Part shown: in pieces, positions 1 through 64,000 of the stretch
How positions within the stretch are numbered: position 1 is the stretch's first letter
Layout of the letters: every line of letters starts with the position of its first letter
Assembly (NCBI RefSeq): GCF_027923555.1
Contig: NZ_AP025523.1
Location: 1,302,001 to 1,366,000 of the forward strand
Direction of reading: 5' to 3'
DNA length: 64,000 nt
Source: Vulcanimicrobium alpinum
Lineage (GTDB): Bacteria > Vulcanimicrobiota > Vulcanimicrobiia > Vulcanimicrobiales > Vulcanimicrobiaceae
Translations under genes and position numbers: made by a program
Notes under the pieces: generated by a model
The model's database searches: none
What the model was told of the DNA's origin: nothing
Seen by the model: only the letters and a program-made list of their open reading frames with translations

Positions 1-1
1 T

Positions 2-343
2 CTGCAGACCAAGACGAACCTGATGGAAGAGCTGAAGAAGATGCGTCGCGTCATCGAACGCGAGATGGGTGCGCCGCCGTCCGAGACGCTGCTCGTCGTC
101 GACGGGACCACCGGACAGAACGCGCTCTCGCAGGCCAAGCTCTTCAACGAAGCGACGCAGCTGACGGGCGTGATCGTCACGAAACTCGATTCGACCGCGA
201 AGGGCGGCGTGCTGGTCGGGATCGTCGATCAGCTCACCGTTCCGGTGAAGTACATCGGGCTGGGCGAAGGACAGGACGCGCTTGCGCCGTTCGATCCGGC
301 GCAGTTCACGCGAGCGCTCTTCGAAGTGGGCGCCGCCGCGTAA
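2..343 (+). CDS. ftsY: Signal recognition particle receptor FtsY, C-terminal part (5' end outside window)
   Basis: The reading frame enters from the left edge, so only the last ~113 residues of the SRP receptor GTPase are present. It begins inside the G3 region (LQTKTNLMEELKKM) and shows the conserved DGTTGQNALSQAKLF segment and the G4 nucleotide-specificity motif TKLDSTAKGG, followed by the usual GLGEGQDALAPFDP C-terminal stretch. FtsY docks the SRP-ribosome complex at the membrane and feeds the Sec translocon. The methionine at position 23 is internal, not the start. Identification is firm; the N-terminal A and N domains cannot be seen. Confidence 0.95.
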   Translation: MQTKTNLMEELKKMRRVIEREMGAPPSETLLVVDGTTGQNALSQAKLFNEATQLTGVIVTKLDSTAKGGVLVGIVDQLTVPVKYIGLGEGQDALAPFDPAQFTRALFEVGAAA

Positions 344-363
344 CGGGGTTTTCCGGCCCGCGG

Positions 364-660
364 TTACCGGTCGGCGTTGCCGTCGCGCGCGTCGAGGCGA
401 TCGTTCCAGAAGCGGCGATAGCGCGAGAGCCACGCATCCAGTTCGGCGAGACCGGCCGGCTGAAGCGCGTAGATCCGGCGCTGCGCATCCTTGCGCATCC
501 CGATCAGCCCGGCGTTGCGGAGCGTTTTGAGATGCTGCGAGACCGCGGGCTGCGTCATGTCGAACCGGCGCGCGAGTTCACCGGCGGCGTAGTCGCGCTC
601 CGCCAGCATCTCGACGATGCGGCGGCGCGTCGGGTCCGCGAGCGCGGCGAAGGCCTCCAT
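364..660 (-). CDS. ArsR/SmtB-type winged-helix transcriptional regulator
   Basis: A 98-residue protein, typical ArsR length. It opens with FAALADPTRRRIVEMLAERDY and has the recognition helix DMTQPAVSQHLKTLRNAGLI, then a beta-wing (KDAQRRIYAL) and a WLSRYRRFWNDRLD tail. That tail is characteristic of the ArsR branch that lacks the metal-binding CxC motif and is often paired with SRPBCC/AHSA1 proteins; no such partner is adjacent here. It is divergent from recA and shares an approximately 230-base upstream region with it. The ligand is unknown. The family call is solid, the target genes are not visible. Confidence 0.88.
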   Translation of the reverse strand: MEAFAALADPTRRRIVEMLAERDYAAGELARRFDMTQPAVSQHLKTLRNAGLIGMRKDAQRRIYALQPAGLAELDAWLSRYRRFWNDRLDARDGNADR

Positions 661-761
661 ACTTGGCTAGTATATTGCAGTGGGCTTATATAAGAAAAGA
701 CTTTTTAAAATCTGCTGTCGAACACAGGTTCGATCCCTGCTCGCTTCGAAGGGTGGAGGTA
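661..761 (+). promoter_or_regulatory. Upstream region of recA with candidate -10 element
   Basis: This AT-richer stretch separates the arsR start from the recA leader. TAAAAT at 706-711 is a plausible -10 hexamer for recA transcription, placing the start site on the SOS operator at 718-733. TATAAG at 689-694 is an alternative. No convincing -35 hexamer is spaced correctly, so the exact promoter is uncertain; arsR presumably has its own promoter reading leftward from the same region. Confidence 0.45.
718..733. promoter_or_regulatory. LexA (SOS) box of recA
   Basis: The 16-base sequence TCGAACACAGGTTCGA contains a palindrome of the form GAAC-N4-GTTC with flanking TC/GA. This is the LexA/DinR operator known from Actinobacteria and Bacillus. 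It sits just downstream of a TAAAAT -10 candidate and upstream of recA, the classical SOS target. It also resembles a tRNA T-arm, but no tRNA fold surrounds it. Direct sequence match plus context makes SOS control of recA likely. Confidence 0.85.
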
Positions 762-911
762 ATGACGCGCCTTGCCGGCGCGGAGCGCGGTGGGAAGGGT
801 CGGCGGCGGCGCTTCGAACTGTGTCACGCATCTGGCACTCGAGCGCGGTACCGTCGGATCATCCCGACCACCCGACGTCACGGAGCATCATGGCAGACGA
901 GAAACAGGTAG
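762..911 (+). CDS. Possible 49-residue leader ORF overlapping the recA start
   Basis: An ATG at 762 is preceded at good spacing by a strong Shine-Dalgarno sequence (GGAGGT, 754-759). The frame stays open to a TAG at 909-911, which overlaps the first codons of recA in another frame. The product would be short and arginine-rich ([18 protein letters not shown]...) with no recognisable domain. It may be a translational-coupling leader or chance. RecA's own start has only a weak ribosome site, which makes coupling conceivable. Confidence is low. Confidence 0.2.
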
Positions 912-1939
912 CTCTCACCAGCGCGCTCGCGCAGATCGAGCGTCAGTTCGGTAAGGGCTCGATCATGAAGATGGGCGAGATCCAGGAGCGGATGGCGTTC
1001 GACGTCATCTCCACCGGATCGATCGCCCTCGATCTGGCGCTGGGCGTCGGCGGCTTGCCGCGCGGCCGCATCGTGGAGATCTACGGCCCCGAGTCGAGCG
1101 GGAAGACGACGCTCGCGCTCCACGTCATCGCCGAAGCGCAGAAAGCCGGCGGCACCGCGGCGTTCGTCGACGTCGAGCACGCGCTCGATCCCACCTACGC
1201 CCAAGGCTTGGGGATCGATCTCGACAACCTCCTCGTCTCGCAGCCCGACGCCGGCGAACAGGCGCTCGAGATCGCGGAGATGCTGGTGCGTTCCAACGCC
1301 GTCGACGTCGTCGTCGTCGACTCGGTCGCCGCGCTCGTCACCAAAGCCGAACTCGAAGGCGACATGGGCGACACGCACGTCGGCCTGCAGGCGCGCTTGA
1401 TGTCGCAGGCGCTGCGCAAGCTGACCTCGGCGATCTCGCGCTCAAAGTGCGTGATGATCTTCATCAATCAGCTGCGCGAGAAGGTCGGCGTGATGTTCGG
1501 CAATCCCGAGACGACCTCGGGCGGCCGCGCGCTGAAGTTCTACGCCTCGGTCCGGCTCGACGTCCGCAAGCTCGAGCAGATCAAGGTCGGGACCGACGTG
1601 GTCGGGACGCGCACCCGCGTCAAGGTGGTGAAGAACAAGGTCGCGCCGCCGTTCCGTCAAGCCGAGTTCGACATCACCTACGGCAAGGGGATCTCGAAGA
1701 TGGGCTCGATCATCGACGTCGCGCTCGAGCGCAATATCATCGGCAAGTCGGGTTCGTGGTACACGTACGGCGAGCAGCGCATCGGCCAGGGCCGCGAGAA
1801 CGCGAAGGCGTTTCTCGAGGAACACTCCGACGTCGCCGACGAGATCGCGGCGAAGATCCGCGAGGCGCTCAAGTCGGCGAATTCGACGAACGGCGCCGCC
1901 AAGACGGTCGGCGCCGGCGTCGCGAGCGACGACGAGTAG
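890..1939 (+). CDS. recA: Recombinase RecA
   Basis: A 349-residue RecA, the usual length. The start at 890 ([20 protein letters not shown]) is chosen by homology; the frame is open further upstream, but that part is not RecA-like. Visible motifs are the Walker [15 protein letters not shown], the catalytic-glutamate region [11 protein letters not shown], Walker [12 protein letters not shown], and loop L2 with [19 protein letters not shown]. It forms ATP-dependent filaments on single-stranded DNA for homologous recombination and triggers LexA autocleavage. The SOS box at 718-733 and the directly following recX give the usual damage-response arrangement. Confidence 0.98.
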
Positions 1940-1945
1940 GGCCCG

Positions 1946-2407
1946 ATGCCCTCGGCACGCGTGACGGCGCTGCGCTTCTTGGCGCAGCGCCGCCTCACCG
2001 CGGCCCAGCTCGCGGCGAAGCTCCAACGCAAGGGATTCCCCGACGACGAGGTCGAGGCGGCGCTTGCGTTGTGCCGGCGCGACGGCTTCGTCGATGACGG
2101 GCTCTTCGCGCTGCTCTACGTCGAGGGGAAGCGCGCCGCGGTCGGCGATGCGCGGCTCGTTGCCGAGCTGGTCAGCCGTGGCATCGACCGCGACGCGGCG
2201 CGCGAGAAAGTCGGCGCGGCCGCGATTTCCGAGGCGGAGCGCATCGACGCCGCCTACGACCGGATCCGCCGCGCCAACCCGTCGGTCTCGTATCAATCGG
2301 CGGCGCGCAAGCTCGAACGGCTCGGATTTCCGGCCTCGCTGATCTATCGCGTGCTGCGTGAACGCGCGGGCGCCGAGTACGCCGACGTCCTCGGCGATCT
2401 CGCGTAA
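1946..2407 (+). CDS. recX: RecA regulator RecX
   Basis: A 153-residue protein starting six bases after recA. It has the all-alpha RecX pattern of three related three-helix modules: LRFLAQRRLTAAQLAAKLQRKGF, then the DGFVDDGLFA segment, and a C-terminal YQSAARKLERLGFPASLIYRVL. RecX binds along the RecA filament and modulates its activity. Length, motifs and the recA-recX gene pair all agree. Expression is probably from the SOS-controlled recA promoter. Confidence 0.93.
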   Translation: MPSARVTALRFLAQRRLTAAQLAAKLQRKGFPDDEVEAALALCRRDGFVDDGLFALLYVEGKRAAVGDARLVAELVSRGIDRDAAREKVGAAAISEAERIDAAYDRIRRANPSVSYQSAARKLERLGFPASLIYRVLRERAGAEYADVLGDLA

Positions 2408-2411
2408 ACGT

Positions 2412-2431
2412 GGCGCACGTCATCGTGCGCC
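2412..2431 (+). terminator. Hairpin after recX (possible terminator without T-tract)
   Basis: GGCGCACG (2412-2419) and CGTGCGCC (2424-2431) form a perfect eight-base-pair stem with a TCAT loop, five bases after the recX stop. No T-run follows, so it may be a weak terminator, an RNA 3'-end stabiliser or a factor-dependent stop for the recA-recX transcript. Confidence 0.4.
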
Positions 2432-2474
2432 GAGAGGAAACGCCTCCGGCCGCACGGTAGCGAGGGGCCAACAG

Positions 2475-3791
2475 ATGCGGTTATCGATCGTTCGCGCGGT
2501 GCTATGCACGCTCGCGGCCCTTGCGTTGCTCGGGCCGCTCCCCGCACCGGCGATCGAACTCGACGCGATCAGCAAAGCCGCCGCCGGCTATCAGACCCCC
2601 GACGCGAAGCTCGAGACGCTCTACCGCGCGGCCCTGCTCAATACGAGCAAACAGATCACGGTCGCCGACGACGGCACCGCCTACGTGAAGACCGGCGACA
2701 TCCCCGCGGAATGGCTGCGCGACGCGAGCGCGCAGGTGCGCCCGTATTTGTTCTTCGCGAAAGACGACCCGCAGGTCCGCACCATTCTGCGCGGGATTAT
2801 CGCGCGGATGGGGCGCTACCTGCACATCGACCCCTACGCGAACGCGTTCACGCTGAACTATCGGGTGTGGGAGCAGAAGTTCGAACTCGACTCGCTTGCG
2901 TATCCGATCACGCTGGCGTGGACCTACTGGAAACAGACCGGCGACACGTCGATCTTCACCGGCGACTTGTCGCTGGGCTTCGACAGCGCGCTCGACACGA
3001 TGGAGCGCGAGCAAGATCATCCGCGCAACTCGCGCTACACGCACAAAGAACTCCCCGACGGCGGCAAGGGAAAGCCGGTCGCGTACACCGGGATGATCTG
3101 GAGCGGCTTCCGTCCCTCCGACGACGCGTGCAACTTCAACTATCTGATCCCCTCGGAGATGATGGCCGTCGTCGCGCTCGGCGAACTCGAAGAGATCGAG
3201 CGCGACGTCTACCACAACCTGATCAAAACGCAGCGTGCTGCCGCGCTGCGCACCGAAGTGCAGACCGGGATCCAGACGTACGGCGTCGTGTTCACGCCGA
3301 ACTACGGCTACGTGTACGCCTACGAAGTCGACGGGATGGGGAACTCGATCCTCATGGACGACGCGAACATTCCCTCGCTGCTGTCCGCGCCGTACCTCGG
3401 CTACACCAAGTCCTCGTCGTTCATCTACAAGAACACGCGCAAGTTTCTGCTCTCGAAGGACAACCCGACCTACTACGTCGGCAAGCTCGCGCGCGGGATC
3501 GGCTCGCCGCACACCAACGACGGCTGGGTCTGGCCGTTGGCGATGCTGATGGAAGGTTTCACCGCCTCGAGCGACGGCGAGCGCAAAGACGTCCTGAACG
3601 AACTCCTCGCCTCGGATCCGGGCGACCATCTCCTGCACGAAGCGTTCAATCCCGACGATCCCACGAAGTTCTCCCGCGTCGACTTCGGCTGGCCCAACGC
3701 GCTGTTCAGCGAGTGGGTGATGACCTCGTTCGAAGGCGTCCCCGCGCTCCCGGTCGGAAGTACGAGCGACCTCGATTTCCGCGGAGACTGA
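2475..3791 (+). CDS. Glycoside hydrolase family 125 (exo-alpha-1,6-mannosidase type), exported
   Basis: A 438-residue protein starting at MRLSIVRAVLCTLAALALLG, a signal peptide ending near residue 27. The mature part has the GH125 (formerly DUF1237) signatures TGDIPAEWLRDASAQVRPYLFFA, MIWSGFRPSDDACNFNYLIPS, SLLSAPYLGY and GIGSPHTNDGWVWPLAM. Characterised GH125 enzymes are metal-independent exo-alpha-1,6-mannosidases acting on mannans or N-glycan-like substrates. The longer open frame from 2358 is not used because the signal peptide begins at 2475. It lies one base before purA but has no functional link to it. Substrate is inferred from the family. Confidence 0.85.
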   Translation: MRLSIVRAVLCTLAALALLGPLPAPAIELDAISKAAAGYQTPDAKLETLYRAALLNTSKQITVADDGTAYVKTGDIPAEWLRDASAQVRPYLFFAKDDPQVRTILRGIIARMGRYLHIDPYANAFTLNYRVWEQKFELDSLAYPITLAWTYWKQTGDTSIFTGDLSLGFDSALDTMEREQDHPRNSRYTHKELPDGGKGKPVAYTGMIWSGFRPSDDACNFNYLIPSEMMAVVALGELEEIERDVYHNLIKTQRAAALRTEVQTGIQTYGVVFTPNYGYVYAYEVDGMGNSILMDDANIPSLLSAPYLGYTKSSSFIYKNTRKFLLSKDNPTYYVGKLARGIGSPHTNDGWVWPLAMLMEGFTASSDGERKDVLNELLASDPGDHLLHEAFNPDDPTKFSRVDFGWPNALFSEWVMTSFEGVPALPVGSTSDLDFRGD

Positions 3792-3792
3792 C

Positions 3793-5085
3793 GTGATTGC
3801 TTGGACCCCGCACCGCGACGGCGAGCGCGCTCCCGTCGACATCGTCGTGGGCATCCAGTGGGGTGACGAAGGAAAGGGCCGCGTCGTCGATCTGCTCGCG
3901 CGCGACTACGGGATCGTCGCGCGCTTCGGCGGCGGCGACAACGCCGGGCATTCGATCGAGGTCGGCGAGACGAAGCTCGCGCTGCACGTCGTGCCTTCCG
4001 GCGTCCTGGTCGCCGGGACGCGGCTGTTCATCGGCGGCGGGACCGTTGGGTCGCTGCGCGGTCTGGTCGACGAGCTCGACATGCTGGCGAAGCTCGGCGT
4101 CGACGTCGGCCGCATCAGCGTCTCGGATCGCGCCCACGTCGTCTTTCCTTATCACGCAACGCTCGACAGGCTCTCCGAGAAGCAGCGCGGCGGCGCGGCG
4201 ATCGGCACCACCGGCCGCGGGATCGGTCCCGCCTATACCGATCGCGTCGCGCGCATCGGCGTGACCTTCGGCGACCTCGCGAAGCCGGAAGCCGTCGCGT
4301 CGAAAGTGCGCCAGGCGCTGCTCGCGCGCGCACCGCTGTTCGTCGGCGCCGAGGAGCTGCCGCGCGAAGAAGACGTCGTGAGCGAGACGCTCGCGCTGGC
4401 AAAGCGGATCGTGCCGCACGTCGTTCCCGGCGTCGCCTGGCTGCACGAGGCGATGGAACGCGGCGAGCGCGTCCTCGCGGAGGGCGCGCAGGGGACGATG
4501 CTCGACGTGACCTACGGGACGTATCCGTTCGTCACAAGTTCGCACACCGTCGCGGGCGGCGCGTGCACAGGGCTGGGGATCGGTCCGACCTCGATTCGCG
4601 GCGTCCTCGGCGTCGCGAAGGCGTACTGCACGCGGGTCGGCGCAGGCCCGTTTCCGTCGGAACTGCTCGACGAGCGCGGCGAGCGGCTGCGCGCGCAAGG
4701 CCGCGAATTCGGCGTCACCACCGGCCGTTCGCGCCGCTGCGGCTGGTACGACGCGGTCGCGGCGCGCTACGCCGCGCGGCTCAACGGCCTCGACGGGCTC
4801 GTCCTCACCAAGCTCGACGTGCTTTCGGGCTTCGAGCGCATCGGGATCGTCACCGGCTATCGGCGCGCCGACGGGACGCCTTGCGGCGTCGAGGGGATCG
4901 GCGATCCTGATCTGCAGGTCGACGTCGAGGAACATCCCGGCTGGAACGAAGACCTGCGCGACGTCCGGCGGATCGCCGGCCTGCCGGCCAACGCGCGCGC
5001 GTTCGTCGAGCGGCTCGCTGCGCTCACGGGAGTACCCGTCGTCGCCGTCTCGGTCGGACCCGAGCGCTCCGCGCTCGCGCACTGA
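3793..5085 (+). CDS. purA: Adenylosuccinate synthetase
   Basis: A 430-residue enzyme with a GTG start immediately after the GH125 stop. It shows the P-loop GIQWGDEGKGRVVD with the catalytic Asp, FGGGDNAGHSIE, IGTTGRGIGPAYTDR, the GTYPFVTSSHT segment, and TGRSRRCGWYDAVAARY near the C-terminus. It joins IMP and aspartate using GTP, the first step from IMP to AMP. Length and all motifs are normal. The N-terminal ~15 residues before DIVVGIQWGDEGKG are slightly longer than usual, so a later start is possible. Confidence 0.97.
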   Translation: MIAWTPHRDGERAPVDIVVGIQWGDEGKGRVVDLLARDYGIVARFGGGDNAGHSIEVGETKLALHVVPSGVLVAGTRLFIGGGTVGSLRGLVDELDMLAKLGVDVGRISVSDRAHVVFPYHATLDRLSEKQRGGAAIGTTGRGIGPAYTDRVARIGVTFGDLAKPEAVASKVRQALLARAPLFVGAEELPREEDVVSETLALAKRIVPHVVPGVAWLHEAMERGERVLAEGAQGTMLDVTYGTYPFVTSSHTVAGGACTGLGIGPTSIRGVLGVAKAYCTRVGAGPFPSELLDERGERLRAQGREFGVTTGRSRRCGWYDAVAARYAARLNGLDGLVLTKLDVLSGFERIGIVTGYRRADGTPCGVEGIGDPDLQVDVEEHPGWNEDLRDVRRIAGLPANARAFVERLAALTGVPVVAVSVGPERSALAH

Positions 5086-5125
5086 CGCCGGCGCGACGCG
5101 TCGCCCGCCAATTCTGCGAGGTCGA
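5086..5125. other. Short spacer between purA and the flagellar promoter
   Basis: Forty bases downstream of the purA stop with no recognisable terminator or gene. It leads directly into the sigma-28-like promoter. Confidence 0.4.
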
Positions 5126-5152
5126 TAAAGCCTGTACGGTTCGTACCGATAG
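5126..5152 (+). promoter_or_regulatory. Sigma-28 (FliA)-type promoter upstream of the flagellar/chemotaxis block
   Basis: TAAA at 5126-5129 is followed after exactly 15 bases by ACCGATAG (5145-5152). The FliA consensus is TAAA-N15-GCCGATAA, so the -35 and the spacer match perfectly and six of eight -10 positions match. The downstream genes are fliJ, fliO, cheY, cheC, cheA and cheW, the class of genes this sigma factor normally reads. The start site would be near 5160, giving a long (about 300-base) leader before fliJ. Confidence 0.6.
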
Positions 5153-5349
5153 TGTCCAGAGCGCCGGGCATGGATGCGGCGCGTCGCAGGATACTTTCCG
5201 ATCAACGCCTCGACGTGATACTGGGGTCGAGAGGGTCACCCGGGTCCTGACGGTCACCGAAGTTCGGCCTCGGAGAGTTTCGACCGACGAGCCGGCGGCC
5301 CGGCATCCGCTTCTTCATTCCGCTTCAACCCAACAGCGAACGTACTGAT
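5153..5349. other. Leader region without a convincing gene
   Basis: Between the sigma-28-like promoter and the small frame at 5350 there is no supported gene. An ATG at 5170 opens a 26-codon frame closed by a TGA at 5248-5250. The same frame then reopens and runs into the 5350-5460 frame, so a degraded or mis-sequenced gene is possible. No flagellar protein motif could be recognised in the translation. Confidence 0.3.
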
Positions 5350-5460
5350 GTGAGCAAGGCATCCACGGGACCGGAGACCTCCAGCGCTAAGGGCGATGAC
5401 ATGTACGAACCGATCTCGGACGCGATCTCGTCGGCTCGCCAGGTGACGACGCTCGCATGA
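5350..5460 (+). CDS. Small 36-residue ORF coupled to fliJ
   Basis: A GTG at 5350 opens a 36-codon frame whose TGA (5458-5460) overlaps the ATG of fliJ (5457-5459), an arrangement typical of translational coupling. The predicted peptide starts VSKASTGPETSSAKGDDMYE and ends ISSARQVTTLA. It is not recognisable. It could be a genuine small protein, the 3' remnant of a gene such as fliI that normally precedes fliJ, or chance. Confidence 0.25.
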   Translation: MSKASTGPETSSAKGDDMYEPISDAISSARQVTTLA

Positions 5461-5879
5461 CGGCCTTCCGCTTTTTCTTGGATCCGGTCCTTCGGCATCG
5501 CGAGCGCATCGAACGTGTGCGGGCCGCTGAGCACGCGCACAAGGTCGCCGACCAGCGCGAATCGCAGCGTGTTCTCGACTGCCTCACAGCTAGCCGCGAA
5601 GCGGCGCGTACCGCACTTCTCGGCGGTCAGGGCAAGCTCGAAGCGATCAGCTTGCGTGCTACGTACACGTACCTCGACTACCTTGACCGCGTCATCGTCG
5701 CGGCGCGGCAACGGCTCGACGCTTGCGCAGCCGGAACGGACGCGTCACGGCACCATCTCGGCGCGGCTGTACGGGCTCGCAAGGCGCTCGAAACGCTCAA
5801 GGAACGGCGCCGCGAAGCCCACGATCTCGAGGCTGCGCTCGCCGAGCAGCGCGATCTCGACGAATTCAACAAGGTGTAG
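5457..5879 (+). CDS. fliJ: FliJ-like flagellar export protein
   Basis: A 140-residue, strongly helical and charged protein. It begins FRFFLDPVLRHRERIERVRAA and ends with the FliJ-type coiled-coil ALETLKERRREAHDLEAALAEQRDLDEFN. FliJ (about 140-150 residues) is a soluble antiparallel coiled-coil that joins the FliI ATPase ring to the FlhA gate of the flagellar type III export apparatus. Sequence conservation in this family is low, so the call rests on length, coiled-coil pattern, the C-terminal LKERR motif and the fliO-like gene that follows. The usual neighbour fliI is absent from the window. Confidence 0.78.
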   Translation: MTAFRFFLDPVLRHRERIERVRAAEHAHKVADQRESQRVLDCLTASREAARTALLGGQGKLEAISLRATYTYLDYLDRVIVAARQRLDACAAGTDASRHHLGAAVRARKALETLKERRREAHDLEAALAEQRDLDEFNKV

Positions 5880-5883
5880 GACC

Positions 5884-6231
5884 CTGCACGTCGTCGTCAC
5901 GTATCTCTGGGCTCTGGGGGTCGTCGCCCTGCTGCTGCTCGGTATGACCTCTGCCGTACGGTTGTTGCATCGCCGGCGCCTCGTCGCCTCGACAGGTAAA
6001 CGCCTCGTCACGGTCGTCGAGTCGACGTTCCTCGCGCCGAACGTGACCGTACACGTTATGAAGGTCGGCGACCGATACTACCTCGTAGGCGCCGGATCAG
6101 CGGGGCTCACCCGCATCGACGACGTTGAGGGCGAGGTCGTCGAAGCCTACATCCGATCGCAACGGATGGCGCTCGCAGGACAAGACGAGGCCGTCGCCCG
6201 CCTGATGCAAAGATTTCGCAAAGAACCGTGA
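5884..6231 (+). CDS. fliO: FliO-like flagellar biosynthesis protein
   Basis: About 115 residues with one N-terminal membrane span (LWALGVVALLLLGMTSAVRLL). A small cytoplasmic domain follows, containing RLVTVVESTFLAPNVTVHVMKVGDRYYLVGAGSAGLTRID, the FliO/YscJ-like beta-rich pattern. FliO assists assembly of the FliP-FliQ-FliR export gate. The start is uncertain: no ATG or GTG precedes the membrane span in frame. CTG at 5884 is the best full-length option, while ATG at 5944 would cut the span. The gene follows fliJ with a few bases between. Confidence 0.65.
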   Translation: MHVVVTYLWALGVVALLLLGMTSAVRLLHRRRLVASTGKRLVTVVESTFLAPNVTVHVMKVGDRYYLVGAGSAGLTRIDDVEGEVVEAYIRSQRMALAGQDEAVARLMQRFRKEP

Positions 6232-6462
6232 ACCGCGGACTCTCGAAGGACATCGCCTGACTGGGGCCCGGCCGCGCCGTCCCGTCTCGCCGAATTCATG
6301 CCGTGACGCGCGAGCCGCGGTGAAGCCTCGCTCTTCGTCTGCCGACAAGCAAAAGAAGGGGACGTACGCCGGGGCGGCATCTGCTCAAGACGTCTATCGA
6401 GATGAACAAGCGGCAGTCAAAGTACCAATGCCGCCGACCCGCCTGAGGAGCGCACACAACGG
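6232..6462. other. Spacer between fliO and cheY
   Basis: About 230 bases with no supported gene. GAGGAG at 6446-6451 serves as the ribosome-binding site of cheY. No good sigma-28 or sigma-70 promoter was found by eye, so cheY may be read through from upstream. Confidence 0.35.
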
Positions 6463-6828
6463 ATGTCGGGGAAACGCGTGCTCATCGTCGATGACGCCGT
6501 CGTCATGCGGATGATGATCAAGGGAATTCTGAGCAAGAACGGTTACGAGGTCGTCGGCGAGGCGCAGAACGGCGTGGAAGCCGTCGAAAAATACCGCGCG
6601 CTCACGCCGGACCTGGTGACCATGGATATGGTGATGCCGGAGATGGACGGCATCACCGCGGTCAAGCAGATCGTGGCGCAGGATCCGCAGGCGCGGATCA
6701 TCATGTGCACCTCGATGGGTCAGCAGGCGCTTGTGGTCGAGGCGATCCAGGCCGGCGCGAAGTCGTTCATCACCAAGCCGTTCCAACCGCCGAAGATCCT
6801 CGAGACGGTTCAGAAGGTGCTGGCATGA
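6463..6828 (+). CDS. cheY: Chemotaxis response regulator CheY
   Basis: A 121-residue single-domain receiver with every catalytic residue: acidic pair D10-D11, phospho-acceptor D55 (LVTMDMVMPEMDG), T83/S84, and K105 in ITKPF. With no output domain it acts as the diffusible signal that binds the flagellar switch. It begins a tight cluster with cheC (ATGA overlap), cheA and cheW. The nearby CheC phosphatase fits the CheY role rather than a stand-alone regulator. Confidence 0.93.
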   Translation: MSGKRVLIVDDAVVMRMMIKGILSKNGYEVVGEAQNGVEAVEKYRALTPDLVTMDMVMPEMDGITAVKQIVAQDPQARIIMCTSMGQQALVVEAIQAGAKSFITKPFQPPKILETVQKVLA

Positions 6829-7439
6829 ACTCCACCGCGCCGACCCTGAGCGAGATCCAGCGCGACGCGCTCAAGGAAGTCGGGAACATCGGCGCCGGCC
6901 ACGCGGCGACCGCGCTCTCGCAGCTGCTCAACACGACGGTGAAGCTTTCCGAGCCGACGATCGACGTGCTGAAGTTCCGCGACCTCTCCAGCCGCGTCGG
7001 GTCGGCCGACCGCAGCGTCGCCGCGCTGCACATGTACGTGCGCGGTGAGGCGCCGGGCCAGATGGTCGTGCTGTTCGATCGCGAGCAGGCCGCCGAGTTC
7101 GTCAACGTGTTCATCAAGCGGATCATCGGCGACATCCAGATCTTCGACTCGATCGTCGACTCGACGCTCAAGGAACTCGGCAACATCATCGCCGGATCGT
7201 ACCTGACCGCGCTGATCTCGCTCACCGGGAACAACCTCCTGCCGTCGGTCCCGACGCTCTCGTACGGGACGGTCCAGCAAGCGTTCCGAACGCTGATGTC
7301 GATCCTCCCCGATCAGGACGTCTTTCTGATCGAGTCGCAGTTTCTCGACAAGGACAAGGCGGTCTCGGGCCAGTTCATCCTGATCCCGGAGACGGGCTCG
7401 CTGCAGCCGCTGCTCTCGGTATTCGGCGTCAACGACTGA
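6825..7439 (+). CDS. cheC: CheY-P phosphatase CheC
   Basis: A 204-residue protein whose ATG overlaps the cheY stop. It carries two copies of the CheC/FliY active-site motif [D/S]xxxExxN: DALKEVGN near residue 15 and STLKELGN near residue 115, each followed by the expected glycine/alanine helix. CheC removes phosphate from CheY-P and in Bacillus/Thermotoga-type systems cooperates with CheD. CheD is not present in this window. Both active sites are intact. Confidence 0.92.
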   Translation: MNSTAPTLSEIQRDALKEVGNIGAGHAATALSQLLNTTVKLSEPTIDVLKFRDLSSRVGSADRSVAALHMYVRGEAPGQMVVLFDREQAAEFVNVFIKRIIGDIQIFDSIVDSTLKELGNIIAGSYLTALISLTGNNLLPSVPTLSYGTVQQAFRTLMSILPDQDVFLIESQFLDKDKAVSGQFILIPETGSLQPLLSVFGVND

Positions 7440-7448
7440 CACCCGACG

Positions 7449-8375
7449 ATGTCGGCGGATGATGTTTTTGACCGGGCGGAGTTCGTCCAATACTTCCGCG
7501 ACGAGACGGACGAACTGCTGCAGTCGATCGACGCCGATCTGCTGCGTCTCGATCGCTTGGTCGACTCCGGAACGGTCGACGGCGAGATCGTCGACTCGCT
7601 CTTCCGCGCGCTGCACACGATCAAGGGCAGCGCCGGGATGCTCGACTTCCGTCAGGTCCAGCAGATCGCGCACAAGCTCGAGAACGTCTTTGACCTGCTG
7701 CGCAAGGGTCGGATGCCGCTCACGGAGAGCGGCGTCAACCTGCTCTTCGAAGGCCGTGATGTGCTCACGGCCCTGGTGCGTTCGGCGGTCGGCGGACTCG
7801 AAGATCCGCCGGGCGTCGGCGCGTACGTCGAGCGGCTCGACGGCTTCGCCGCCGTCTACGATGCGACCGCGCAGGTGATCGACGGACACCGCACCGGCGA
7901 GCCGGTTCCGGAGTTCGAGGTCGAGATCGCGCGGATGCTCGCGCAGGCGCACGCCAAACGCCCCGCCGCCGACGTCCCCGCCGAGGAGGCGGTGGCCCTC
8001 GACGTCGCCGCCGCGCAAGCGGCCGTCGATGGGCTCTTCGCGGCTGCGCCGCAGACGCCGGCGCCGAAGCCCGCCAAAGTCGAAACGAAGAGCGTCGCGC
8101 GCAAGCCCGCGGCGAAGTCGCCGGCGAAGACGCCCGCGGCGAACCCGGTGCGCGCCCCGGTCGCCGCGCCCGAACCGCTCCGTACCGCGGCGGTGAAGAA
8201 CCAGACGATCCGCGTCGACATCGAGCGCCTCGACATGCTGCTCAACCTGGTCGGCGAGCTCGTCATCAACCGCACGCGCATCTCCGACATCGCCGCGACC
8301 CTCGGCCGCGAACTCGGCGGCCAGGGGAGTGCCCAGCATGCGCTCGCGGCCCTGGCGAAGGATCTCTCCGAATAG
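7449..8375 (+). CDS. CheA fragment 1: HPt and dimerisation domain
   Basis: This is the 308-residue open frame up to the premature TAG. It holds the phosphotransfer domain with the phospho-accepting H56, a lysine/alanine/proline-rich linker around residues 160-250, and the start of the dimerisation helices (RLDMLLNLVGELVINRTRI). Alone it would lack a kinase domain. Confidence 0.7.
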   Translation: MSADDVFDRAEFVQYFRDETDELLQSIDADLLRLDRLVDSGTVDGEIVDSLFRALHTIKGSAGMLDFRQVQQIAHKLENVFDLLRKGRMPLTESGVNLLFEGRDVLTALVRSAVGGLEDPPGVGAYVERLDGFAAVYDATAQVIDGHRTGEPVPEFEVEIARMLAQAHAKRPAADVPAEEAVALDVAAAQAAVDGLFAAAPQTPAPKPAKVETKSVARKPAAKSPAKTPAANPVRAPVAAPEPLRTAAVKNQTIRVDIERLDMLLNLVGELVINRTRISDIAATLGRELGGQGSAQHALAALAKDLSE

Positions 8376-8420
8376 TCGGCGCTGCTCGCGCGCACGACTA
8401 ACGAAATCCAGGAGAGCATC

Positions 8421-9185
8421 ATGAAGGTGCGCATGGTGCCGATCGGTCAGGTGTTCGACCGGTTCCCGCGGACGGTGCGCGATCTCGCGAAAGCGCGCGG
8501 CAAAGAGATCCACCTGACGATCTCCGGCGCCGAGACCGATCTCGACAAGACGATCGTCGACGAAGTCGGCGAGCCGCTGATGCACCTGATCCGCAACTGC
8601 GTCGATCACGGGATCGAGCCGCCGGACGTCCGCGAAGCGCGCGGTAAACCGCAGCACGGCACGATCGCGCTGAACGCCTATCACGAAGGCAATCAGGTGA
8701 TCATCGAGATCGCCGACGACGGCGGCGGGATCGATCTTGGCCGCGTGCGCGAGAAGGCGATCCGCATCGGCGTGATCGGCGAGTCCGATCGCCTCTCGGA
8801 TCGCGAGACGATCGAATTGATCTTCACTCCCGGCTTCTCGACCGCCGAACAGGTGACCGACGTCTCCGGCCGCGGCGTCGGGATGGACGTGGTGAAGAAG
8901 AACATCCGGCGGCTCAAGGGGATCTTCGACGTCGACTCGTCGCCCGGCGCGGGGACGACGTTCACGATGAAGCTGCCGCTGACGCTGGCGATCATCCAGG
9001 CGCTGCTGGTCCGCATCGCACGAACTGTACTCGATCCCGCTCGACGCGGTGATCGAGTCGCAGCGCATCGACGCCGCCGACGTCCGCACGGTACACGGCG
9101 GCGAGGTGATCACCCTGCGCGGTCAGGTCGTGCCGCTGATCCGCGTCGGCGAGTTCTTCCGGCTCGACGCGCCGCGCGACCCTGA
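8421..9185 (+). CDS. CheA fragment 2: histidine-kinase ATPase domain
   Basis: The frame resumes in phase with fragment 1, with an ATG at MKVRMVPIGQVFDRF. It holds the N, G1, F and G2 boxes of the CheA ATPase. After the shift at about 9018 the translation becomes arginine-rich noise, so the last ~55 residues are not CheA. Confidence 0.6.
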   Translation: MKVRMVPIGQVFDRFPRTVRDLAKARGKEIHLTISGAETDLDKTIVDEVGEPLMHLIRNCVDHGIEPPDVREARGKPQHGTIALNAYHEGNQVIIEIADDGGGIDLGRVREKAIRIGVIGESDRLSDRETIELIFTPGFSTAEQVTDVSGRGVGMDVVKKNIRRLKGIFDVDSSPGAGTTFTMKLPLTLAIIQALLVRIARTVLDPARRGDRVAAHRRRRRPHGTRRRGDHPARSGRAADPRRRVLPARRAARP

Positions 9186-9429
9186 GAAGGTGATGATCGT
9201 GATCGTGGGGCTGCAGGGCCGTCAAGTCGGGCTCGTCGTCGACTCGTTCCAAGGCGAACAGGAGATCGTCATCAAGCCGCTCTCCGACGTGATCGGCCGC
9301 ATCCCCGGCATCTCCGGCGCGACGATCCTGGGCAACGGATCGATCTCGCTCATCATCGACGTCCACTCGCTCGTCGCCGGTGCCTACGGCGCCGGCAAAG
9401 CGACGCGCGCGGAGTTCTCCGGAGTGTAA
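9049..9429 (+). CDS. CheA fragment 3: CheW-like regulatory domain
   Basis: A 126-residue frame encoding the P5 domain of CheA (VHGGEVITLRGQVVPLIRVGEFF, VGLVVDSFQGEQEIVIKPL). The true domain starts about ten codons earlier, at HELYSIPLDAV, in the frame entered after the shift. It couples the kinase to CheW and receptors. Confidence 0.6.
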   Translation: MIESQRIDAADVRTVHGGEVITLRGQVVPLIRVGEFFRLDAPRDPEKVMIVIVGLQGRQVGLVVDSFQGEQEIVIKPLSDVIGRIPGISGATILGNGSISLIIDVHSLVAGAYGAGKATRAEFSGV

Positions 9430-9433
9430 GTCC

Positions 9434-9907
9434 ATGGACACCATTCAAGTCGTCTCGTTCAAGCTCGGTTCGGAAGAATACGGCGTCGACATCGCGCAGG
9501 TGCAGGAGATCAATCGCATGGTCGCCGTCACGAACGTGCCGCGCGCGCCGGTCTTCATGGAGGGCGTGATCAACTTGCGCGGTCAGCTGATCCCGATCAT
9601 CGACCTGCGCACCCGCTTCGCGATGCCGCGGGCGGAGCACACGAAGAGCACGCGCTTCGTCGTCACCGAGATCGGCACGAAGCGGGTCGGGATGGTCGTC
9701 GACTCGGTGAGCGAGGTGCTCCGCCTGCCGACCGACGCGATCGAAGACGCGCCCGAGATGATCGCCGGCGTCGACACTGAGTATATCCGCGGGGTCGGAA
9801 AGATCGAAGACCGCCTGATCATCCTGCTCGACCTGGCGAAGGTGATCACCGGCGCCGAACGGCGCGAGCTCGAGCACGCCGACGCCGAGCCGGCGGCGGC
9901 GGGTTAG
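9434..9907 (+). CDS. cheW: Chemotaxis adaptor CheW
   Basis: A 157-residue SH3-like adaptor, starting five bases after the cheA reading frame. The typical pattern is clear: VVSFKLGSEEYGVDIAQVQEINRM, the PRAPVFMEGVINLRGQLIPIIDLRTRF loop, and VGMVVDSVSEVLRL. It links methyl-accepting receptors to CheA. The C-terminal ELEHADAEPAAAG tail is a short extension beyond the domain. The gene itself is intact. Confidence 0.93.
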   Translation: MDTIQVVSFKLGSEEYGVDIAQVQEINRMVAVTNVPRAPVFMEGVINLRGQLIPIIDLRTRFAMPRAEHTKSTRFVVTEIGTKRVGMVVDSVSEVLRLPTDAIEDAPEMIAGVDTEYIRGVGKIEDRLIILLDLAKVITGAERRELEHADAEPAAAG

Positions 9908-9959
9908 CCGCTTCTTCGCTCGGACGGACCGCGGCATCGCGCCGACGAAACGACAGATC

Positions 9960-10214
9960 GTGACCGATCAGAGTTCCGCCCCGACGACGACGAACGTGCC
10001 CGAGCCCGGCAACGGCCGCTCGGCGCTGCCGCTCGGGCGGACGCTGCTGTGGCTGGGCGTCGCGGGGGCGTCCGCCGCGCTGACGTTCGTCGTGCTGCGC
10101 ATCACCCTCGGACGGCGCGCGGCCGCCACCGACGAGACCGCCGAGCGCATCCAGGCCCTGATCGACGAAGCGAACCGGCTGATCAAGACCCTCGACGAAA
10201 AGAAGCAGGTCTAG
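9960..10214 (+). CDS. Small single-span membrane protein, unknown
   Basis: An 84-residue protein with a GTG start. A polar N-terminus (~25 residues) precedes one transmembrane helix (LLWLGVAGASAALTFVVLRI) and a short helical tail (ETAERIQALIDEANRLIKTLDEKKQV). I do not recognise a family. Its stop codon overlaps the GTG of the following methyltransferase gene by one base, so the two are probably co-translated. Confidence 0.6.
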   Translation: MTDQSSAPTTTNVPEPGNGRSALPLGRTLLWLGVAGASAALTFVVLRITLGRRAAATDETAERIQALIDEANRLIKTLDEKKQV

Positions 10215-11713
10215 TGTCCGTGCGTCCGCCGGCGGCGGCGAGCGGCCTCGTGCCGGGCGCCGTCGCCTCGGTGCGTTTTACGGATCTGCTCGCCAACGGT
10301 CAGGCCGTCGGACGTCTCAACGGGTTCGTCGTCTTCGTCACCGGCCCGTTGCCCGGCGAGCACGCGAAGGTCCGCATCGTGCAGGTGAAGCCGAAGTACG
10401 CGGTCGCCGACGTCGTCGCGTACGAACGCGAGTCGGAGTACCGCACGCGCCCGTTCTGCGGCGTCTTCGGCGTGTGCGGCGGCTGTCAGGTCCAGCACCT
10501 GGCATATCCCGCGCAGTTGGCATGGAAAGAGCAGATCGTCCGCAGCGCGCTGCGCCGCATCGGCGGCTTCGCCGGCGTCGAGGTGCGGCGTCCGGTCGGG
10601 ATGACCAGCCCGCGCAATTATCGCAACAAGATGGCGCTGGTCGTCGAGCACGCGGGCGGCGAACCGGTCTACGGATTCTATCAAGCGCGCTCGCACGCGC
10701 TGGTCCCGATCGAGAGCTGTCCGGTCGTCCTGCCGCAGCTCGACGCGGCGATCGGCGGCCTCTACGCGGCGGCGCGCGCGCCGCAGTCGCGCGCCGCCTT
10801 CGCCGGAGCGAAGCACGCGATCGTGCGGGCCGGCGCGTCGAGCGGACAAGCGGTGCTGTCGATCACGACGGAACGGCGCTCGCCCGATCTTGCGGCCGAA
10901 GCGCCGGAGATCGCGCGCCGCATTCGCGGCATCGTCGGGATCTCGAACTCGTTCGAACCGCGCACCGCGAACGCCGTGCTCGGCCGCAAGATGCTCTACG
11001 TGTGGGGCCGCCGCGAGATGGAAGAGTCGATCGAGGGCGTGCGCTATCGCGTCTCCCCGGCATCGTTCTTCCAAGTCAACAGCGAGATGGTCGGGCGCAT
11101 CTTCCGCTTCCTCGCGCCCGCGCTGCAGCCCGGACGAACGATCGTCGATCTGTACTGCGGCGCGGGGACGTTCGCGATCTTCTTCGCGTCGCGCGGCGCG
11201 ACGGTCGTGGGGATCGAAGAGAACCCCGCTGCGGTGCGCGAAGCGCGCGAGAACGCGAAGATCAACGACGTCGGCGACCGGGTGACGTTCGTCGAAGGCC
11301 GCGTCGAGGGGACGGTCGCGCACAGCCGCGGGAAACAGGCGCTCGAGGCCGCCGAGATCGTGTTCCTCGATCCGCCGCGCAAGGGTAGCGATGAGGCGAC
11401 GCTCGCCGCGATCGCCGACGCGCGCGTCGCGAGCGTGTGGTATCTCTCGTGCAATCCGGCAACGCTGGCGCGCGATCTCGCGTACCTCGCGAAACGCGGC
11501 TATGCGCTGGGCGTCGTGCAGCCGTTCGACATGTTCCCGCAGACCGGTCACGTGGAGACGCTGGTGACGCTGCGGCGGATCGATGCCGAGCCCGAGGCGG
11601 CGCTCCCCGAACGGGAGCCGACGCCGTGGGACGATCAGATCCCGGTGTGGCCGCCGGAAGACCCGTACGCGAAGCACGAGTATCCGGAGTTCGTCGACAA
11701 GGAGCCCGGTTAA
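10214..11713 (+). CDS. TrmA/RlmD-type RNA (uracil-5-)-methyltransferase
   Basis: A 499-residue protein in the RumA/TrmA family. An N-terminal TRAM domain (VASVRFTDLLANGQAVGR...GPLPGEHAKVRIV) comes first. The iron-sulfur cysteines (FCGVFGVCGGC) follow, then the SAM-binding VDLYCGAGTFAIFFA, the FLDPPRKGSDE motif, and the catalytic cysteine region YLSCNPATLARDL. Such enzymes make m5U in 23S rRNA or tRNA; which position cannot be told from sequence alone. The GTG start overlaps the previous stop. A ~45-residue acidic/proline tail follows the catalytic domain. The 3' end overlaps the convergent peptidase gene by four bases. Confidence 0.88.
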   Translation: MSVRPPAAASGLVPGAVASVRFTDLLANGQAVGRLNGFVVFVTGPLPGEHAKVRIVQVKPKYAVADVVAYERESEYRTRPFCGVFGVCGGCQVQHLAYPAQLAWKEQIVRSALRRIGGFAGVEVRRPVGMTSPRNYRNKMALVVEHAGGEPVYGFYQARSHALVPIESCPVVLPQLDAAIGGLYAAARAPQSRAAFAGAKHAIVRAGASSGQAVLSITTERRSPDLAAEAPEIARRIRGIVGISNSFEPRTANAVLGRKMLYVWGRREMEESIEGVRYRVSPASFFQVNSEMVGRIFRFLAPALQPGRTIVDLYCGAGTFAIFFASRGATVVGIEENPAAVREARENAKINDVGDRVTFVEGRVEGTVAHSRGKQALEAAEIVFLDPPRKGSDEATLAAIADARVASVWYLSCNPATLARDLAYLAKRGYALGVVQPFDMFPQTGHVETLVTLRRIDAEPEAALPEREPTPWDDQIPVWPPEDPYAKHEYPEFVDKEPG

Positions 11714-13860
11714 GGCTGGAAATCCGGATCGCCCGTCTGCCAGAGGGCGAAGGCGAACTCGTCGGTCGTGAGCGCGACCGCCTGACGGCGCGAGCTGCCG
11801 ATCAGCCCGTGGCCGGCATCGAAATCGACCCGCAGCAGCACCGGCTTCGCGCTCGATGTCGCGTCCTGCAGGGCGGCGGTGAACTTCGCCGCCTGCCACG
11901 CGTCGACGCGCGGATCGTTGACGCCGGCGGTGATCAGCACCGCGGGATACGCGGTGCCGTGCACGACGTGATGCAGCGGGCTGGTCGCGTACAGCGCGGC
12001 GAAACCCGCCGCCGTCGTCACGGTGCCGAACTCCGGGACGTTCGCCGGGCCGCTCGCGCTCGTCTCGGCGCGCAATTGATCGGACAGCGGCGTCTCTTCG
12101 ATCGCCGCGGCGAACAGCTCCGGCGCACGTTCGAACGCGCCCGAGACCACGATCCCGCCGGCGCTACCGCTGCGTGCGACCAAACGCGCCGGAGCCGTGT
12201 AACCGCGTTCGACGAGCCAGTGCGCGCACGCGAGGTAGTCGCTGATCGCGACCGGTTTGCGCGCGCCCTTTCCCGCCAGATGCCAGGCTTCACCGTACTC
12301 GCCGCCGCCGCGAACGTGCGCGTACGCGAAGGTGACGCCCCGCTCGAGCAACGCCATGCGCGAGGCTGCGAAGCCGGCCTCGACCGGGATTCCGTAGGCG
12401 CCGTAGGCGTAGAGGATCGCGGGGTGCGAGCCGTCGAGCGGGAGATCGCGACGGCGCACGATCGAGAGCGGGATCGCGGTGCCGTCGTCGGCGCGAGCCG
12501 TCACTTCGTCGGCGACGATCGCCGAGGTGTCGATCGCCGCCGGCGGCGTAATCTGCAGGTCGTGCGCGCGGCGCGTTCCCGGATCGTACGCGTACCAGCG
12601 CGCGGGACGCGTCCAGGAGTCGAGGCGCGCGACGAACCCGGGCCGGTCGTCGCGCGCTTCGAGGCCGGAGATCGTCCCGTCGAGCGGGAGCGGGATCTCG
12701 CTGCGCGTGCCGTCGTACGCGACGCGGGTGATGCGGCTGCGCCCGTCTTCGCGTGACTGCACGTAGAGCGCGTCCGATCCCGCCGCGAGCTCTTCGACGA
12801 CGCGCGCACCCGCCGGAACGGCGTCGACGGCTTGCGCGAACGATCGCGACGCGTCGAACCGCACGACGCGAAATCGCGGCGCGTCCTTCGCCGTGAGCGC
12901 GTAGATCGTCGTTCCGCGGATCGCGATGTCGGTCACCTTGTCGGCGGGAACGATCGCACGCCGCCACGTCATCGCCCCGGGCGCCCGCGCGAGCGCGCGC
13001 TTGTCGCCGACGTAGACCGTGACGAACCGGTCGACGCCGTCGAAGAGCATCCCCACCGCGATCGAGGCACGCGGCGAGAGGCCGACGGCGGCGTACGCGC
13101 GCGGACCGGCCGGGATCGACGGATCGATCCCGGCCCCGAACACGGCGGCGTCGTGCGTGCCGTCGTCGCCGACCACGTGCCGGTACGCCCGCACGTTGAG
13201 ATATTTCGCGTTCGCCGGCGTCGCGGCGTCGGTCGCCTGACGCTTGACGTAATAGAATGCGCGGCCGTCATCGCTCCACGCGGTCACGCCGAAGTCCGCG
13301 CGATCGCTGCCGTCGCCGAGCATCGTCGCGGTCGCGACGTCGATGACGCGCACCGTCGCGTTCTCCGAACCGCCGGGTGCGAGCCCGACCGCGACCCGCG
13401 CGCCGTCGTCGGACGGCAGATAATACGCGATCGCCTCGCGCGGGCCGGGGAGGCGCTCCGGGTCGAGCAGCAGCCGCTCCGCGCCGTCGCGACGCGCGTA
13501 GAGTTTCGCCGCGTTGCCGCCGGCCGGCGTGCGCAAGAAGAAGGTGGTGTCGCCGCGGACCATCACCGCCGACGCGCTCTCGTTCGCGGCGAGCAGGTCG
13601 CGCACGCGCGCTTCGAGCGCGGCGCGTCCCGGCAGGGCGTCGAGCGTCGTGCGCGTCCGCCGGCCCTGCTCGGTCAGATAGGCGCGCAGGCCCGGTCCGT
13701 TCTGCTCCATCCAGCGGTACGGATCGACGACGGTCGTTCCGAAGTACGTGTCGCTGACCGGGATCTTCGTCGCCTGCGGAGCAGGGACCGGCGCCTGACC
13801 GGCGGCCGAAGTGCAGACGAGAACGATCGCTCCCGCGATCAACGAACGGGGATGGCGCAT
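11710..13860 (-). CDS. Prolyl oligopeptidase family (S9A) serine peptidase, exported
   Basis: A 716-residue protein with an N-terminal signal peptide (MRHPRSLIAGAIVLVCTSAAG). It has the S9A propeller start VDPYRWMEQNGPGLRAYLTEQ and a C-terminal alpha/beta-hydrolase domain. The catalytic triad is visible: nucleophile Ser in VARSGSAGGIVVSGA, Asp in GVNDPRVDAWQAAKF, and His in DAGHGLIGSSRRQ. Family members cleave short proline-containing peptides; here the peptidase acts in the periplasm. It is divergent from gatC and convergent with the methyltransferase gene. Confidence 0.9.
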   Translation of the reverse strand: MRHPRSLIAGAIVLVCTSAAGQAPVPAPQATKIPVSDTYFGTTVVDPYRWMEQNGPGLRAYLTEQGRRTRTTLDALPGRAALEARVRDLLAANESASAVMVRGDTTFFLRTPAGGNAAKLYARRDGAERLLLDPERLPGPREAIAYYLPSDDGARVAVGLAPGGSENATVRVIDVATATMLGDGSDRADFGVTAWSDDGRAFYYVKRQATDAATPANAKYLNVRAYRHVVGDDGTHDAAVFGAGIDPSIPAGPRAYAAVGLSPRASIAVGMLFDGVDRFVTVYVGDKRALARAPGAMTWRRAIVPADKVTDIAIRGTTIYALTAKDAPRFRVVRFDASRSFAQAVDAVPAGARVVEELAAGSDALYVQSREDGRSRITRVAYDGTRSEIPLPLDGTISGLEARDDRPGFVARLDSWTRPARWYAYDPGTRRAHDLQITPPAAIDTSAIVADEVTARADDGTAIPLSIVRRRDLPLDGSHPAILYAYGAYGIPVEAGFAASRMALLERGVTFAYAHVRGGGEYGEAWHLAGKGARKPVAISDYLACAHWLVERGYTAPARLVARSGSAGGIVVSGAFERAPELFAAAIEETPLSDQLRAETSASGPANVPEFGTVTTAAGFAALYATSPLHHVVHGTAYPAVLITAGVNDPRVDAWQAAKFTAALQDATSSAKPVLLRVDFDAGHGLIGSSRRQAVALTTDEFAFALWQTGDPDFQP

Positions 13861-13951
13861 GAGGACGATGGTGCGTTCGGCGCGGCGGGGCGGAGTCCGC
13901 CGACGCGGGCACGGCGGATTTCGACCCTTCGCGCGCGAACCTCAACCGGTC

Positions 13952-14254
13952 ATGGCTACGGATCGCATCGACATCCGTCACGTCGCGCGCCTCGCGCGGC
14001 TGGCGCTCACCGAGGACGAGATCGCGACCTTCGGACCGCAGCTCGGGAACCTGCTGACCTTCGTCGACGAGCTGCGCGAGCTCGACACCGACAACGTCGC
14101 CGCAACCGCGCAGGTGATCCCCTCGCGCAACGTCCAGCGTGCCGACGCGCTGCGCCCCGAGACGATGCTCTCCCGCGAGGCGGCGCTGCAGAACGCGCCG
14201 CAGGCGCAGCACGGCTTTTTCCGCGTCCCGCGGATCATCGCGGAGGAAGGCTGA
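13952..14254 (+). CDS. gatC: Asp-tRNA(Asn)/Glu-tRNA(Gln) amidotransferase subunit C
   Basis: A 100-residue GatC with the hallmark IDIRHVARLARLALTEDEIATF start, a NLLTFVDELRELDTDNV middle and a conserved FFRVPRII end. GatC wraps around GatA and GatB and stabilises the complex. The start at 13952 is set by homology; the open frame extends further left. Its stop overlaps the gatA ATG by one base, and gatB follows, forming a complete gatCAB operon. Confidence 0.95.
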   Translation: MATDRIDIRHVARLARLALTEDEIATFGPQLGNLLTFVDELRELDTDNVAATAQVIPSRNVQRADALRPETMLSREAALQNAPQAQHGFFRVPRIIAEEG

Positions 14255-15777
14255 TGACCGATCCGGTCCGTGACTCGGCGATCGCGATCGCGCGCGCCGT
14301 GAACGCGCGCGAGGCGAGCGCCGCCGAGATCGCCGAGACGATGATCCCGCACGTCGCGCGGGCCGACGCCGAGCTCGACGCCTACCTCGAACTGACGCCG
14401 GAACTGATGCGCGCGCACGCGGCGCGCGTCGACGCGCGGATCGCCGCGGGCGAGACGCTTCCGCTCGCCGGCGTCCCGCTGGCGATCAAAGACAACATGT
14501 GCGTCACCGGGACGACGACGACGGCGGGCTCGAAGATCCTCGAGCACTTCATCGCGCCCTACACGGCGACGGCGGTGCAGCGTCTGCTCGACGCCGGTGC
14601 GCTCCCGATCGGCAAGACCAACCTCGACGAGTTCGCAATGGGATCGTCCGGTGAGAACTCGGCGCTCAAGCGCACCCGCAACCCGTACGACCACGAGCGC
14701 GTCCCCGGCGGATCGTCGGCGGGGAGCGCTGCCGCCGTCGGCGGTTTCGAGGCGACCGTCTCGCTCGGCAGCGACACCGGCGGATCGATCCGCGAGCCGG
14801 CCGCGTTCTGCAACGCCGTCGGGTTCAAGCCGACGTACGGCCGCGTCTCGCGCTACGGGCTGATCGCGTTCGCGTCGTCACTCGACCAGATCGGGCCGTT
14901 CGCGCGCAGCGTCGAGGACGCGGCGCTTGTGTACGACGTGATGGGCGGTCACGATCCGCTCGACGCCACCAGCGTCGACCGCCCGCTGGAACCGAGCGCG
15001 CCGCATCTGCGCGACGATCTGCGCGGCGTGCGCGTCGGGATCGTGAAAGAGTTCGCGACGAGCGATCTGGGCGCCGAGATCGACGCCTGCTATCGCCAGG
15101 CGTACGCCGATCTCGAGGCGCTCGGCGCCGAGCTCGTCGAGGTCGAGCTGCCGACCGCGAAGTACGGCTTGGCGACGTATTATCTGATCGCGCCGGCGGA
15201 GTGCTCGTCGAATCTTGCGCGCTTCGACGGCGTGCGCTACGGCCTGCGCGTCGACGCCGCCGACGTCGGCGAGATGTACGAAGCGACGCGGGCCGCCGGC
15301 TTCGGCCCCGAGGTGAAGCGCCGCATCCTGATCGGGACGTACGCGCTCTCCTCGGGCTACTACGACGCGTACTACGTGAAGGCGCAGAAAGCGCGCACGC
15401 GCATCGCGGAAGATTTCGCGCGTGCGTTCGAACGCTGCGACGTCATCGCCTCGCCGGCGGCGTCGTCGCCGGCGTTCGGCTTCAATGCTAAGACGGATCC
15501 GGTGGCGATGTATCTGATGGATTACTATACGATCCCGGTGTCGCTGGCCGGCTTGCCGTCGCTCTCGGTGCCGTGCGGCGCCGTCGTCCCCGACGGTGGC
15601 TCGCGGCCGATGCCGATGGGCCTGCAGCTCGCCACGCCGCTCTTCACCGAGCGCGCGCTGCTCGGCTACGCGCACGCCTACGAACGCGCGACGCGCCACG
15701 CCGACCGACTGACGCCCCGGACCATGGAGATGGAAGGCAGCATGTCGTTGCGCGCGCCCTCGGGGAATCGCGCATGA
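14254..15777 (+). CDS. gatA: Asp-tRNA(Asn)/Glu-tRNA(Gln) amidotransferase subunit A
   Basis: A 507-residue amidase-signature enzyme. The Ser-cisSer-Lys triad is K79 (PLAIKDNM), S154 (PGGSSAGSAA) and S178 (GSDTGGSIREPA), the numbering seen in characterised GatA proteins. It hydrolyses glutamine and sends ammonia to GatB. The ATG lies in the gatC stop region with a GGAGG ribosome site at 14242-14246. The gatB ATG overlaps its stop. Confidence 0.97.
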   Translation: MTDPVRDSAIAIARAVNAREASAAEIAETMIPHVARADAELDAYLELTPELMRAHAARVDARIAAGETLPLAGVPLAIKDNMCVTGTTTTAGSKILEHFIAPYTATAVQRLLDAGALPIGKTNLDEFAMGSSGENSALKRTRNPYDHERVPGGSSAGSAAAVGGFEATVSLGSDTGGSIREPAAFCNAVGFKPTYGRVSRYGLIAFASSLDQIGPFARSVEDAALVYDVMGGHDPLDATSVDRPLEPSAPHLRDDLRGVRVGIVKEFATSDLGAEIDACYRQAYADLEALGAELVEVELPTAKYGLATYYLIAPAECSSNLARFDGVRYGLRVDAADVGEMYEATRAAGFGPEVKRRILIGTYALSSGYYDAYYVKAQKARTRIAEDFARAFERCDVIASPAASSPAFGFNAKTDPVAMYLMDYYTIPVSLAGLPSLSVPCGAVVPDGGSRPMPMGLQLATPLFTERALLGYAHAYERATRHADRLTPRTMEMEGSMSLRAPSGNRA

Positions 15778-17309
15778 GCAACACGATGAGCGCGCGCTCG
15801 AACGGGGGGCCCCGTCCCGAAGGGATGGGGGGCGCGGAGCCGGGTGCGGAACGCAGTTCAAACTGGGAAGCGGTCATCGGGATCGAGTGTCACGTCGAAC
15901 TGAAGACGGCGAGCAAGATGTTCTGCGGCTGTCCCAACGCGTTCGGCGGCGAGCCCAATACGCGCGTCTGCCCGGTGTGCCTTGCGCTGCCGGGAGCGCT
16001 GCCGGTCCCCAACGCGCAGGCGATCGAACACCTGATTCGCGCGGGCCTCGCGTTCGGGGCGTCGATCCCCGCGCACTCCAAGTTCGACCGGAAGAACTAC
16101 TTCTATCCGGACATGCCCAAGAACTATCAGATCTCGCAGTACGACATGCCGATCACGCAGGGCGGGATCGTGCACTACTGGCTCGAGGACGGGACGCGCG
16201 GCGAGTGCCGGCTCACCCGCATCCACTTGGAAGAGGACACCGGCAAATCGACGCACGCGAGCGCCGACGGCCGGCTCGCCGGCGCGACCTCGTCGCTGGT
16301 CGACTTCAACCGCGCCGGGGTTCCGCTCATGGAGTGCGTCGGCGAGCCCGATATCCGCTCCGCCGACGAAGCGGTCGCGTTTCTCGAGACGCTGGCGCGG
16401 ACGTTCCGCGAACTCGGCGTGAGCGACGTGAAGATGGAGGAAGGCTCGCTGCGCTGCGACGCCAACGTCTCGGTGCGTTTGCGCGGCGCGAGCGAGTACG
16501 GCACCAAAGCCGAGATCAAGAACATGAACTCGTTCCGCAGCGTGCGTCGCGCCATCGCCAGCGAGATCGAACGGCAGATCGCGGTGCTCGAGGGCGGCGG
16601 CCGCGTGATCCAGGAGACGCGCGGCTGGGACGAAGCGGCCGGCACGACGCACAGCCAGCGCTCGAAAGAGCAGGCGCACGACTACCGCTATTTCCCGGAC
16701 CCCGACCTCGTCCCGATGGACATCACGATCGACGACGTCGAGCGCTTGCGCGCGACCCTCGGTGAGACGCCGTACGTACGCTATGCGAAGTACGTCGATG
16801 AGTGGAAGATCGACTCGAAGCGCGCCACCCAGCTCGCCGACGATCGCGCGCTGGCGGCGTTCTTCGAGCGCGCCGTCGCGGCGTCGGGGAATCCCCTCGG
16901 GACGCTCGCGTTCGTTCTCGGCGATCTTTCGCGGCTCGCAAACGAGAGCGGCACGCACGTCGCCGACGGCAAGGCGACGCCCGACGCGCTCGCGGAGCTG
17001 GTCGCGCTGGTGCAGTCCGGCGCGATCAACTCAAAGGCGGCGAAGTCGGTGCTCGACACGCTGTGGAACGACGGCGGGTCGGCGAAGGCGATCGTCGAGC
17101 GCGAGGGGCTCGCGCAGGTCAGCGACCGCGGCGCGGTCGCCGCGATCGTCGACGAAGTGCTCGCCGCAAACGCGAAGTCGGTCGCCGATTATCGGGGCGG
17201 GAAAACCAACGTGCTCGGCTTCCTGACGGGCGCGGTGATGAAGGCGTCGCGTGGAAAAGCGAACCCCTCGCTGGTCGGCGAACTGCTGAAAGAGAAGCTC
17301 GACGCGTAA
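15774..17309 (+). CDS. gatB: Asp-tRNA(Asn)/Glu-tRNA(Gln) amidotransferase subunit B
   Basis: A 511-residue GatB. The core begins at NWEAVIGIECHVELKTASKMFCGCPN, with the zinc cysteines CGC...CPVC, and shows RKNYFYPDMPKNYQISQYD and DFNRAGVPLMECVGEPD. The C-terminal YqeY-like tail ends GKANPSLVGELLKEKLDA. It activates the mischarged tRNA with ATP and transfers the amide. The first ~30 residues are unusual. They are glycine/proline-rich and encoded by a short GC palindromic repeat (15804-15853) that has a relative at 46761-46810. The ATG overlaps the gatA stop. Confidence 0.96.
   Translation: MSNTMSARSNGGPRPEGMGGAEPGAERSSNWEAVIGIECHVELKTASKMFCGCPNAFGGEPNTRVCPVCLALPGALPVPNAQAIEHLIRAGLAFGASIPAHSKFDRKNYFYPDMPKNYQISQYDMPITQGGIVHYWLEDGTRGECRLTRIHLEEDTGKSTHASADGRLAGATSSLVDFNRAGVPLMECVGEPDIRSADEAVAFLETLARTFRELGVSDVKMEEGSLRCDANVSVRLRGASEYGTKAEIKNMNSFRSVRRAIASEIERQIAVLEGGGRVIQETRGWDEAAGTTHSQRSKEQAHDYRYFPDPDLVPMDITIDDVERLRATLGETPYVRYAKYVDEWKIDSKRATQLADDRALAAFFERAVAASGNPLGTLAFVLGDLSRLANESGTHVADGKATPDALAELVALVQSGAINSKAAKSVLDTLWNDGGSAKAIVEREGLAQVSDRGAVAAIVDEVLAANAKSVADYRGGKTNVLGFLTGAVMKASRGKANPSLVGELLKEKLDA
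15804..15853. repeat. REP-like GC-rich palindromic repeat inside the gatB N-terminus
   Basis: A roughly 50-base element (a GGGGGGCCCC arm, a short stem-loop, then GGGGGGCGCGGAGCC and GCGGAACGC) aligns well with the reverse complement of 46761-46810. Here it is read in frame and adds a low-complexity stretch before the conserved GatB core. Two copies in one window, one coding and one intergenic, argue for a dispersed repeat family. Confidence 0.55.
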
Positions 17310-17327
17310 CGCGAAGAACCGCGGGTT

Positions 17328-19772
17328 GTGAACCGGCTGATCGACGAGCGCGGGCTCGAGGTGCTGGACTTCGGGCGCATCCGCGAACGGTACGCCGGCC
17401 AGACGCACGCCCCGCGCTCGCACGCGCGGGCGCTCGCCTGCGTCCCGACCGCCGATTTCACGCAGACGCGGACGCTCGTCGGCGAGACCGCCGAGATGCG
17501 TCTGCTGGCGCGCGAACGCGGCTTCGGGATGACGCGCATCGACGACGTCGACGAGGCGGTCGCGACCGCCGCGCGCGGCGTCGCGCTCGCCGCGCGGGAA
17601 CTGCGCGCGATCGCCGACGCCCTCGCGGCCGCCGCCGCGGCGGTGCGCGGGATCCGCGAAGCCGATTCCGAGGTCCCGCGGCTGCGGCACCGCTGCGCGC
17701 CGTTCCGGGCCTTGCCGCAGGTGGTCGACCGCATCACCGACGCGATCGACGAGCGCGGGAGCGTCCTCGACCGCGCCTCGCCCGCGCTGGCGCGGATCCG
17801 CCGCGGGATCGCGCAGGCGCAGGACGATGCGCGCGACCGCGCCGCCGCGATCGTTCGCTCCGCGCGCTATGCGCGCGCGATCCAGGATGCGATCGTCACC
17901 GTGCGGGACGGGCGCTACGTCGTGCCGGTGAAGGCGGAGTTCCAGGGCGAGATCCAAGGGATCGTGCACGACACGAGTTCGAGCGGGCAGACGCTGTTCA
18001 TCGAGCCGCTCGAGACGCTCGAAACGAACAACCGCATGCGCGCGCTGCAGGTGCAGGAGCAGGCGGAGATCGCGCGGATCCTCGCCGAGCTCTCGAGCCT
18101 CGTCGGGCGCGAGGCGGCCCAGATCGCGATCGACGTCGACGTCTACGTCGACCTGGACCTCGCCGCCGCGCGCGCGCGCGTCGCCGATCAGATGGATGCG
18201 GTCGCGCCGGAGCTCGTCGACGAGCCGGTGGTGCAGATCGTCGACGGGTGCCATTTGCTGCTGGGCGAGCGCGCCGTTCCGCAGTCGGTCGATCTGGGCG
18301 AGGAGACCCGGATGCTGATCGTCTCCGGTCCGAATATGGGCGGGAAGACCGTCGCGCTCAAACTGGTCGGGCTCGCGGTGACGATGACCGCGTGCGGGAT
18401 GCACGTGCCGGCCGCAGCGGCGCGGGTCGGGCGCTTCATCCGCGTGTGCACCGACATCGGCGACGAGCAGTCGATAGCGCAGAACGCGTCGACGTTCTCG
18501 GCGCATCTGCGGCGGCTGGCGGAGATCGTCGACGCCGCCGACGATCGTACGCTGATCCTCATCGACGAGATCGGAAGCGGGACCGAGCCCAACGCCGGCG
18601 CCGCGCTGGCCGTTGCGGTGCTGGAGCGGTTTCTCGAACGGGGAGCGCGCGTGATGGCGACGACGCACGCGACCGAGTTGAAACTCTTCGGCGCCGGCCA
18701 TCCCCACGTCGCGAACGCCAGCGTGCGCTTCGACCCCGAAACCTACGAGCCGACGTACCAGCTCGACGTCGGGTCGCCGGGCCAGTCGCTCGCGTTCGCG
18801 CTCGCACGCCGGATGCGGCTCGATCGGCAGGTCGTCGCGCGCGCCGAGGCGCTACTCGGATCGCAGGAGCGCGATTACGAACGCGCGCTCGCCGAGGTGA
18901 CCGAAGAGCGCATTCGCGCCACGCGTGAGCGCGAAGAGCTGGCCCGCGAGCGCGCGCACCTGCGCTCGCTCGAAGACAATGCGCGCCGCCGCGGCGAGAC
19001 GCTCGACCGCGAACGCCGCGAACTCGCGAAGAACGCCGACGCGCGTCTTGCCGAGGCGCTGCGTCAGTTCACGGCCGAGCTGGAGAAGCGCGCGGCGGAA
19101 CGCGGCGAACGCGCGGGGCGCGCGCCGAAGGTGACGCAAGGCCAAGCCGACCTCCTCGCCCGTACGCTCGACCAAATGCACCGTGACCTCGGCCTCCCCC
19201 GTCACCCCGAGCGCGTCGACGGGCACGGTCACGCTGAGCTTGTCGAAGCGCAGCGACCGCTCACCCCCGGAGACCGCGTCCACGTCACCTCATGGGACCA
19301 GGACGGCACCGTCATCGAAGATCTCGGCGAAAGCGTGCTGGTGCAAGTCGGCGCGATGCGTCTTACCGTGCCGAAAGGCGATCTGCGGCGCAAGGGGGTG
19401 GCTGCGGGGCGTGAAGGGGCTGCGCTTCGACAAGCTCAGCGTGACGGGGGGCGACAAGCTCAGCGTGACACGTCGCGGGACGGGGGCGGTGAGGCGGCGT
19501 TGGAAGTTGTGTCGAGCGCGCAGACCGAGATCGACGTGCGCGGAAAGCGTTTCGTCGAGGCGGAGCCGCTGGTCGAGCGCTGGATCGACGATGCGATCAT
19601 GCTGGGGCATTCGCCGTTGCGCCTGATCCACGGCAAAGGGACGGGCCTGCTCGGACGCGGGCTCCAGCAATACCTCAAGGCGCATCCGTTCGTGCAGAAC
19701 GTCCGCTACGGCAACGCCGACGAGGGAGGCGGCGGGGTGACCGTCTTTGAACTCCGGTCGCCGACCTCATGA
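17328..19772 (+). CDS. mutS2: Endonuclease MutS2
   Basis: An 814-residue MutS2 with a GTG start. Visible features are the MutS clamp helices, Walker A SGPNMGGKTVALKLVG, the QSIAQNASTFSAHL loop, Walker B LILIDEIGSGTEP, and TTHATELKLFG. A charged coiled-coil spans ~520-610 and a KOW-like segment TPGDRVHVTSWDQDGTVIEDLG ~645-665. A C-terminal Smr nuclease domain has the IDVRGKRFVEAE and RLIHGKGTGLL motifs. MutS2 resolves recombination intermediates and rescues collided ribosomes rather than acting in mismatch repair. Palindromic repeats inserted in frame flank the KOW-like segment. The tyrS ATG overlaps its stop. Confidence 0.95.
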   Translation: MNRLIDERGLEVLDFGRIRERYAGQTHAPRSHARALACVPTADFTQTRTLVGETAEMRLLARERGFGMTRIDDVDEAVATAARGVALAARELRAIADALAAAAAAVRGIREADSEVPRLRHRCAPFRALPQVVDRITDAIDERGSVLDRASPALARIRRGIAQAQDDARDRAAAIVRSARYARAIQDAIVTVRDGRYVVPVKAEFQGEIQGIVHDTSSSGQTLFIEPLETLETNNRMRALQVQEQAEIARILAELSSLVGREAAQIAIDVDVYVDLDLAAARARVADQMDAVAPELVDEPVVQIVDGCHLLLGERAVPQSVDLGEETRMLIVSGPNMGGKTVALKLVGLAVTMTACGMHVPAAAARVGRFIRVCTDIGDEQSIAQNASTFSAHLRRLAEIVDAADDRTLILIDEIGSGTEPNAGAALAVAVLERFLERGARVMATTHATELKLFGAGHPHVANASVRFDPETYEPTYQLDVGSPGQSLAFALARRMRLDRQVVARAEALLGSQERDYERALAEVTEERIRATREREELARERAHLRSLEDNARRRGETLDRERRELAKNADARLAEALRQFTAELEKRAAERGERAGRAPKVTQGQADLLARTLDQMHRDLGLPRHPERVDGHGHAELVEAQRPLTPGDRVHVTSWDQDGTVIEDLGESVLVQVGAMRLTVPKGDLRRKGVAAGREGAALRQAQRDGGRQAQRDTSRDGGGEAALEVVSSAQTEIDVRGKRFVEAEPLVERWIDDAIMLGHSPLRLIHGKGTGLLGRGLQQYLKAHPFVQNVRYGNADEGGGGVTVFELRSPTS
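19228..19251 (+). repeat. REP-like repeat, copy 1 (inside mutS2)
   Basis: The 24 bases begin GTCACGCTGAGCTTGTCGAA and end GCGC. This is the exact reverse complement of the copy at 19422-19445. Read in frame it gives GHAELVEAQR. A degenerate copy (GTCACCCCGAGCGCGTCGAC) lies just before it at 19201-19220. Confidence 0.75.
19422..19445 (-). repeat. REP-like repeat, copy 2 (inside mutS2)
   Basis: An exact inverted copy of 19228-19251, about 170 bases away. In frame it encodes ALRQAQRD. The two copies could pair as a long hairpin in the mutS2 mRNA. Confidence 0.75.
19452..19469 (-). repeat. REP-like repeat, copy 3 (partial, inside mutS2)
   Basis: CGACAAGCTCAGCGTGAC repeats 18 bases of copy 2 in the same orientation only six bases further on. 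It encodes a second RQAQRD in frame. Confidence 0.7.
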
Positions 19773-20968
19773 CCACCACGAAAACGGCGCGCGAGCGCGC
19801 CGAATTCCTCACCGACGGCTGCGATCACGTCGAGACGCTCGCCGAACTGACGGAGCGGATCGCGACCGGCGCGCCGCTGCGCGTCTACCTGGGGCTCGAT
19901 CCGACGTCCGCCGATTTGCACATCGGTCACGCGGTCGTGCTGCGCCTGCTGCAGCGCTTCGTCGACGACGGCCACGACGTGATCCTCCTGATCGGCGACT
20001 TCACCGCCCGCATCGGCGATCCGAGCGGCCGCAACGCGCTGCGCCCGCCGCTCTCGACGGAACAGATCGAAGCGAATATGCAAACCTACGCGGCGCAGGC
20101 CGGCAAGGTGCTGGATATGTCGCGGGTCACGCTGAAATACAACAGCGAGTGGCTCTCGAAGCTGACGTTCGCCGACCTCTACAAACTGCTCTCGCAGACG
20201 ACGGTCGCGCAGATGCTCGAGCGCAACGACTTCGCCCAGCGTTACGCGCAGGGGACGCCGATCGCGCTCCACGAGTTTGTCTATCCGGTCGCGGTCGCGT
20301 ACGACTCGGTCGCGATGCACGTCGACGTCGAACTCGGCGGCTCCGACCAGCTCTTCAACTTGCTGATCAGCCGTCCGTATCAGGTGCATGCGGGACAGCG
20401 CCCGGAGATCTGCATCACCGTCCCGCTGCTCGAGGGGATCGACGGCGAGAAGAAGATGTCGAAATCGCTCGGCAACCACATCGGCCTTACCGATGCGCCG
20501 AACGATATGTTCGGCAAGACGATGCGCATCCCCGACGCCCTGATCGCGCGCTACGCGCGCCTCGCCGCCTGGCGGAGCGCCGCCGAGGTCGCCGCGCTCG
20601 AACGCGGCCTGGCGGCCGGCGAGCGCAGCCCGATGGACGAGAAAAAGCGTATCGCGGAGGAGATCGTCGCGCTCTATCATGGAAGCGACGCCGCCCAAGC
20701 GGCCCGTGCGTGGTTCGAAAGGACGATTCAGCGCGGCGAGATTCCGGCCGAGATGCCGGAACTGCCGCTCGACGGGCGAACCAAACTCGTCGACCTCATC
20801 GTCGCGGCCGGCTTTGCCGACTCGAAGCGCGCCGCGACGCGGCTGGTCGCCGAAGGGGGCGTGCGCATCGACGGCACGCCCGTCACCGATCCCGCCGCGC
20901 GCTGGACCGCCCCGCGCCCGGCCGTCCTGCAGGTCGGCTCACGCAAATTCGTCCGCGTCATCCCGTAG
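19769..20968 (+). CDS. tyrS: Tyrosyl-tRNA synthetase
   Basis: A 399-residue class I synthetase with HIGH at ADLHIGHAVVL (~residue 51), the tyrosine pocket YPVAVAYDSVAMHVDVELGGSDQ, and KMSKS at EKKMSKSLGN (~230). A C-terminal S4-type RNA-binding domain contains TKLVDLIVAAGFADSKRAATRLVAEGGVRIDG. It charges tRNA-Tyr. The start overlaps the mutS2 stop (ATGA), so the two are probably translationally coupled. Length and domain order are normal for the TyrZ-like subgroup. Confidence 0.96.
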   Translation: MTTTKTARERAEFLTDGCDHVETLAELTERIATGAPLRVYLGLDPTSADLHIGHAVVLRLLQRFVDDGHDVILLIGDFTARIGDPSGRNALRPPLSTEQIEANMQTYAAQAGKVLDMSRVTLKYNSEWLSKLTFADLYKLLSQTTVAQMLERNDFAQRYAQGTPIALHEFVYPVAVAYDSVAMHVDVELGGSDQLFNLLISRPYQVHAGQRPEICITVPLLEGIDGEKKMSKSLGNHIGLTDAPNDMFGKTMRIPDALIARYARLAAWRSAAEVAALERGLAAGERSPMDEKKRIAEEIVALYHGSDAAQAARAWFERTIQRGEIPAEMPELPLDGRTKLVDLIVAAGFADSKRAATRLVAEGGVRIDGTPVTDPAARWTAPRPAVLQVGSRKFVRVIP

Positions 20969-20985
20969 AGGAACACACACCCGCC

Positions 20986-21207
20986 ATGGCTGCCGTCACC
21001 TACACCTCCGCCGGAAACATCAACGGCCCGACGTTCACCTGCCCGCGCTGCAATCGCGTTTACGCGTATCCCGTCGACCACGGTGCGCCGGTGCGCTGCG
21101 AGTGCGGCTGGTGGTACACGAATCTCGGCCACGGAAAGATCATCGAGGAGTTCCGGCCGCGCATCGGCGGCGCGAAGACGAGCGGACCCGAAAAAGCCGC
21201 CGACTAG
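20986..21207 (+). CDS. Small zinc-ribbon-like protein, unknown
   Basis: A 73-residue protein with two closely spaced cysteine pairs, CPRCNRVYAYPVDHGAPVRCECGWWY (CxxC and CxC). This is typical of a small zinc ribbon. No specific family is recognised. It follows tyrS by 17 bases. Its TAG stop is part of a CTAG that became the target of the outer IS481-like insertion, so the reading frame survived the insertion unchanged. Confidence 0.6.
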   Translation: MAAVTYTSAGNINGPTFTCPRCNRVYAYPVDHGAPVRCECGWWYTNLGHGKIIEEFRPRIGGAKTSGPEKAAD

Positions 21208-21228
21208 CTGTCGAGACTACGCGCCTCG
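21208..21228 (+). repeat. Left terminal inverted repeat of the outer IS481-like element
   Basis: It begins CTGTCGAGACTACGCGCC and pairs with 24953-24973. It is immediately preceded by the CTAG target duplication. Confidence 0.75.
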
Positions 21229-21555
21229 TTTACGGGCCGCGGCCCAACGTGAGGCGGGGGTCTCGTAGTTGATGGCCGTGTGCCGGCGGTCCTCGTTGTA
21301 GTACCGGAGCCACGCCGGGAGGGCGTCTCGGCGCTCGTCGCTGGTGCGATAAGCGACCGCGTACGCCCACTCGCGCAGCATGGTCTGGATGAAGCGCTCC
21401 GCTTTGCCGTTCCAACGCGGCGTGTAGGGCGGCGTGAAAATGTGTCGCGCACCGATCGACCTCATCATTGACTCGAACGCGTTCGAGCTGAACACTTTGC
21501 CGTTGTCAGTCATGACTCGTTCGATTCGCACGCCGTCGACTACTAAATCTAGCTA
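21217..21555 (-). pseudogene. Outer IS481-family transposase, C-terminal fragment
   Basis: About 104 readable residues carry the last part of the DDE core and the tail: RIERVMTDNGKVFSSNAFES, HIFTPPYTPRWNGKAERFIQTML and LRYYNEDRRHTAINYETPASRW. It belongs with the N-terminal fragment at 24273-24890; together they make one normal-length IS481 transposase. The junction codons are obscured by the inner element. Confidence 0.8.
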
Positions 21556-22423
21556 CTATGTGATCTGACAGTCGTACGATCTTGCGGTAGTGTCAGAGAG
21601 GTTGGGTTTCAGTCTAAGCGATCTGTTTCTCTTTCGCAAGGGAGACACTGTCGACGAATGTCTGCATCGGCGTCTTGCCGTAGCACCAGCGTCCTTGATG
21701 CGGACGCTGCGTGTTGTACTCCTCGGTCCACGCATCGAGGTCCCGCTGCAGTTGCTCGAGCGACGTGTAGATCGTCTTGCGAAACGCGATCCGATAAAAC
21801 TCATCAAGCATCGTTTTGTGAAAACGCTCGACGATGCCGTTGGTCTGCGGATGGCGTGCCTTCGTTCGGGTGTGGTCGATGTCTTCGATCGCCAGGTAGA
21901 GCTCGTACGGATGTCCCTCACGCCCGCAAAACTCCGTGCCGCGGTCGGTCAGGATCCGTTGCAACGTAATCCCGTACTCTTCGTATAGCGGTAACACGCG
22001 ATCGTTGAGCAGGTCGGCCGCAGTGATTGGTGTCTTGTCCAAATAGAGCTTCGCGACGCCCACCTTCGAGTAGGTGTCGATGAAGGTCTGCTGGTAGATG
22101 CGGCCGACGCCCTTCATCGTCCCAACGAAGAAGGTGTCCTGCGCGCCGCAGTAGCCGGGGCACTCACTCTCGAACTCGCCGTGCGCTTCTTTCTCGAGCT
22201 TGGCACGCTCCAGCGCCACGACTTGCGCCTCAGTCAGGACGAGCCCATCTTGGGCGCTCTTTGCTTCCAGCGCTTTGAGCCGTTTCTTCATCGTCTCAAG
22301 ATCGTGTCGCAGCCACACCCCGCGAAGTCCCGCCGGCGACATACGCATCCCACGCTTGGCGAGCTCGTTCGCTGCGCGCACTCCCCATGTGTCAGGATGA
22401 TGTGGTACCAGCTCCCTCGGAAA

Positions 22424-22428
22424 AGTTC
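22424..22428 (+). repeat. Target-site duplication AGTTC, left of the IS3 element
   Basis: AGTTC directly precedes TGTTAAG at the left end of IS3 and recurs at 23941-23945 after its right end. This marks the insertion site precisely. Confidence 0.8.
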
Positions 22429-22457
22429 TGTTAAGCTGGGGCTGTCAGGAGCATACC

Positions 22458-22892
22458 ATGAACCCACCCTCAAACGGTTCGCCGCCGTCGATTGAGCGTC
22501 GGCTCTCGATTGTCGAGACGCCGGTTCAGCGGCCGACGCGACGTCGCTTCTCGGTCGCCGAAAAGGCGCGTATTGTGAACGATGCTGATGCCTGCGAGTC
22601 GGGTACGGTCGGTGCGTTCTTGCGCCGCGAAGGCATCTACTCTTCGCAGCTGTACGCATGGCGCAAGGAGCGCGATCGCGGCGATTACGATCCAAAGGAA
22701 ATTAAGGCCCGAGCTCTCGATCGTAAGGAAGCCGAATCGCTCAAGAAAACGAACCACGAGCAAGACATTGAGATACGCAGGTTGCAACGCAAGATCGCGC
22801 GCTTGGAGCTTCTCGAAGACATCCGAAAAAAAGCAGCGGGGCTCTTGAACATCGAGTACAAGAGCCCCGAGTTCGACGACCTGGACGACTGA
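22458..22892 (+). CDS. IS3-family transposase OrfA
   Basis: A 144-residue protein with the IS3/IS911 OrfA helix-turn-helix (RRFSVAEKARIVNDADACESGTVGAFLRREGIYSSQLYAWRKER). A leucine-zipper-like coiled coil follows (HEQDIEIRRLQRKIARLELLEDIRKKAAG). It binds the element's ends. A run of seven A residues at 22826-22832 lies in its 3' part and can direct a -1 frameshift into OrfB. Confidence 0.88.
   Translation: MNPPSNGSPPSIERRLSIVETPVQRPTRRRFSVAEKARIVNDADACESGTVGAFLRREGIYSSQLYAWRKERDRGDYDPKEIKARALDRKEAESLKKTNHEQDIEIRRLQRKIARLELLEDIRKKAAGLLNIEYKSPEFDDLDD
22826..22832 (+). promoter_or_regulatory. Programmed -1 frameshift (slippery) site of the IS3 element
   Basis: The heptamer A-AAA-AAA, followed by G, sits in the OrfA frame as CGA AAA AAA GCA. 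Slipping back one base enters a frame that is open without stops all the way through OrfB. This would yield the OrfAB transposase, as known for IS3-family elements. Confidence 0.6.
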
Positions 22893-22954
22893 TCGATGTT
22901 GCGCTCGAGCTGTGCGCAACGGCACCCGAACGCGCGACGTGCCTTGCGCTCGGC

Positions 22955-23890
22955 GTGAGCCGCTCGACGTTACGTCGGCGGCGCAAACCCGCAGGCGAGC
23001 GCGCGCTGCTCAAGACGATCGCGCGCCGCAACGCATTGAGCGAAGCCGAGCGCCGGTATGTCGCGGCGGTGTTGTGCTGCGAGCGATTTGCAGACCTTGC
23101 CGTGCCGCAAGTCTTCACGCGCCTGCTCGACGAGGGAACGTATCTGTGTTCGGTAAGCACGATGTATCGCATCCTACGAGCAAACGCGCAAGTCCGCGAA
23201 CGGCGGCGTCTTGCGCGCCATCCCGCGCATGAGAAGCCACGCCTGGTTGCTAACGCGCCGCGACAAGTCTTGACGTGGGATATCACCAAGTTGCCGAGTT
23301 CCGTCAAGGGCGTGTACTTTTCGTTGCTCGTGATGATCGACATCTTCAGCCGATACGTCGTCGGCTGGACCATCGTGCGGCGTGCCAACGCCGAGATCGC
23401 GGCGGAATTCATTCGTGCGACGCTCCTGCGCGAAGGAATCGAGCCGCGACAAGCCGTCGTTCACAGCGATCGCGGAACCGAGATGACCGCGCAGCCAGTG
23501 TGTGATCTTCTCGACAAGATGGGCGTCGCGCGATCCTATAGCCGCCCGCGCGTGAGCGACGACAATCCGTTCATCGAATCGTCGTTCAAGACGCTGAAGT
23601 ACCAGCCGACGTTTCCATCGGCGTTCGGATCGCTTGAGGACTCGTACGCGTTCTGCTCGCCGTACTTTATGTGGTACAACAACGAGCATCGCCATTCGGG
23701 AATTGCGATGTTGACGCCGGCGGCGGTACACTTCGATCAGGGCGAAGCCATCCTCGCCGCGCGTCACAAGACGATGATCGCTGCTTATGCGTTGCAGCCG
23801 CATCGCTTTGCCGCTGGCGCGCCAAAACTCGCAACAATTCCGAGCCAAGTCTGGATCAACGAGTCGAAGGCTGCCGACATCGCCGCATGA
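22955..23890 (+). CDS. IS3-family transposase OrfB (DDE catalytic part)
   Basis: A 311-residue integrase-core protein with the DDE triad in VLTWDITKL, VVHSDRGTEMTA and DNPFIESSFKTLKY. Its frame is open upstream to the frameshift site, so the active form is probably the OrfAB fusion rather than a protein starting at this GTG. No truncation is seen. The C-terminal HRHSGIAMLTPAAVHF motif is typical. Confidence 0.88.
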   Translation: MSRSTLRRRRKPAGERALLKTIARRNALSEAERRYVAAVLCCERFADLAVPQVFTRLLDEGTYLCSVSTMYRILRANAQVRERRRLARHPAHEKPRLVANAPRQVLTWDITKLPSSVKGVYFSLLVMIDIFSRYVVGWTIVRRANAEIAAEFIRATLLREGIEPRQAVVHSDRGTEMTAQPVCDLLDKMGVARSYSRPRVSDDNPFIESSFKTLKYQPTFPSAFGSLEDSYAFCSPYFMWYNNEHRHSGIAMLTPAAVHFDQGEAILAARHKTMIAAYALQPHRFAAGAPKLATIPSQVWINESKAADIAA

Positions 23891-23940
23891 CCAAGATGCT
23901 CACAAACTCCCGCAACCTGCTGGTATCAAATTACTTGACA

Positions 23941-23945
23941 AGTTC
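23941..23945 (+). repeat. Target-site duplication AGTTC, right of the IS3 element
   Basis: The second copy of the AGTTC duplication, directly after the CTTGACA right end of IS3. Confidence 0.8.
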
Positions 23946-24272
23946 CGACTTGACCGTACGCAGGGAACTCGATCGCAAGATCGACAATCGCATCCTCGAC
24001 TTCGGGAGCAATGCGGTTCTTGAGGTTCGGCTTTCGCTTGGTGATCTCGGCCAAGGCTAGATCGCCGCCCGTCTCGTAGAGGTCTTTGAAACGGTAGAAG
24101 CTATCACGGCTGTAACCCATCACGCGGCAGGCTTCAGTCACATTTCCGAGCTGCTTGCCGAGCTGGAGTAGGCCCACTTTCGCCTTGATGACTTTTCGGT
24201 CGCTGTTCATGGATGGCTCCTCAGGAGGATTCACCACCGGTATTCGACAACCGTCAGATCAAATCCTGACTT

Positions 24273-24890
24273 CTACACATAAAGAATCGCGAGCCGCCGC
24301 AAGAAGTCTGCGGCCGAGGTCGCGTCTTCCCGCGTGTATACGCGTGTTTCAGTCCGGCGGCTGGCATCGTCGACCGCGACAAAGATGACGTCGTAGCCGA
24401 CGTGCCTGGAGCACTTCGTGCGATCGCCGTGGATGCGGTGCCCCACGCGCTCAAATCGTGCGATCTTCTTGATGTCAATGTGAACGAGCTCGCCGGGTCG
24501 GCGATACTCATAACGCTGCGTAAAGCGGGCCGGCTCGAGGTCGCGCAGACGCGCGATGTTGAGCCGCTTGAGTACCTTGATGACCGTCGAGCGCGCCATC
24601 GACAGTGCTTCGGCGATTTGCCAACCGAGTAGCCGGCGAGTGCGGCGAAGCCGGTCGATCTGCCGTTCAACCGCCTTTCGGACGCGCGTCGGAAAGCGAA
24701 TTGCAACGGGTCGCCGATCGCGCAGACCAGACTCTCCGGCCTGCGCAAAGCGGGCAAGCCACTTGTACACCGTCGGCCGGCTGATCTTGAAGCGCCGAGC
24801 CACCGCGGCAACGGCCTCACCGGCCTGAACCAAAGCGACAATTTCCCGCCGGATAAGGGGCGTCGTGCGGGCCTGAGGGTGCATAATCAC
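24273..24890 (-). pseudogene. Outer IS481-family transposase, N-terminal fragment
   Basis: A 205-residue fragment with a GTG start behind a GGAGGT ribosome site. It has two HTH regions (AVAAVARRFKISRPTVYKWLARF and LLGWQIAEALSMARSTVIKVLKRL). The first catalytic Asp follows in PGELVHIDIKKIARF. It ends at a stop created near the inner-element junction; the rest of the gene lies at 21217-21555. Confidence 0.8.
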
Positions 24891-24952
24891 AGGGCTGACC
24901 TCCGGAGAAGTAGGCGTCGAACACCCACCTCTTCGGGGTCAGTCCCTGTCAA

Positions 24953-24973
24953 CGATGCGCGTGGTCTCTACAG
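24953..24973 (-). repeat. Right terminal inverted repeat of the outer IS481-like element
   Basis: Read on the minus strand it begins CTGTAGAGACCACGCGC and matches the left end at 21208-21228. It is followed by CTAG at 24974-24977. Confidence 0.75.
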
Positions 24974-26365
24974 CTAGGGAGGGGCCGCGCAGCCCAGCCG
25001 TTCGTCGCGCTCGTCGAGTTCGATCGTGCAGCGCGACCACATGCCGGCGCCGACGTGCGCGGTCGTCTGCGTGCGATTGACGGTTGCCCGCGTCGCTCCG
25101 AGTGCGAGCGGGCCGATGCGCACCTGCGGGATCGTCACGATGAACGCGTCGTTGCCGCCCGCGACACCCTGCGCCTGAACGCGCACGGCGAGGGGCCATT
25201 GCGGGCCGCGGCGATAGTCGGCGTACCCGAGCGAGACGATCGCCGCGTCGCCGGTATCGAGGAGCGCGCGGACCGGCGCGCCGTCGAACGACGCGTCCAC
25301 GAGCGGGACGTTGCCGTCGAAGCGCAGGGGGACGATCTCTCCGGCGGCGACGCGCTGCGGCGCGGTGATGCGCACCCGTCGCCGCGCGCGGTCGATCGCG
25401 ACGTGCACGCGCGCGAGCAGATCGGCGCCGACGACGACGTCGAAGCGCTCCTGCGCGACCGCGGGGATCACGGCCAGCCGCAGGCGCTCGAACGCCGCCG
25501 CGCCGGCCGCCAGGCGCGGCGCGTCGACGAAACCGGTCACGAAGCGCGAGAACCCGGCGATCTCCAGTTCGCCGCGAGGTTCGAGGCCCAGCGCCTCGGC
25601 GAAGTTGAGCGTCAGCGCGCTCGGCGTCGCGCCGGAATCGAGCAGGCAGCGCGCGTCCCGTCCGCCGAGCGTGCACGGCACGATCGGGACGCGGTCGGAG
25701 AGGAGCGGGACGGTCCCCTCGCCGGCAAACGCCGCCGGGGCTCCGTCCGGCGGGTCGAGCGGTTCGGGGACGGTCTCGACGCGCGCGTAGGAGCCGGTCT
25801 GCAGGCCGCTTCGCTCGAGCGCGAAGGCGGCGCTCCCCGCATGCCCGGTGCGGCTGAACCGCTCCAGGACGGCCCCGCTCGCGTCGGTGACCGTGCGCAG
25901 GGCGCGGGTCGCGGGGTCGATGCTGACGACGAGCGGCGCGCCGTCGGCGGCGCGAACCCGCCAGGTCCCGCCCCCGGCCGGCTCGGCCGTGCCGCCGCCG
26001 GCTCGGAACGCCGGCTCCGCGAACGCCAGCGACGCGATCGCGGCGAGCGTGCGGCGCGCAGGCAGATCCGCGGTATCGACCGGAAGTGCGACGTCGTTCA
26101 GGCCGAACGCCCACAGCCGCCGGCCGTCGAACCACGAGCCGCTGCAGGCGTCCGCGATGCAGCGCCGTTCGAGCTGGAGCGGCCCGAACTGGTCGAGCGT
26201 GAGCCGCTGCCGGCGGCCCTCGAGCGTCGAGTCGGCGACCGCGCGCAGGTGCACCAGCGCCGGATGGCCGTTCGCCGCCGCGATCGCCGCGAGCGGGTCC
26301 GGCGGCGCCGCCGCCGCGATCGTCAGCGCGGCGGGAAGCGCGAGGACGCGCACCGCGAATCGCAT
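24974..26365 (-). CDS. Exported retropepsin-like (aspartyl protease fold) protein with two DT/SG motifs
   Basis: A 463-residue protein with a signal peptide (MRFAVRVLALPAALTIAAAA). Two pepsin-like half-domains are each marked by a catalytic motif, RCLLDSGATPSALTL (D243) and RALLDTGDAAIVSLGY (D370). Both have downstream hydrophobic-hydrophobic-Gly partners (DVVVGADLL; AGMWSRCTIELD). Family members are putative periplasmic aspartyl proteases of unknown substrate. Its TAG stop lies in the CTAG duplicated by the neighbouring IS. Before the insertion it would have been convergent with, and share CTAG with, the 73-residue gene at 20986. Confidence 0.75.
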   Translation of the reverse strand: MRFAVRVLALPAALTIAAAAPPDPLAAIAAANGHPALVHLRAVADSTLEGRRQRLTLDQFGPLQLERRCIADACSGSWFDGRRLWAFGLNDVALPVDTADLPARRTLAAIASLAFAEPAFRAGGGTAEPAGGGTWRVRAADGAPLVVSIDPATRALRTVTDASGAVLERFSRTGHAGSAAFALERSGLQTGSYARVETVPEPLDPPDGAPAAFAGEGTVPLLSDRVPIVPCTLGGRDARCLLDSGATPSALTLNFAEALGLEPRGELEIAGFSRFVTGFVDAPRLAAGAAAFERLRLAVIPAVAQERFDVVVGADLLARVHVAIDRARRRVRITAPQRVAAGEIVPLRFDGNVPLVDASFDGAPVRALLDTGDAAIVSLGYADYRRGPQWPLAVRVQAQGVAGGNDAFIVTIPQVRIGPLALGATRATVNRTQTTAHVGAGMWSRCTIELDERDERLGCAAPP

Positions 26366-26375
26366 CGAGGTGGAA

Positions 26376-26672
26376 ATGCACCCCCTCGACGGCTACCTCC
26401 TCGACGGCACGCCGTCGAAGGCCGAGGCGATCGCTGCGGTCCTGCGCGTGCGCTCGGCCGACCCGCGCGCCCAGCCGTTCTATCGCGCGCTCGACCGGGT
26501 CGGCGTGCGCGCCGCGGACGATGCGCTGCTGGCCCTGCGGCTGGTGCTCGCCGGCAAAGTGCCGACCGACGAGGCGATCGTCGCGATGCGCGCGCTGCGC
26601 AAACGCGTGCACGACGGGGAACCGGGCGCCCGAGAGGTCTATCGCTCGGAGGTAGGGGCCTCGCCGGAATGA
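26376..26672 (+). CDS. Small hypothetical protein
   Basis: A 98-residue, largely helical protein with an ATG at 26376 and a possible ribosome site CGAGG at 26366-26370. It begins MHPLDGYLLDGTPSKAEAIAAVLR and ends HDGEPGAREVYRSEVGA. No family is recognised. It is divergent from the aspartyl-protease-like gene, ten bases away. Confidence 0.6.
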   Translation: MHPLDGYLLDGTPSKAEAIAAVLRVRSADPRAQPFYRALDRVGVRAADDALLALRLVLAGKVPTDEAIVAMRALRKRVHDGEPGAREVYRSEVGASPE

Positions 26673-26694
26673 CGCGGAACGGAAGGGGCTCCGC

Positions 26695-27075
26695 ATGCGT
26701 TCTTCAAGAGCAATGCTCCGTTTCGCGTCCCTCGTCATCGCCGTGGGTCTCGTTGCGGTGCCTGCGGCCGCCTTTGCCGAAGGGAAGTCGCCGGCACCGG
26801 CTCCGAGCGCATCCGCCGCGGCCGATCCGGGTCCGCGCGACGGCGGCGTCCTCGAGGGCCGCGTGACGAACGTCGACTACGGCCGCGGCATCATCAGCAT
26901 CGATTCCGCGCAGGGACGCGTCGACGTGAACACGATGCCAACCACCTCGGTGCAGGGGAGCGATCCCGGCTACCACACGATCACCGACGTCGCAAAGGGC
27001 TCGAAAGTGCAGATCTTCATCTCGAAGACGGCCGGCAAACTCGTCGCGCAGATCATCAGACTCATCAAGCACTAG
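26695..27075 (+). CDS. Exported hypothetical protein
   Basis: A 126-residue protein with a signal peptide (MLRFASLVIAVGLVAVPAAAFAEG) and an Ala/Pro-rich linker. A small beta-rich domain follows (GVLEGRVTNVDYGRGIISIDSAQGRVDV). No known family is recognised; the domain looks OB-like. It precedes nagZ by one base and may be co-transcribed with the recycling operon. Confidence 0.65.
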   Translation: MRSSRAMLRFASLVIAVGLVAVPAAAFAEGKSPAPAPSASAAADPGPRDGGVLEGRVTNVDYGRGIISIDSAQGRVDVNTMPTTSVQGSDPGYHTITDVAKGSKVQIFISKTAGKLVAQIIRLIKH

Positions 27076-27076
27076 C

Positions 27077-28639
27077 GTGCGCAGCGATCTCGCCGCCCTC
27101 GCGCGCGGCGTCATCGGCGTCGGTTTCACCGGAACCCGCGGCGCCGACGCGCCGCTCGAGGAGCTGCGCGCGTTCGCGCCGGGCGCGGTCATTTTGTTCG
27201 CGCGCAACGTCGGGATGCTTGACGACCTGCGCGATCTGGTCGCGTCCCTGCGGGCGCTTGCGGCGCCGGCGCCGCTCATCACGGTCGATCAGGAAGGCGG
27301 CCGCGTCGCGCGCCTGCGCGACGGTGTCGCGCCGCTGCCGTCGGCGATGGCCGTCGGTGCGAGCGGCGATCCCGCCCTCGCCGAGGGGCTCGGAACGCTG
27401 CTGGGGCGCGACCTCGCACGGCTTGGGATCAGCGTCGACTTCGCCCCGGTCGCCGATCTCGCGCTGCAGCCGGCGAGCCTGGTGATCGGGACGCGCGCGT
27501 ACGGCGACGATCCGCAGCTGGTCGCCGCGTTCGCGGGCGCGTTCGCGCGCGGACTCGAACGCGGAGGCGTGGCCGCCGCGGTGAAGCATTTTCCCGGGCA
27601 CGGCGCGACGGCGGACGACTCGCACGTCGGACTGCCGCGGATCGATGCCTCCAGCGCGACGCTGCGCGCACGGGACCTGGTGCCGTTCGCGCGGGCGATC
27701 GCCGCCCGCGACGCATCGATCGTGATGACCGCGCACGTCGTCGTCGATGCGTTCGACCGCGAGCGTCCCGCGACGCTCTCGCCGGCGATCCTGCGCGGCC
27801 TGCTGCGCGAGGAACTCGGTTTCAACGGCGTCGTCTCGACGGATTGCATGGAGATGGATGCGATCGCGAACGGCGTCGGGACGGTGCGGGGCGCGGTGCA
27901 GGCGCTGGCGGCGGGCGCCGACCTCGTCATGATCAGCCACCGCCTCGACCTTGCGCGCGCAGCCGTCGATGCGATCGCGGCAGCGGTGGAGGACGGTACG
28001 CTCCCGCGTGCGCGGCTCGAAGAGGCGCACGCACGCGTGCACGCGCTGCGGGCGCGGTTCGCGCACCTTACGCCGTTCGACGGCGAGCTCGATCCGGCGC
28101 TGCCGCTCGAGGCGGCGCAGCGCGCGGTGACCGCGGTGCGCGGGGACGTGCGCCTGCATGCGGGAAAGCCCGTCACGGTGATCTCGTTCGAGGGAAGCGC
28201 CGTCGACAACGCCGCAGCGTCGGGAACCGCCGCGCGCGCCGTCGAGGAACCGTCGCTGAGTTCGGCGCTGCGCCGGCGCCGCTGGAAGAGCGAGGTGATG
28301 CGCGTTCCGCTCGAACCCGACGCCGACGAACTCGACCTGCTGCTGGAGCACGTGCCGCGTTTGGGCGACCGTGAATTTGTCGTCGTGACGCGCAACGCGC
28401 ACCTCCACGACGCGCAGCGTGCGGCCGTCGCGCGCATCCTCGCACTGGTGCCGGGCGCCCTGATCGTCTCGGCGCGCGGCCCCTTCGATGCGGCCTGCTG
28501 GCCGCAGGCGCGGCGCGTCGCGTGCCTGTACGGCGATCAGCCGCTCTCGTTCGAAGGCGGCGCCGACGTACTCTCGGGGCGCGTGGCCGCGACGGGCGCG
28601 CTTCCGGTCCGGCTCCCCGAGCAGGCCGCTGTTCGCTGA
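27077..28639 (+). CDS. nagZ: Beta-N-acetylglucosaminidase NagZ-type (GH3)
   Basis: A 520-residue GH3 enzyme with a GTG start. It shows LITVDQEGGRVARLRDG, the NagZ signature KHFPGHGATADDSHVGLP with the Asp-His dyad on its loop, and the catalytic nucleophile Asp in VVSTDCMEMDAI. A ~170-residue C-terminal extension is present, as in Bacillus-type two-domain NagZ. It removes GlcNAc from muropeptides. No signal peptide is seen. It heads a run of overlapping genes for MurNAc recycling. Confidence 0.93.
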   Translation: MRSDLAALARGVIGVGFTGTRGADAPLEELRAFAPGAVILFARNVGMLDDLRDLVASLRALAAPAPLITVDQEGGRVARLRDGVAPLPSAMAVGASGDPALAEGLGTLLGRDLARLGISVDFAPVADLALQPASLVIGTRAYGDDPQLVAAFAGAFARGLERGGVAAAVKHFPGHGATADDSHVGLPRIDASSATLRARDLVPFARAIAARDASIVMTAHVVVDAFDRERPATLSPAILRGLLREELGFNGVVSTDCMEMDAIANGVGTVRGAVQALAAGADLVMISHRLDLARAAVDAIAAAVEDGTLPRARLEEAHARVHALRARFAHLTPFDGELDPALPLEAAQRAVTAVRGDVRLHAGKPVTVISFEGSAVDNAAASGTAARAVEEPSLSSALRRRRWKSEVMRVPLEPDADELDLLLEHVPRLGDREFVVVTRNAHLHDAQRAAVARILALVPGALIVSARGPFDAACWPQARRVACLYGDQPLSFEGGADVLSGRVAATGALPVRLPEQAAVR

Positions 28640-29663
28640 GGTCGACGCCGCGGCGCGCGCGGCGCTCGGCGTCCGCTACAGCGCCGCGGTCGTGCGGATC
28701 GAACACCGCGGGACGGTGCGCTTCGAGCGCGCGTACGGACGCACGCGCGACGACGGCCCGTCGCGCGACGTCGGCGTCGATACGCGGTTCGATCTGGCGT
28801 CGATCACCAAGGTCTTCATCGCGTCAATCGTCCTCGACGACGCGGCGCGCAGCGTCGTCGCGCTCGACGAGCCGCTGCGCGAACTCGTCCCCGAATGGGA
28901 CGGCGCCGACCGTGCGCGCATCACCCTGCGCAAGATCCTCGCCCACGACGCCGGCTTCAAGAGCGGCGCCGACTACCGCACGCTGCTGGCGCGCGACGTC
29001 GAAACGTTCGCGCTGACCGAACCGCTCGCCGCACCGAGCGGCGAGCGCGTGATCTACAGCGATCTCGGTTTCATCGCGCTGGGCGTGATCCTCGCGCGCC
29101 GTCACCGCCGAGGCCTCGCGACGCTCGTCGCGGAACGCCTGCGCGGATGGGGTGCCGCCCGCACCGGGTACGTTCCCGACGCGGCCGAACGCGACGCGAT
29201 CCCGGCGACCGAGTCCGACGCGTGGCGCGGCAGCGTGCAGGGGACGGTGCACGACGAAAAGGCGCATCTGCTCGGCGGGATCGCCGGTCACGCCGGCCTC
29301 TTCGGCACGGCGCGCGACGTCGCGCTACTCGGCGAATGGTTTCTCGGGCCGCTGCACGGCCGCCCGACGCCGCTGGCGCCGGCGTTCGCGCGCGACGCCG
29401 TGCTGGAAGCGGCGCACGATCCGATCCTGCGGCGCGGCCTGGGCTGGGCGCTCAAGACGAGCGACGAGAACTCGTGCGGTCCGCTGATGTCGGCGCAGAC
29501 GTTCGGCCACACCGGATTCACGGGGACGTGCGTGTGGGCCGACCCTGTGCGCGATCTGAACGTCGTCTTCCTCACCAACGCCGTCCACCACGGGCGCACC
29601 GACATTCGCGCGCTGCGCGCTGCGGTGTGCGACGCCGCGGTGCGGGCGATCGACGCGGCGTGA
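28629..29663 (+). CDS. Serine beta-lactamase / penicillin-binding-protein-like hydrolase (class C fold)
   Basis: About 344 residues with the three active-site motifs of the class C beta-lactamase family: SxxK at LASITKVF, a YxN-like YSDLGF, and HTG at GHTGFTGT. The start is uncertain, since no ATG or GTG falls near the domain start. CTG at 28629 overlaps the end of nagZ; GTG at about 28692 is an alternative. The homologous position in the Bacillus muropeptide operon is occupied by YbbE, also a beta-lactamase-family protein. A role in trimming peptide or sugar parts of cell-wall fragments is inferred. Confidence 0.78.
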   Translation: MFAEVDAAARAALGVRYSAAVVRIEHRGTVRFERAYGRTRDDGPSRDVGVDTRFDLASITKVFIASIVLDDAARSVVALDEPLRELVPEWDGADRARITLRKILAHDAGFKSGADYRTLLARDVETFALTEPLAAPSGERVIYSDLGFIALGVILARRHRRGLATLVAERLRGWGAARTGYVPDAAERDAIPATESDAWRGSVQGTVHDEKAHLLGGIAGHAGLFGTARDVALLGEWFLGPLHGRPTPLAPAFARDAVLEAAHDPILRRGLGWALKTSDENSCGPLMSAQTFGHTGFTGTCVWADPVRDLNVVFLTNAVHHGRTDIRALRAAVCDAAVRAIDAA

Positions 29664-29670
29664 GCGCGCG

Positions 29671-30798
29671 ATGCTGATCGCCGGCGTCCTCTCCGGGACG
29701 TCGCTCGACGGAATCGACGTCGCGATCTGCGACGTGCGAGCGCGCGGCGCGGGAGTCGCCGTCGAGTGCCTGCGCTTCGCGACCGCGGCGTTCGACGAAG
29801 CACTGCGCGCGCGGATCCTGCGTGCATATCCGCCGGCCGCGGTGAGCGTCATCGAACTCTCCGCGCTGCACGCGCGCGTCGGCGAAGCGTTCGGCGACGC
29901 GGTGCGCGCCGCAGCCGCCGGGCTCGCGCTCGACGCGGTCGCCTCGCACGGTCTGACGATCGCGCACGACGGCGCGGAGCGCGAGACCTTGCAGATCGGC
30001 GATGCGTTCCGCATCCGCGAGCGCACCGGCTGCACGGTGCTGTACGACTTCCGCAGCGCGGACACTGCGGCCGGAGGCCACGGTGCGCCGCTCGTCCCGT
30101 TCGTCGACGCCCTGCTGTTCGGAGCGCATGCGCCGTGCGTCGCGCTCAACCTCGGCGGGATCGCGAACATGACGGTCCTGCCGCAGGCGATCGCGTTCGA
30201 CACCGGTCCGGCGAATCTCCCGATCGACACGTACGTGCAGATGCGCGGCGACGGCTCGCGTCGCTACGACGTCGACGGCGAGCTCGCGCGCAACGGCGCC
30301 GTCGACGTCGCCCTGCTCACCCGCATGCTCGACGATCCGTACTTCCGGCGCCTGCCGCCGAAGACGGCCGGCCGCGAAGAGTACGGTGCAGCGTATGTCG
30401 CGCGCTGGCGCGAAGAACTCGACGCGCTTGGGTACGCCGACGCGGTCGCGACGCTGACCGCGCTGACGGTGCGCTCGATCGCCGATGCGTTCTGGACGAT
30501 GGCGCCGCGCGTGCCGCTGCTGATCGTCAGCGGCGGCGGCGCGCGCAACCCGGCGCTCGTCGGCGGCCTGCGCACTCTGCTTCCGGGCGTCACCGTCGCG
30601 CTGAGCGACGCCTACGGCGTCGACGCCGACGCGAAGGAGGCGATCGCGTTCGCGGTCCTCGGCTTCACGCTGTTGCGGGGCCGGCCGGCCGGGATGCCGC
30701 AGGTGACGGGCGCGCGCGGACCGCGCCTGCTCGGCGCGATCGCGCCGCACGATCTGGAGGCGCTCCTGCGCCGGGTGACGGAAGCACCGTCTTCATGA
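29671..30798 (+). CDS. anmK: Anhydro-N-acetylmuramic acid kinase
   Basis: A 375-residue AnmK with the start MLIAGVLSGTSLDGIDVAICD (ATP-binding GTSLDGID). Also visible are ASHGLTIAHDG, NLGGIANMTVL, AFDTGPANLPID and LLIVSGGGARNPAL. It opens the 1,6-anhydro ring and phosphorylates the sugar to MurNAc-6-phosphate, the substrate of MurQ two genes downstream. The next gene starts inside its stop codon (ATGA). Confidence 0.95.
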   Translation: MLIAGVLSGTSLDGIDVAICDVRARGAGVAVECLRFATAAFDEALRARILRAYPPAAVSVIELSALHARVGEAFGDAVRAAAAGLALDAVASHGLTIAHDGAERETLQIGDAFRIRERTGCTVLYDFRSADTAAGGHGAPLVPFVDALLFGAHAPCVALNLGGIANMTVLPQAIAFDTGPANLPIDTYVQMRGDGSRRYDVDGELARNGAVDVALLTRMLDDPYFRRLPPKTAGREEYGAAYVARWREELDALGYADAVATLTALTVRSIADAFWTMAPRVPLLIVSGGGARNPALVGGLRTLLPGVTVALSDAYGVDADAKEAIAFAVLGFTLLRGRPAGMPQVTGARGPRLLGAIAPHDLEALLRRVTEAPSS

Positions 30799-31703
30799 TC
30801 GCGATCGGAGTCGATGCGGGGGGAACCTCGACGGTGGCAGCGCTTTCGCGCGACGGCGACGCCGTCCGCGAGGCGCACCGCGGCGGCGCGAACGCAGCGG
30901 TGATGGGGATCGACGACGCGGCCGACGTCATCATCGGCGCGATCCGCGACGTCCTCGACGGCGCACACCCCGACGCGATCTACGTCGGCGCCGCCGGTGC
31001 CGCCCGGCCGCGCATCGCCGACGGGATCGCGGAAAACGTCCGCGCCGCGTTTCGGAAGGCGCGCGTCGCGGTCGGCGACGACACCGCGATCGCGCTGCGC
31101 GCAGCGATCCCGGCCGGCGACGGCGCGGTGCTGATCGCGGGGACCGGCTCGGTTGCGTACGCCGAATGCGGCGAGCGCGCGCAACGCGTCGGCGGTCTCG
31201 GCTATCTTGCGGGCGATGAAGGTTCCGCGTTCTGGATCGGATTGCAGGCGATCAAACTCTACGGCCGCGTCCTCGACGGTCGCGCCGCGCGCGACGAAAC
31301 CTCCGAAGTCGCTGCGCGCGCGCTCGACGCCACCGACCGCACCGCCTATCTCGACGCGCTCTACGAAGCGCCGCTGCGGCCGTCGGCGATCGCCGCGCTC
31401 GCCCCGAGCATCATCGCGTTCGCGGGGAAGGGCAATCGCGCGTCGACGAAGATCGTGCAGCAGGCGGCGCAGGAGCTCGGCGACCTGACGAAAGCCGCGC
31501 TCAAAGCGGTGGACCTGCTCGACCGCTCGCCGCGGGTCGCGCTCGCCGGCGGCCTCTTCCGCGAGAACAGCCTGCTGACGTTTCTGCTCGAGACGCGCCT
31601 CAACGGCGACGTGCCGGGCCTGGCGATCGTGAAAGGCGGCGACGAGCCGGTGCGCGGCGCGCTGCGGCTCGCCGAACGCGCTGCGAGCGCCGCGAGCGCG
31701 TGA
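30795..31703 (+). CDS. BadF/BadG-type amino-sugar kinase (GlcNAc or MurNAc kinase)
   Basis: A 302-residue ASKHA kinase: IAIGVDAGGTSTVAALS at the N-terminus, VAVGDDTAIALRAAI with the catalytic Asp, VLIAGTGSVAYAE and GLGYLAGDEGSAFWIG. The family includes N-acetylglucosamine kinase and MurK, which phosphorylates both GlcNAc and MurNAc. Placed between anmK and murQ, it would convert the free sugars released by NagZ. The exact specificity cannot be read from the sequence. It overlaps both neighbours by four bases. Confidence 0.88.
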   Translation: MIAIGVDAGGTSTVAALSRDGDAVREAHRGGANAAVMGIDDAADVIIGAIRDVLDGAHPDAIYVGAAGAARPRIADGIAENVRAAFRKARVAVGDDTAIALRAAIPAGDGAVLIAGTGSVAYAECGERAQRVGGLGYLAGDEGSAFWIGLQAIKLYGRVLDGRAARDETSEVAARALDATDRTAYLDALYEAPLRPSAIAALAPSIIAFAGKGNRASTKIVQQAAQELGDLTKAALKAVDLLDRSPRVALAGGLFRENSLLTFLLETRLNGDVPGLAIVKGGDEPVRGALRLAERAASAASA

Positions 31704-32581
31704 GCGGTCTGCCCTCGACCGAGGCGGTCGATCCGGCGACCGCGCAGATCGATCGTCTCGACGACGTCGCGCTCGCGCGCACGCTCGCCGAGGCGCATCG
31801 CGGCGCGGTCGACGCCGCCGTCGCGCAAGCGTACGCGATCGCGCGCGCGACGACGCTCGTCGTCGAGGCGATCGAATGCGGCGGCCGTGTCGCCGTGTTC
31901 GGCGCCGGCACCAGCGGACGGCTCGCGGTGCTCGACGCCTCCGAACTGCCGCCGACGTTCGGACTCGATCCGCAGGTGGTGGAGGGGATCATCGCCGGCG
32001 GCGACGCCGCGCTGCGGCGCGCTGTCGAGAACGCCGAAGACGATGCCGACGCCGGCGCGCGCGCGGCCGACGCGCTCGTTGCGCACGACGTCGCGATCGG
32101 AATCTCGGCGAGCGGCGGCGCGGCGTTCGTGCGCGCCGCGCTGCAGCGCGCGCGGGAACGCGGCGCGCGCACGATCGCGGTCGCGAACGCGCCGGGGAGC
32201 CCGCTGGCCGCGCTCGCCGACGTTGCGATCGTCGCCGACACCGGCGCGGAGCCGATCGCGGGTTCGACCCGGATGCGTGCCGGGACCGCTCAGAAGATCG
32301 TGCTGAACACGATCTCGACCGGTGCGATGATCCGGCTCGGAAAGACCTACCGCAACCGCATGGTCGACGTCGTCGCGACGAACGCGAAACTGCGCGCGCG
32401 CGCCGAGCGTTTGGTGCGCGAACTCGCCGGCGACGTCGATGCCTCCGCCCTGCTCGCCGCCGCCGGCGGCTCGGTGAAGACGGCCGTCGTCATGGCCCGC
32501 CGCGGCGTCGACGCCGCCGGCGCCGAACGACTGCTGCGCGATGCGCGCGGGCGGCTCGCACGCGTCATCGATCCAGCGTGA
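31700..32581 (+). CDS. murQ: N-acetylmuramic acid 6-phosphate etherase
   Basis: A 293-residue SIS-domain lyase with a GTG start inside the previous stop. The phosphosugar motif GAGTSGRLAVLDASELPPTFG includes the catalytic Glu. A second acidic site is AVENAEDDADAG, followed by AIGISASGGAAF, and GSTRMRAGTAQKIVLNTIST, the MurQ hallmark. It splits D-lactate from MurNAc-6-P to give GlcNAc-6-P. It ends the recycling operon. No MurP transporter or MurR regulator is present. Confidence 0.95.
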   Translation: MSGLPSTEAVDPATAQIDRLDDVALARTLAEAHRGAVDAAVAQAYAIARATTLVVEAIECGGRVAVFGAGTSGRLAVLDASELPPTFGLDPQVVEGIIAGGDAALRRAVENAEDDADAGARAADALVAHDVAIGISASGGAAFVRAALQRARERGARTIAVANAPGSPLAALADVAIVADTGAEPIAGSTRMRAGTAQKIVLNTISTGAMIRLGKTYRNRMVDVVATNAKLRARAERLVRELAGDVDASALLAAAGGSVKTAVVMARRGVDAAGAERLLRDARGRLARVIDPA

Positions 32582-32969
32582 CGATTGTCCCGCCGTGCGG
32601 CACGTAGCCGCGCGCGGCGAAGAATCCCTCGAGCGACGAATCGCCGGCGAACGATGCTTCGACCCGCGTGACGCCGAGCTGATCGAGCCGGCCGTGCAGC
32701 GTCGCGAGCAGAGCCGAGCCGATTCCGCGGCGCCGCCGGCCGGGAACGACCCACAGGTCGCGCACCTCGGCGACGAGACCTCCACGTTCGGTCGAAATGC
32801 CGAACGCGACGGAGACGCACGACGCGGGTATATCGTCCTCGTACGCCAGCCAGACGAAGCCGTAGTCGGGACGCTCGATGAACAGCGCCAGCGCGTCGCC
32901 CAGCGCGGCGTCGTCGGCGCGGAACGCGCGCATCAAGGCGAACGCGTCGTACCGCTCCGCGCTGGCCAT
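32565..32969 (-). CDS. GNAT-family N-acetyltransferase
   Basis: A 134-residue acetyltransferase with the acetyl-CoA loop VVPGRRRRGIGSALLATLHGRLDQLG (R/QxxGxG/A) and a C-terminal SSLEGFFAARGYVPHGGT. The start at MASAERYDAF is chosen by domain length; the frame is open far upstream. It is convergent with murQ, overlapping by 17 bases. The substrate is unknown. Confidence 0.8.
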   Translation of the reverse strand: MASAERYDAFALMRAFRADDAALGDALALFIERPDYGFVWLAYEDDIPASCVSVAFGISTERGGLVAEVRDLWVVPGRRRRGIGSALLATLHGRLDQLGVTRVEASFAGDSSLEGFFAARGYVPHGGTIVTLDR

Positions 32970-33005
32970 CGTCCTGCATTCGATCACGAAAGTAACCTCA
33001 CCACG

Positions 33006-33389
33006 ATGCCTTTCGCTCCGCTCCTGCGTACGCTTCCCGTCCTCGCGCTGATCGCGGCTTCGACGGCCGTCGCGTCGGCGAACCTGACCGAGCGCCAAGG
33101 CTCCGCGGTCGCGGGCGGCAAGATCCGCGACTACCACGGGTACGTCCGCCACGTCTCGACCGAGAACATTCGCGTGCACTGCGTCGACGGCACGCCGGCC
33201 GACCTCTCGTTCCTGTACGCGCCGAATTTCGCGACCCTGCTCTCCGACGGGAAGAGCGTGCAGACCAAGGACCTCAAACCGAATACGCCGGTGCACGTCG
33301 AATTCACCCAGTCGCTGGGGATCCGCAAGGCGTACAAAATCTACGTCGCCGACCCGCACGGGCGCGGGCTCTACGGTTTCAAGAGTTAA
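33006..33389 (+). CDS. Exported hypothetical protein
   Basis: A 127-residue protein with a signal peptide (LLRTLPVLALIAASTAVASA) and a small beta-rich domain. That domain contains GYVRHVSTENIRVHCVDGTPADLSFLYA and PNTPVHVEFTQSLGIRKAYKI. It resembles the 126-residue exported protein at 26695 in overall plan, but no family is recognised. It precedes a DUF4127 gene by nine bases. Confidence 0.6.
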   Translation: MPFAPLLRTLPVLALIAASTAVASANLTERQGSAVAGGKIRDYHGYVRHVSTENIRVHCVDGTPADLSFLYAPNFATLLSDGKSVQTKDLKPNTPVHVEFTQSLGIRKAYKIYVADPHGRGLYGFKS

Positions 33390-33398
33390 AGCGCTGCC

Positions 33399-34958
33399 GT
33401 GACGAACGGCGACGCGATGCACTCGATCGCGGCGCTGTTCTCGGCGGTCCTGGCCCTCACGTTCGTCGTCGTCCCGCTGGACGACCGTCCGGTCACCGCG
33501 CAGCTTCCGAAACTGCTGGGCGCGATCGCCGGAGTGCAGGTGGTCGAGCCGCCCGTACCGCTGCTCGGACGCTATCTCACGCCCGGCGATCCCGACGCGA
33601 TCCTGCGCTGGCTTCGCAGCGAGGCGCCGGCCGACGCGCGCGCCTACATCGTCTCGAACGACATGGCCGTCTACGGCGGGCTCGTCGCGTCGCGGATTCC
33701 CGGCGTCTCGCGCGCTCTCGCCTACACGCGCGTGAGCGATCTCGCGAGCGTGCGCGCGTCGCGCCCGGCGGCGTCGTTCGCCGTGTTCGGCACGGTCATG
33801 CGCCTCGCTCCGACCGGCGTGCCCGCGACCGGCGGCGCAAAGACGTTCCCGTTCGCGGGCGACGTGTGGCCGCTCGTGCAGACGTACGCGAACTTGCCGG
33901 ATCCGCCGCAGACCGCCGAGCAGCAGGCGCTGGCGGTGCGCCTGCGCGCGCGGCTTGGGACGAATTTGGACGCCTATCTCGCCACGCGCGCCCGCAACCG
34001 CGACGTCGATCTGTTCGCGCTGCGCACGGAGGCGGAGGGCGGTTTCGACCGCGTCCTGCTCGGGCAGGACGATGCGGGGCCGGTCGGGCTGCACCTGCGC
34101 GATCTGGCGGCGCTGCGGCGTTTCAGCGCGGCGTGGCTGACGCCGGCGCGCGCGTCGATCGAGCCGGGCGCGGACGAGTTGGCGATGGTGCTCGAGGGTG
34201 CCGCGCTCGCGCGCGAAGCGCGCGTCGTGCCGCGAGTGCGCGTGATCTACTCGCGCGCCGACGGCGGGACGGTGAACGATCCGCTCGAGTTTGCGCCGAT
34301 CGCGACGACGATCGACGACATCATCCGCAGCTGCGGGGCGCGTCAGGTCGCGGCGGACGCGGCGGCCGACGTCGACCTGTTCGTGCGCGTTCCGGCAACG
34401 AGCGACGCCGACGAGCAGACCTTCGTCGCGCGCATCGCGGGGGATGCGCCGCCGCGCCTGCGCGCGATCGCCGACCTCTCGTTCCTCACGCCGGACGACT
34501 ACGTGCAGCAGCGCCGGCTGACCGGCGACCTGATCGACGCCGGCGTTGCAGGATCGATCGATGCGTTCGCGTCTTGGAACACCGTCGCCAACACCGTCGG
34601 CACGGCGCTCCCGGAAGCGATCGCCGTGATCGCAGGGCGCCGGCTGGGCACGTACGACGCGCGCGCGCACGCGACGTTCACGCTGATGCGCTACGTCGAC
34701 GACGTCGCGTTCCACACCGTCGTGCGGCCGAAGATCAACGACGACCTGAGTGCCGGCGGAATCGATGACCACACCTATCTCGAAGGCGACGTCGCCCGCC
34801 GCACCGATGCCGAGAACCGCGCGCTGCTGTGGCCGGCCGGTCTCGATCTGCTGGCGCGCATCGCAGCGCAGTACCGCGATGCGGGCTTCACGATCACCTT
34901 GCCGTGGGACCGCACCTTCGAGACGAAACTCGACGTGCGGCTCGCGCCGAAGCGCTGA
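33399..34958 (+). CDS. DUF4127 family protein, probably exported
   Basis: A 519-residue protein with the DUF4127 hallmarks VVPLDDRPVTAQLPKLLG near the N-terminus, YIVSNDMAVYGGLVASRIPG, DAFASWNTVANTVGTALPEA and a late RYVDDVAFHTVVRP. The family is widespread in soil and cell-wall-active bacteria but has no established function. The N-terminus (IAALFSAVLALTFVVVPL) looks like a short signal or anchor. The start is GTG at 33399 or ATG at 33417. Confidence 0.8.
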   Translation: MTNGDAMHSIAALFSAVLALTFVVVPLDDRPVTAQLPKLLGAIAGVQVVEPPVPLLGRYLTPGDPDAILRWLRSEAPADARAYIVSNDMAVYGGLVASRIPGVSRALAYTRVSDLASVRASRPAASFAVFGTVMRLAPTGVPATGGAKTFPFAGDVWPLVQTYANLPDPPQTAEQQALAVRLRARLGTNLDAYLATRARNRDVDLFALRTEAEGGFDRVLLGQDDAGPVGLHLRDLAALRRFSAAWLTPARASIEPGADELAMVLEGAALAREARVVPRVRVIYSRADGGTVNDPLEFAPIATTIDDIIRSCGARQVAADAAADVDLFVRVPATSDADEQTFVARIAGDAPPRLRAIADLSFLTPDDYVQQRRLTGDLIDAGVAGSIDAFASWNTVANTVGTALPEAIAVIAGRRLGTYDARAHATFTLMRYVDDVAFHTVVRPKINDDLSAGGIDDHTYLEGDVARRTDAENRALLWPAGLDLLARIAAQYRDAGFTITLPWDRTFETKLDVRLAPKR

Positions 34959-34961
34959 GTC

Positions 34962-35390
34962 TCAACCCTCGCGGGGCGGGCCGCCGCCCGGCGGCTGGCA
35001 GAGTTCGACGAGGACGCCGCCGGTCGACTTGGGGTGCAGAAACGCGATCGTATTGCCGTGCGCGCCGCGGCGCGGCTCTTCGTCGATCAGGCGGATCCCG
35101 GCGGCCTTCAGACGCGCGAGTTCGGCGCGGATGTCGGCGACGCGGTAGGCGGTGTGATGCAGTTTCGTCTGCGCGTCGCCGCGGTAGCGGGCGATCGGGG
35201 ACTCCTCGTCGAGCGGGCGCAGGAGTTCGATGACCGCGTTGCCGGTCCGCACGCCGACGGCTTCGATCCCCTGATCGGCGACGATCTCGCGGTAGACGAA
35301 CGAGAAGCCGAGGGTCTGCGTGTACAGCGCGATCGCCGCGTCCAGGTCTTTGACGACGATCGCGACATGATCGATCGGCGCGTCGATCAT
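34962..35390 (-). CDS. mce: Methylmalonyl-CoA epimerase
   Basis: A 142-residue vicinal-oxygen-chelate protein. It starts [24 protein letters not shown] and shows the metal ligands His (IDHVAI), His (LHHTAYRV) and Glu (VLVELCQPP). It has [22 protein letters not shown], typical of the epimerase. It interconverts (S)- and (R)-methylmalonyl-CoA for the mutase encoded just upstream, whose stop its ATG overlaps. Together with the carboxylase genes further on it forms the propionate pathway. Confidence 0.92.
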
Positions 35391-36964
35391 GCGATGCGTT
35401 CGCGGGCGACGTGCGTGCCGAACACGTCGCGCAGGACGTTGCAGATCTCGCCGAGCGTCGCTCCGGCGTCGACCGCCTCGATGAAGCGCGGCATCAGGTT
35501 CTCGGTCCCTTCGGCGGCGGCGCGCACGGCGTCGAGCGCCGCGCTTGCGCGCGCCGCGTCGCGCGCTTCGCGAAACGCGCGCGTCCGCGCGACCTGATCG
35601 CGCTCGATCGACGGGTCGATCCGCTGGATCGGCATCGAGACGACGTCGCTCGCGTCCCCGAAGCGGTTCACCGCGACGACGACCTGTTCGCCGCGCTCGA
35701 TCTGCTGCTGGGCGCGGTAGGCGGATTCGCCGATCTGATCCTGCATCCAGCCGCTCTCTACCGCCGCGACCGCGCCGCCCATCGCGTCGACCTCCGCGAT
35801 CAGCTCGCGCGCGCGCGCCGTCAGCTCCTCGGTGAGCGACTCGACGTAATACGAGCCCGCCAGCGGGTCGACGACGTCGGTGACGCCGCTCTCGAACGCG
35901 ATGATCTGCTGCGTGCGCAGCGCGACGCGCGCCGACTCCGCGGTCGGAAGCCCGAGCGCTTCGTCCTGTCCGTTGGTGTGCAGCGACTGCGTCCCGCCGA
36001 GGACGGCCGCGAGCGCCTGCAGGGCGACCCGGACGACGTTGTTCTGCGGTTCCTGCGCGGTGAGCGTCGAGCCGCCGGTTTGGGTGTGAAAGCGCAGCAT
36101 CTGCGACTTCGGATCGGTCGAGCCGAACTCGTCGCGCACGATCTGGGCCCAGAGCGTGCGGGCGGCACGGAACTTCGCGATCTCTTCGAAGAAATCGTTG
36201 TGCGCGTTCCAGAAGAAGGAGATGCGCGGTGCGACCGTGTCGACGGAAAGCCCGGTGCGCTTCGCGGCGCGCAGGTACGCTTTCGCGTTGGCGAGCGTGA
36301 ACGCGATCTCTTGGAGCGCGGTCGAGCCCGCTTCGCGGATGTGATAGCCGGAGATCGAGATCGTGTTCCAGTTCGGGACGTGTTCCGCGCAGTACGCCAT
36401 CACGTCGGTCACCAGCCGCATCGACGGCTCGGGCGGATAGATGTAGGTGCCGCGCGCGACGTACTCCTTGAGCACGTCGTTCTGAATCGTCCCGCCGAGC
36501 TTCTCGAACGGGACCCCGCGCCGGCGCGCGACGGCGAGGACGAACGCGAGCAGGATCGACGCGGGCGCATTGATCGTCATCGAGACGGTGACCGCGTCGA
36601 GCGGGATACCGTCGAAAAGCGTCTCGACGTCGGCAATCGTGTCGATCGCCACGCCGACCTTCCCGACCTCGCCGCGCGCCGCGACGGCGTCGGAATCATG
36701 GCCGAGCTGGGTCGGCAGATCGAACGCGACCGACAGGCCGGTGACCCCGTTTGCCAGGAGGTAGCGGTAACGCTCGTTCGACTCCGCCGCGGTAGCGAAC
36801 CCGGCATACTGACGCATCGTCCAGTGCCGTCCGCGGTACATGTCGCGCCGGATCCCGCGCGTATACGGGAACGTCCCGGGGAGCGCGCGGCGGATCGGCG
36901 GGGCGGTTTCCTCGTAGACGGGCTTCAGCGGGATTCCGCTGGCGTTGATCTCGCGCGCACTCAC
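35387..36964 (-). CDS. Methylmalonyl-CoA mutase, large (catalytic) subunit
   Basis: A 525-residue catalytic TIM-barrel domain: [75 protein letters not shown] and [18 protein letters not shown]. It ends without a C-terminal B12-binding domain. The small cobalamin subunit must therefore be encoded elsewhere, as in archaeal and some bacterial two-subunit mutases. It isomerises (R)-methylmalonyl-CoA to succinyl-CoA. The GTG start overlaps the stop of a possible 40-codon ORF. Confidence 0.94.
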
Positions 36965-37083
36965 AGCCGTCCAGCCTTCGTTGGCGCGCGTGCCTCTTCT
37001 TTCGGACCCTCCCCTCCGCCGCGCGCGCCGGCGTAAGCCGCCTTACGGCGCATCTTTTCGCGTTTGCGTACCGTTGTGTTCAC
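36961..37083 (-). CDS. Possible 40-residue basic leader ORF before the mutase gene
   Basis: A GTG at 37083 opens a frame encoding a lysine/arginine-rich peptide ([20 protein letters not shown]...). Its TGA overlaps the mutase GTG. This overlap suggests translational coupling. No family is recognised, and ATG at 37053 is an alternative start. It faces msrB, whose ATG is two bases away in the opposite direction. Confidence 0.3.
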
Positions 37084-37084
37084 G

Positions 37085-37558
37085 ATGAACCGCCGCTCGA
37101 TGCTCCTCGGCCTTGCCGCCGTCCCCGCGACCTTCCCGCTCGCTGCGCGCGCCGCGTCCGGGACGGTGACGCACACCGACGCGGAGTGGCGCAGACTGCT
37201 CCCGCCCGAAGCCTACCAGGTGCTGCGGCACGAGGGGACGGAGCATGCGTTCTCGAGCCCGCTCGACGAAGAGCGCCGCGCCGGACTCTACTCGTGCCTG
37301 GGCTGCGACCTGCCGCTCTTTTCCTCGAAGACGAAGTTCGACAGCGGAACGGGCTGGCCGAGTTTCTGGGCGCCCCTGCCGAACGCTGTCGCGACGAAGT
37401 CCGACTACGTCATCGTGGTCGAACGCATCGAAGTGCACTGCCGGCGCTGCGCCGGGCATCTCGGCCACGTTTTCGATGACGGGCCGCAGCCGACCGGAAA
37501 GCGGTACTGCATGAACGGCGTCGCGCTGCGCTTCACCCCGGGGCGCACGACGGCGTAG
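37085..37558 (+). CDS. msrB: Peptide-methionine (R)-S-oxide reductase MsrB, exported
   Basis: A 157-residue MsrB with an N-terminal twin-arginine-like export signal (MNRRSMLLGLAAVPATFPLAARA). The zinc site is C71/C74 (CLGC) and C119/C122 (CRRC). The active-site motifs are SGTGWPSFWAPL and GHLGHVFDDGP, and the catalytic Cys is C142 in RYCMNGVALRF. It repairs oxidised methionine, here in the periplasm. The following GNAT-like reading frame begins directly at its stop. Confidence 0.93.
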   Translation: MNRRSMLLGLAAVPATFPLAARAASGTVTHTDAEWRRLLPPEAYQVLRHEGTEHAFSSPLDEERRAGLYSCLGCDLPLFSSKTKFDSGTGWPSFWAPLPNAVATKSDYVIVVERIEVHCRRCAGHLGHVFDDGPQPTGKRYCMNGVALRFTPGRTTA

Positions 37559-38264
37559 ATGCTCGACGACGCGGAACTCGCCCGCCGCTCCATTCGGGGC
37601 TTCGGCGAGATGGTCGCGGCCCTCGGATGCTGCGCCGGCGGCGCGCAGACGGAAATCCGCCGTCGCGATGCGCTCGGCGCGCGCATCGACGCCGCCGAGA
37701 ATCCGTGGTTCGATGCGGCGATCGTACCGGCCGGAGCGACGCCGCCCGCCGACGACGCGCTGCTGCCGCATTGTCTGTGGACGATCGCCGCGCACGTAAC
37801 GGGACGCGTCGAAGATCCGCGGATCGCGACCCCGTGCATGGGGGTCGCGCTCGACGCTGCGGCATTTGACGGCGAGGATGCGCCGGACGTCGAGGAGCCG
37901 TCGCTCGCCGTCGTCGGCGACGTCAACGACCGCGCCTACGGCGCCGTCGGCGCGTTTGCCCCGTTGGTGCGACGGCGATCGCGTCCGCGCGAACGGGCTG
38001 CGGGACAGAGAGACGTTCGTCTGCGTCGCGCTGACGATCGCGGTTGACGACGACCTGGGCATCCATTACGTCGCGACCGAGGCCGCGCATCGCCGGCGCG
38101 GCTTGGCGAGCCGGCTCCTTCGCGCGATCCTCGCGAACGCACGCGCGGCCGGGATGCGCAGCGCGATTCTGCAGGCCAGCGCCGACGGCCTCGCGGTGTA
38201 CGAACGGCTCGGGTTCCGCCGCGTCGCGACGCTGCGCGGATATCTGCGCCCGAACGCGGCCTGA
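37559..38264 (+). pseudogene. GNAT-family acetyltransferase, frameshifted
   Basis: The first frame (37559 to about 37970) gives an N-terminal half: RSIRGFGEMVAALGCCAGGA, NPWFDAAIVPAG and NDRAYGAVGAFAPLV. The conserved acetyl-CoA half (LGIHYVATEAAHRRRGLASRLLRAILANAR, VYERLGFRRVATL) is in another frame from about 37975 to 38264. A single-base change near 37970 would join them into one ~235-residue protein. It is either a recent pseudogene or a sequence error. Confidence 0.7.
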
Positions 38265-38268
38265 CGCG

Positions 38269-38652
38269 CTACGCCGGCCGCACGGCCCGCCGCGCGCCCG
38301 CTACGTAGAGCGCGACCAGGATCGCCTGGAACGGCATCGGCGCGATCGTCTGCAGCGACGCCGGCGCGTTGCCGAGCGCGATCTGCACGGCGGGGATGGC
38401 GACGCCGAGCGTCTGATCGAGCGCGCACAGCCACAGCAGCGGCTGCCAGCGCGGCGTGTCGCGCAGGATCAGCGCGTAGATGCATGCGGCGACGATCAGC
38501 TCGCCGCCGAGGAACGCGGTGACCGCCGGATCTTTGACCGGAACCCCGAGCAGCGGCGCGATCAGCGGCTGCGCGAAGATGCACAGCAGGCCGACCGCGC
38601 CGTCGATGATGATCCCGGCGACGAGCGCGACGCGCAGCGCGACAGCGAACAC
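38269..38652 (-). CDS. Small multi-span membrane protein, unknown
   Basis: A 127-residue hydrophobic protein with about four membrane spans (VALVAGIIIDGAVGLLCIFA, ELIVAACIYALIL, LLWLCALDQTLGVAIPAVQI and FQAILVALYVAGA). The GTG start lies two bases after the stop of the biotin carboxylase gene, so it is the last gene of that run. No family is recognised. Confidence 0.6.
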   Translation of the reverse strand: MFAVALRVALVAGIIIDGAVGLLCIFAQPLIAPLLGVPVKDPAVTAFLGGELIVAACIYALILRDTPRWQPLLWLCALDQTLGVAIPAVQIALGNAPASLQTIAPMPFQAILVALYVAGARRAVRPA

Positions 38653-38654
38653 GG

Positions 38655-40430
38655 CTAGGCGATCGTCAGCAGCGGCGTGCGGGCTTCGACGGTCGTGCCG
38701 GCCGCGACGTGCACCGCTTCGACGGTCCCGCTCTTGTGGGCGCGGATCTCGTTCATCATCTTCATCGCCTCGATCACCGCGACGACGTCGCCCTCGCTGA
38801 CGCTCGCGCCCGGCGCCGCGGGGATCTCGACGACGACGCCGTGCATCGGCGCGATCACGTCGTTGCCGGCCGCGGCGGCACCCGGTTTGCGTCCGCCGCC
38901 GCCCTTTTTCGGTACGGGCTTTGCCGCTGCCGGCGCGAGCGCCGCGCCGGCGAGCGGCAGATCGACGAACCGTACGCGGAAGAGTTTGCCGTTGACCTCG
39001 ACCCGCAGCGTTTCGCCGTCGGCCGACGACTCGGAACAGCCGGCGGGTTCTGCGCGCGCGCCGTTGGACGCAGCGGGGACCAGGCTCGCCGCGAACGGCT
39101 CGAGCGTCGCCGTGCCGTACGACGCATCGCGCACCGGCGCGAAGTCGCACAGCGCGCGCAGCAGCGGCAAGGTCGTCGGGACGCCCTCGATCACGTACTC
39201 GTCGATCGCGCGCGCCAAGCGCGCCAGCGTCTCCTCGCGCGTGCGGCCGCGCACGATCAGCTTCGCGATCATCGAGTCGTAGTCGGGCGTGATCGTGAAG
39301 CCGGGGAACGCCGCCGAGTCGACGCGCACGCCGAAGCCGCCGGGCTCTTTGTAGCGCGCGACCGTGCCGGGCGCCGGCCGGAAGCCCTGCGCGGGATCTT
39401 CGGCGTTGACGCGGACCTCGATCGCATGGCCGCGGAACGTGATGTCGGCCTGCGCGACGGAGAGCGGCCGCCCGGCCGCGACGAGGATCTGCTCGCGCAC
39501 CAGATCGATCCCCGAGATCTCTTCGGAGACGGTGTGCTCGACTTGGATGCGCGTGTTCATCTCCAGGAAGTAGAACGCGTCGCCGCTCACCAGACACTCG
39601 ATCGTGCCGGCCGAGTCGTAGCGGATCGCGCGCGCGGCCTGGACCCCCGCGGCGCGCAACCCTTCGCGGACGTTCTCCGGGATGAGCGCGGGCGCTTCTT
39701 CCCAGAGCTTCTGATGACGGCGCTGCAGCGAGCAGTCGCGTTCGCCGACGTGCATGACGTTGCCGTGCTTGTCGGCAAGGACTTGCAGCTCGATGTGCTT
39801 CGGGTTTTCGAGATACCGCTCGACGTAGATCGTCGGGTTGCCGAAGTATGCGGTCGCCTCGCGCTGCGCGGTGGAGAACGCCGCGGCGAGTTCGTCGACG
39901 CTGCGCGCGACCTTCAGCCCTTTTCCGCCGCCGCCGCCCGACGCTTTGAGCGCCAGCGGCAGACCGTACTTCTCGGCGGCGACGCGCGCCGCGTCGGCGT
40001 CGCCGATCGCGTCGGTCCCGCCCGGTACGACCGGAACCCCGGCCGCGACCATCGCTTGGCGCGCGCGGATCTTGTCGCCCATCGCATCGATCGCTTCGGG
40101 ATGCGGGCCGATCCACGTGATCCCCGTGTCGATCACCCGGCGCGCGAACGGTGCGTTCTCGGCGAAGAAGCCGTAGCCGGGATGGATCGCGTCGACGCCC
40201 GCGCGCTGCGCGACCTCGAGGAGCCGGTCGGCATTGAGATACGACTGCGACGGCGCCGCCGGCCCGAGGAGAAACGCTTCGTCGGCGTAGCGCACGTGCA
40301 GCGCGTCGCGGTCGGCGTCGGAGTAGACCGCGACTGTCGCGCAGCCGAGTTCCTTCGCGCTGCGCATCACGCGGATCGCGATCTCGCCGCGGTTCGCGAC
40401 GAGGATCTTGCGAAACGGGGCGCCGCTCAC
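38655..40430 (-). CDS. Acyl-CoA carboxylase alpha subunit: biotin carboxylase fused to biotin carrier
   Basis: A 591-residue protein. The biotin carboxylase part begins FRKILVANRGEIAIRVMRSAKELG and shows the ATP loop SGGGGGKGLKVA, HIELQVLADKHGNVMHVGERDCS and FLEMNTRIQVEHTVSEEI. After a linker comes the carrier domain with the biotinyl lysine in VIEAMKMMNEIRAHKSG. It carboxylates biotin for transfer by a carboxyltransferase, most likely the subunit at 43425. This acetyl/propionyl-CoA carboxylase fits the methylmalonyl-CoA genes nearby. The GTG overlaps the preceding small ORF. Confidence 0.93.
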   Translation of the reverse strand: MSGAPFRKILVANRGEIAIRVMRSAKELGCATVAVYSDADRDALHVRYADEAFLLGPAAPSQSYLNADRLLEVAQRAGVDAIHPGYGFFAENAPFARRVIDTGITWIGPHPEAIDAMGDKIRARQAMVAAGVPVVPGGTDAIGDADAARVAAEKYGLPLALKASGGGGGKGLKVARSVDELAAAFSTAQREATAYFGNPTIYVERYLENPKHIELQVLADKHGNVMHVGERDCSLQRRHQKLWEEAPALIPENVREGLRAAGVQAARAIRYDSAGTIECLVSGDAFYFLEMNTRIQVEHTVSEEISGIDLVREQILVAAGRPLSVAQADITFRGHAIEVRVNAEDPAQGFRPAPGTVARYKEPGGFGVRVDSAAFPGFTITPDYDSMIAKLIVRGRTREETLARLARAIDEYVIEGVPTTLPLLRALCDFAPVRDASYGTATLEPFAASLVPAASNGARAEPAGCSESSADGETLRVEVNGKLFRVRFVDLPLAGAALAPAAAKPVPKKGGGGRKPGAAAAGNDVIAPMHGVVVEIPAAPGASVSEGDVVAVIEAMKMMNEIRAHKSGTVEAVHVAAGTTVEARTPLLTIA

Positions 40431-40642
40431 GGGCGGCGCCCCGCCGCGCGCCAGCGCGACGACACGGAGCCGTACGCGCGCGAGCCGGCCGCGTCCTGAT
40501 CGCCGAGCCGCGCGGCGAGCCCCCAGCGCGAGGCCGGCGGCGCGGCCGCCGCAGGCGCGTGCGCGCGCTGGATCGCGACGAAGGCGGCGGCGATTGCCGC
40601 AAGCATCTCGCCGTCGGGCCCGGCGGTACGTTCCCGGTCCAT
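40427..40642 (-). CDS. Small acyl-CoA carboxylase-associated (epsilon-like) protein
   Basis: A 71-residue protein with an N-terminal helix (MLAAIAAAFVAIQRAHA), an Ala/Pro linker and a conserved-looking SRWGLAARLGDQDA segment. Short proteins of this plan (helix, linker, then a S-x-W-x-x-A-x-R-x patch) accompany biotin-dependent carboxylase or decarboxylase genes. The assignment rests on this plan and on strict overlap with fabI upstream and the carboxylase downstream. Confidence 0.5.
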   Translation of the reverse strand: MDRERTAGPDGEMLAAIAAAFVAIQRAHAPAAAAPPASRWGLAARLGDQDAAGSRAYGSVSSRWRAAGRRP

Positions 40643-41418
40643 CACGCCTGCGCGGTGTCGGGGTACATCCCCATGGCGTGATAGCCGGCGTCGATGAAGT
40701 GCACGTCGGCGGTGACTTGGGTCGAGAGATCGGAGGCCAGGTAGACGGCGCAGTTGCCGACGTCCTCCGCGCTGACGTTACGCTTGAGCGGCGAGGCGGC
40801 CGCGACTTTCGCCGGCATCGACGAGAAGCCGGCGACCTGGCGCGACGAGGCCGTTTTGATCGGTCCGGCAGAGATCGCATTGACGCGGATTCCACGCTCG
40901 CCCAGATCGAACGCCAGGTACCGCACGATCGACTCGAGCGCGGCTTTCGCGATCCCCGCGATATTGTAATTCGGCACGATCTGCGTTGCGCCGAGGTACG
41001 TCAGCGCCATCACCGAGGCGTTGTCGTTGAGGTTGCGTTCGAGCGCGTTGACCAGCGCGATCAGGGAGTACGCGCTGATATCCATCGCGGTCGCGAAGCC
41101 GTCGCGCGAGGTCGTGTAGACCTTCCCGGAGAGGTCCTCTTTCTTGACGAACGCGATCGAGTGGACGAGCCCGTCGATCGGGCCCGCCGCGGCGGCGAGC
41201 GCGCGCAGCGACTCCTCGCTGGTGACGTCGCACGGATGGACCGCGGCGCCGCCGAACTCGCGGGCGTGCTCGCGGACCGCGTCCTCGACGCGCTCTCCCT
41301 GGTAGGTCAGGATCAGGCGCGCGCCGTGCGCGTGGAGCTGCTTTGCGATCCCGGCGGCGATCGACCAGCGGTTCGCGACGCCGGTCACCAGCAGGGTCTT
41401 TCCGTCGAGCAATGCCAC
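40642..41418 (-). CDS. fabI: Enoyl-[acyl-carrier-protein] reductase (NADH) FabI
   Basis: A 258-residue short-chain dehydrogenase of the FabI type. The start is LLDGKTLLVTGVANRWSIAAGIAKQLHAHGA, followed by LVHSIAFVKKEDLSG. The catalytic Tyr-x6-Lys is in IVPNYNIAGIAKAALES, and GIRVNAISAGPIKTASS follows. It catalyses the last reduction in each fatty-acid elongation cycle. The GTG start gives the family's length; an upstream ATG at 41493 would add 25 poorly conserved residues. It is the first gene of the run fabI, small subunit, biotin carboxylase, membrane protein. Confidence 0.93.
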   Translation of the reverse strand: MALLDGKTLLVTGVANRWSIAAGIAKQLHAHGARLILTYQGERVEDAVREHAREFGGAAVHPCDVTSEESLRALAAAAGPIDGLVHSIAFVKKEDLSGKVYTTSRDGFATAMDISAYSLIALVNALERNLNDNASVMALTYLGATQIVPNYNIAGIAKAALESIVRYLAFDLGERGIRVNAISAGPIKTASSRQVAGFSSMPAKVAAASPLKRNVSAEDVGNCAVYLASDLSTQVTADVHFIDAGYHAMGMYPDTAQA

Positions 41419-41560
41419 GGAGAATCGGGATGGGCCGCGTAGGTCCGACAACCCTTCTCGCCCGATTCGGATTGGGCCGAACGCGCCTAGCACGGCGTGC
41501 GGCGGCGTGCTATCCTGGGCCCGAGCGTCACACGGCTCTCAGTGTGAGAAGGACAGGAAC

Positions 41561-41874
41561 ATGACAACGTTGTTACGGGCGGCTTTAGCCGCCGGTGCCT
41601 TTGGCGCGTTGCTCTTCCCCGCCGCGAGCGTCGCCGAGATGGACATGTCGGCGCCGGTTCCGTGGAACACCACCGGCGCGACGCCGTACGTGCAGCGCGA
41701 CGCGCAGCAGAAACCGCTCGTCGTCGGGCTCACCATCCCGGCCAAGACGATCGCGGCGCTCCCGCGATGCGTTCCGAAGCCGTCTACCCGGTCGATCACG
41801 CCGGGCTCATCCAGACCGTCAACCTGCAGTGGCATCCGCGCGGACACGAGCCCGAGCACGTCTACGATATCCCG
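41561..41874 (+). pseudogene. Secreted-protein gene (TTHB210/DUF5602-like), frameshifted and truncated by IS256
   Basis: It starts with a signal peptide (MTTLLRAALAAGAFGALLFPAASVAEMD) and reads on to KTIAALP. One base is then missing near 41763 and the frame continues as AMRSEAVYPVDHAGLIQTVNLQWHPRGHEPEHVYDIP. This resembles secreted proteins in which the next residues are PHFDFHFY. The IS256 element begins right after DIP, and no continuation is found beyond its right end. So the gene is doubly dead. Confidence 0.65.
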
Positions 41875-43242
41875 GATCGTGTCCCCAGCCGTGGTGTACG
41901 AGCGGTGGCTCGGCGAGGGTAGCGCTCAGCCGTTAATCACGGCGGAGAGCTTGGCGGGCTGATTATCGCTGACGGCACTGAGTCCTTCGAGTTGCATGTA
42001 GCGCCGCTGCAGTTGCCATTCGTCGTTCTGTTCCAGTAGGAGCGCACCGACGAGGCGTACGATGGCAGCATCGTTCGGGAAGATACCGACGACATCGGTG
42101 CGCCGCTTGATCTCCGCGTTGACCCGTTCGAGCGGATTGGTTGAGGCGATCTGCTTGCGGTGCGCCTTGGGAAAGTCCATGTACGCGAGCACGTCGTTCT
42201 CGGCGTCGTCCATCATCGCCGCGAGCTTCGGGAACTTCTGCCGAAGCTGCTCGGAGACGATACGCCATTGCTCGTGCGCAGCTTCCGCTGTCTCTTGCGC
42301 GAATACCGTGTTGATCAACGCGAGGACCATCTGCCGTTGCCCTTTACCCGCATGTGCGAGCGCGTTTCGCATAAAATGCACGCGGCAGCGCTGCCACGTT
42401 GCTTTGAATACTTTCGCGATGGCCGCTTTCAGGCCGACATGCGAGTCGGAAATGACGAGCTTGACACCGCGCAATCCGCGGCGGCTCAAGCTGCGAAGAA
42501 AGTCGATCCAGAACGGCTCTGCTTCGCTCGGACCAACCGCGAGGCCCAACAATTCCCGTGTCCCATCGGTGTTTACGCCGACGGCCAGTATCACGGCGAC
42601 CGAGACGATGCGTCCGCCGGAGCGCGTCTTCACGTACGTCGCGTCGATCCAAAGATAGGGCCAGTCGCCTTCGATCGGCCGGGTAAGAAATGCGTTCACG
42701 CGTTCGTCGATCTCTTCGCACAGCCGTGAGACCTGACTCTTGGAGATGCCTGTCATCCCCATCGCCTTGACGAGCTCGTCGACCGAGCGCGTGGAGATGC
42801 CCTGGATGTAGGCCTCTTGGATGACGGCGGTGAGCGCCTTCTCCGCCGTGCGGCGCGGCTCGAGGAACGCGGGGAAGTAGCTACCTTTGCGCAACTTGGG
42901 GATGCGCAGTCCGATCGTGCCGGAACGCGTCTCCCATTGGCGCTCGCGGAAGCCGTTGCGGGCGTTCTGTCGGCCGGGGCCGCGCTCGCCGTAGGGCAAG
43001 CCGCAGAGTTCCTCAACATCGATCTCCATGATCCGCTGCCCGGCGTACTGGAGCATCTCGCGAACGAAGTCGACGTCGCCGCCCTTTTCGACGAGCTCGG
43101 AAAGTGCGATACTGGGTTTGGCCATCGTGGATCCCTTTCGGTCGGTTATTTGTTGCAAAAACAACCTTCGCCGAAAGCCACGATGGCCGCTCTCTATGCT
43201 ACAAGGGCGACCCTCTCATACACCACGGGCCGGGACACGATC
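41875..43242. mobile_element. IS256-family insertion sequence (about 1.37 kb)
   Basis: The ends are inverted repeats GATCGTGTCCC(CA)GCCGTGGTGTA at the left and, on the other strand at the right, GATCGTGTCCC(GG)CCCGTGGTGTA. They flank a full-length minus-strand transposase. No clear 8-9-base target duplication is found, which suggests that flanking DNA was lost after insertion. Confidence 0.82.
41926..43125 (-). CDS. IS256-family (mutator) transposase
   Basis: A 399-residue transposase starting [16 protein letters not shown] behind an AAGGGAT ribosome site. The DDE catalytic positions lie in [29 protein letters not shown] and [16 protein letters not shown]. The [12 protein letters not shown] motif is typical of the family. 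It is intact and may be active. Confidence 0.93.
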
Positions 43243-43424
43243 GATCGCGCAGAACGGGGGCGATCAACGCTCGCATCGCGCGTAATGGATGATCTTTCGG
43301 AATCCGATCCTCATCCGCAACATAACTCCACATGCCGCGCTGCACTTTCTCTCGCGTTCGCATGTCTCATTGCATCAAACGCTTACCCGACAAGGAAGGG
43401 AAGCGCGACTTTTTCAGCACCCTA
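43243..43424. other. Spacer between IS256 and the carboxyltransferase gene
   Basis: About 180 bases of lower GC content than the surroundings. No gene is supported. No continuation of the gene truncated by IS256 could be read in any frame. Confidence 0.3.
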
Positions 43425-44990
43425 TTAGAGCGGGATGTTGCCGTGCTTGCGCTTCGGGCGCTCGACGCGTTTGTCGGCGAGCGCGTCGAGCGCACGGGAG
43501 ACGGCGCGGCGCGTCTCGTTCGCGTTGATCACGTCGTCGACGTAGCCGCGCTGTGCCGCGATGAACGGGTTGGCGAAATGGTCGGTGTACTCGGCCGCGA
43601 GTTCCGCTGCGCGCGCCTCGGGATCGGGTGCCTCGGCGATCTCGCGCCGGTTGAGGATCTTCACGGCGCCGGCTGAACCCATCACCGCGATCTCCGCGGT
43701 CGGCCACGCGAAGTTGAAATCGGCGCGGATGTGCTTGGACGACATGACGTCGTACGCGCCGCCGTAGGCTTTGCGGGTGATGACGGTGATCTTCGGGACC
43801 GTCGCCTCGGCGAAGGCGTAGAGCAGCTTGGCGCCGTGCTTGATGATCCCGCCCCACTCCTGGCTCGTCCCCGGTAAGAATCCCGGAACGTCGACGAAGG
43901 TCAGCAGCGGGACGTTGAACGCATCGCAGAAGCGCACGAAGCGCGCGGCCTTGATCGAAGCGTTGATGTCGAGGACGCCGGCGAGCACTTTCGGCTGGTT
44001 GGCGACGATCCCGACGCTGCGTCCGCCGATGCGTCCGAAGCCGGTCACGACGTTCTGCGCCCACAGCGGAAGGATCTCGAAGAAGTCGGCGTCGTCGAGC
44101 GTCGGGACGATCGCGTCGAGGATGTCGTAGGGCTTGTTCGGCGCGTCCGGGATCAGCTCGTTGAGTTCTTCGGCGACGCGCAGCGGATCGTCGGCGGTCG
44201 CGACGAGCGGGGGATCGTCGAGGTTGTTCGACGGGATGAACGAGAGCAGCCGCCGGCAGTGCTCGTTCATCTCGTCCTCGTCGGTGGCGGTGAGGTGCGC
44301 GACCCCGCTCTTCGTCGCGTGCGTGAGCGCGCCGCCGAGCTCGTCGAACGAGACGTCTTCACCGGTGACGGCCTTGGTGACGTCGGGGCCGGTGATGAAC
44401 ATCTGCGAGATCCCCTCCACCATGACGGTGAAGTCGGTGATCGCCGGCGAGTACACCGCGCCGCCGGCGCACGGTCCCGCGATCAGGCTGATCTGCGGGA
44501 TGACGCCCGACGCCTGCACGTTGCGCCAGAAGATCTCGGCATAGCCGCCCAGGCTCACGACGCCTTCCTGGATGCGCGCGCCGCCGGAGTCGTTGATCCC
44601 GATCATCGGCGAACCGGTGCGCACGGCCAGGTCCATCGTCTTGCAGATCTTCTCGGCCATCACTTCGCCGAGCGAGCCGCCCAGCACCGTGAAGTCTTGC
44701 GAGAAGAGGAAGACCCGCCGCCCGTCGATCGTCGCGTGCCCCGTGACGACGCCGTCGCCGAGAAACTCGCGTTCGCCCAAGCCGAACGCCGTCGTCCGAT
44801 GGACCGCGAAGCGATCGAGTTCGACGAACGATCCGGGATCGACGAGCGCGTCGACCCGCTCTCGCGCCGTGCGCTTGCCGCGCGCGCGCTGGCGTTCGTT
44901 CGCGTCCTCGCCGGCGGGTGCGAGCGACGCGTCGCGCATGCGCTCGAGGCGGCCGTAGGCGTGCTCGTGGGGCGACTCGGTGGCGGACAT
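43425..44990 (-). CDS. Acyl-CoA carboxylase carboxyltransferase (beta) subunit, propionyl/methylmalonyl-CoA type
   Basis: A 521-residue crotonase-fold carboxyltransferase: [23 protein letters not shown], the N-domain oxyanion motif [37 protein letters not shown], the C-domain [24 protein letters not shown], and [13 protein letters not shown]. It moves carboxyl from biotin to acyl-CoA. The likely partner is the biotin carboxylase-carrier protein at 38655, now separated by IS256. This makes (S)-methylmalonyl-CoA for the epimerase and mutase. Confidence 0.93.
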
Positions 44991-45036
44991 CGCCGGGGCC
45001 CTTCGCCGTCGGAAACCCCGGCGCCTTAGCGCGCAG

Positions 45037-45348
45037 CTACCAGATTCCCAGCGCCAGCTTGACGTCGTCGCTCGCCATCGTCTTCGGATCCCACGGCGGG
45101 TTGAACGTGATCTCGACGTTCGCCGACTTCACGCCGTCGATCGACTCGACTTTGCTCTGCACGGCCTGCTTGAACATGGGGCCGACGGGACACATCGGCG
45201 ACGTCAGCGTCATCGTCACGGTGACCTCTTGTCCGTGCGGTCCCTCGCAGGCGACGTCGTAGACGAGCCCTAGGTCGAGGATGCCCATGTTGAGTTCGGG
45301 GTCTTCGACCTCTTTGAGGGCTTCGCGAACGCGCTCTGCGGTAATCAT
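45037..45348 (-). CDS. MIP18/DUF59 family protein (SufT/PaaD-like)
   Basis: A 103-residue protein with the DUF59 pattern [26 protein letters not shown] and [19 protein letters not shown], containing the conserved cysteine, and ending [26 protein letters not shown]. Family members help mature iron-sulfur clusters. The ATG has a clear GGAGG ribosome site. It overlaps the stop of the upstream membrane-protein gene (ATGA). Confidence 0.88.
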
Positions 45349-46055
45349 AACGGAACCTCCGTTCGCCCATGACTCGCCGGCACCCCGGGCGGGATGCGGC
45401 GCAGGTCGGGGACGCGACGGCCGAAGGCGAGCAGGGAGAGCCTGATCGCCGGTGCCATCAGAACGAGCACGATCGCGCTCGGCGGAATCGTCCCCCACAG
45501 AAGATTGACGGGGACGAGGATGACCACTGCCAGAGCGATGACGAGCAGAGCCGACACGGTGGTAATGGTGACGAGACGTCTCCAGAGCATCCTCCGTTCG
45601 GCGTTACCGGTGTGCTCGTAGCCGCGCATGAAATTGCGCCACGCGACGATCGTGGCCGGAACCGACGTCCCCGTGAAGCAGGCGACGTATACGCCGATTC
45701 CCGTGCGCGCCCACTCCGGATGGTTCGACGAGGCGAAGTGGACGTTCGCATAGAGCGCGAGCGGGACGACGGTCGTGCAGGCGAGATAGAGAAACGCCAG
45801 GACGACGTCGGGCCGGGTCGGCTTGAACGCCCCGCTCATCATGCGATGGTAGTTGAACCAGAGCGCGGCCAGCGCGGCGAACGTCCCGAAGTAGATGACG
45901 TAGCGCACCGGGTGCGTCAGATCCGCCGGAGTGTTGGGGAGGGTGAGCTGCAGCGCAAGCTGAGACATCGAGAAGCCGATCACGATATCGCCGAACGATT
46001 CGAGCCAGCCGACGAGATGACGTTCGCCGTCCGGCAGGTTCGCGCGGTAGCTCAT
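45345..46055 (-). CDS. Multi-span membrane protein, TMEM175/DUF1211-like
   Basis: A 236-residue protein with about six membrane spans. Its first helix, WLESFGDIVIGFSMSQLALQLTLP, resembles the pore helix of TMEM175/DUF1211 channels (ESFxDxVxxxxxTxLxLxL...). The second span ends ALWFNYHRMMSGAF. TMEM175 proteins conduct potassium ions. The match is moderate, and the usual RxxxFSD motif is altered to LESFGD, so channel function is tentative. Confidence 0.55.
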   Translation of the reverse strand: MSYRANLPDGERHLVGWLESFGDIVIGFSMSQLALQLTLPNTPADLTHPVRYVIYFGTFAALAALWFNYHRMMSGAFKPTRPDVVLAFLYLACTTVVPLALYANVHFASSNHPEWARTGIGVYVACFTGTSVPATIVAWRNFMRGYEHTGNAERRMLWRRLVTITTVSALLVIALAVVILVPVNLLWGTIPPSAIVLVLMAPAIRLSLLAFGRRVPDLRRIPPGVPASHGRTEVPL

Positions 46056-46058
46056 CGA

Positions 46059-46754
46059 TTACACCGCGAGGTAGCGGTGCATCATCGCCTCGTCGGCCTT
46101 GAGTTCGGCGATCGAGCCCTGGCCGACGACGCGGCCGTTGGAGAGGACGTAGCCGCGGTCGGAGAGGCTCATCGCGACGTGCGCGTTCTGCTCGACGAGC
46201 AGAATTGTGTTGCCCTCGCTGCGGATTGCGCGCACCACCTCTTCGACGTTGCGCGCGATCAGCGGTGCGAGCCCTTCCATCGGCTCGTCGAGCAGGATGA
46301 TGTCGGGGTTGGCGACGAGCGCGCGGGCGATCGCCAGCATCTGCTGTTCGCCTCCGGAGAGTTTCGCCGGCTTGTCCTTGCGCTCGCCGAGCACCGCGAA
46401 GTACTCGTAAATCCGCTTCTCCGTCCACGCGCCTTTGCGCCCCGCGAGTGCCGCGAGGCGTAGATTCTCGCCGACCGTCAGGTTCGGAAAGATGCGCCGG
46501 TCTTCGGGGACGAACGCGATCCCTAGCTGGGCCAGCGCGAACGGCGTTTTGTTGGTGATCTCCTTGCCTTTGAAGAGCACCTGGCCGGTCTTCGCGTTGA
46601 CCAAACCCATGATCGTCTTGCACGTCGTCGAACGCCCCGAGCCGTTGCGCCCGAGCAGCGCGACGACTTCGCCCGCATCGACCTGTAGCGAGACGTTCTG
46701 CAGAACGTGGCTCTTGTCGTAGTACGCGTTGACGTTGCGAAGTTCGAGCAGCAT
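46059..46754 (-). CDS. livF: Branched-chain amino-acid ABC transporter ATP-binding protein LivF
   Basis: A 231-residue ATPase with the LivF plan: MLLELRNVNAYYDKSHVLQNVSL, Walker A GRNGSGRSTTCKTIMGL, GIAFVPEDRRIFPNLTVGENL, the signature KLSGGEQQMLAIARAL and Walker B PDIILLDEPMEGLAP. The Walker A lysine is replaced by arginine (GSGRST). This variation may be tolerated, but it should be noted. With livG, livM and livH it forms the cytoplasmic and membrane part of a high-affinity amino-acid importer. Confidence 0.92.
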   Translation of the reverse strand: MLLELRNVNAYYDKSHVLQNVSLQVDAGEVVALLGRNGSGRSTTCKTIMGLVNAKTGQVLFKGKEITNKTPFALAQLGIAFVPEDRRIFPNLTVGENLRLAALAGRKGAWTEKRIYEYFAVLGERKDKPAKLSGGEQQMLAIARALVANPDIILLDEPMEGLAPLIARNVEEVVRAIRSEGNTILLVEQNAHVAMSLSDRGYVLSNGRVVGQGSIAELKADEAMMHRYLAV

Positions 46755-46760
46755 GTTAAA

Positions 46761-46810
46761 GGCGCTCCGCCCCGGGCTGCGCGCCCCCCGCGCTTTGCGC
46801 GGGGCCCCCG
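46761..46810. repeat. REP-like GC-rich palindromic repeat between livG and livF
   Basis: An intergenic copy of the repeat seen inside gatB (15804-15853), in the opposite orientation. The hairpin arms CCCCCCGCGC and GCGCGGGGCCCCC enclose a TTT loop, with CGCTCCGCCCCGGGCTGCGCG alongside. It could also stabilise or attenuate the liv mRNA. Confidence 0.55.
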
Positions 46811-46871
46811 GTCCGAGCTGGCAACACCATCCTGGTCATGCCACGATGTTTCGTCGCTCGCTCCATCGCCA

Positions 46872-47618
46872 TTACACAAGTTCTCCGAGGTAGGCGCGCT
46901 GCACCGCTTCGTTGCCGCGAATCTCCGCCGGCGTTCCGGTCGCGAGAATCTGGCCCGTCTGCAGAACGGTGATCGTCGTCGAGATCGACATGACGACATC
47001 GATGTCGTGCTCGACGAGCAGGATCGTGCGGCCGGGCGAGATGCGCTGGATCAGATCGACCGTCTCGTGCGTCTCGGTCGGCGACATCCCGGCGAGCGGC
47101 TCGTCGAGCAGCAGCATCGGCGGATCGCTTGCGATCACGAGACCGATCTCGAGCCGGCGCTGGTCGCCGTGCGAGAGGTTCTCGGCGCGCGCGTCGCGCG
47201 CGTCCCACAAGCCGACGTCGTGCAGCACACGCTCCGTCGTCTCGTTGACCTGGTCCATCCGCGAGCCGGGGAAGAAGAAGTTCGCTTTGCCGTCGTGGAC
47301 CGCTTGGGCGGCGAGCCGGACGTTCTCGCCGACCGTCAGATGCCCGAAGATGTTCGTGATCTGAAACGAGCGCGCGATCCCCAGCCGCGCGCGCTGATAC
47401 GCGTGCAGCGCGGTGATGTCGCGGTCGCGGAAAAAGATCCGTCCCTCGCTCGGCGGCAGCAGTCCGCTCAAGAGGTTGAAGAACGTCGTCTTGCCGGCGC
47501 CGTTGGGGCCGATGATCGTGCGCACCCCGCCCTCGGGGATCTCGATCGAGACGTTGTTGACGGCGGTGAAGCCGGAGAATCGCCGGGTGAGGCCGTCGGT
47601 CTTGAAGACGTACGACAT
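46872..47618 (-). CDS. livG: Branched-chain amino-acid ABC transporter ATP-binding protein LivG
   Basis: A 248-residue ATPase: FKTDGLTRRFSGFTAVNNVSIEI, Walker A IIGPNGAGKTTFFNLLSGLL, GIARSFQITNIFGHLTVGENV, the signature-equivalent ENLSHGDQRRLEIGLVI, and Walker B PPMLLLDEPLAGMSP. The signature reads LSHGD rather than LSGGQ, usual for LivG. Its ATG overlaps the livM stop. The start is set at MSYVFKTD, though the frame is open upstream. Confidence 0.93.
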   Translation of the reverse strand: MSYVFKTDGLTRRFSGFTAVNNVSIEIPEGGVRTIIGPNGAGKTTFFNLLSGLLPPSEGRIFFRDRDITALHAYQRARLGIARSFQITNIFGHLTVGENVRLAAQAVHDGKANFFFPGSRMDQVNETTERVLHDVGLWDARDARAENLSHGDQRRLEIGLVIASDPPMLLLDEPLAGMSPTETHETVDLIQRISPGRTILLVEHDIDVVMSISTTITVLQTGQILATGTPAEIRGNEAVQRAYLGELV

Positions 47619-48811
47619 CAGGGCGCCGCCGTCTCGGTCGCGGCCGGCTCGTCGAGCGCGGGTAGTTCTTCCTGCATCTCGAGCTCGACGCGCGCCTGAC
47701 GCGAGAAGTAGCGGCGGAACGTCGTCCCCGCGCCGTAGTGCCGGATGTCGTCGAGGAAGCCCATGATCCCGCGGGGGCCGACCAGCACCACGATCACGAA
47801 CACGATCCCGATCCAGGCTTCCCAATACTTGGTGAGCTGCGAGACGTTGTTCTGAATCTCGTAATAGATCGAGGCGCCGAGGATCGGCCCGAGGAACGTC
47901 TGCACGCCGCCGAGCATCGACATCATCACGACGTTGCCCGAGTACTCGACCGAGCCGGCATCGGGGTTGATCGCCTGCTGAAAGTACGTCCACAGCCAGC
48001 CGGCGACGGCCGGGAAGAGCGCCGAGAGCACGAACGCGTTGACCCGGTACTTGTCGACGTCGTAACCGAGGAAGCGCGCGCGCTGCTTGTTCTCGCGGAT
48101 CGCGTGGAGCACGCTTCCGAACGGCGAGCGCAGGATGAAGTGCAGGAGGCAGAGCGCGAGGAACGCGCAGATCGCGCAGAACCAATAGAAATGATCGGAG
48201 CTCGAAAGCCAGGCGTTGCCGAACACCGAGGGGCGCGTGATGTTCTGCAGGCCGTCCTCGCCGCCGGTGAGCTCGCTCCAATGGAAGGTGACGAAGTAGA
48301 TCACCTGCGCGAACGCCAGCGTGATCATCGAGAAGTAGATGCCGCTCGACCGCGGCACCACGACCCGTGCCAGGACCCACGCCCACAGCAACGCGACGGC
48401 GAGCGAAAGCACGAGCGCGACGAACAGGTTGTCGCCCTTGCCGTGCGAGACCGCTGTGCCGAACACCGTGACGTTGAAGCCGGCGGTGTAGAGCGCCGTC
48501 GTGTAGGCACCCAGCGTGAAGAACATCGCGTGCCCGAACGAGAGCTCGCCGACGTGCCCGAACAGCAGGTTGAAACCGCTGGCGAACAGCGCGAAGATCA
48601 CCATCGTCGTCGCGATCCCGACGAATCCGGACCAGTTGCCTTTGAACGGGTTCGCTCCGGCGACGAACGGCAGCGCGACGAACAGGATCGCGGTCCACAG
48701 CAGCGGATGCGTCAGCAGCGCCGCCGCACCGTTCGCAGGACGGGCGCCCAGCGCCGGCTTTACGTCACGCTGAGCCTGTCGAAGGGCGCCCGAATCGTGC
48801 TGTCCGCTCAT
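47618..48811 (-). CDS. livM: Branched-chain amino-acid ABC transporter permease LivM
   Basis: A 397-residue permease with about ten membrane spans, the NLLFGHVGELSFGHAMFFTLGAYT motif and FLGYDVDKYRVNAFVLSALFPAVAGWL near the EAA-like loop. It ends GPRGIMGFLDDIRHYG plus a short acidic tail. The first ~30 residues contain GALRQAQRDVK, encoded by a REP-like repeat (48764-48788), a probable in-frame insertion. It overlaps livG by ATGA and livH upstream by four bases. Confidence 0.93.
   Translation of the reverse strand: MSGQHDSGALRQAQRDVKPALGARPANGAAALLTHPLLWTAILFVALPFVAGANPFKGNWSGFVGIATTMVIFALFASGFNLLFGHVGELSFGHAMFFTLGAYTTALYTAGFNVTVFGTAVSHGKGDNLFVALVLSLAVALLWAWVLARVVVPRSSGIYFSMITLAFAQVIYFVTFHWSELTGGEDGLQNITRPSVFGNAWLSSSDHFYWFCAICAFLALCLLHFILRSPFGSVLHAIRENKQRARFLGYDVDKYRVNAFVLSALFPAVAGWLWTYFQQAINPDAGSVEYSGNVVMMSMLGGVQTFLGPILGASIYYEIQNNVSQLTKYWEAWIGIVFVIVVLVGPRGIMGFLDDIRHYGAGTTFRRYFSRQARVELEMQEELPALDEPAATETAAP
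48764..48788 (+). repeat. REP-like repeat, copy in the livM N-terminal coding region
   Basis: GTCACGCTGAGCCTGTCGAA plus GGGCG matches the mutS2 copies with one internal difference. On the livM strand it encodes ALRQAQRDV, the same peptide as mutS2 copy 2. Confidence 0.7.
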
Positions 48812-49755
48812 TCGAAGAGACCCTCGACGCCGAAGATCCCGCGCGGCCGCACCAGCAGAATGATCCCCATGATGATGTAGCCGGTCATCTCGACCGCCGG
48901 CGGCCAGATCAGCGCCATCAAGCTGGTGAGGATGCCGATCAGCAAGCCGCCGACGATCGCGCCCCAGAAGGAGCCGATCCCTCCGACGATGACGATCACG
49001 AAGGTGAGCACGATCCACTGCGAGGCGAGATTCGGCTGGATCGAGTAGATCGGCGCCGCGAGCGCGCCGGCCAGGCCGGCGAGCAGCGAGCCCATCCCGA
49101 AGACGAGCGTGAACATCAGCGGCATGTTGATGCCCAGGATCTTCACCATCTCGGCGTCACGCGTCCCGGCGCGGATGATGATCCCGATGTTGGTCTTGTT
49201 GAGCAGCAGCCACACTCCGGCCAGGATCACGACCGTCAGCAGCACCAGGAAGACGTCTTTGTAGAACGGGAACTGCAGGCCGCCGAGGTCGATCGACTGC
49301 GGGATGTACGACGGCGTGTCGACGCGCACCGCGTCGTCGCCCCACACCTTGCGAACGACCTGCGCGAAGATCAGCGCCGTTCCGAACGTCAGCAGCAGCG
49401 TATATTCCGGTATCCGCTTGTACAGCGGCCGGATGAGGGTCGATTCGAACGCCATCCCCAGGACGCCGACGATCACCGCCGAGGCGAGGATCGCGGGCCA
49501 GAACCCGATCGTACCGTTGAACTGGTACATCAGGTAGGCGCCGAGCATGAAGAACGCGCCGTGGGAGAAGTTGATCACGCCCATCAGCCCGAGGATGATG
49601 TTCAGCCCCAAGGCCACGAGGATGTAGAGCATCCCCAAGGTGATGCCGTTGACCAGCTGATCGGTCAGTTCGGCGAGTCCGGGAATATGGATTGCAGACG
49701 CCCTCAAAGTGTTTGGAAGAGCCCCTCCGTTCGCCCCCGGGGTGCTCGGTTCCAT
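48808..49755 (-). CDS. livH: Branched-chain amino-acid ABC transporter permease LivH
   Basis: A 315-residue permease: QLVNGITLGMLYILVALGLNIILGLMGVINFSHGAFFMLGAY, the LTFGTALIFAQVVRKVWGD segment and AGTRDAEMVKILGINMPLMFTLVFGMGSLLAGLAG, all typical of LivH. About eight spans. The start at 49755 gives a slightly long N-terminus. TTG nearer the first helix (49709) is possible. It is the first gene of livHMGF. The substrate-binding protein for this type of transporter is encoded at 62608. Confidence 0.92.
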   Translation of the reverse strand: MEPSTPGANGGALPNTLRASAIHIPGLAELTDQLVNGITLGMLYILVALGLNIILGLMGVINFSHGAFFMLGAYLMYQFNGTIGFWPAILASAVIVGVLGMAFESTLIRPLYKRIPEYTLLLTFGTALIFAQVVRKVWGDDAVRVDTPSYIPQSIDLGGLQFPFYKDVFLVLLTVVILAGVWLLLNKTNIGIIIRAGTRDAEMVKILGINMPLMFTLVFGMGSLLAGLAGALAAPIYSIQPNLASQWIVLTFVIVIVGGIGSFWGAIVGGLLIGILTSLMALIWPPAVEMTGYIIMGIILLVRPRGIFGVEGLFE

Positions 49756-49972
49756 GCTTCGACGCCGCCGGCCGAACGAATATTTCCCGGTCGACAGGCG
49801 CATCCAAACGCAGGGCGCATTCATGTTCCCAATGGCCTAGGAGCGCCAGAGGGTTTGAAACCGATCCAACAGGACGAGAGTTTAACCACCACCAAGGCCG
49901 GTGCGGCGACGGAGGGCGTCGGCGGGCATGGAGGCAGGAGCGGCTGGGCCGCTCGGGGAGTTTCGTAGCGAC
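49756..49972. other. Divergent intergenic region between livH and clpC
   Basis: About 215 bases carrying the promoters of livHMGF (leftward) and clpC (rightward). GGGGAG at 49955-49960 is the probable clpC ribosome site. No CtsR- or HrcA-like operator could be recognised by eye. Confidence 0.3.
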
Positions 49973-52471
49973 ATGTCAATGTGGGAACCGTTCACCGAAC
50001 GCGCGCGGCGCAGCATCGTGCTGGCTCAAGAAGAAGCGCAGCGTCTCGGGAACAACTACATCGGGACCGAGCACATCCTGCTCGGGATCATCTCCGAGGG
50101 TGAGAGCCTCGCGGCCAAAGTGCTCGAGACGCTCGGCGTCAACTTGGCGAAGGTGCGCCAGGAAGTTGAGGCGATCGTCGGCCGCGGCGGTCAGACGGTG
50201 CAGCAGGAGATGGTCTTCACCCCGCGCGCCAAGCGCGTGATCGAGCTCGCGTTCGAAGAAGCGCGTCAGCTCAACCACAACTACATCGGGACGGAACACC
50301 TGCTGCTCGGTCTGATCCGCGAGGGTGAGGGCGTCGCGGCGCGCGTGCTGACCAACCTGGGCGTCGATCCGGCGAAGGTTCGCGTGCAGACCACCTCCCT
50401 GCTCGGCGCCGAAGGCCAGCCGCCCGCGCCAAAGGGCAAGTCGAAGACGCCGACGCTCGACGCGTACGGCCGCGACCTCACCCAGCTCGCGCGCGAGAAC
50501 AAGCTCGACCCGGTGATTGGCCGCGCGAACGAGATCGAACGCGTCATCCAGATTCTCAGCCGGCGCACGAAGAACAACCCCGCGCTCATCGGCGAACCCG
50601 GCGTCGGCAAGACCGCGATCGCCGAGGGCCTCGCGCAGCGCGTCATCAAGACGGAAGTCCCCGAGCCGCTGCGCGACAAGCGCGTGATCACGCTCGACCT
50701 GGCCGGGCTGGTCGCCGGGACGAAGTACCGCGGCGAGTTCGAAGAGCGGATGAAGCGCGTGATGGACGAGATCCGCGGCGCCTCCGGCGAGATCATCCTC
50801 TTCATCGACGAGCTGCACACGCTCGTCGGGGCGGGCGCCGCCGAAGGCGCGATCGACGCCTCGAACATCATCAAGCCCGCGCTCGCGCGCGGCGAGCTGC
50901 AGTGCATCGGCGCGACGACGCTCAACGAGTTCCGCAAGCACATCGAGAAGGACTCGGCGCTCGAGCGCCGCTTCCAGCCGGTGATGGTCGGCGAGCCGTC
51001 GGTCGACGAGACCGTCGAGATCCTCAAAGGCCTGCGGGACCGCTACGAAGCGCATCACAAGGTGACGATCACCGACGAGGCGCTGGTCGCCGCCGCGAAG
51101 CTTGGCGACCGCTACATCTCCGACCGCTTCCTCCCCGACAAAGCCGTCGACCTCATCGACGAAGCCGCATCGCGCGTCCGCTTGCAGGCGACGCTGCCGC
51201 CGCCGGCGATCCGCGAGGTCGAGAACGAGATCCGCAAGGTCAAGCAGGAGAAAGAGTCGGTCGTCAAGTCGCAGGAGTTCGAAAAAGCCGCTGCGATCCG
51301 CGACCGTGAGGAGAAGCTGCGCCTGGAGAAGCAGCGGCTCGAGAACGAGTGGGCCGAGGCGCGCGCAAAACAAGACAAGACGATCAAAGTGACGGAAGAA
51401 GACGTCGCGCACATCGTCTCGTCGTGGACGAAGATCCCGGTGTCGAAGCTCGCGCAGGCCGAGACGGCCAAGCTGCTCGGCATGGAAGAGCAGCTCCACA
51501 AGCGCGTGATCGGACAGAACCAGGCGGTCTCGACGGTGACGCGCGCCATCCGGCGCTCGCGCGCGGGGCTTAAGAACCCGAAGCGCCCGATCGGTTCGTT
51601 CATCTTCCTCGGCCCGACGGGCGTCGGGAAGACCGAAGTCGCGCGCTCGCTCGCGGAGTTCATGTTCGACGACTCGGAGTCGATGATCCGCATCGACATG
51701 TCGGAGTACATGGAGAAGTACGCGGTCTCGCGGCTCGTCGGTGCACCTCCCGGCTACGTCGGCTACGAAGAGGGCGGCCAGCTCACCGAAGCGGTGCGGC
51801 GCCGTCCCTACTCGGTCGTCCTCCTCGACGAGATCGAGAAGGCGCATCCGGACGTCTTCAACCTGCTGCTGCAAGTTCTCGAAGACGGACGGCTGACCGA
51901 TTCTCAGGGCCGCGTCGTCGACTTCAAGAACACCGTCATCATCATGACTTCGAACGTCGGCGCGACCGGGATGACGACGTCCAGCGAGATCGGCTTCCGT
52001 CCGACGCGCGGCAGCGAGTCGAACGAAGACCAAGCCTACGAGCGCATGAAGAACAAAGTGCTCGATGAAGTGAAGCACGCGTTCCGTCCCGAGTTCCTCA
52101 ACCGCGTCGACGAGATCGTGGTGTTCCACTCGCTCAACCGCGAGCAGATCGCCGAGATCGTCGGACTCGAACTCGAGAAAGTCATCCGCGAGGTCAAGGC
52201 GCAGGACATGCACCTCGAAGTCACCGACGACGCGAAGCAGCTGCTCGCGAAGAAGGGCTGGGATCCGCAGTTCGGGGCGCGTCCGCTGCGCCGCGCGATC
52301 CAGCGCGAAGTCGAGGACGAACTCGCCGAAGAGATGCTCAAGGGCAACTTCTCGACGGGCGACCGCATCCTCGCCGAAGTCAGTCAGGACAATCCCGAGA
52401 AGCTGCGCTTCTCCAAAATCCCGAGGATCGAACCGCCCGCGCCGAGCACGCCCGAAGTTCAGCCCGTCTAG
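49973..52471 (+). CDS. clpC: ATP-dependent Clp protease ATPase subunit ClpC
   Basis: An 832-residue class I Clp/Hsp100. Two Clp-N repeats are present ([31 protein letters not shown] and the second at [17 protein letters not shown]). AAA1 has Walker [14 protein letters not shown] and [14 protein letters not shown]. A UVR motif ([20 protein letters not shown]) is present. AAA2 has [19 protein letters not shown], the [18 protein letters not shown] Walker B, and an IGF loop (SEIGFRP) for docking ClpP. It unfolds substrates for ClpP. No mcsA/mcsB or ctsR genes accompany it. Confidence 0.96.
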
Positions 52472-52503
52472 CTGCCTCCGCTGCGCTACGGCAGGAAGGT
52501 CGG

Positions 52504-55500
52504 TTGAGTTTTCGTTTTGACCAGCCCGCTTTGCGGGCTGGTCAAGGGTTCGTGACGAACACCGCACGGTTGACCCCGTACGCTCTGTGGCGATCGCGCC
52601 TGCCGGCGCAGATCGGCACGTGGTTTGCCCGCGATCTCACCCGCAACGCGCTCGCCCTCGTCGACGGGGGGCGCGTCTCGTTGCGATCCGTCGAACCGGC
52701 GCGCATCGAATCGGCGGTGAAGGACCGTGCGCCGGTGCAGACCGTCGTGGAGTGGTCGTCGGGGACCGGCCCGCAGGCGCTGCGGCCGATGTGCACGTGC
52801 GGCGCGACGGGCGTCTGCGAGCACGTCGTAGCGACGCTCGAAGTCGTCCGCACCGCCGAGGATCATGCGCTCCCGCCGGTGAGTGCCGATACGGCGGAGC
52901 CGGATCTCTCGTGGCTCCCCGACGGTGAGTTTGACGGCGCGCGGACGCGCGCGCGCGCCGTCTGGCCGGTGATCACCGTTGCGACCGGCGGCGCGATCGG
53001 CGGCGCGCTCTATCTCGACACGCCGCGGCTGCGCGGCGTGATCCGCGACGCCGACGCGATCCTGGCGATGATGGATCAGACGCCCTCCGACGACTGGGAC
53101 GACGTCGATCGCTCGCTGCTGCGGGATGAAGCGGTGCAGGAAGCGTTCGGCGCCCGCGCCTCGACGAAGGCGCTGGCGCGCGCGATGTTCCGGCTCGCGC
53201 GTCATCCGCGGCTGAGGATCGACGATGCGCCCGCCGAAAATCGGCATCCCGCGGAACTGCCGCCGTTCGCGGTGGAGACGCGCGGCGTGCGCCTGCGCGC
53301 GAGACGGATGGGCTCGGCCTTCGCGCCGGTCCTCGAGACGCCCGACGGTTCACGCGTCTCGCCGGCGGATGCGCTCGTCCTCGACGGGCCGCCGGTCTGG
53401 ATGATCGCCGAACGCACCGCGTTTCTGCTCGACGGCGGATTCGACGCGCGCAAGGTGATCGCAGCGGCACGCGCGGTGCCGTCGACCAACGGCGAGACGC
53501 ACGGCACGCCGTCGATGCGCGCAATCGCGAAGGCGGCGCCGTTCCTGCCGGCCGACGAACGCGCGGCGCTCGGCGTCGTCGACGCGCAGCTTCCGGGGAT
53601 GGTGATTCGCGCCGCGTGGCGCGACGGCGCACTGCTGACGCGCCTCGGGTTCGTCGATCGCGCGACCGGCGCGTACGTCGCCTACAACCCGCTCGGCGCG
53701 GTGACCGCGAGCGACGGGCGGTTCGTACGGTTCCCGCCCGATGTCGCCCGCGGTTTCTCGCGCCGCTTCCTCGATGCCGGCTTCGTGCCGCGCGGGAGCG
53801 ACGGATTCGCGCTGCACGACGCGGATCGTGCTGCCGAGGTGGTGCGCGACCTGTGGCCCGGATGGGACGACGCCGAGGTGCGGCTCGACGATTCGCTGCT
53901 CGCGCTCACCAACGGCGGCAACGTCGACGTTTCGGTGCAGGCGACCGCGACCGAGAGCGGCGACTGGTTCGATCTCGACGTCTCGGTGTTCGTCGGCGGC
54001 GGCGAGCCGCTCACCCGCGACGAACTGCGCGCGCTGCTCGGCGGAAAGGGACGCTTCGCGGAAGTGCGCGGACAGCTCGTCGACGTCGGCGATCTGCGCT
54101 CGCGGCAGAATCTGCTTTCGGAACTGAACGATCGGCGGCGCACGGGACTCGCCTCGCTCGTCGCGATGCGCGACGAACTGCACGAAGCGTTCGGCGACGT
54201 AGCGCTGCCGGACGAAGTCGAGCGGATTCGCGAGCGCCTGCGCAACTTCGAGGGGATCGAAGAAGTGTCGCCTCCGGACGCGCTCGTGCTGCCGCTGCGC
54301 GACTACCAGCGTCGCGGCTTGGATTTCCTCGCGTACCTCTCGTCGTTCCGTTTCGGCGGCATTCTCGCAGACGATATGGGTACTGGAAAGAGTCTTCCCG
54401 TTTCGATGCTGGTGCTGACGCCGACCGGATGGCGCCGTTTCGGCGATCTTTGCGTCGGCGACGAAGTCATGGGGCGCGACGGGATGCCGCATCGTGTGGT
54501 AGGCGTCTATCCGCAGGGTGTACTGCCTGCGTATCTTGTAATGTTCGGCGACGGTACGTCGTTGCCTTGCTCCGACGATCATCTGTGGGCGGTGAATTCG
54601 GCCGTTCGCAAGAAACGCGGGCGTCCTGATCGCGTGCTGACGACGCGCGAGATTCGCGAACATCTGCACGATGCGGCGGGAAATGCGCGACACTACATTC
54701 CCGTCGCAGCTCCAATGCATTTTGCGCTGCACGAACCGCTCCCGATCGATCCCTATCTTTTGGGATGCTTACTCGGAGACGGCGGACTTTCCGGACGGCA
54801 GCTCCGCTTCACGATCGCGGATGCGGAAAGTCGCGCCGCGGTGAATACGCTGCTGCCGACGGGCACCGAGTTGGTGCCGCTGCAACGCTACGATTATGCG
54901 ATTCGATCGACACATGGTGCGAATCCGGTCGCTGCATCGCTGAACGATCTCGGCGTGCTTGGGCTGACGTCTTCGCGGAAGTTTGTGCCGACCGCTTACA
55001 AGTTCGCGTCGATCTCCGATCGCCTCGCGATGCTGCAAGGCTTGATGGACACGGACGGCACGGTCGATCATCGGACCGGGTGTGCGGAGTTTACGACGAC
55101 GTCCGATCAACTCGCGACCGACGTCGAGTTCCTGGTGCGCTCGCTGGGCGGCGTTGCTCGGCGCACATACAAAGCTGCGCCGAAGTACGTGTACAAGGGC
55201 GAAAACCGGATCGGCAAGCCGGCGTATCGCGTGGGCATCGAGCTTCCGCCGGAGTACGTCCCGTTCCGGCTCGAGCGCAAGCTCGCGCGCTTCGAGCCGC
55301 GCACGAAATATCAGCCGGTGCGCGCGATCGTGGATGTGGTTCCGGACGGCGAGTGCGAGATGCAGTGCATCGCGGTCGACGCGCCCGATCAGTTGTACGT
55401 GATGTGGGACTTCATCGTCACCCACAACACCTCGCAGTTGATCGCGCACGTCGCGAAGCGCAAACAAGACGAGGGCGAGTCGCCGATCCTGGTGATCGCG

Positions 55501-56736
55501 CCGACCTCGGTCACGCACACGTGGGAGAACGAGATCAAGAAGTTCGCCCCGAGCTTGCGCACCTTGCGCCTGCAGTCCGGGAGCGACCGCGCCGCGAAAT
55601 ATGAGACGATCCACGACTTCGACGTCATCATCACGTCGTACGCATTGGCGCGGCTCGACGCGCACCACCTCGAACGGTTCCGCTTCCGCACGCTCGTCCT
55701 CGACGAGGCGCAGAACGCGAAGAACCCGTCCTCGCAGATCGCGAAGGTCGTGCGCGGGCTGCAGGCCGATCACCGTCTGGCTCTTACCGGGACGCCGGTG
55801 GAAAACTCGCTGCGCGATCTGTGGGCGATCTTCGGCTTCGTCGAGCCAGGGCTGCTTGGGTCCGAGACGTCGTTCCGGCGGCGGTTCGAGAACCCGATCG
55901 CCGACGGCGACGAGCGTGCCGCCGCGGCGCTGCGCTCTCGGCTCGAACCGTTCGTGCTGCGCCGCACGAAAGAAGACGTTGCGCGCGAACTGCCCGAACG
56001 CACGGAGGCGGTGATCGAGTGCGAGCTGAGTCCGCTGCAGCGGCGCCTCTACCGCGGGATCGCCGAGGCCGCGCGCCGCGACGTGCTGGCAAAGATCGAC
56101 GACGAGGGGACGGAAGCGGCGACGGTGCACGTTCTCGCGGCGCTCACGCGCCTGCGTCAAGTCTGCGCGCACCCGGGGCTGCTCGTGCCGGAGTATCTCG
56201 AGGAGCCGGAGGCGAGCGGGAAGTTCGACGCGTTCCTGGAGACGATCGACGAGATCCTCGACGGCGGCCACAAGGTGCTCGTGTTCAGCGCCTTCGCGTC
56301 GATGCTCAAGATCATGCGCACGTCGCTCGACAAGCGCGACGTGGCGTACGGCTACCTCGACGGATCGACGAAGGACCGCGACCGGCAAGCCGAGGTCGAG
56401 CGTTTCATGAGCGACGGCGGGCCGCCGGTGTTCCTCTGTTCGCTCAAGGCGGGCGGCGTCGGGCTCACGCTGACCGCGGCCGACTATGTGGTGCTCTACG
56501 ATCCGTGGTGGAATCCCGCGGTCGAACGCCAGGCGATCGACCGCACGCATCGCATCGGACAGGTGCGTCCGGTGACGGCGTACCGGATGGTCACCGCCGG
56601 ATCGGTCGAGGAGAAGATCCGCGCGCTCGCCGAGCGCAAAGCGGCGCTGTCGAAGGCCGTCGTTAAAGCCGACAGCGCCGTCGCGAAGACGCTCACGCGC
56701 GAAGACCTGGCCTTCCTCTTCAGCGATCCCGAATAG
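52504..56736 (+). CDS. SWI2/SNF2-type helicase with SWIM zinc finger, interrupted by an intein
   Basis: A 1410-residue precursor. Residues ~96-110 form a SWIM zinc-binding motif (CTCGATGVCEHVVATL). The helicase core has motif I split by the intein (MGTGK then TSQLIAH), motif II LVLDEAQNAKN, ALTGTPVENSLRDLW, and in the C-terminal lobe FLCSLKAGGVGLTLTAADYVVLYDPWWNPAVERQAIDRTHRIGQ. After splicing the protein would be ~1064 residues. Such proteins remodel protein-DNA or RNA-polymerase complexes. The start is uncertain: TTG at 52504 with a well-placed AGGAAGG, or GTG at 52552. A perfect 12-base hairpin lies between the two. Confidence 0.9.
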   Translation: MSFRFDQPALRAGQGFVTNTARLTPYALWRSRLPAQIGTWFARDLTRNALALVDGGRVSLRSVEPARIESAVKDRAPVQTVVEWSSGTGPQALRPMCTCGATGVCEHVVATLEVVRTAEDHALPPVSADTAEPDLSWLPDGEFDGARTRARAVWPVITVATGGAIGGALYLDTPRLRGVIRDADAILAMMDQTPSDDWDDVDRSLLRDEAVQEAFGARASTKALARAMFRLARHPRLRIDDAPAENRHPAELPPFAVETRGVRLRARRMGSAFAPVLETPDGSRVSPADALVLDGPPVWMIAERTAFLLDGGFDARKVIAAARAVPSTNGETHGTPSMRAIAKAAPFLPADERAALGVVDAQLPGMVIRAAWRDGALLTRLGFVDRATGAYVAYNPLGAVTASDGRFVRFPPDVARGFSRRFLDAGFVPRGSDGFALHDADRAAEVVRDLWPGWDDAEVRLDDSLLALTNGGNVDVSVQATATESGDWFDLDVSVFVGGGEPLTRDELRALLGGKGRFAEVRGQLVDVGDLRSRQNLLSELNDRRRTGLASLVAMRDELHEAFGDVALPDEVERIRERLRNFEGIEEVSPPDALVLPLRDYQRRGLDFLAYLSSFRFGGILADDMGTGKSLPVSMLVLTPTGWRRFGDLCVGDEVMGRDGMPHRVVGVYPQGVLPAYLVMFGDGTSLPCSDDHLWAVNSAVRKKRGRPDRVLTTREIREHLHDAAGNARHYIPVAAPMHFALHEPLPIDPYLLGCLLGDGGLSGRQLRFTIADAESRAAVNTLLPTGTELVPLQRYDYAIRSTHGANPVAASLNDLGVLGLTSSRKFVPTAYKFASISDRLAMLQGLMDTDGTVDHRTGCAEFTTTSDQLATDVEFLVRSLGGVARRTYKAAPKYVYKGENRIGKPAYRVGIELPPEYVPFRLERKLARFEPRTKYQPVRAIVDVVPDGECEMQCIAVDAPDQLYVMWDFIVTHNTSQLIAHVAKRKQDEGESPILVIAPTSVTHTWENEIKKFAPSLRTLRLQSGSDRAAKYETIHDFDVIITSYALARLDAHHLERFRFRTLVLDEAQNAKNPSSQIAKVVRGLQADHRLALTGTPVENSLRDLWAIFGFVEPGLLGSETSFRRRFENPIADGDERAAAALRSRLEPFVLRRTKEDVARELPERTEAVIECELSPLQRRLYRGIAEAARRDVLAKIDDEGTEAATVHVLAALTRLRQVCAHPGLLVPEYLEEPEASGKFDAFLETIDEILDGGHKVLVFSAFASMLKIMRTSLDKRDVAYGYLDGSTKDRDRQAEVERFMSDGGPPVFLCSLKAGGVGLTLTAADYVVLYDPWWNPAVERQAIDRTHRIGQVRPVTAYRMVTAGSVEEKIRALAERKAALSKAVVKADSAVAKTLTREDLAFLFSDPE
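52518..52544 (+). repeat. Perfect 12-base-pair hairpin after clpC / at the helicase start
   Basis: TGACCAGCCCGC and GCGGGCTGGTCA flank a TTT loop. A T-run precedes it rather than follows it on the + strand, so it is not a standard intrinsic terminator in either direction. It may be a repeat element or an RNA structure that controls clpC decay or helicase translation. Confidence 0.5.
54391..55428 (+). other. Intein with LAGLIDADG homing endonuclease, inserted in the helicase Walker A motif
   Basis: 346 residues lie between GTGK and T of Walker A. Splice residues are Ser1 (SLPVSMLVLTPTGWRRFGDL) at the N-terminus, with block B likely at GDGTSLPCSDDHLW, and His-Asn at the end (FIVTHN) followed by Thr as +1. 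Two DOD endonuclease motifs are visible: LLGCLLGDGGLS and LQGLMDTDGTV. The codons look less GC-biased than the host gene, suggesting horizontal arrival. All key residues appear present, so splicing is likely. Confidence 0.93.
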
Positions 56737-56739
56737 CGT

Positions 56740-57438
56740 CTAGGACGCGCGCGACGACCCCGGCGCCGGCATCGCCGGCGGCGACGGAACGGTGGACGGC
56801 GCGGGCGGTGCCGGCGGAGCGGCGCGGCGCGGCGGGATCGGCGGGACGCCGCGGATCCACACTCGCGTGCACGGACCGCCCTCGATCTGCAGGCGGCGCA
56901 TGCTGCGCTCCGCCTCGCGCAGCGCGCGTTCGACTTGCGGGCCGACGTCCGGGATCGGCGGCAGCACCGGGAGCGGTGGGATCGCGCCGAGCTCCGCGCC
57001 GTCGCGGTCGCCCATGCGGGCCCACCCCCGGCCGCGCACGTCGAATGCGTGCGGATCGGTGCCGACGATCGCCGTGCCGGAGAGGTCGACGCCGGTCATC
57101 CGGACGCCGTCGATCTTGGCGCGCGCGAACGACGTGCGGCGAAAGCGCACGCCTTCGAAGCGCGCGTTCCGCAGGTCTGCGCCGTCGAATCTCGCGCCGG
57201 CGAGGTCGGCGCCGACGAAGCGCGCGCCGCTCAGTTTGGCGTTCGAAAAATCGACGTCGCGCAGATCGCTGCCGACGAAGCGCAGATCGTGCAGATCGCG
57301 GCCGCGCAGATCCTTGGGGAACGTGCAGCCGACGCATTGATCGATCAACCGGCGGGTGAGGTCATCGTCGGCGCGCGCGGGGACGGCGCCGAGCAGGAGG
57401 GTCGTCAACGCGGCCGCGCAGAGCAGGGTGCGTACCAT
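56740..57438 (-). CDS. Exported pentapeptide-repeat protein with CxGC motif (third structural gene)
   Basis: A 232-residue protein with a signal peptide (MVRTLLCAAALTTLLLGAVPARA). The motif C35-V-G-C38 comes next, then about 17 pentapeptide repeats (DLRGRDLHDLRFVGSDLRDV, FVGADLAGARFDGADLRNARF) to residue ~125. A proline-rich C-terminal half (PPLPVLPPIPDVGP, PPIPPRRAAPPAPPAP) follows. It is the last gene of the BlaI-M56 operon, 12 bases after the previous pentapeptide gene. The SNF2 gene is convergent to it. Function unknown; pentapeptide helices usually make protein-protein or DNA-mimic surfaces. Confidence 0.8.
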   Translation of the reverse strand: MVRTLLCAAALTTLLLGAVPARADDDLTRRLIDQCVGCTFPKDLRGRDLHDLRFVGSDLRDVDFSNAKLSGARFVGADLAGARFDGADLRNARFEGVRFRRTSFARAKIDGVRMTGVDLSGTAIVGTDPHAFDVRGRGWARMGDRDGAELGAIPPLPVLPPIPDVGPQVERALREAERSMRRLQIEGGPCTRVWIRGVPPIPPRRAAPPAPPAPSTVPSPPAMPAPGSSRAS

Positions 57439-57450
57439 CGTCCTTCTCCC

Positions 57451-58221
57451 TTATGCCGGCGCCAGCGCGCCGGTCAGATCGGCGTGCGCGTCGCCGGTGA
57501 GTTCTTGCCGCGTGACGGTGCGGCAGGTCGCCGATGCCTCGCCTCGATCGTGCGTGCAGAAGCGCGCGCTGCGCAGGTCCAGACCGTGGAGGTCGACGCC
57601 GCGCAGGTCGGTGCACACGGTACGGCGTTCGGCTTCGCCGCCGTCCCAGGCGGCGGTATTCTCGCCGCAGAGGATCGCGTCGCCGATGACGACGCCAGAC
57701 AGGCGAGCGTCCCGGAGGTTTGTGCTCAGCAGGTTCGCGCCGCGCAGGTCGGCGCGCGAGAGGTCGCTGCCGGCGGCGTTCGCGCCGACCAGCCGTGCCT
57801 CGCGCAGGTTCGTGCCCGCAAGCTTCGCGTCGCGCAGGTTCGCGCCGACCAGCCGGCTTGCGTGCAGATCGGCGTTCGTCAGGTCGAGGTCGTGAAACGC
57901 GCAGCCGGTGCAGTCGCGCAGGACCGCGCGCCCGGTCTCGGTGCGCATGTCGGCCTGCGCGACGCTCGCGCCGACGAACCGTATCCCGTCGACCGCCGCG
58001 TGCGCGAACGACGTGCCGCGCAGGCGGACGCCGACGAAACGTGCGTTGCGAAGGTCCGCGTCGTCGAAGCGCGTCCCCTCGAGATCGGCGCCGGTGAACG
58101 TCGCGCCATTCACGTTGCTGCGGCGGAAATCGACGTCGCGCAAGTCGGTGCCGGTGAAGCGCAGGCCGTGCAGATCGCGCCCGTGCAGATCGCGCGGCAG
58201 CGTACACCCGACGCGCAGCAC
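57451..58221 (-). CDS. Pentapeptide-repeat protein (second structural gene), signal peptide possibly frameshifted off
   Basis: 256 residues in two pentapeptide blocks. The first starts at VGCTLPRDLHGRDLHGLRFTG and the second at C104-T-G-C107 (CTGCAFHDLDLTNADL). A Cys-rich C-terminal third follows, with CGENTAAWDGG and FCTHDRGEASATC. The frame has no signal peptide. However, ATG at 58285 opens MIRPFAVALTAAFVVGLGAV, a good signal peptide in a neighbouring frame that ends where this one begins. One inserted or lost base near 58225 would join them and give an exported ~278-residue protein. Confidence 0.72.
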   Translation of the reverse strand: MLRVGCTLPRDLHGRDLHGLRFTGTDLRDVDFRRSNVNGATFTGADLEGTRFDDADLRNARFVGVRLRGTSFAHAAVDGIRFVGASVAQADMRTETGRAVLRDCTGCAFHDLDLTNADLHASRLVGANLRDAKLAGTNLREARLVGANAAGSDLSRADLRGANLLSTNLRDARLSGVVIGDAILCGENTAAWDGGEAERRTVCTDLRGVDLHGLDLRSARFCTHDRGEASATCRTVTRQELTGDAHADLTGALAPA

Positions 58222-58285
58222 GCCCGACGGCGCCGAGACCGACGACGAACGCTGCGGTGAGCGCGACTGCGAACGGTCGAATCAT
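58222..58285 (-). pseudogene. Out-of-frame signal-peptide segment of the second pentapeptide gene
   Basis: ATG at 58285 encodes a basic start and a hydrophobic stretch (IRPFAVALTAAFVVGLGAVG) typical of a Sec signal. Continuing in this frame gives arginine-rich noise, while the pentapeptide domain continues in the other frame. It is most simply read as the true start of the gene at 57451, separated by a single-base indel. Confidence 0.45.
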
Positions 58286-58328
58286 TCCGATGCTCTTTTG
58301 GTAACTATGAAACTAGGTGTTCGCGGCA

Positions 58329-58362
58329 AAAAAAAGAGCGCGCGCATCATCGCTCGAGCGAA
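58329..58362 (-). terminator. Probable intrinsic terminator at the end of the M56-pentapeptide gene
   Basis: Read on the minus strand, a GAGCG...CGCTC stem with a GC-rich loop overlaps the stop codon. It is followed by a run of eight T residues (58329-58338). It may terminate part of the transcript, so that the two downstream pentapeptide genes are expressed at a lower level. Confidence 0.5.
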
Positions 58363-60461
58363 CTCCCGCGCATCGTGAACCCCGCGGTCTTTGCGCCGCT
58401 GAGGTTGACGCCATTTATGTCGCAGCCGACGAACACTGCGCCGGTGAGATCGGCGCCGCTCAGATTCGCCCCCGACAAATCGGCGCCGCTGAAGCGGACG
58501 CCGCTGAGGTTCGCGTCGCGCAGATCGGCGCCGTTGAAATTCGCACCGCTCAGCGCGATCCCGTGCAGGTCCTGACCGCGCAAGTCCATTCGCGTGAAGT
58601 CGCAGCCGGAACACGTCGCGATCGCGTCCCGCAATTGCGTGCCGCGCAGTCCGGCCGTTCGCAGCGAGACGCCGACCAGCTTCACGTTCTCGAGGTGCGC
58701 GCCGTCGAGGTTGGCGCCGCTCAGCGAGACGCCGGTGAGCACCGCACCGCGCAGATCTGCGCCTTGCAGGTTCGCGTCGGTCAGCGACGTGCCGAGCAGG
58801 TGCGCGCCGGCAAGGTTCGCGCCCGAGAGATCGGCGCCGCGCAGATCGTAGCCGGTCAGCGTCAGATCGTGCAGATCCATCCCGCGCAGGTCGGCGCCGC
58901 GCAACGAACAGCCCACGCACGATGCGATCAGCTCGCGCGTCGGCTTCTCGCCGCCCAGCGAGCGGTGCGCACGCCGGTTCGCGAGCCCTTCGGCGGCGAT
59001 CGACGCCTGCGCTGCGGCGAGCGACTGTTTGACGATCTTTGCGAGCGGGATGTCGACGCCACCGTCGATGTGCGCGAGCGACGACGGAACGAACGCAGGC
59101 GGGGCGATCGGCGCCTCTGGAGCGATCGGCTTCGCGGGCGCGAGCGGCGCCGCCGACGGAGCAGCCGTCTCTGCGATTCGGGGCAGACGCGGGAACGGGA
59201 GCAGCGCCGGCGTATCGACGATACGGTAGATCACCCGCGTCTGCGTCGTCGGAGCGGCCGCGGATGCTGCGGATCGATGCACGCGCGGAGGCGTCGCCGC
59301 GTGCGCCGGGGCGGCGGCGTGCACGATCAGGCGCACGGCTTCGTGGTGCGCGCCGGCGGTCTCGGACGCCCCCGCGACCGTCGTCGAAGGGGGAGCCGGC
59401 ACTTCGAGCGCCGGCGCGCTCGTCGCGACGAGCGCGACCGCGGCGATCCCGGCCGCGGCCGCGCCGAGCGCGGCGGCCGGCGAGCAGTGCAGGCGCGTAC
59501 GATTCTTGTCGAGCAGCTGCTCGATGCGGACGCTGATCTGCTTGCGCGTTAGCAGCGCACCCGGCGCGACGACCGCGTGTTCCGGCATCCGCATCTCGCG
59601 CGCGAGAGGCCACAGCGAGGTCGCGTATTCGTGCGTCGCGCCGGTCTTTTCGACGACCGCGTCGTCGGACGCGATCTCGCGCTCGAGCGCGATGCGGCGG
59701 CCGATCAGCCACACGAGCGGATTGAACCAGAACAGCCGCTCGATCGTGCGCTGGACGAGGTTCGTCCAGTCGTCGTAGCGGCGCAGGTGCGCGTGTTCGT
59801 GCAGCACGAGCGGCTCGATCGCGGAGAGACCGTCGGCAGTCGCCAGTTCGGTCGGGATCAGGATGACGGGACGGCCGAATCCGATCGCCACGGGCGTTTC
59901 GGTCTCGTACGAGAGCCGCAGATAGATCTCGCGTCCGGCGGTCGCCTCGGTGAGCCACGGCAACTCGTCGGCGAGCGTGCCGTCGAGCGGGCTCGAGCGT
60001 TTCTTCAGCCCGCGCACGCGCAGGACGCTCGCGAACAGACCGCCGATCCCGACGAGCGCGCCGATCAGCCACACGGCGACGAGCGCCAGCGCAACGTCGC
60101 GTGAGAGTTTCGGCGTCCAGCCGACGGAAGGTGCGGACGAAGCGGATCCGGCGCGGTGCGCGACGGGCGGTTCGGGGATTGCGGGGAACGGCGCCGTCGC
60201 CTCGGCGACGCTCGCGAGCACCGAGGCGGGCATCGCGAGACGCGTCTCGGCGTGCGGCTGCGCGCGCATCGCGCTGACGCCGACGCCCGCGAGCGGCATC
60301 AGCGCCGTCGCAACGAGCGCGGTCGTCCACAGCGCGTGGCGGGTGGTCGCCGTCAGCGCGAGAACGCGCGTTGCAACGAAGACGCCGAGCGCGAGCACCG
60401 CTCCCAGAACGATGCCGGCAGCGATCGCGCGAAGGGCGACGTCGACGACCGCCTCGAGCAT
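58347..60461 (-). CDS. BlaR1-like M56 membrane metalloprotease fused to a pentapeptide-repeat domain
   Basis: A 704-residue protein. Residues 1-62 hold two membrane spans and residues ~121-147 a third. The M56 zinc-protease site is H221-E-H-A-H225, with ALEREIASDDAVVEKTG supplying the distal Glu, and a fourth span lies at ~330-348. A long Ala/Pro linker (350-465) leads to C515-V-G-C518 and about 20 pentapeptide repeats. A second C617-S-G-C620 and ~16 more repeats follow. In BlaR1/MecR1 the corresponding outer part is a penicillin-binding sensor; here it is a pentapeptide helix. The BlaI-like repressor lies two bases upstream. Expected role: sense a periplasmic cue and cleave the repressor. 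The cue is unknown. Confidence 0.88.
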   Translation of the reverse strand: MLEAVVDVALRAIAAGIVLGAVLALGVFVATRVLALTATTRHALWTTALVATALMPLAGVGVSAMRAQPHAETRLAMPASVLASVAEATAPFPAIPEPPVAHRAGSASSAPSVGWTPKLSRDVALALVAVWLIGALVGIGGLFASVLRVRGLKKRSSPLDGTLADELPWLTEATAGREIYLRLSYETETPVAIGFGRPVILIPTELATADGLSAIEPLVLHEHAHLRRYDDWTNLVQRTIERLFWFNPLVWLIGRRIALEREIASDDAVVEKTGATHEYATSLWPLAREMRMPEHAVVAPGALLTRKQISVRIEQLLDKNRTRLHCSPAAALGAAAAGIAAVALVATSAPALEVPAPPSTTVAGASETAGAHHEAVRLIVHAAAPAHAATPPRVHRSAASAAAPTTQTRVIYRIVDTPALLPFPRLPRIAETAAPSAAPLAPAKPIAPEAPIAPPAFVPSSLAHIDGGVDIPLAKIVKQSLAAAQASIAAEGLANRRAHRSLGGEKPTRELIASCVGCSLRGADLRGMDLHDLTLTGYDLRGADLSGANLAGAHLLGTSLTDANLQGADLRGAVLTGVSLSGANLDGAHLENVKLVGVSLRTAGLRGTQLRDAIATCSGCDFTRMDLRGQDLHGIALSGANFNGADLRDANLSGVRFSGADLSGANLSGADLTGAVFVGCDINGVNLSGAKTAGFTMRGSSLER

Positions 60462-60463
60462 GG

Positions 60464-60844
60464 TTATTTGTCCTTGGCGCGGTCCAACAGTTCGCGCAGA
60501 CGCGCGAGTTCGCTGTCGTCGACCGCTTCGGATTCGAGCAGGTTCAGCACCAATTCGCGCGGCGATCCGTCGAAAAAGCGTGAGAGCACGTGCTGGACGA
60601 CGCTGCGCTGCGCCTCGTCGCGCGCGACGACCGCGCGGTAGATGAACGCGCGCCCGGCCGCCTTGTGACGGACGTAGCCTTTTTGTTCCAGGATGCGCAT
60701 CGTCGTGAGCACCGTGTTGTACGCGAGCGGGGGATCGCCGATCGCGTCGACCACGTCGGCGACGCTCGACTCACCGCGGTCCCACAGGACCTGCATGAGC
60801 CGGTACTCGGCCTCCGTTAAGGTCGGCGACTTCTTGCGGGGCAT
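60464..60844 (-). CDS. BlaI/MecI/CopY-family transcriptional repressor
   Basis: A 126-residue winged-helix repressor: LTEAEYRLMQVLWDRGESSVADVVDAIG, the recognition helix PLAYNTVLTTMRILEQKGYV, the wing KAAGRAFIYRAVV, and a dimerisation tail FFDGSPRELVLNLLESEAVDDSELARLRELLD. In the bla and mec systems this repressor is cleaved when the membrane protease is activated. Its partner M56 gene starts two bases downstream. It probably represses its own operon from the promoter at 60851-60879. Confidence 0.93.
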   Translation of the reverse strand: MPRKKSPTLTEAEYRLMQVLWDRGESSVADVVDAIGDPPLAYNTVLTTMRILEQKGYVRHKAAGRAFIYRAVVARDEAQRSVVQHVLSRFFDGSPRELVLNLLESEAVDDSELARLRELLDRAKDK

Positions 60845-60850
60845 ATCCGC

Positions 60851-60879
60851 ACGCTATCACGCGGCCGCCGGGCTGTCAA
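60851..60879 (-). promoter_or_regulatory. Promoter of the BlaI/M56/pentapeptide operon
   Basis: On the minus strand TTGACA (60879-60874), a 17-base spacer and TAGCGT (60856-60851), preceded by TGA as an extended -10. The expected start site falls on or within a base or two of the blaI-like ATG (60844), so the mRNA may be leaderless. The promoter begins immediately after the stop codon of the upstream sigma-factor gene. Confidence 0.55.
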
Positions 60880-61419
60880 CTATGGATTTAAGTTAGAATC
60901 ATCGCAAGCAGCCGCCCGGCGAAGCAGCGCTTCGCGCTGGGCCGACGTCCCGCTTGCTGCTGCCGCGCGCCGATACGCGTCCGCGGCGCCTCGGGCGTCG
61001 CCGTTGCGCCGCAACAGGTCGGCGTGGGCGGCATGGAGCGGCGCGTAACCGGCGAGCGCGGCGTCGCCGAGCAGCGGCCGCAGCAGCGCTAACCCGGAAG
61101 CCGGCCCGTCCGCCATCGCGATCGCGACCGCGCGGTTGAGTTCGACGACCGGCGAAGGCGCCATCGCGCCGAGGACGCCGTAGAGCCGCGCGATCTGCGG
61201 CCAGTCGGTCGCCTCGAACGACGGCGCGCGCGCGTGCAGCGCGACGATCGCCGCCTGCACCTGATACGGTCCGGGCGCGCGGCGGGCGAACGCCGCGTCG
61301 AGGATTGCGAGCCCTTCATCGATGCGCGTGCGGTCCCAGCGGCCGCGGTCCTGCGCGTCGAGCGCGACGATCCCCGCGCCGTCGATGCGCGCGGGCGTAC
61401 GCGCGTGATGGAGCAGCAT
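60880..61419 (-). CDS. ECF42 sigma factor, C-terminal reading frame
   Basis: 179 residues covering the end of DUF6596 and the TPR-like tail (SGLALLRPLLGDAALAGYAPLHAAHADLLRRNG). In known ECF42 factors this extension is needed for activity. Confidence 0.5.
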   Translation of the reverse strand: MLLHHARTPARIDGAGIVALDAQDRGRWDRTRIDEGLAILDAAFARRAPGPYQVQAAIVALHARAPSFEATDWPQIARLYGVLGAMAPSPVVELNRAVAIAMADGPASGLALLRPLLGDAALAGYAPLHAAHADLLRRNGDARGAADAYRRAAAASGTSAQREALLRRAAACDDSNLNP

Positions 61420-62125
61420 CAGCGCGAGGAGCCCCGCCGCCTCGGCGTTGCGCGGGCATCAGTCCGGCGACCAGACGCGCGAGGCGGATCGCTTCGTCGC
61501 ACAACTCGGCGCGCACCGGGCGATCGCCCGACGTCGCCGCGTAGCCTTCGTTGAAGACGAGATAGATCACCGCGAGCACGGTCGCCAGACGATCGGCGAG
61601 TTCGTGCGCTGCAGGGATGCGGAACGGGATCCCCGTTGCCTTGACGCGGCGCTTCGCGCGCACGATCCGCTGCGCCATCGTCGCTTCGCCGACGAGAAAC
61701 GCGCGCGCGATCGCGCCGGTCTCCAAACCGGCGACGCAGCGCAGCGTCAGCGCAACGCGTGCGTCCGGTGCGAGCGCCGGATGCGCGCACAAGAAGATGA
61801 GTTCGAGACGGTCGTCGTGCATGATCTCCTCGTCCTCGCTCGGATCCTCGTGCGCGATGCGGTCGGAGACGTACGCGCGGTCGCGAAGGTCGCGCGCCGC
61901 CTCGCGGCGCAGCCGGTCGATCGCTTTGCGCCGCGCGCTGAGCATCAGCCACGCGGACGGGTTCGGCGGAACGCCCTCGCGCGGCCACGCGAGGGCTGCC
62001 GCCGCGAAGGCGTCTTGGGTAGCGTCTTCCGCGAGCGCCAAGTCGCCGACGCGGCGCATCATCGCCGCCACGATCTGCGCCCAGTCCGCGCGCGCGGCGC
62101 GGGCCAGTGCGTCGGTCGCGTTCAG
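60880..62125 (-). pseudogene. ECF42-type RNA polymerase sigma factor (sigma domains plus DUF6596), frameshifted
   Basis: Read across one frameshift this is a ~410-residue ECF sigma factor. Region 2 is WAQIVAAMMRRVGDLALAEDATQDAF with AWLMLSARRKAIDRLRR, and region 4 is TLRCVAGLETGAIARAFLVGEATMAQRIVRAKRR. The long C-terminal DUF6596/TPR-like domain includes VIYLVFNEGYAATSGD, RWDRTRIDEGLAILD, PGPYQVQAAIVALHA and SPVVELNRAVAIAMADGP. An extra base near 61456 shifts the frame after LVAGLMPA. The start is uncertain (a CTG at 62125). ECF42 genes are known to sit next to DGPF/YCII genes, as here. Confidence 0.78.
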
Positions 62126-62197
62126 CCGACCGGGACCGACATGACCGGCCGGATTTCGAGGACGTTCTGCTTCGCGTCGGGCATCTTCGCGGCCCAA
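61316..62197 (-). CDS. ECF42 sigma factor, N-terminal reading frame
   Basis: The uninterrupted 5' frame of the sigma gene with regions 2 and 4 and the first part of DUF6596. It runs into arginine-rich noise after the frameshift near 61456. The first ~24 residues overlap the YCII gene and are probably not translated. Confidence 0.5.
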   Translation of the reverse strand: MGREDARREAERPRNPAGHVGPGRLNATDALARAARADWAQIVAAMMRRVGDLALAEDATQDAFAAAALAWPREGVPPNPSAWLMLSARRKAIDRLRREAARDLRDRAYVSDRIAHEDPSEDEEIMHDDRLELIFLCAHPALAPDARVALTLRCVAGLETGAIARAFLVGEATMAQRIVRAKRRVKATGIPFRIPAAHELADRLATVLAVIYLVFNEGYAATSGDRPVRAELCDEAIRLARLVAGLMPAQRRGGGAPRADAAPSRAYARAHRRRGDRRARRAGPRPLGPHAHR

Positions 62198-62457
62198 TCG
62201 AGCGCGGCGTCGAGATCCGGCACCTCGATGATGTAGTAGCCGATCAGCAGCTCTTTCGTCTCGGCGAATGGGCCGTCGGTGACGAGACGCTTCCCATCGC
62301 GAAGCCGCAGGGTCGTCGCGGTCTCGCCGCCGTGCAACGGTTCCCCGGAGACGAATGCTCCGGCCTTGCGCATCTCCTCGGTGTAGGTGAACCAGGCATC
62401 GTAGGGCTCGTTCGACTCGAGTTTCGGATCGGCATAGATTAGCAGCATGTACTGCAT
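62122..62457 (-). CDS. DGPF/YCII-domain protein, partner of the ECF42 sigma factor
   Basis: A 111-residue YCII-like protein (MQYMLLIYADPKLESN) with the defining DGPFAETKELLIGYYIIEV motif and a GAFVSGEPLHGGETATTLRL segment. The ATG has an AGGGAGAA ribosome site. DGPF proteins are repeatedly found beside ECF42 sigma factors and are often their targets. Biochemical activity is unknown. Confidence 0.9.
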   Translation of the reverse strand: MQYMLLIYADPKLESNEPYDAWFTYTEEMRKAGAFVSGEPLHGGETATTLRLRDGKRLVTDGPFAETKELLIGYYIIEVPDLDAALDWAAKMPDAKQNVLEIRPVMSVPVG

Positions 62458-62556
62458 GGCGTTCTCCCTGAGCGTTGAGCGTGGCCGCTCCGCGGCGGCG
62501 ACACCCACCCTACGCCGCGGGGCCGTCGAATTCGACAGCATGCGCTCGATATCCGG

Positions 62557-62589
62557 AAAAAAAGAACGGCGCCCGCCGCAGCGGACGCC
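62557..62589 (-). terminator. Intrinsic terminator of the substrate-binding-protein gene
   Basis: On the minus strand a GGCGTCCGC / GCGGGCGCC stem (one G-U pair) is followed by GTTC and seven T residues. It lies 18 bases after the stop of the gene at 62608 and marks its transcript end. Confidence 0.8.
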
Positions 62590-62607
62590 GTACGCCGAGC
62601 GACCGGC

Positions 62608-63957
62608 TTACTTGAGCGAGACGACCGTATAGCCTTCGCGCGCCCCGACCTTCTCGGAACCGATGATCTTCGCGGCGGCTTCGCTATCGGGATTGGCGCA
62701 GGTCTCCGCGGCGAAGTCTCCGCCGACGCGCGAGGCGATCGTGAAGTACTCGTTCTCGCTGCGGCGCTTCGCTTTGGGCACGATCATCCCGGCGTACGTC
62801 CCCTGCACGGCCTGATGGTCGCACTTGCGGAAGTATCCGTTGCCCGCCTTGGCCGCATCGTAGTGGTAGTTCTCGAACGCGGCGATGAGCTTCTCGGTGT
62901 CGGTCGAGCCGGCAGCGTTGAGCCGGTTGACGATGTTCTGCCCGGCCATGTAGCCCAGATACTGGCGCCAGTCGACGTCCTTCGACCTCGCTTTGAGCGC
63001 CGCGTAGACGCGGGCTGCGCTGCCGCCGGCTTCCGGTCCCCAGACGTAGCCCCAGATCGATCCGACGATTTCGTCGACCGGGAGCCCGACGGCGACGTCG
63101 TTGCCGGAGAGAATTCCGCCGAACGTCATCTTCTTGTTGAGACCGAGCTGCACGGCGGCCTTGACGGAGTTTTGCGTATCCGGTCCGTAGTTGCAGAAGA
63201 CCAGCACGTTGGCGTCGGTGTTGCGCGCCTTGGTGAGATACGACGAGTAATCGGTCTGGCCGAGCGGATGGAGGTCAGCCCCCACCTCCGCGCCGCCTTG
63301 CGCTAAGAGGATCTTTTTCAGACGCTCGTGCGCGTCGTTGCCGAACGCGTAGTCGGCGACGAGAAAGTACCACTTCTTGCCGTGCTTGACGAGCTCGGGC
63401 GCGACGGCGTTGGCGAGCATCGCGTTGGAGCAGGTTTGCCGGAACGTGACGCGATGCGCCTTCGAACCGGTGATGTTGGTGTCGTGCGTGCCGAGCGCGA
63501 GGAAGAACGTATTGTTCTGCTGCGCCGTCGCCGAGACCGCGAGACCGACGCCCGAGCTCAGGCAGCCGGTGAGGACGTCGACCTTCTCCTGCGTGATGAG
63601 GCGTTTTGCTTCCGTCGTGCCGACGTCGGGCTTGTTGCTGTCGTCGCCTTTGATGATCTCGTACTTGATGCGGCTGTTCTTTTTCATCGCCTCGGCGACG
63701 GCGACTTCGATGCCCAGCTGCTGCGAGGCCGACGCGGCGGCATACACGCCCGAGAAGCCGTCGACGTGACCGATTTTAATCGTCGCGCCGCCGCCCGCGG
63801 CGATCACGTCGCGCGGCGGGAGCAGCGGCGACGCGCCGGCCGCGCGCGTCTCGAGGAGCGGAAAGCCGAGGGCGGCCGCGCCGGCGATCCCGAGAGCGCC
63901 GGACCGGCGCAGAAATTCTTTACGATCGACAGAAGGCTCCGGGCGTGTTTCGTCCAT
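62608..63957 (-). CDS. Branched-chain amino-acid/urea-type ABC transporter substrate-binding protein
   Basis: A 449-residue periplasmic binding protein of the Leu/Ile/Val family. The N-terminal twin-arginine-like signal (RKEFLRRSGALGIAGAAALGF) is followed by IKIGHVDGFSGVYAAASASQQLGIEVAVAEAM. Further motifs are EAKRLITQEKVDVLTGCLSSGVGLAVSA, YFLVADYAFGND and DANVLVFCNYGPDTQNSVKAA. It binds an amino acid or short acyl/amide ligand for a LivHMGF-type permease, probably the one at 46059-49755, although the two loci are 13 kb apart. Ligand identity is not visible. Confidence 0.9.
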   Translation of the reverse strand: MDETRPEPSVDRKEFLRRSGALGIAGAAALGFPLLETRAAGASPLLPPRDVIAAGGGATIKIGHVDGFSGVYAAASASQQLGIEVAVAEAMKKNSRIKYEIIKGDDSNKPDVGTTEAKRLITQEKVDVLTGCLSSGVGLAVSATAQQNNTFFLALGTHDTNITGSKAHRVTFRQTCSNAMLANAVAPELVKHGKKWYFLVADYAFGNDAHERLKKILLAQGGAEVGADLHPLGQTDYSSYLTKARNTDANVLVFCNYGPDTQNSVKAAVQLGLNKKMTFGGILSGNDVAVGLPVDEIVGSIWGYVWGPEAGGSAARVYAALKARSKDVDWRQYLGYMAGQNIVNRLNAAGSTDTEKLIAAFENYHYDAAKAGNGYFRKCDHQAVQGTYAGMIVPKAKRRSENEYFTIASRVGGDFAAETCANPDSEAAAKIIGSEKVGAREGYTVVSLK

Positions 63958-64000
63958 GGTGCTCCTTACCGAAGATAATGCTGATTTAACGAAATCTTCT
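63958..64000. other. Upstream region of the binding-protein gene (window edge)
   Basis: The last 43 bases. They contain a ribosome site (AAGGAG on the minus strand, just before the ATG) and AT-rich sequence that may be part of the promoter. Nothing else can be called at the edge. Confidence 0.3.

Follow-up and report, generated by a model that had tools for sequence, protein, structure and literature searches.

Gene content and layout of the locus

The minus strand of the window (the whole 64-kb stretch of DNA that was analysed) carries, in this order, a blaI-type repressor gene, a gene for an M56 protease with an outer pentapeptide-repeat (PPR) domain (M56-PPR), and two companion PPR genes, here called companion A and companion B (Table 1). 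The sequence-only reading of this stretch had placed a BlaI-type repressor two bases before an M56 protease; the family assignment (PF03965, E = 7e-34) and the 2-base gap between the two genes were both confirmed. Eremiobacterota, the phylum from which the DNA comes, is a soil phylum about which little is known. Its first cultivated member, Vulcanimicrobium alpinum WC8-2, is Gram-negative and has an outer membrane covered with LPS; the genome is a closed chromosome of 3,508,363 bp obtained from PacBio and Illumina reads (PMC9758169). The window covers positions 1302001-1366000 of this chromosome. When this 3.5-Mb genome was searched for the pentapeptide family PF00805, all matches (11 of 11) fell inside the M56-PPR, companion A and companion B open reading frames (ORFs).

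Table 1. Coordinates of the genes and of predicted sites in the operon.
Feature	Position	Strand	Evidence
Promoter: -35 TTGACA (60874-60879), spacer 17 bp, -10 TAGCGT (60851-60856)	60851..60879	-	Sequence
Predicted BlaI operator CTTAAATCCATAGTTG, over the -35 box	60877..60892	-	Sole zero-mismatch match in the genome; PWM 17.1
BlaI-type repressor, 126 aa	60464..60844	-	PF03965 E=7.1e-34, residues 9-121; upstream in 63/67 M56-PPR loci
M56 protease with outer PPR domain, 704 aa	58347..60461	-	PF05569 E=5e-35, PF00805 E=8e-44
M56/BlaR1 protease domain, aa 20-315	59517..60404	-	PF05569 E=4.7e-35; Foldseek 8exr
HEHAH zinc site, aa 221-225	59787..59801	-	H221, E222 and H225 invariant in 27 sequences
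Predicted two-module PPR outer domain, aa 509-700	58362..58937	-	AlphaFold2, block pLDDT mostly 88-98; hhalign to companions
First CxGC (CVGC, aa 515-518)	58908..58919	-	C515 and C518 invariant (27 sequences)
Second CxGC (CSGC, aa 617-620)	58602..58613	-	102 residues past the first; invariant (27 sequences)
Second operator-like palindrome CACCTAGTTTCATAGTTA, before companion A	58302..58319	-	PWM 10.7, second best
Companion A, disrupted	57451..58285	-	Signal peptide from ATG 58285; repeats 57451-58221 in another frame
Companion B, 232 aa	56740..57438	-	In-frame signal peptide; CVGC; a single PPR module; tail rich in proline

A BlaR1-like protease and its repressor

Beta-lactam sensing is the best-known role of BlaI/M56 pairs. 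The present pair shares with BlaI-BlaR1 and MecI-MecR1 a BlaI-family repressor that adjoins an M56 protease; the Penicillinase_R domain (PF03965) spans the full length of the repressor, and the protease has an M56 domain with the HExxH and ExxxD motifs, four membrane helices and an outer C-terminal domain. The second protease motif, E262xxxD266, follows the HEHAH site; across the 27 sequences neither E262 nor D266 varies. Four hydrophobic segments marked by hydropathy (residues 12-30, 44-62, 125-143 and 329-347) match the four helices of an AlphaFold2 model made with 27 relatives (2-33, 38-67, 121-155 and 328-348; M56 fold, mean pLDDT 77), which bears out the BlaR1 topology that had been claimed for this protein; the zinc site claimed with it is intact. 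The distribution of flanking lysine and arginine residues (K+R counts of 2 in the loop between helices 1 and 2, 5 in residues 147-160 and 0 at the N-terminus) agrees with the N-out, C-out topology reported for BlaR1 (PMC9834060). With Foldseek, the model matched BlaR1 (8exr; TMt 0.64, 2.9 Å) and also PPR solenoids. Because the PPR part follows helix 4, it is predicted to lie outside the membrane, as the outer domain of BlaR1 does, and not in the cytoplasm.

Where BlaR1 and MecR1 carry a C-terminal penicillin-binding sensor domain, the C-terminal part of M56-PPR matches PPR families only, and the NCBIfam model blaR1_generic scored 67 bits against a cut-off of 400. M56-PPR is therefore no beta-lactam BlaR1, although a BlaR1-like mode of action is well supported.

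Measured against what we take to be the S. aureus BlaI sequence, the cleavage site of the repressor in the window would fall at LVLN↓L, a position that is conserved and reads mostly LxLR↓L in other PPR-type loci. This candidate thus lies where BlaI itself is cut, directly by BlaR1, between Asn101 and Phe102 (PMC9834060).

The outer domain is predicted to form two PPR modules

The sequence-only reading had described the outer domain as a single helix of ~36 repeats in place of a beta-lactam-binding domain. The replacement stands, but the single helix does not: in the AlphaFold2 model, a disordered linker (about residues 350-500) leads to two PPR modules of beta-helical fold (roughly residues 515-604 and 617-700), each with a short cap helix ahead of it (509-514 and 610-615) and each opening with a CxGC motif (C515/C518 and C617/C620). 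The usual distance between the two CxGC motifs is 102 residues; two CxxC motifs at a spacing of 102 or 103 occur in 53 of 67 fusions, and none of five cysteines (C515, C518, C617, C620 and C680) varies among 27 sequences with identities down to 29%. If unpaired, the fifth cysteine would leave room for an intermolecular bond.

Alignment of the sensor PPR domain with the exported companions by hhalign gave a probability of 100 over 194 columns (39% identity), with both CxGC motifs in register, which supports the assignment of the outer domain as a tethered homologue of the exported PPR proteins. Ranked by likeness to a sensor PPR domain, the companion at its own locus came 15th of 49 at the median, which is no special resemblance, and pairwise sensor-companion co-evolution or recent local duplication is therefore unsupported.

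The companion PPR genes

Two exported PPR companions had been proposed for this locus. Companion B fits the proposal, being intact with its signal peptide in frame, but the signal peptide of companion A is out of frame. Aligned with the intact companion A genes of four sister species (L036, L037, L039 and L041), the gene in the window lacks 32 bp at 58217/58218, exactly between the signal peptide and the first CxGC, and the deletion removes the first Cys of that motif. Companion A of V. alpinum WC8-2 has probably lost its export or become a pseudogene. The break could conceivably stem from a sequencing error, but with a hybrid assembly this is unlikely.

Forty-nine companions were extracted. 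Nearly all have a hydrophobic N-terminal stretch, and in most of them a signal-peptide-like start is followed directly by CxGC. Eight cysteines are invariant across 17 two-module companions, and the C-terminal segment of this type is conserved. A structural model of a companion showed the two-module plan together with a signal helix and a C-terminal cap, and superposed best on the lumenal pentapeptide-repeat protein (PRP) 2f3l (1.6 Å over 119 columns, TMt 0.70).

Conservation and spread of the gene set

Of 99 genomes of the family, 76 gave a match, and in the loci that were fetched BlaI, M56-PPR and a PPR gene follow one another in this order. Among 105 distinct M56 ORFs, 67 were of the PPR type. 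A BlaI gene lies upstream of 63 of the 67 M56-PPR ORFs, and the remaining four ORFs begin at a contig end. A downstream PPR gene follows 46 of the 63 M56-PPR ORFs with at least 1 kb of sequence, as compared with 0 of 35 non-PPR M56 ORFs (Fisher p = 5e-14, uncorrected for kinship); at the other 17 of the 63 loci an adjacent PPR gene is absent. After correction for kinship the companion association was not significant, the M56 tree offering three well-supported independent contrasts and hence no power; an average of 1.3 of the three pointed in the expected direction and none against it. The fusion was also present in a second family of the class. It is thus not peculiar to this assembly, and both BlaI and PPR neighbours recur; of the three findings that would have refuted the sequence-only reading, the third being a cytoplasmic PPR part, none was obtained. 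An assembly artefact was rejected on the same ground, that the fusion occurs throughout the family.

We conclude that the BlaI/M56-PPR set is a real, conserved variant of BlaI/M56 signalling. The earlier claim of a new signalling system holds in part: the BlaI/M56 unit, the BlaR1 topology, the PPR outer domain and the conservation with exported PPR partners all stand. The accompanying remark that no system of such layout had been described agrees with our searches for the combination of M56, PPR and BlaI, which returned no relevant paper; as far as the searchable literature goes (open-licence papers, preprints excluded), the variant is undescribed.

A single origin of the fusion was rejected, since the PPR label needs six changes on the M56 tree, at least three of them on well-supported branches; by this tree the PPR domain appears to have been gained or lost more than once, at least three times in all. 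Outside the phylum, an M56-PPR fusion was found in one Gloeobacterales MAG only (ES-bin-141; L151, positions 1-1866), in which no BlaI gene was seen, as the contig begins at the ORF. L151 likewise has an M56 domain followed by a long PPR domain, but it lacks CxGC and occupies another position on the M56 tree; it represents either a separate origin or a misbinned contig. Related M56 proteins occurred in only 3 of 292 cyanobacterial genomes. A full-query match was absent from plasmids, and inspection by eye of the matches listed for 199 Acidobacteriota genomes found no M56-PPR pairing within one ORF.

Predicted operator, promoter and regulon

The palindrome YTAANNNNTTAG overlaps the -35 box before blaI. 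A consensus derived from its half-sites, CAACTAAATATTTAGTTG, occurs upstream of blaI in most loci, overlapping the -35 TTGACA, and in many loci a second copy of the palindrome lies just past the -10 box; sister-species loci show the same promoter arrangement. A palindromic operator at the repressor's own promoter, as is usual for the BlaI family, is thus predicted in most loci as CTAAnnnnTTAG over the -35 box. Within the window's genus, a gap of about 6 bases separates the -10 box from the blaI ATG, which makes a leaderless blaI mRNA probable.

Across the 99 genomes YTAANNNNTTAGTTGAC occurred 96 times, a count in which a few palindromic sites figure on both strands, against 6 occurrences of the reversed control. 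When the V. alpinum genome was scanned by pattern with CTTAANNNNNTAGTTG, the one zero-mismatch match was the blaI promoter. The 64-kb window was also scanned with a position weight matrix (PWM) built from the relatives' sites, the window's own sites being excluded; the blaI promoter ranked first and the spacer before companion A second (Table 1), and the next site scored 3.8. Several members of the window's clade share the spacer site before companion A. It scored over 10 in L036, L037 and L039-L046, as compared with 99% of shuffled spacers below 7.1.

The predicted regulon was sampled from 30 fetched operator sites, none of them before a BlaI gene. Six precede unlinked genes for exported CxGC PPR proteins (L236, L253, L254, L255, L256 and L259) and about seven precede genes for DUF5916-type exported proteins, two of these confirmed by Pfam and the rest assigned by resemblance; DUF4097 proteins, an S9 peptidase and unassigned ORFs make up the remainder. 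The DUF5916-type genes with the operator (L241, L244, L247, L248, L250, L252 and L260) come from several Eremiobacterota genomes. The same palindrome also stands at paralogous BlaI/M56 pairs, which makes the assignment of a given target to a given repressor ambiguous. In one clade (L050, L056, L070 and L090), a short conserved ORF with a TRVRLP motif and a C-terminal GWGP lies between the operator and blaI.

Proposed mechanism and alternative explanations

The best overall explanation, and in our judgement the likely one, is a self-regulated proteolytic switch of the BlaI/BlaR1 type with an exported PPR output and a tethered PPR sensor. Its parts differ in strength: a switch with an exported PPR output is very likely, the PPR domain is probably the sensor, and sensing through a shared partner or through the companion itself is a tentative proposal, albeit one that could well be right. 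BlaI would bind the palindrome that covers its own operon's -35 box, and genes for exported CxGC-type PPR proteins, some within the operon and others unlinked to it, would be among those under its control. The M56 protease is predicted to face the cytoplasm, with the disordered linker carrying the two-module PPR domain outside the membrane. By analogy with BlaR1, the activated protease would cut BlaI at the conserved LVLN↓L and so lift repression; given that BlaR1 cuts BlaI, and given this candidate site, the simplest reading is a switch of the BlaR1 kind whose outer domain is new. The PPR domain may sense by comparison with the exported PPR protein, the two binding one another or sharing one envelope component as a partner. 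Loss, damage or occupation of that partner would set off the protease, conceivably under outer-membrane, metal or thiol stress on the CxGC pairs, and fresh exported PPR protein would restore the resting state.

Such surveillance, directed at the exported PPR protein or at a shared partner, is the reading we favour over a ligand sink or a passive spacer (see below), by the precedent of YjbI from Caulobacter. YjbI is a secreted PRP with two pairs of conserved Cys; it silences two envelope-stress pathways, and zinc stress leads to its proteolytic removal, after which it is replenished (PMC12864828). The protein of 2G0Y, another crystal form of the 2f3l protein, has been named a YjbI ortholog (PMC12864828). 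A more specific form, self-referential envelope surveillance in which the protease gauges the exported PPR protein via its own tethered copy and adjusts production through BlaI proteolysis, is possible, though we hold it loosely.

The alternative closest to the bla system is that the sensor PPR domain and the exported PPR proteins bind one external compound, such as an antibiotic, a peptide or a metal, the sensor serving as the trigger while the exported copies shield the envelope or soak the compound up. Such an arrangement would fit the sensor-to-effector homology (hhalign probability 100), which has the same form as that between the BlaR1 sensor and class D beta-lactamase. Orphan exported PPR genes under the same operator would also fit, as would the invariant CxGC pairs, which could bind metal or form disulfides. 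However, the cysteines would equally suit structural disulfides like the Cys39-Cys42 bond of Rfr23 (PMC8145042); we regard this alternative as rather doubtful.

That the PPR domain is a rigid spacer, a dimerisation or an anchoring element, with the membrane helices or the outer loop doing the sensing, is unlikely. Several M56 paralogues of the class that lack a recognisable outer domain do stand behind BlaI (L060, L084, L086 and L087), and such sensing could also hold for M56 proteases that have no penicillin-binding domain, for instance PetP of the copper-linked BlaI/BlaR1-like pair PetRP (PMC7896320). Five invariant cysteines and a 102-residue spacing maintained at ~30% identity nevertheless exceed what a spacer would need, and the co-occurrence with homologous exported proteins does so as well.

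BlaI-induced protection of gyrase or another cytoplasmic target, in the manner of Qnr or MfpA, was rejected as very improbable: the PPR fold is common to all of these proteins and the NCBIfam Qnr and MfpA models match weakly, but the sensor falls far short of the cut-offs (49 bits against 240 for Qnr, 63 against 360 for MfpA), the companions have signal peptides, the sensor PPR domain is predicted to lie outside, and in local superposition the companion comes closest to lumenal PRPs. Least credible is chance adjacency of PPR genes that are simply abundant, which we likewise rejected, for although some relatives have large numbers of them (many PPR-only matches), all PPR matches of the V. alpinum genome lie in the operon, no non-PPR M56 ORF of 35 has a PPR neighbour, and the operator precedes unlinked PPR genes too. 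An anti-phage system, like the toxin defence suggested in the sequence-only reading, was unsupported by PADLOC-DB 2023, in which no listed system gave a match of note and BlaI alone gave a weak Csa3 match (E = 4e-4).

Comparison with known systems

Apart from the outer domain, the M56-PPR set differs from BlaI-BlaR1 and MecI-MecR1 in its predicted operator, CTAAnnnnTTAG, and predicted outputs, which are exported PPR and other envelope proteins. The companions resemble YjbI in having a secretion signal and conserved Cys pairs, companion A of V. alpinum being the exception; two-module companions have eight invariant cysteines as against four in the YjbI type. A charged C-terminal tail in the outer membrane is a further mark of the YjbI type; in the companions, the C-terminal segment is conserved. 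YjbI acts via the two-component systems UzcRS and ChvGI, and no protease fusion or BlaI link was described there (PMC12864828). The cyanobacterial copper switch PetR-PetP is alike in pairing a BlaI-like regulator with a BlaR1-like protease that answers to a signal other than a beta-lactam, but it differs in that signal, copper, and in its targets, plastocyanin and cytochrome c6, with no PPR proteins named in its regulon (PMC7896320).

Possible exchange of outer domains among M56 relatives

At the L059 locus (7925-9144 and 5628-7925, minus strand), an exported DUF4097 toastrack gene is found with BlaI and with an M56 protein whose outer domain is a DUF2807 toastrack. The DUF4097 gene precedes blaI, and the sensor's outer domain resembles the co-regulated exported protein. 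Three close kin of L059 (L042, L043 and L057) keep the DUF4097 gene and have a PPR outer domain. The difference between the DUF2807 domain of L059 and the PPR domain of its kin suggests that outer domains have been swapped among M56 relatives, and a correspondence in which the sensor mirrors the product may be a general rule for M56 systems. Two HEAT-type M56 proteins (L078 and L139), with their neighbours judged by the ORF list, do not obviously follow it.

The present set combines a conserved BlaI/M56 pair, a clear operator and a predicted regulon with a wholly different outer domain, and the phylum that carries it can be studied in a cultivated member. It also ties exported pentapeptide proteins to a signalling pathway. 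To our knowledge, the biochemical role of exported pentapeptide proteins is mostly unknown. That envelope role, and the signals of non-beta-lactam M56 proteases, can now be put to the test, and the gene set suggests a new means by which cells may keep watch on their own envelope.

Flanking ORFs

On the plus strand, an ORF of 1410 aa (52504-56736) encodes an SNF2-type helicase with an intein-like insert at Walker A (DDMGTGKS-LPVSML ... VTHN-TSQLIAHV), and its NCBIfam matches include an intein-prone helicase model. On the other side of the operon, an ECF sigma factor ORF (61316-62197) and an overlapping ORF in another frame (60880-61419, minus strand) appear to be one gene split by a frameshift, adjoined by a DGPF/YCII-like protein (62122-62541); with companion A, the split gene would make two nearby frame disruptions.
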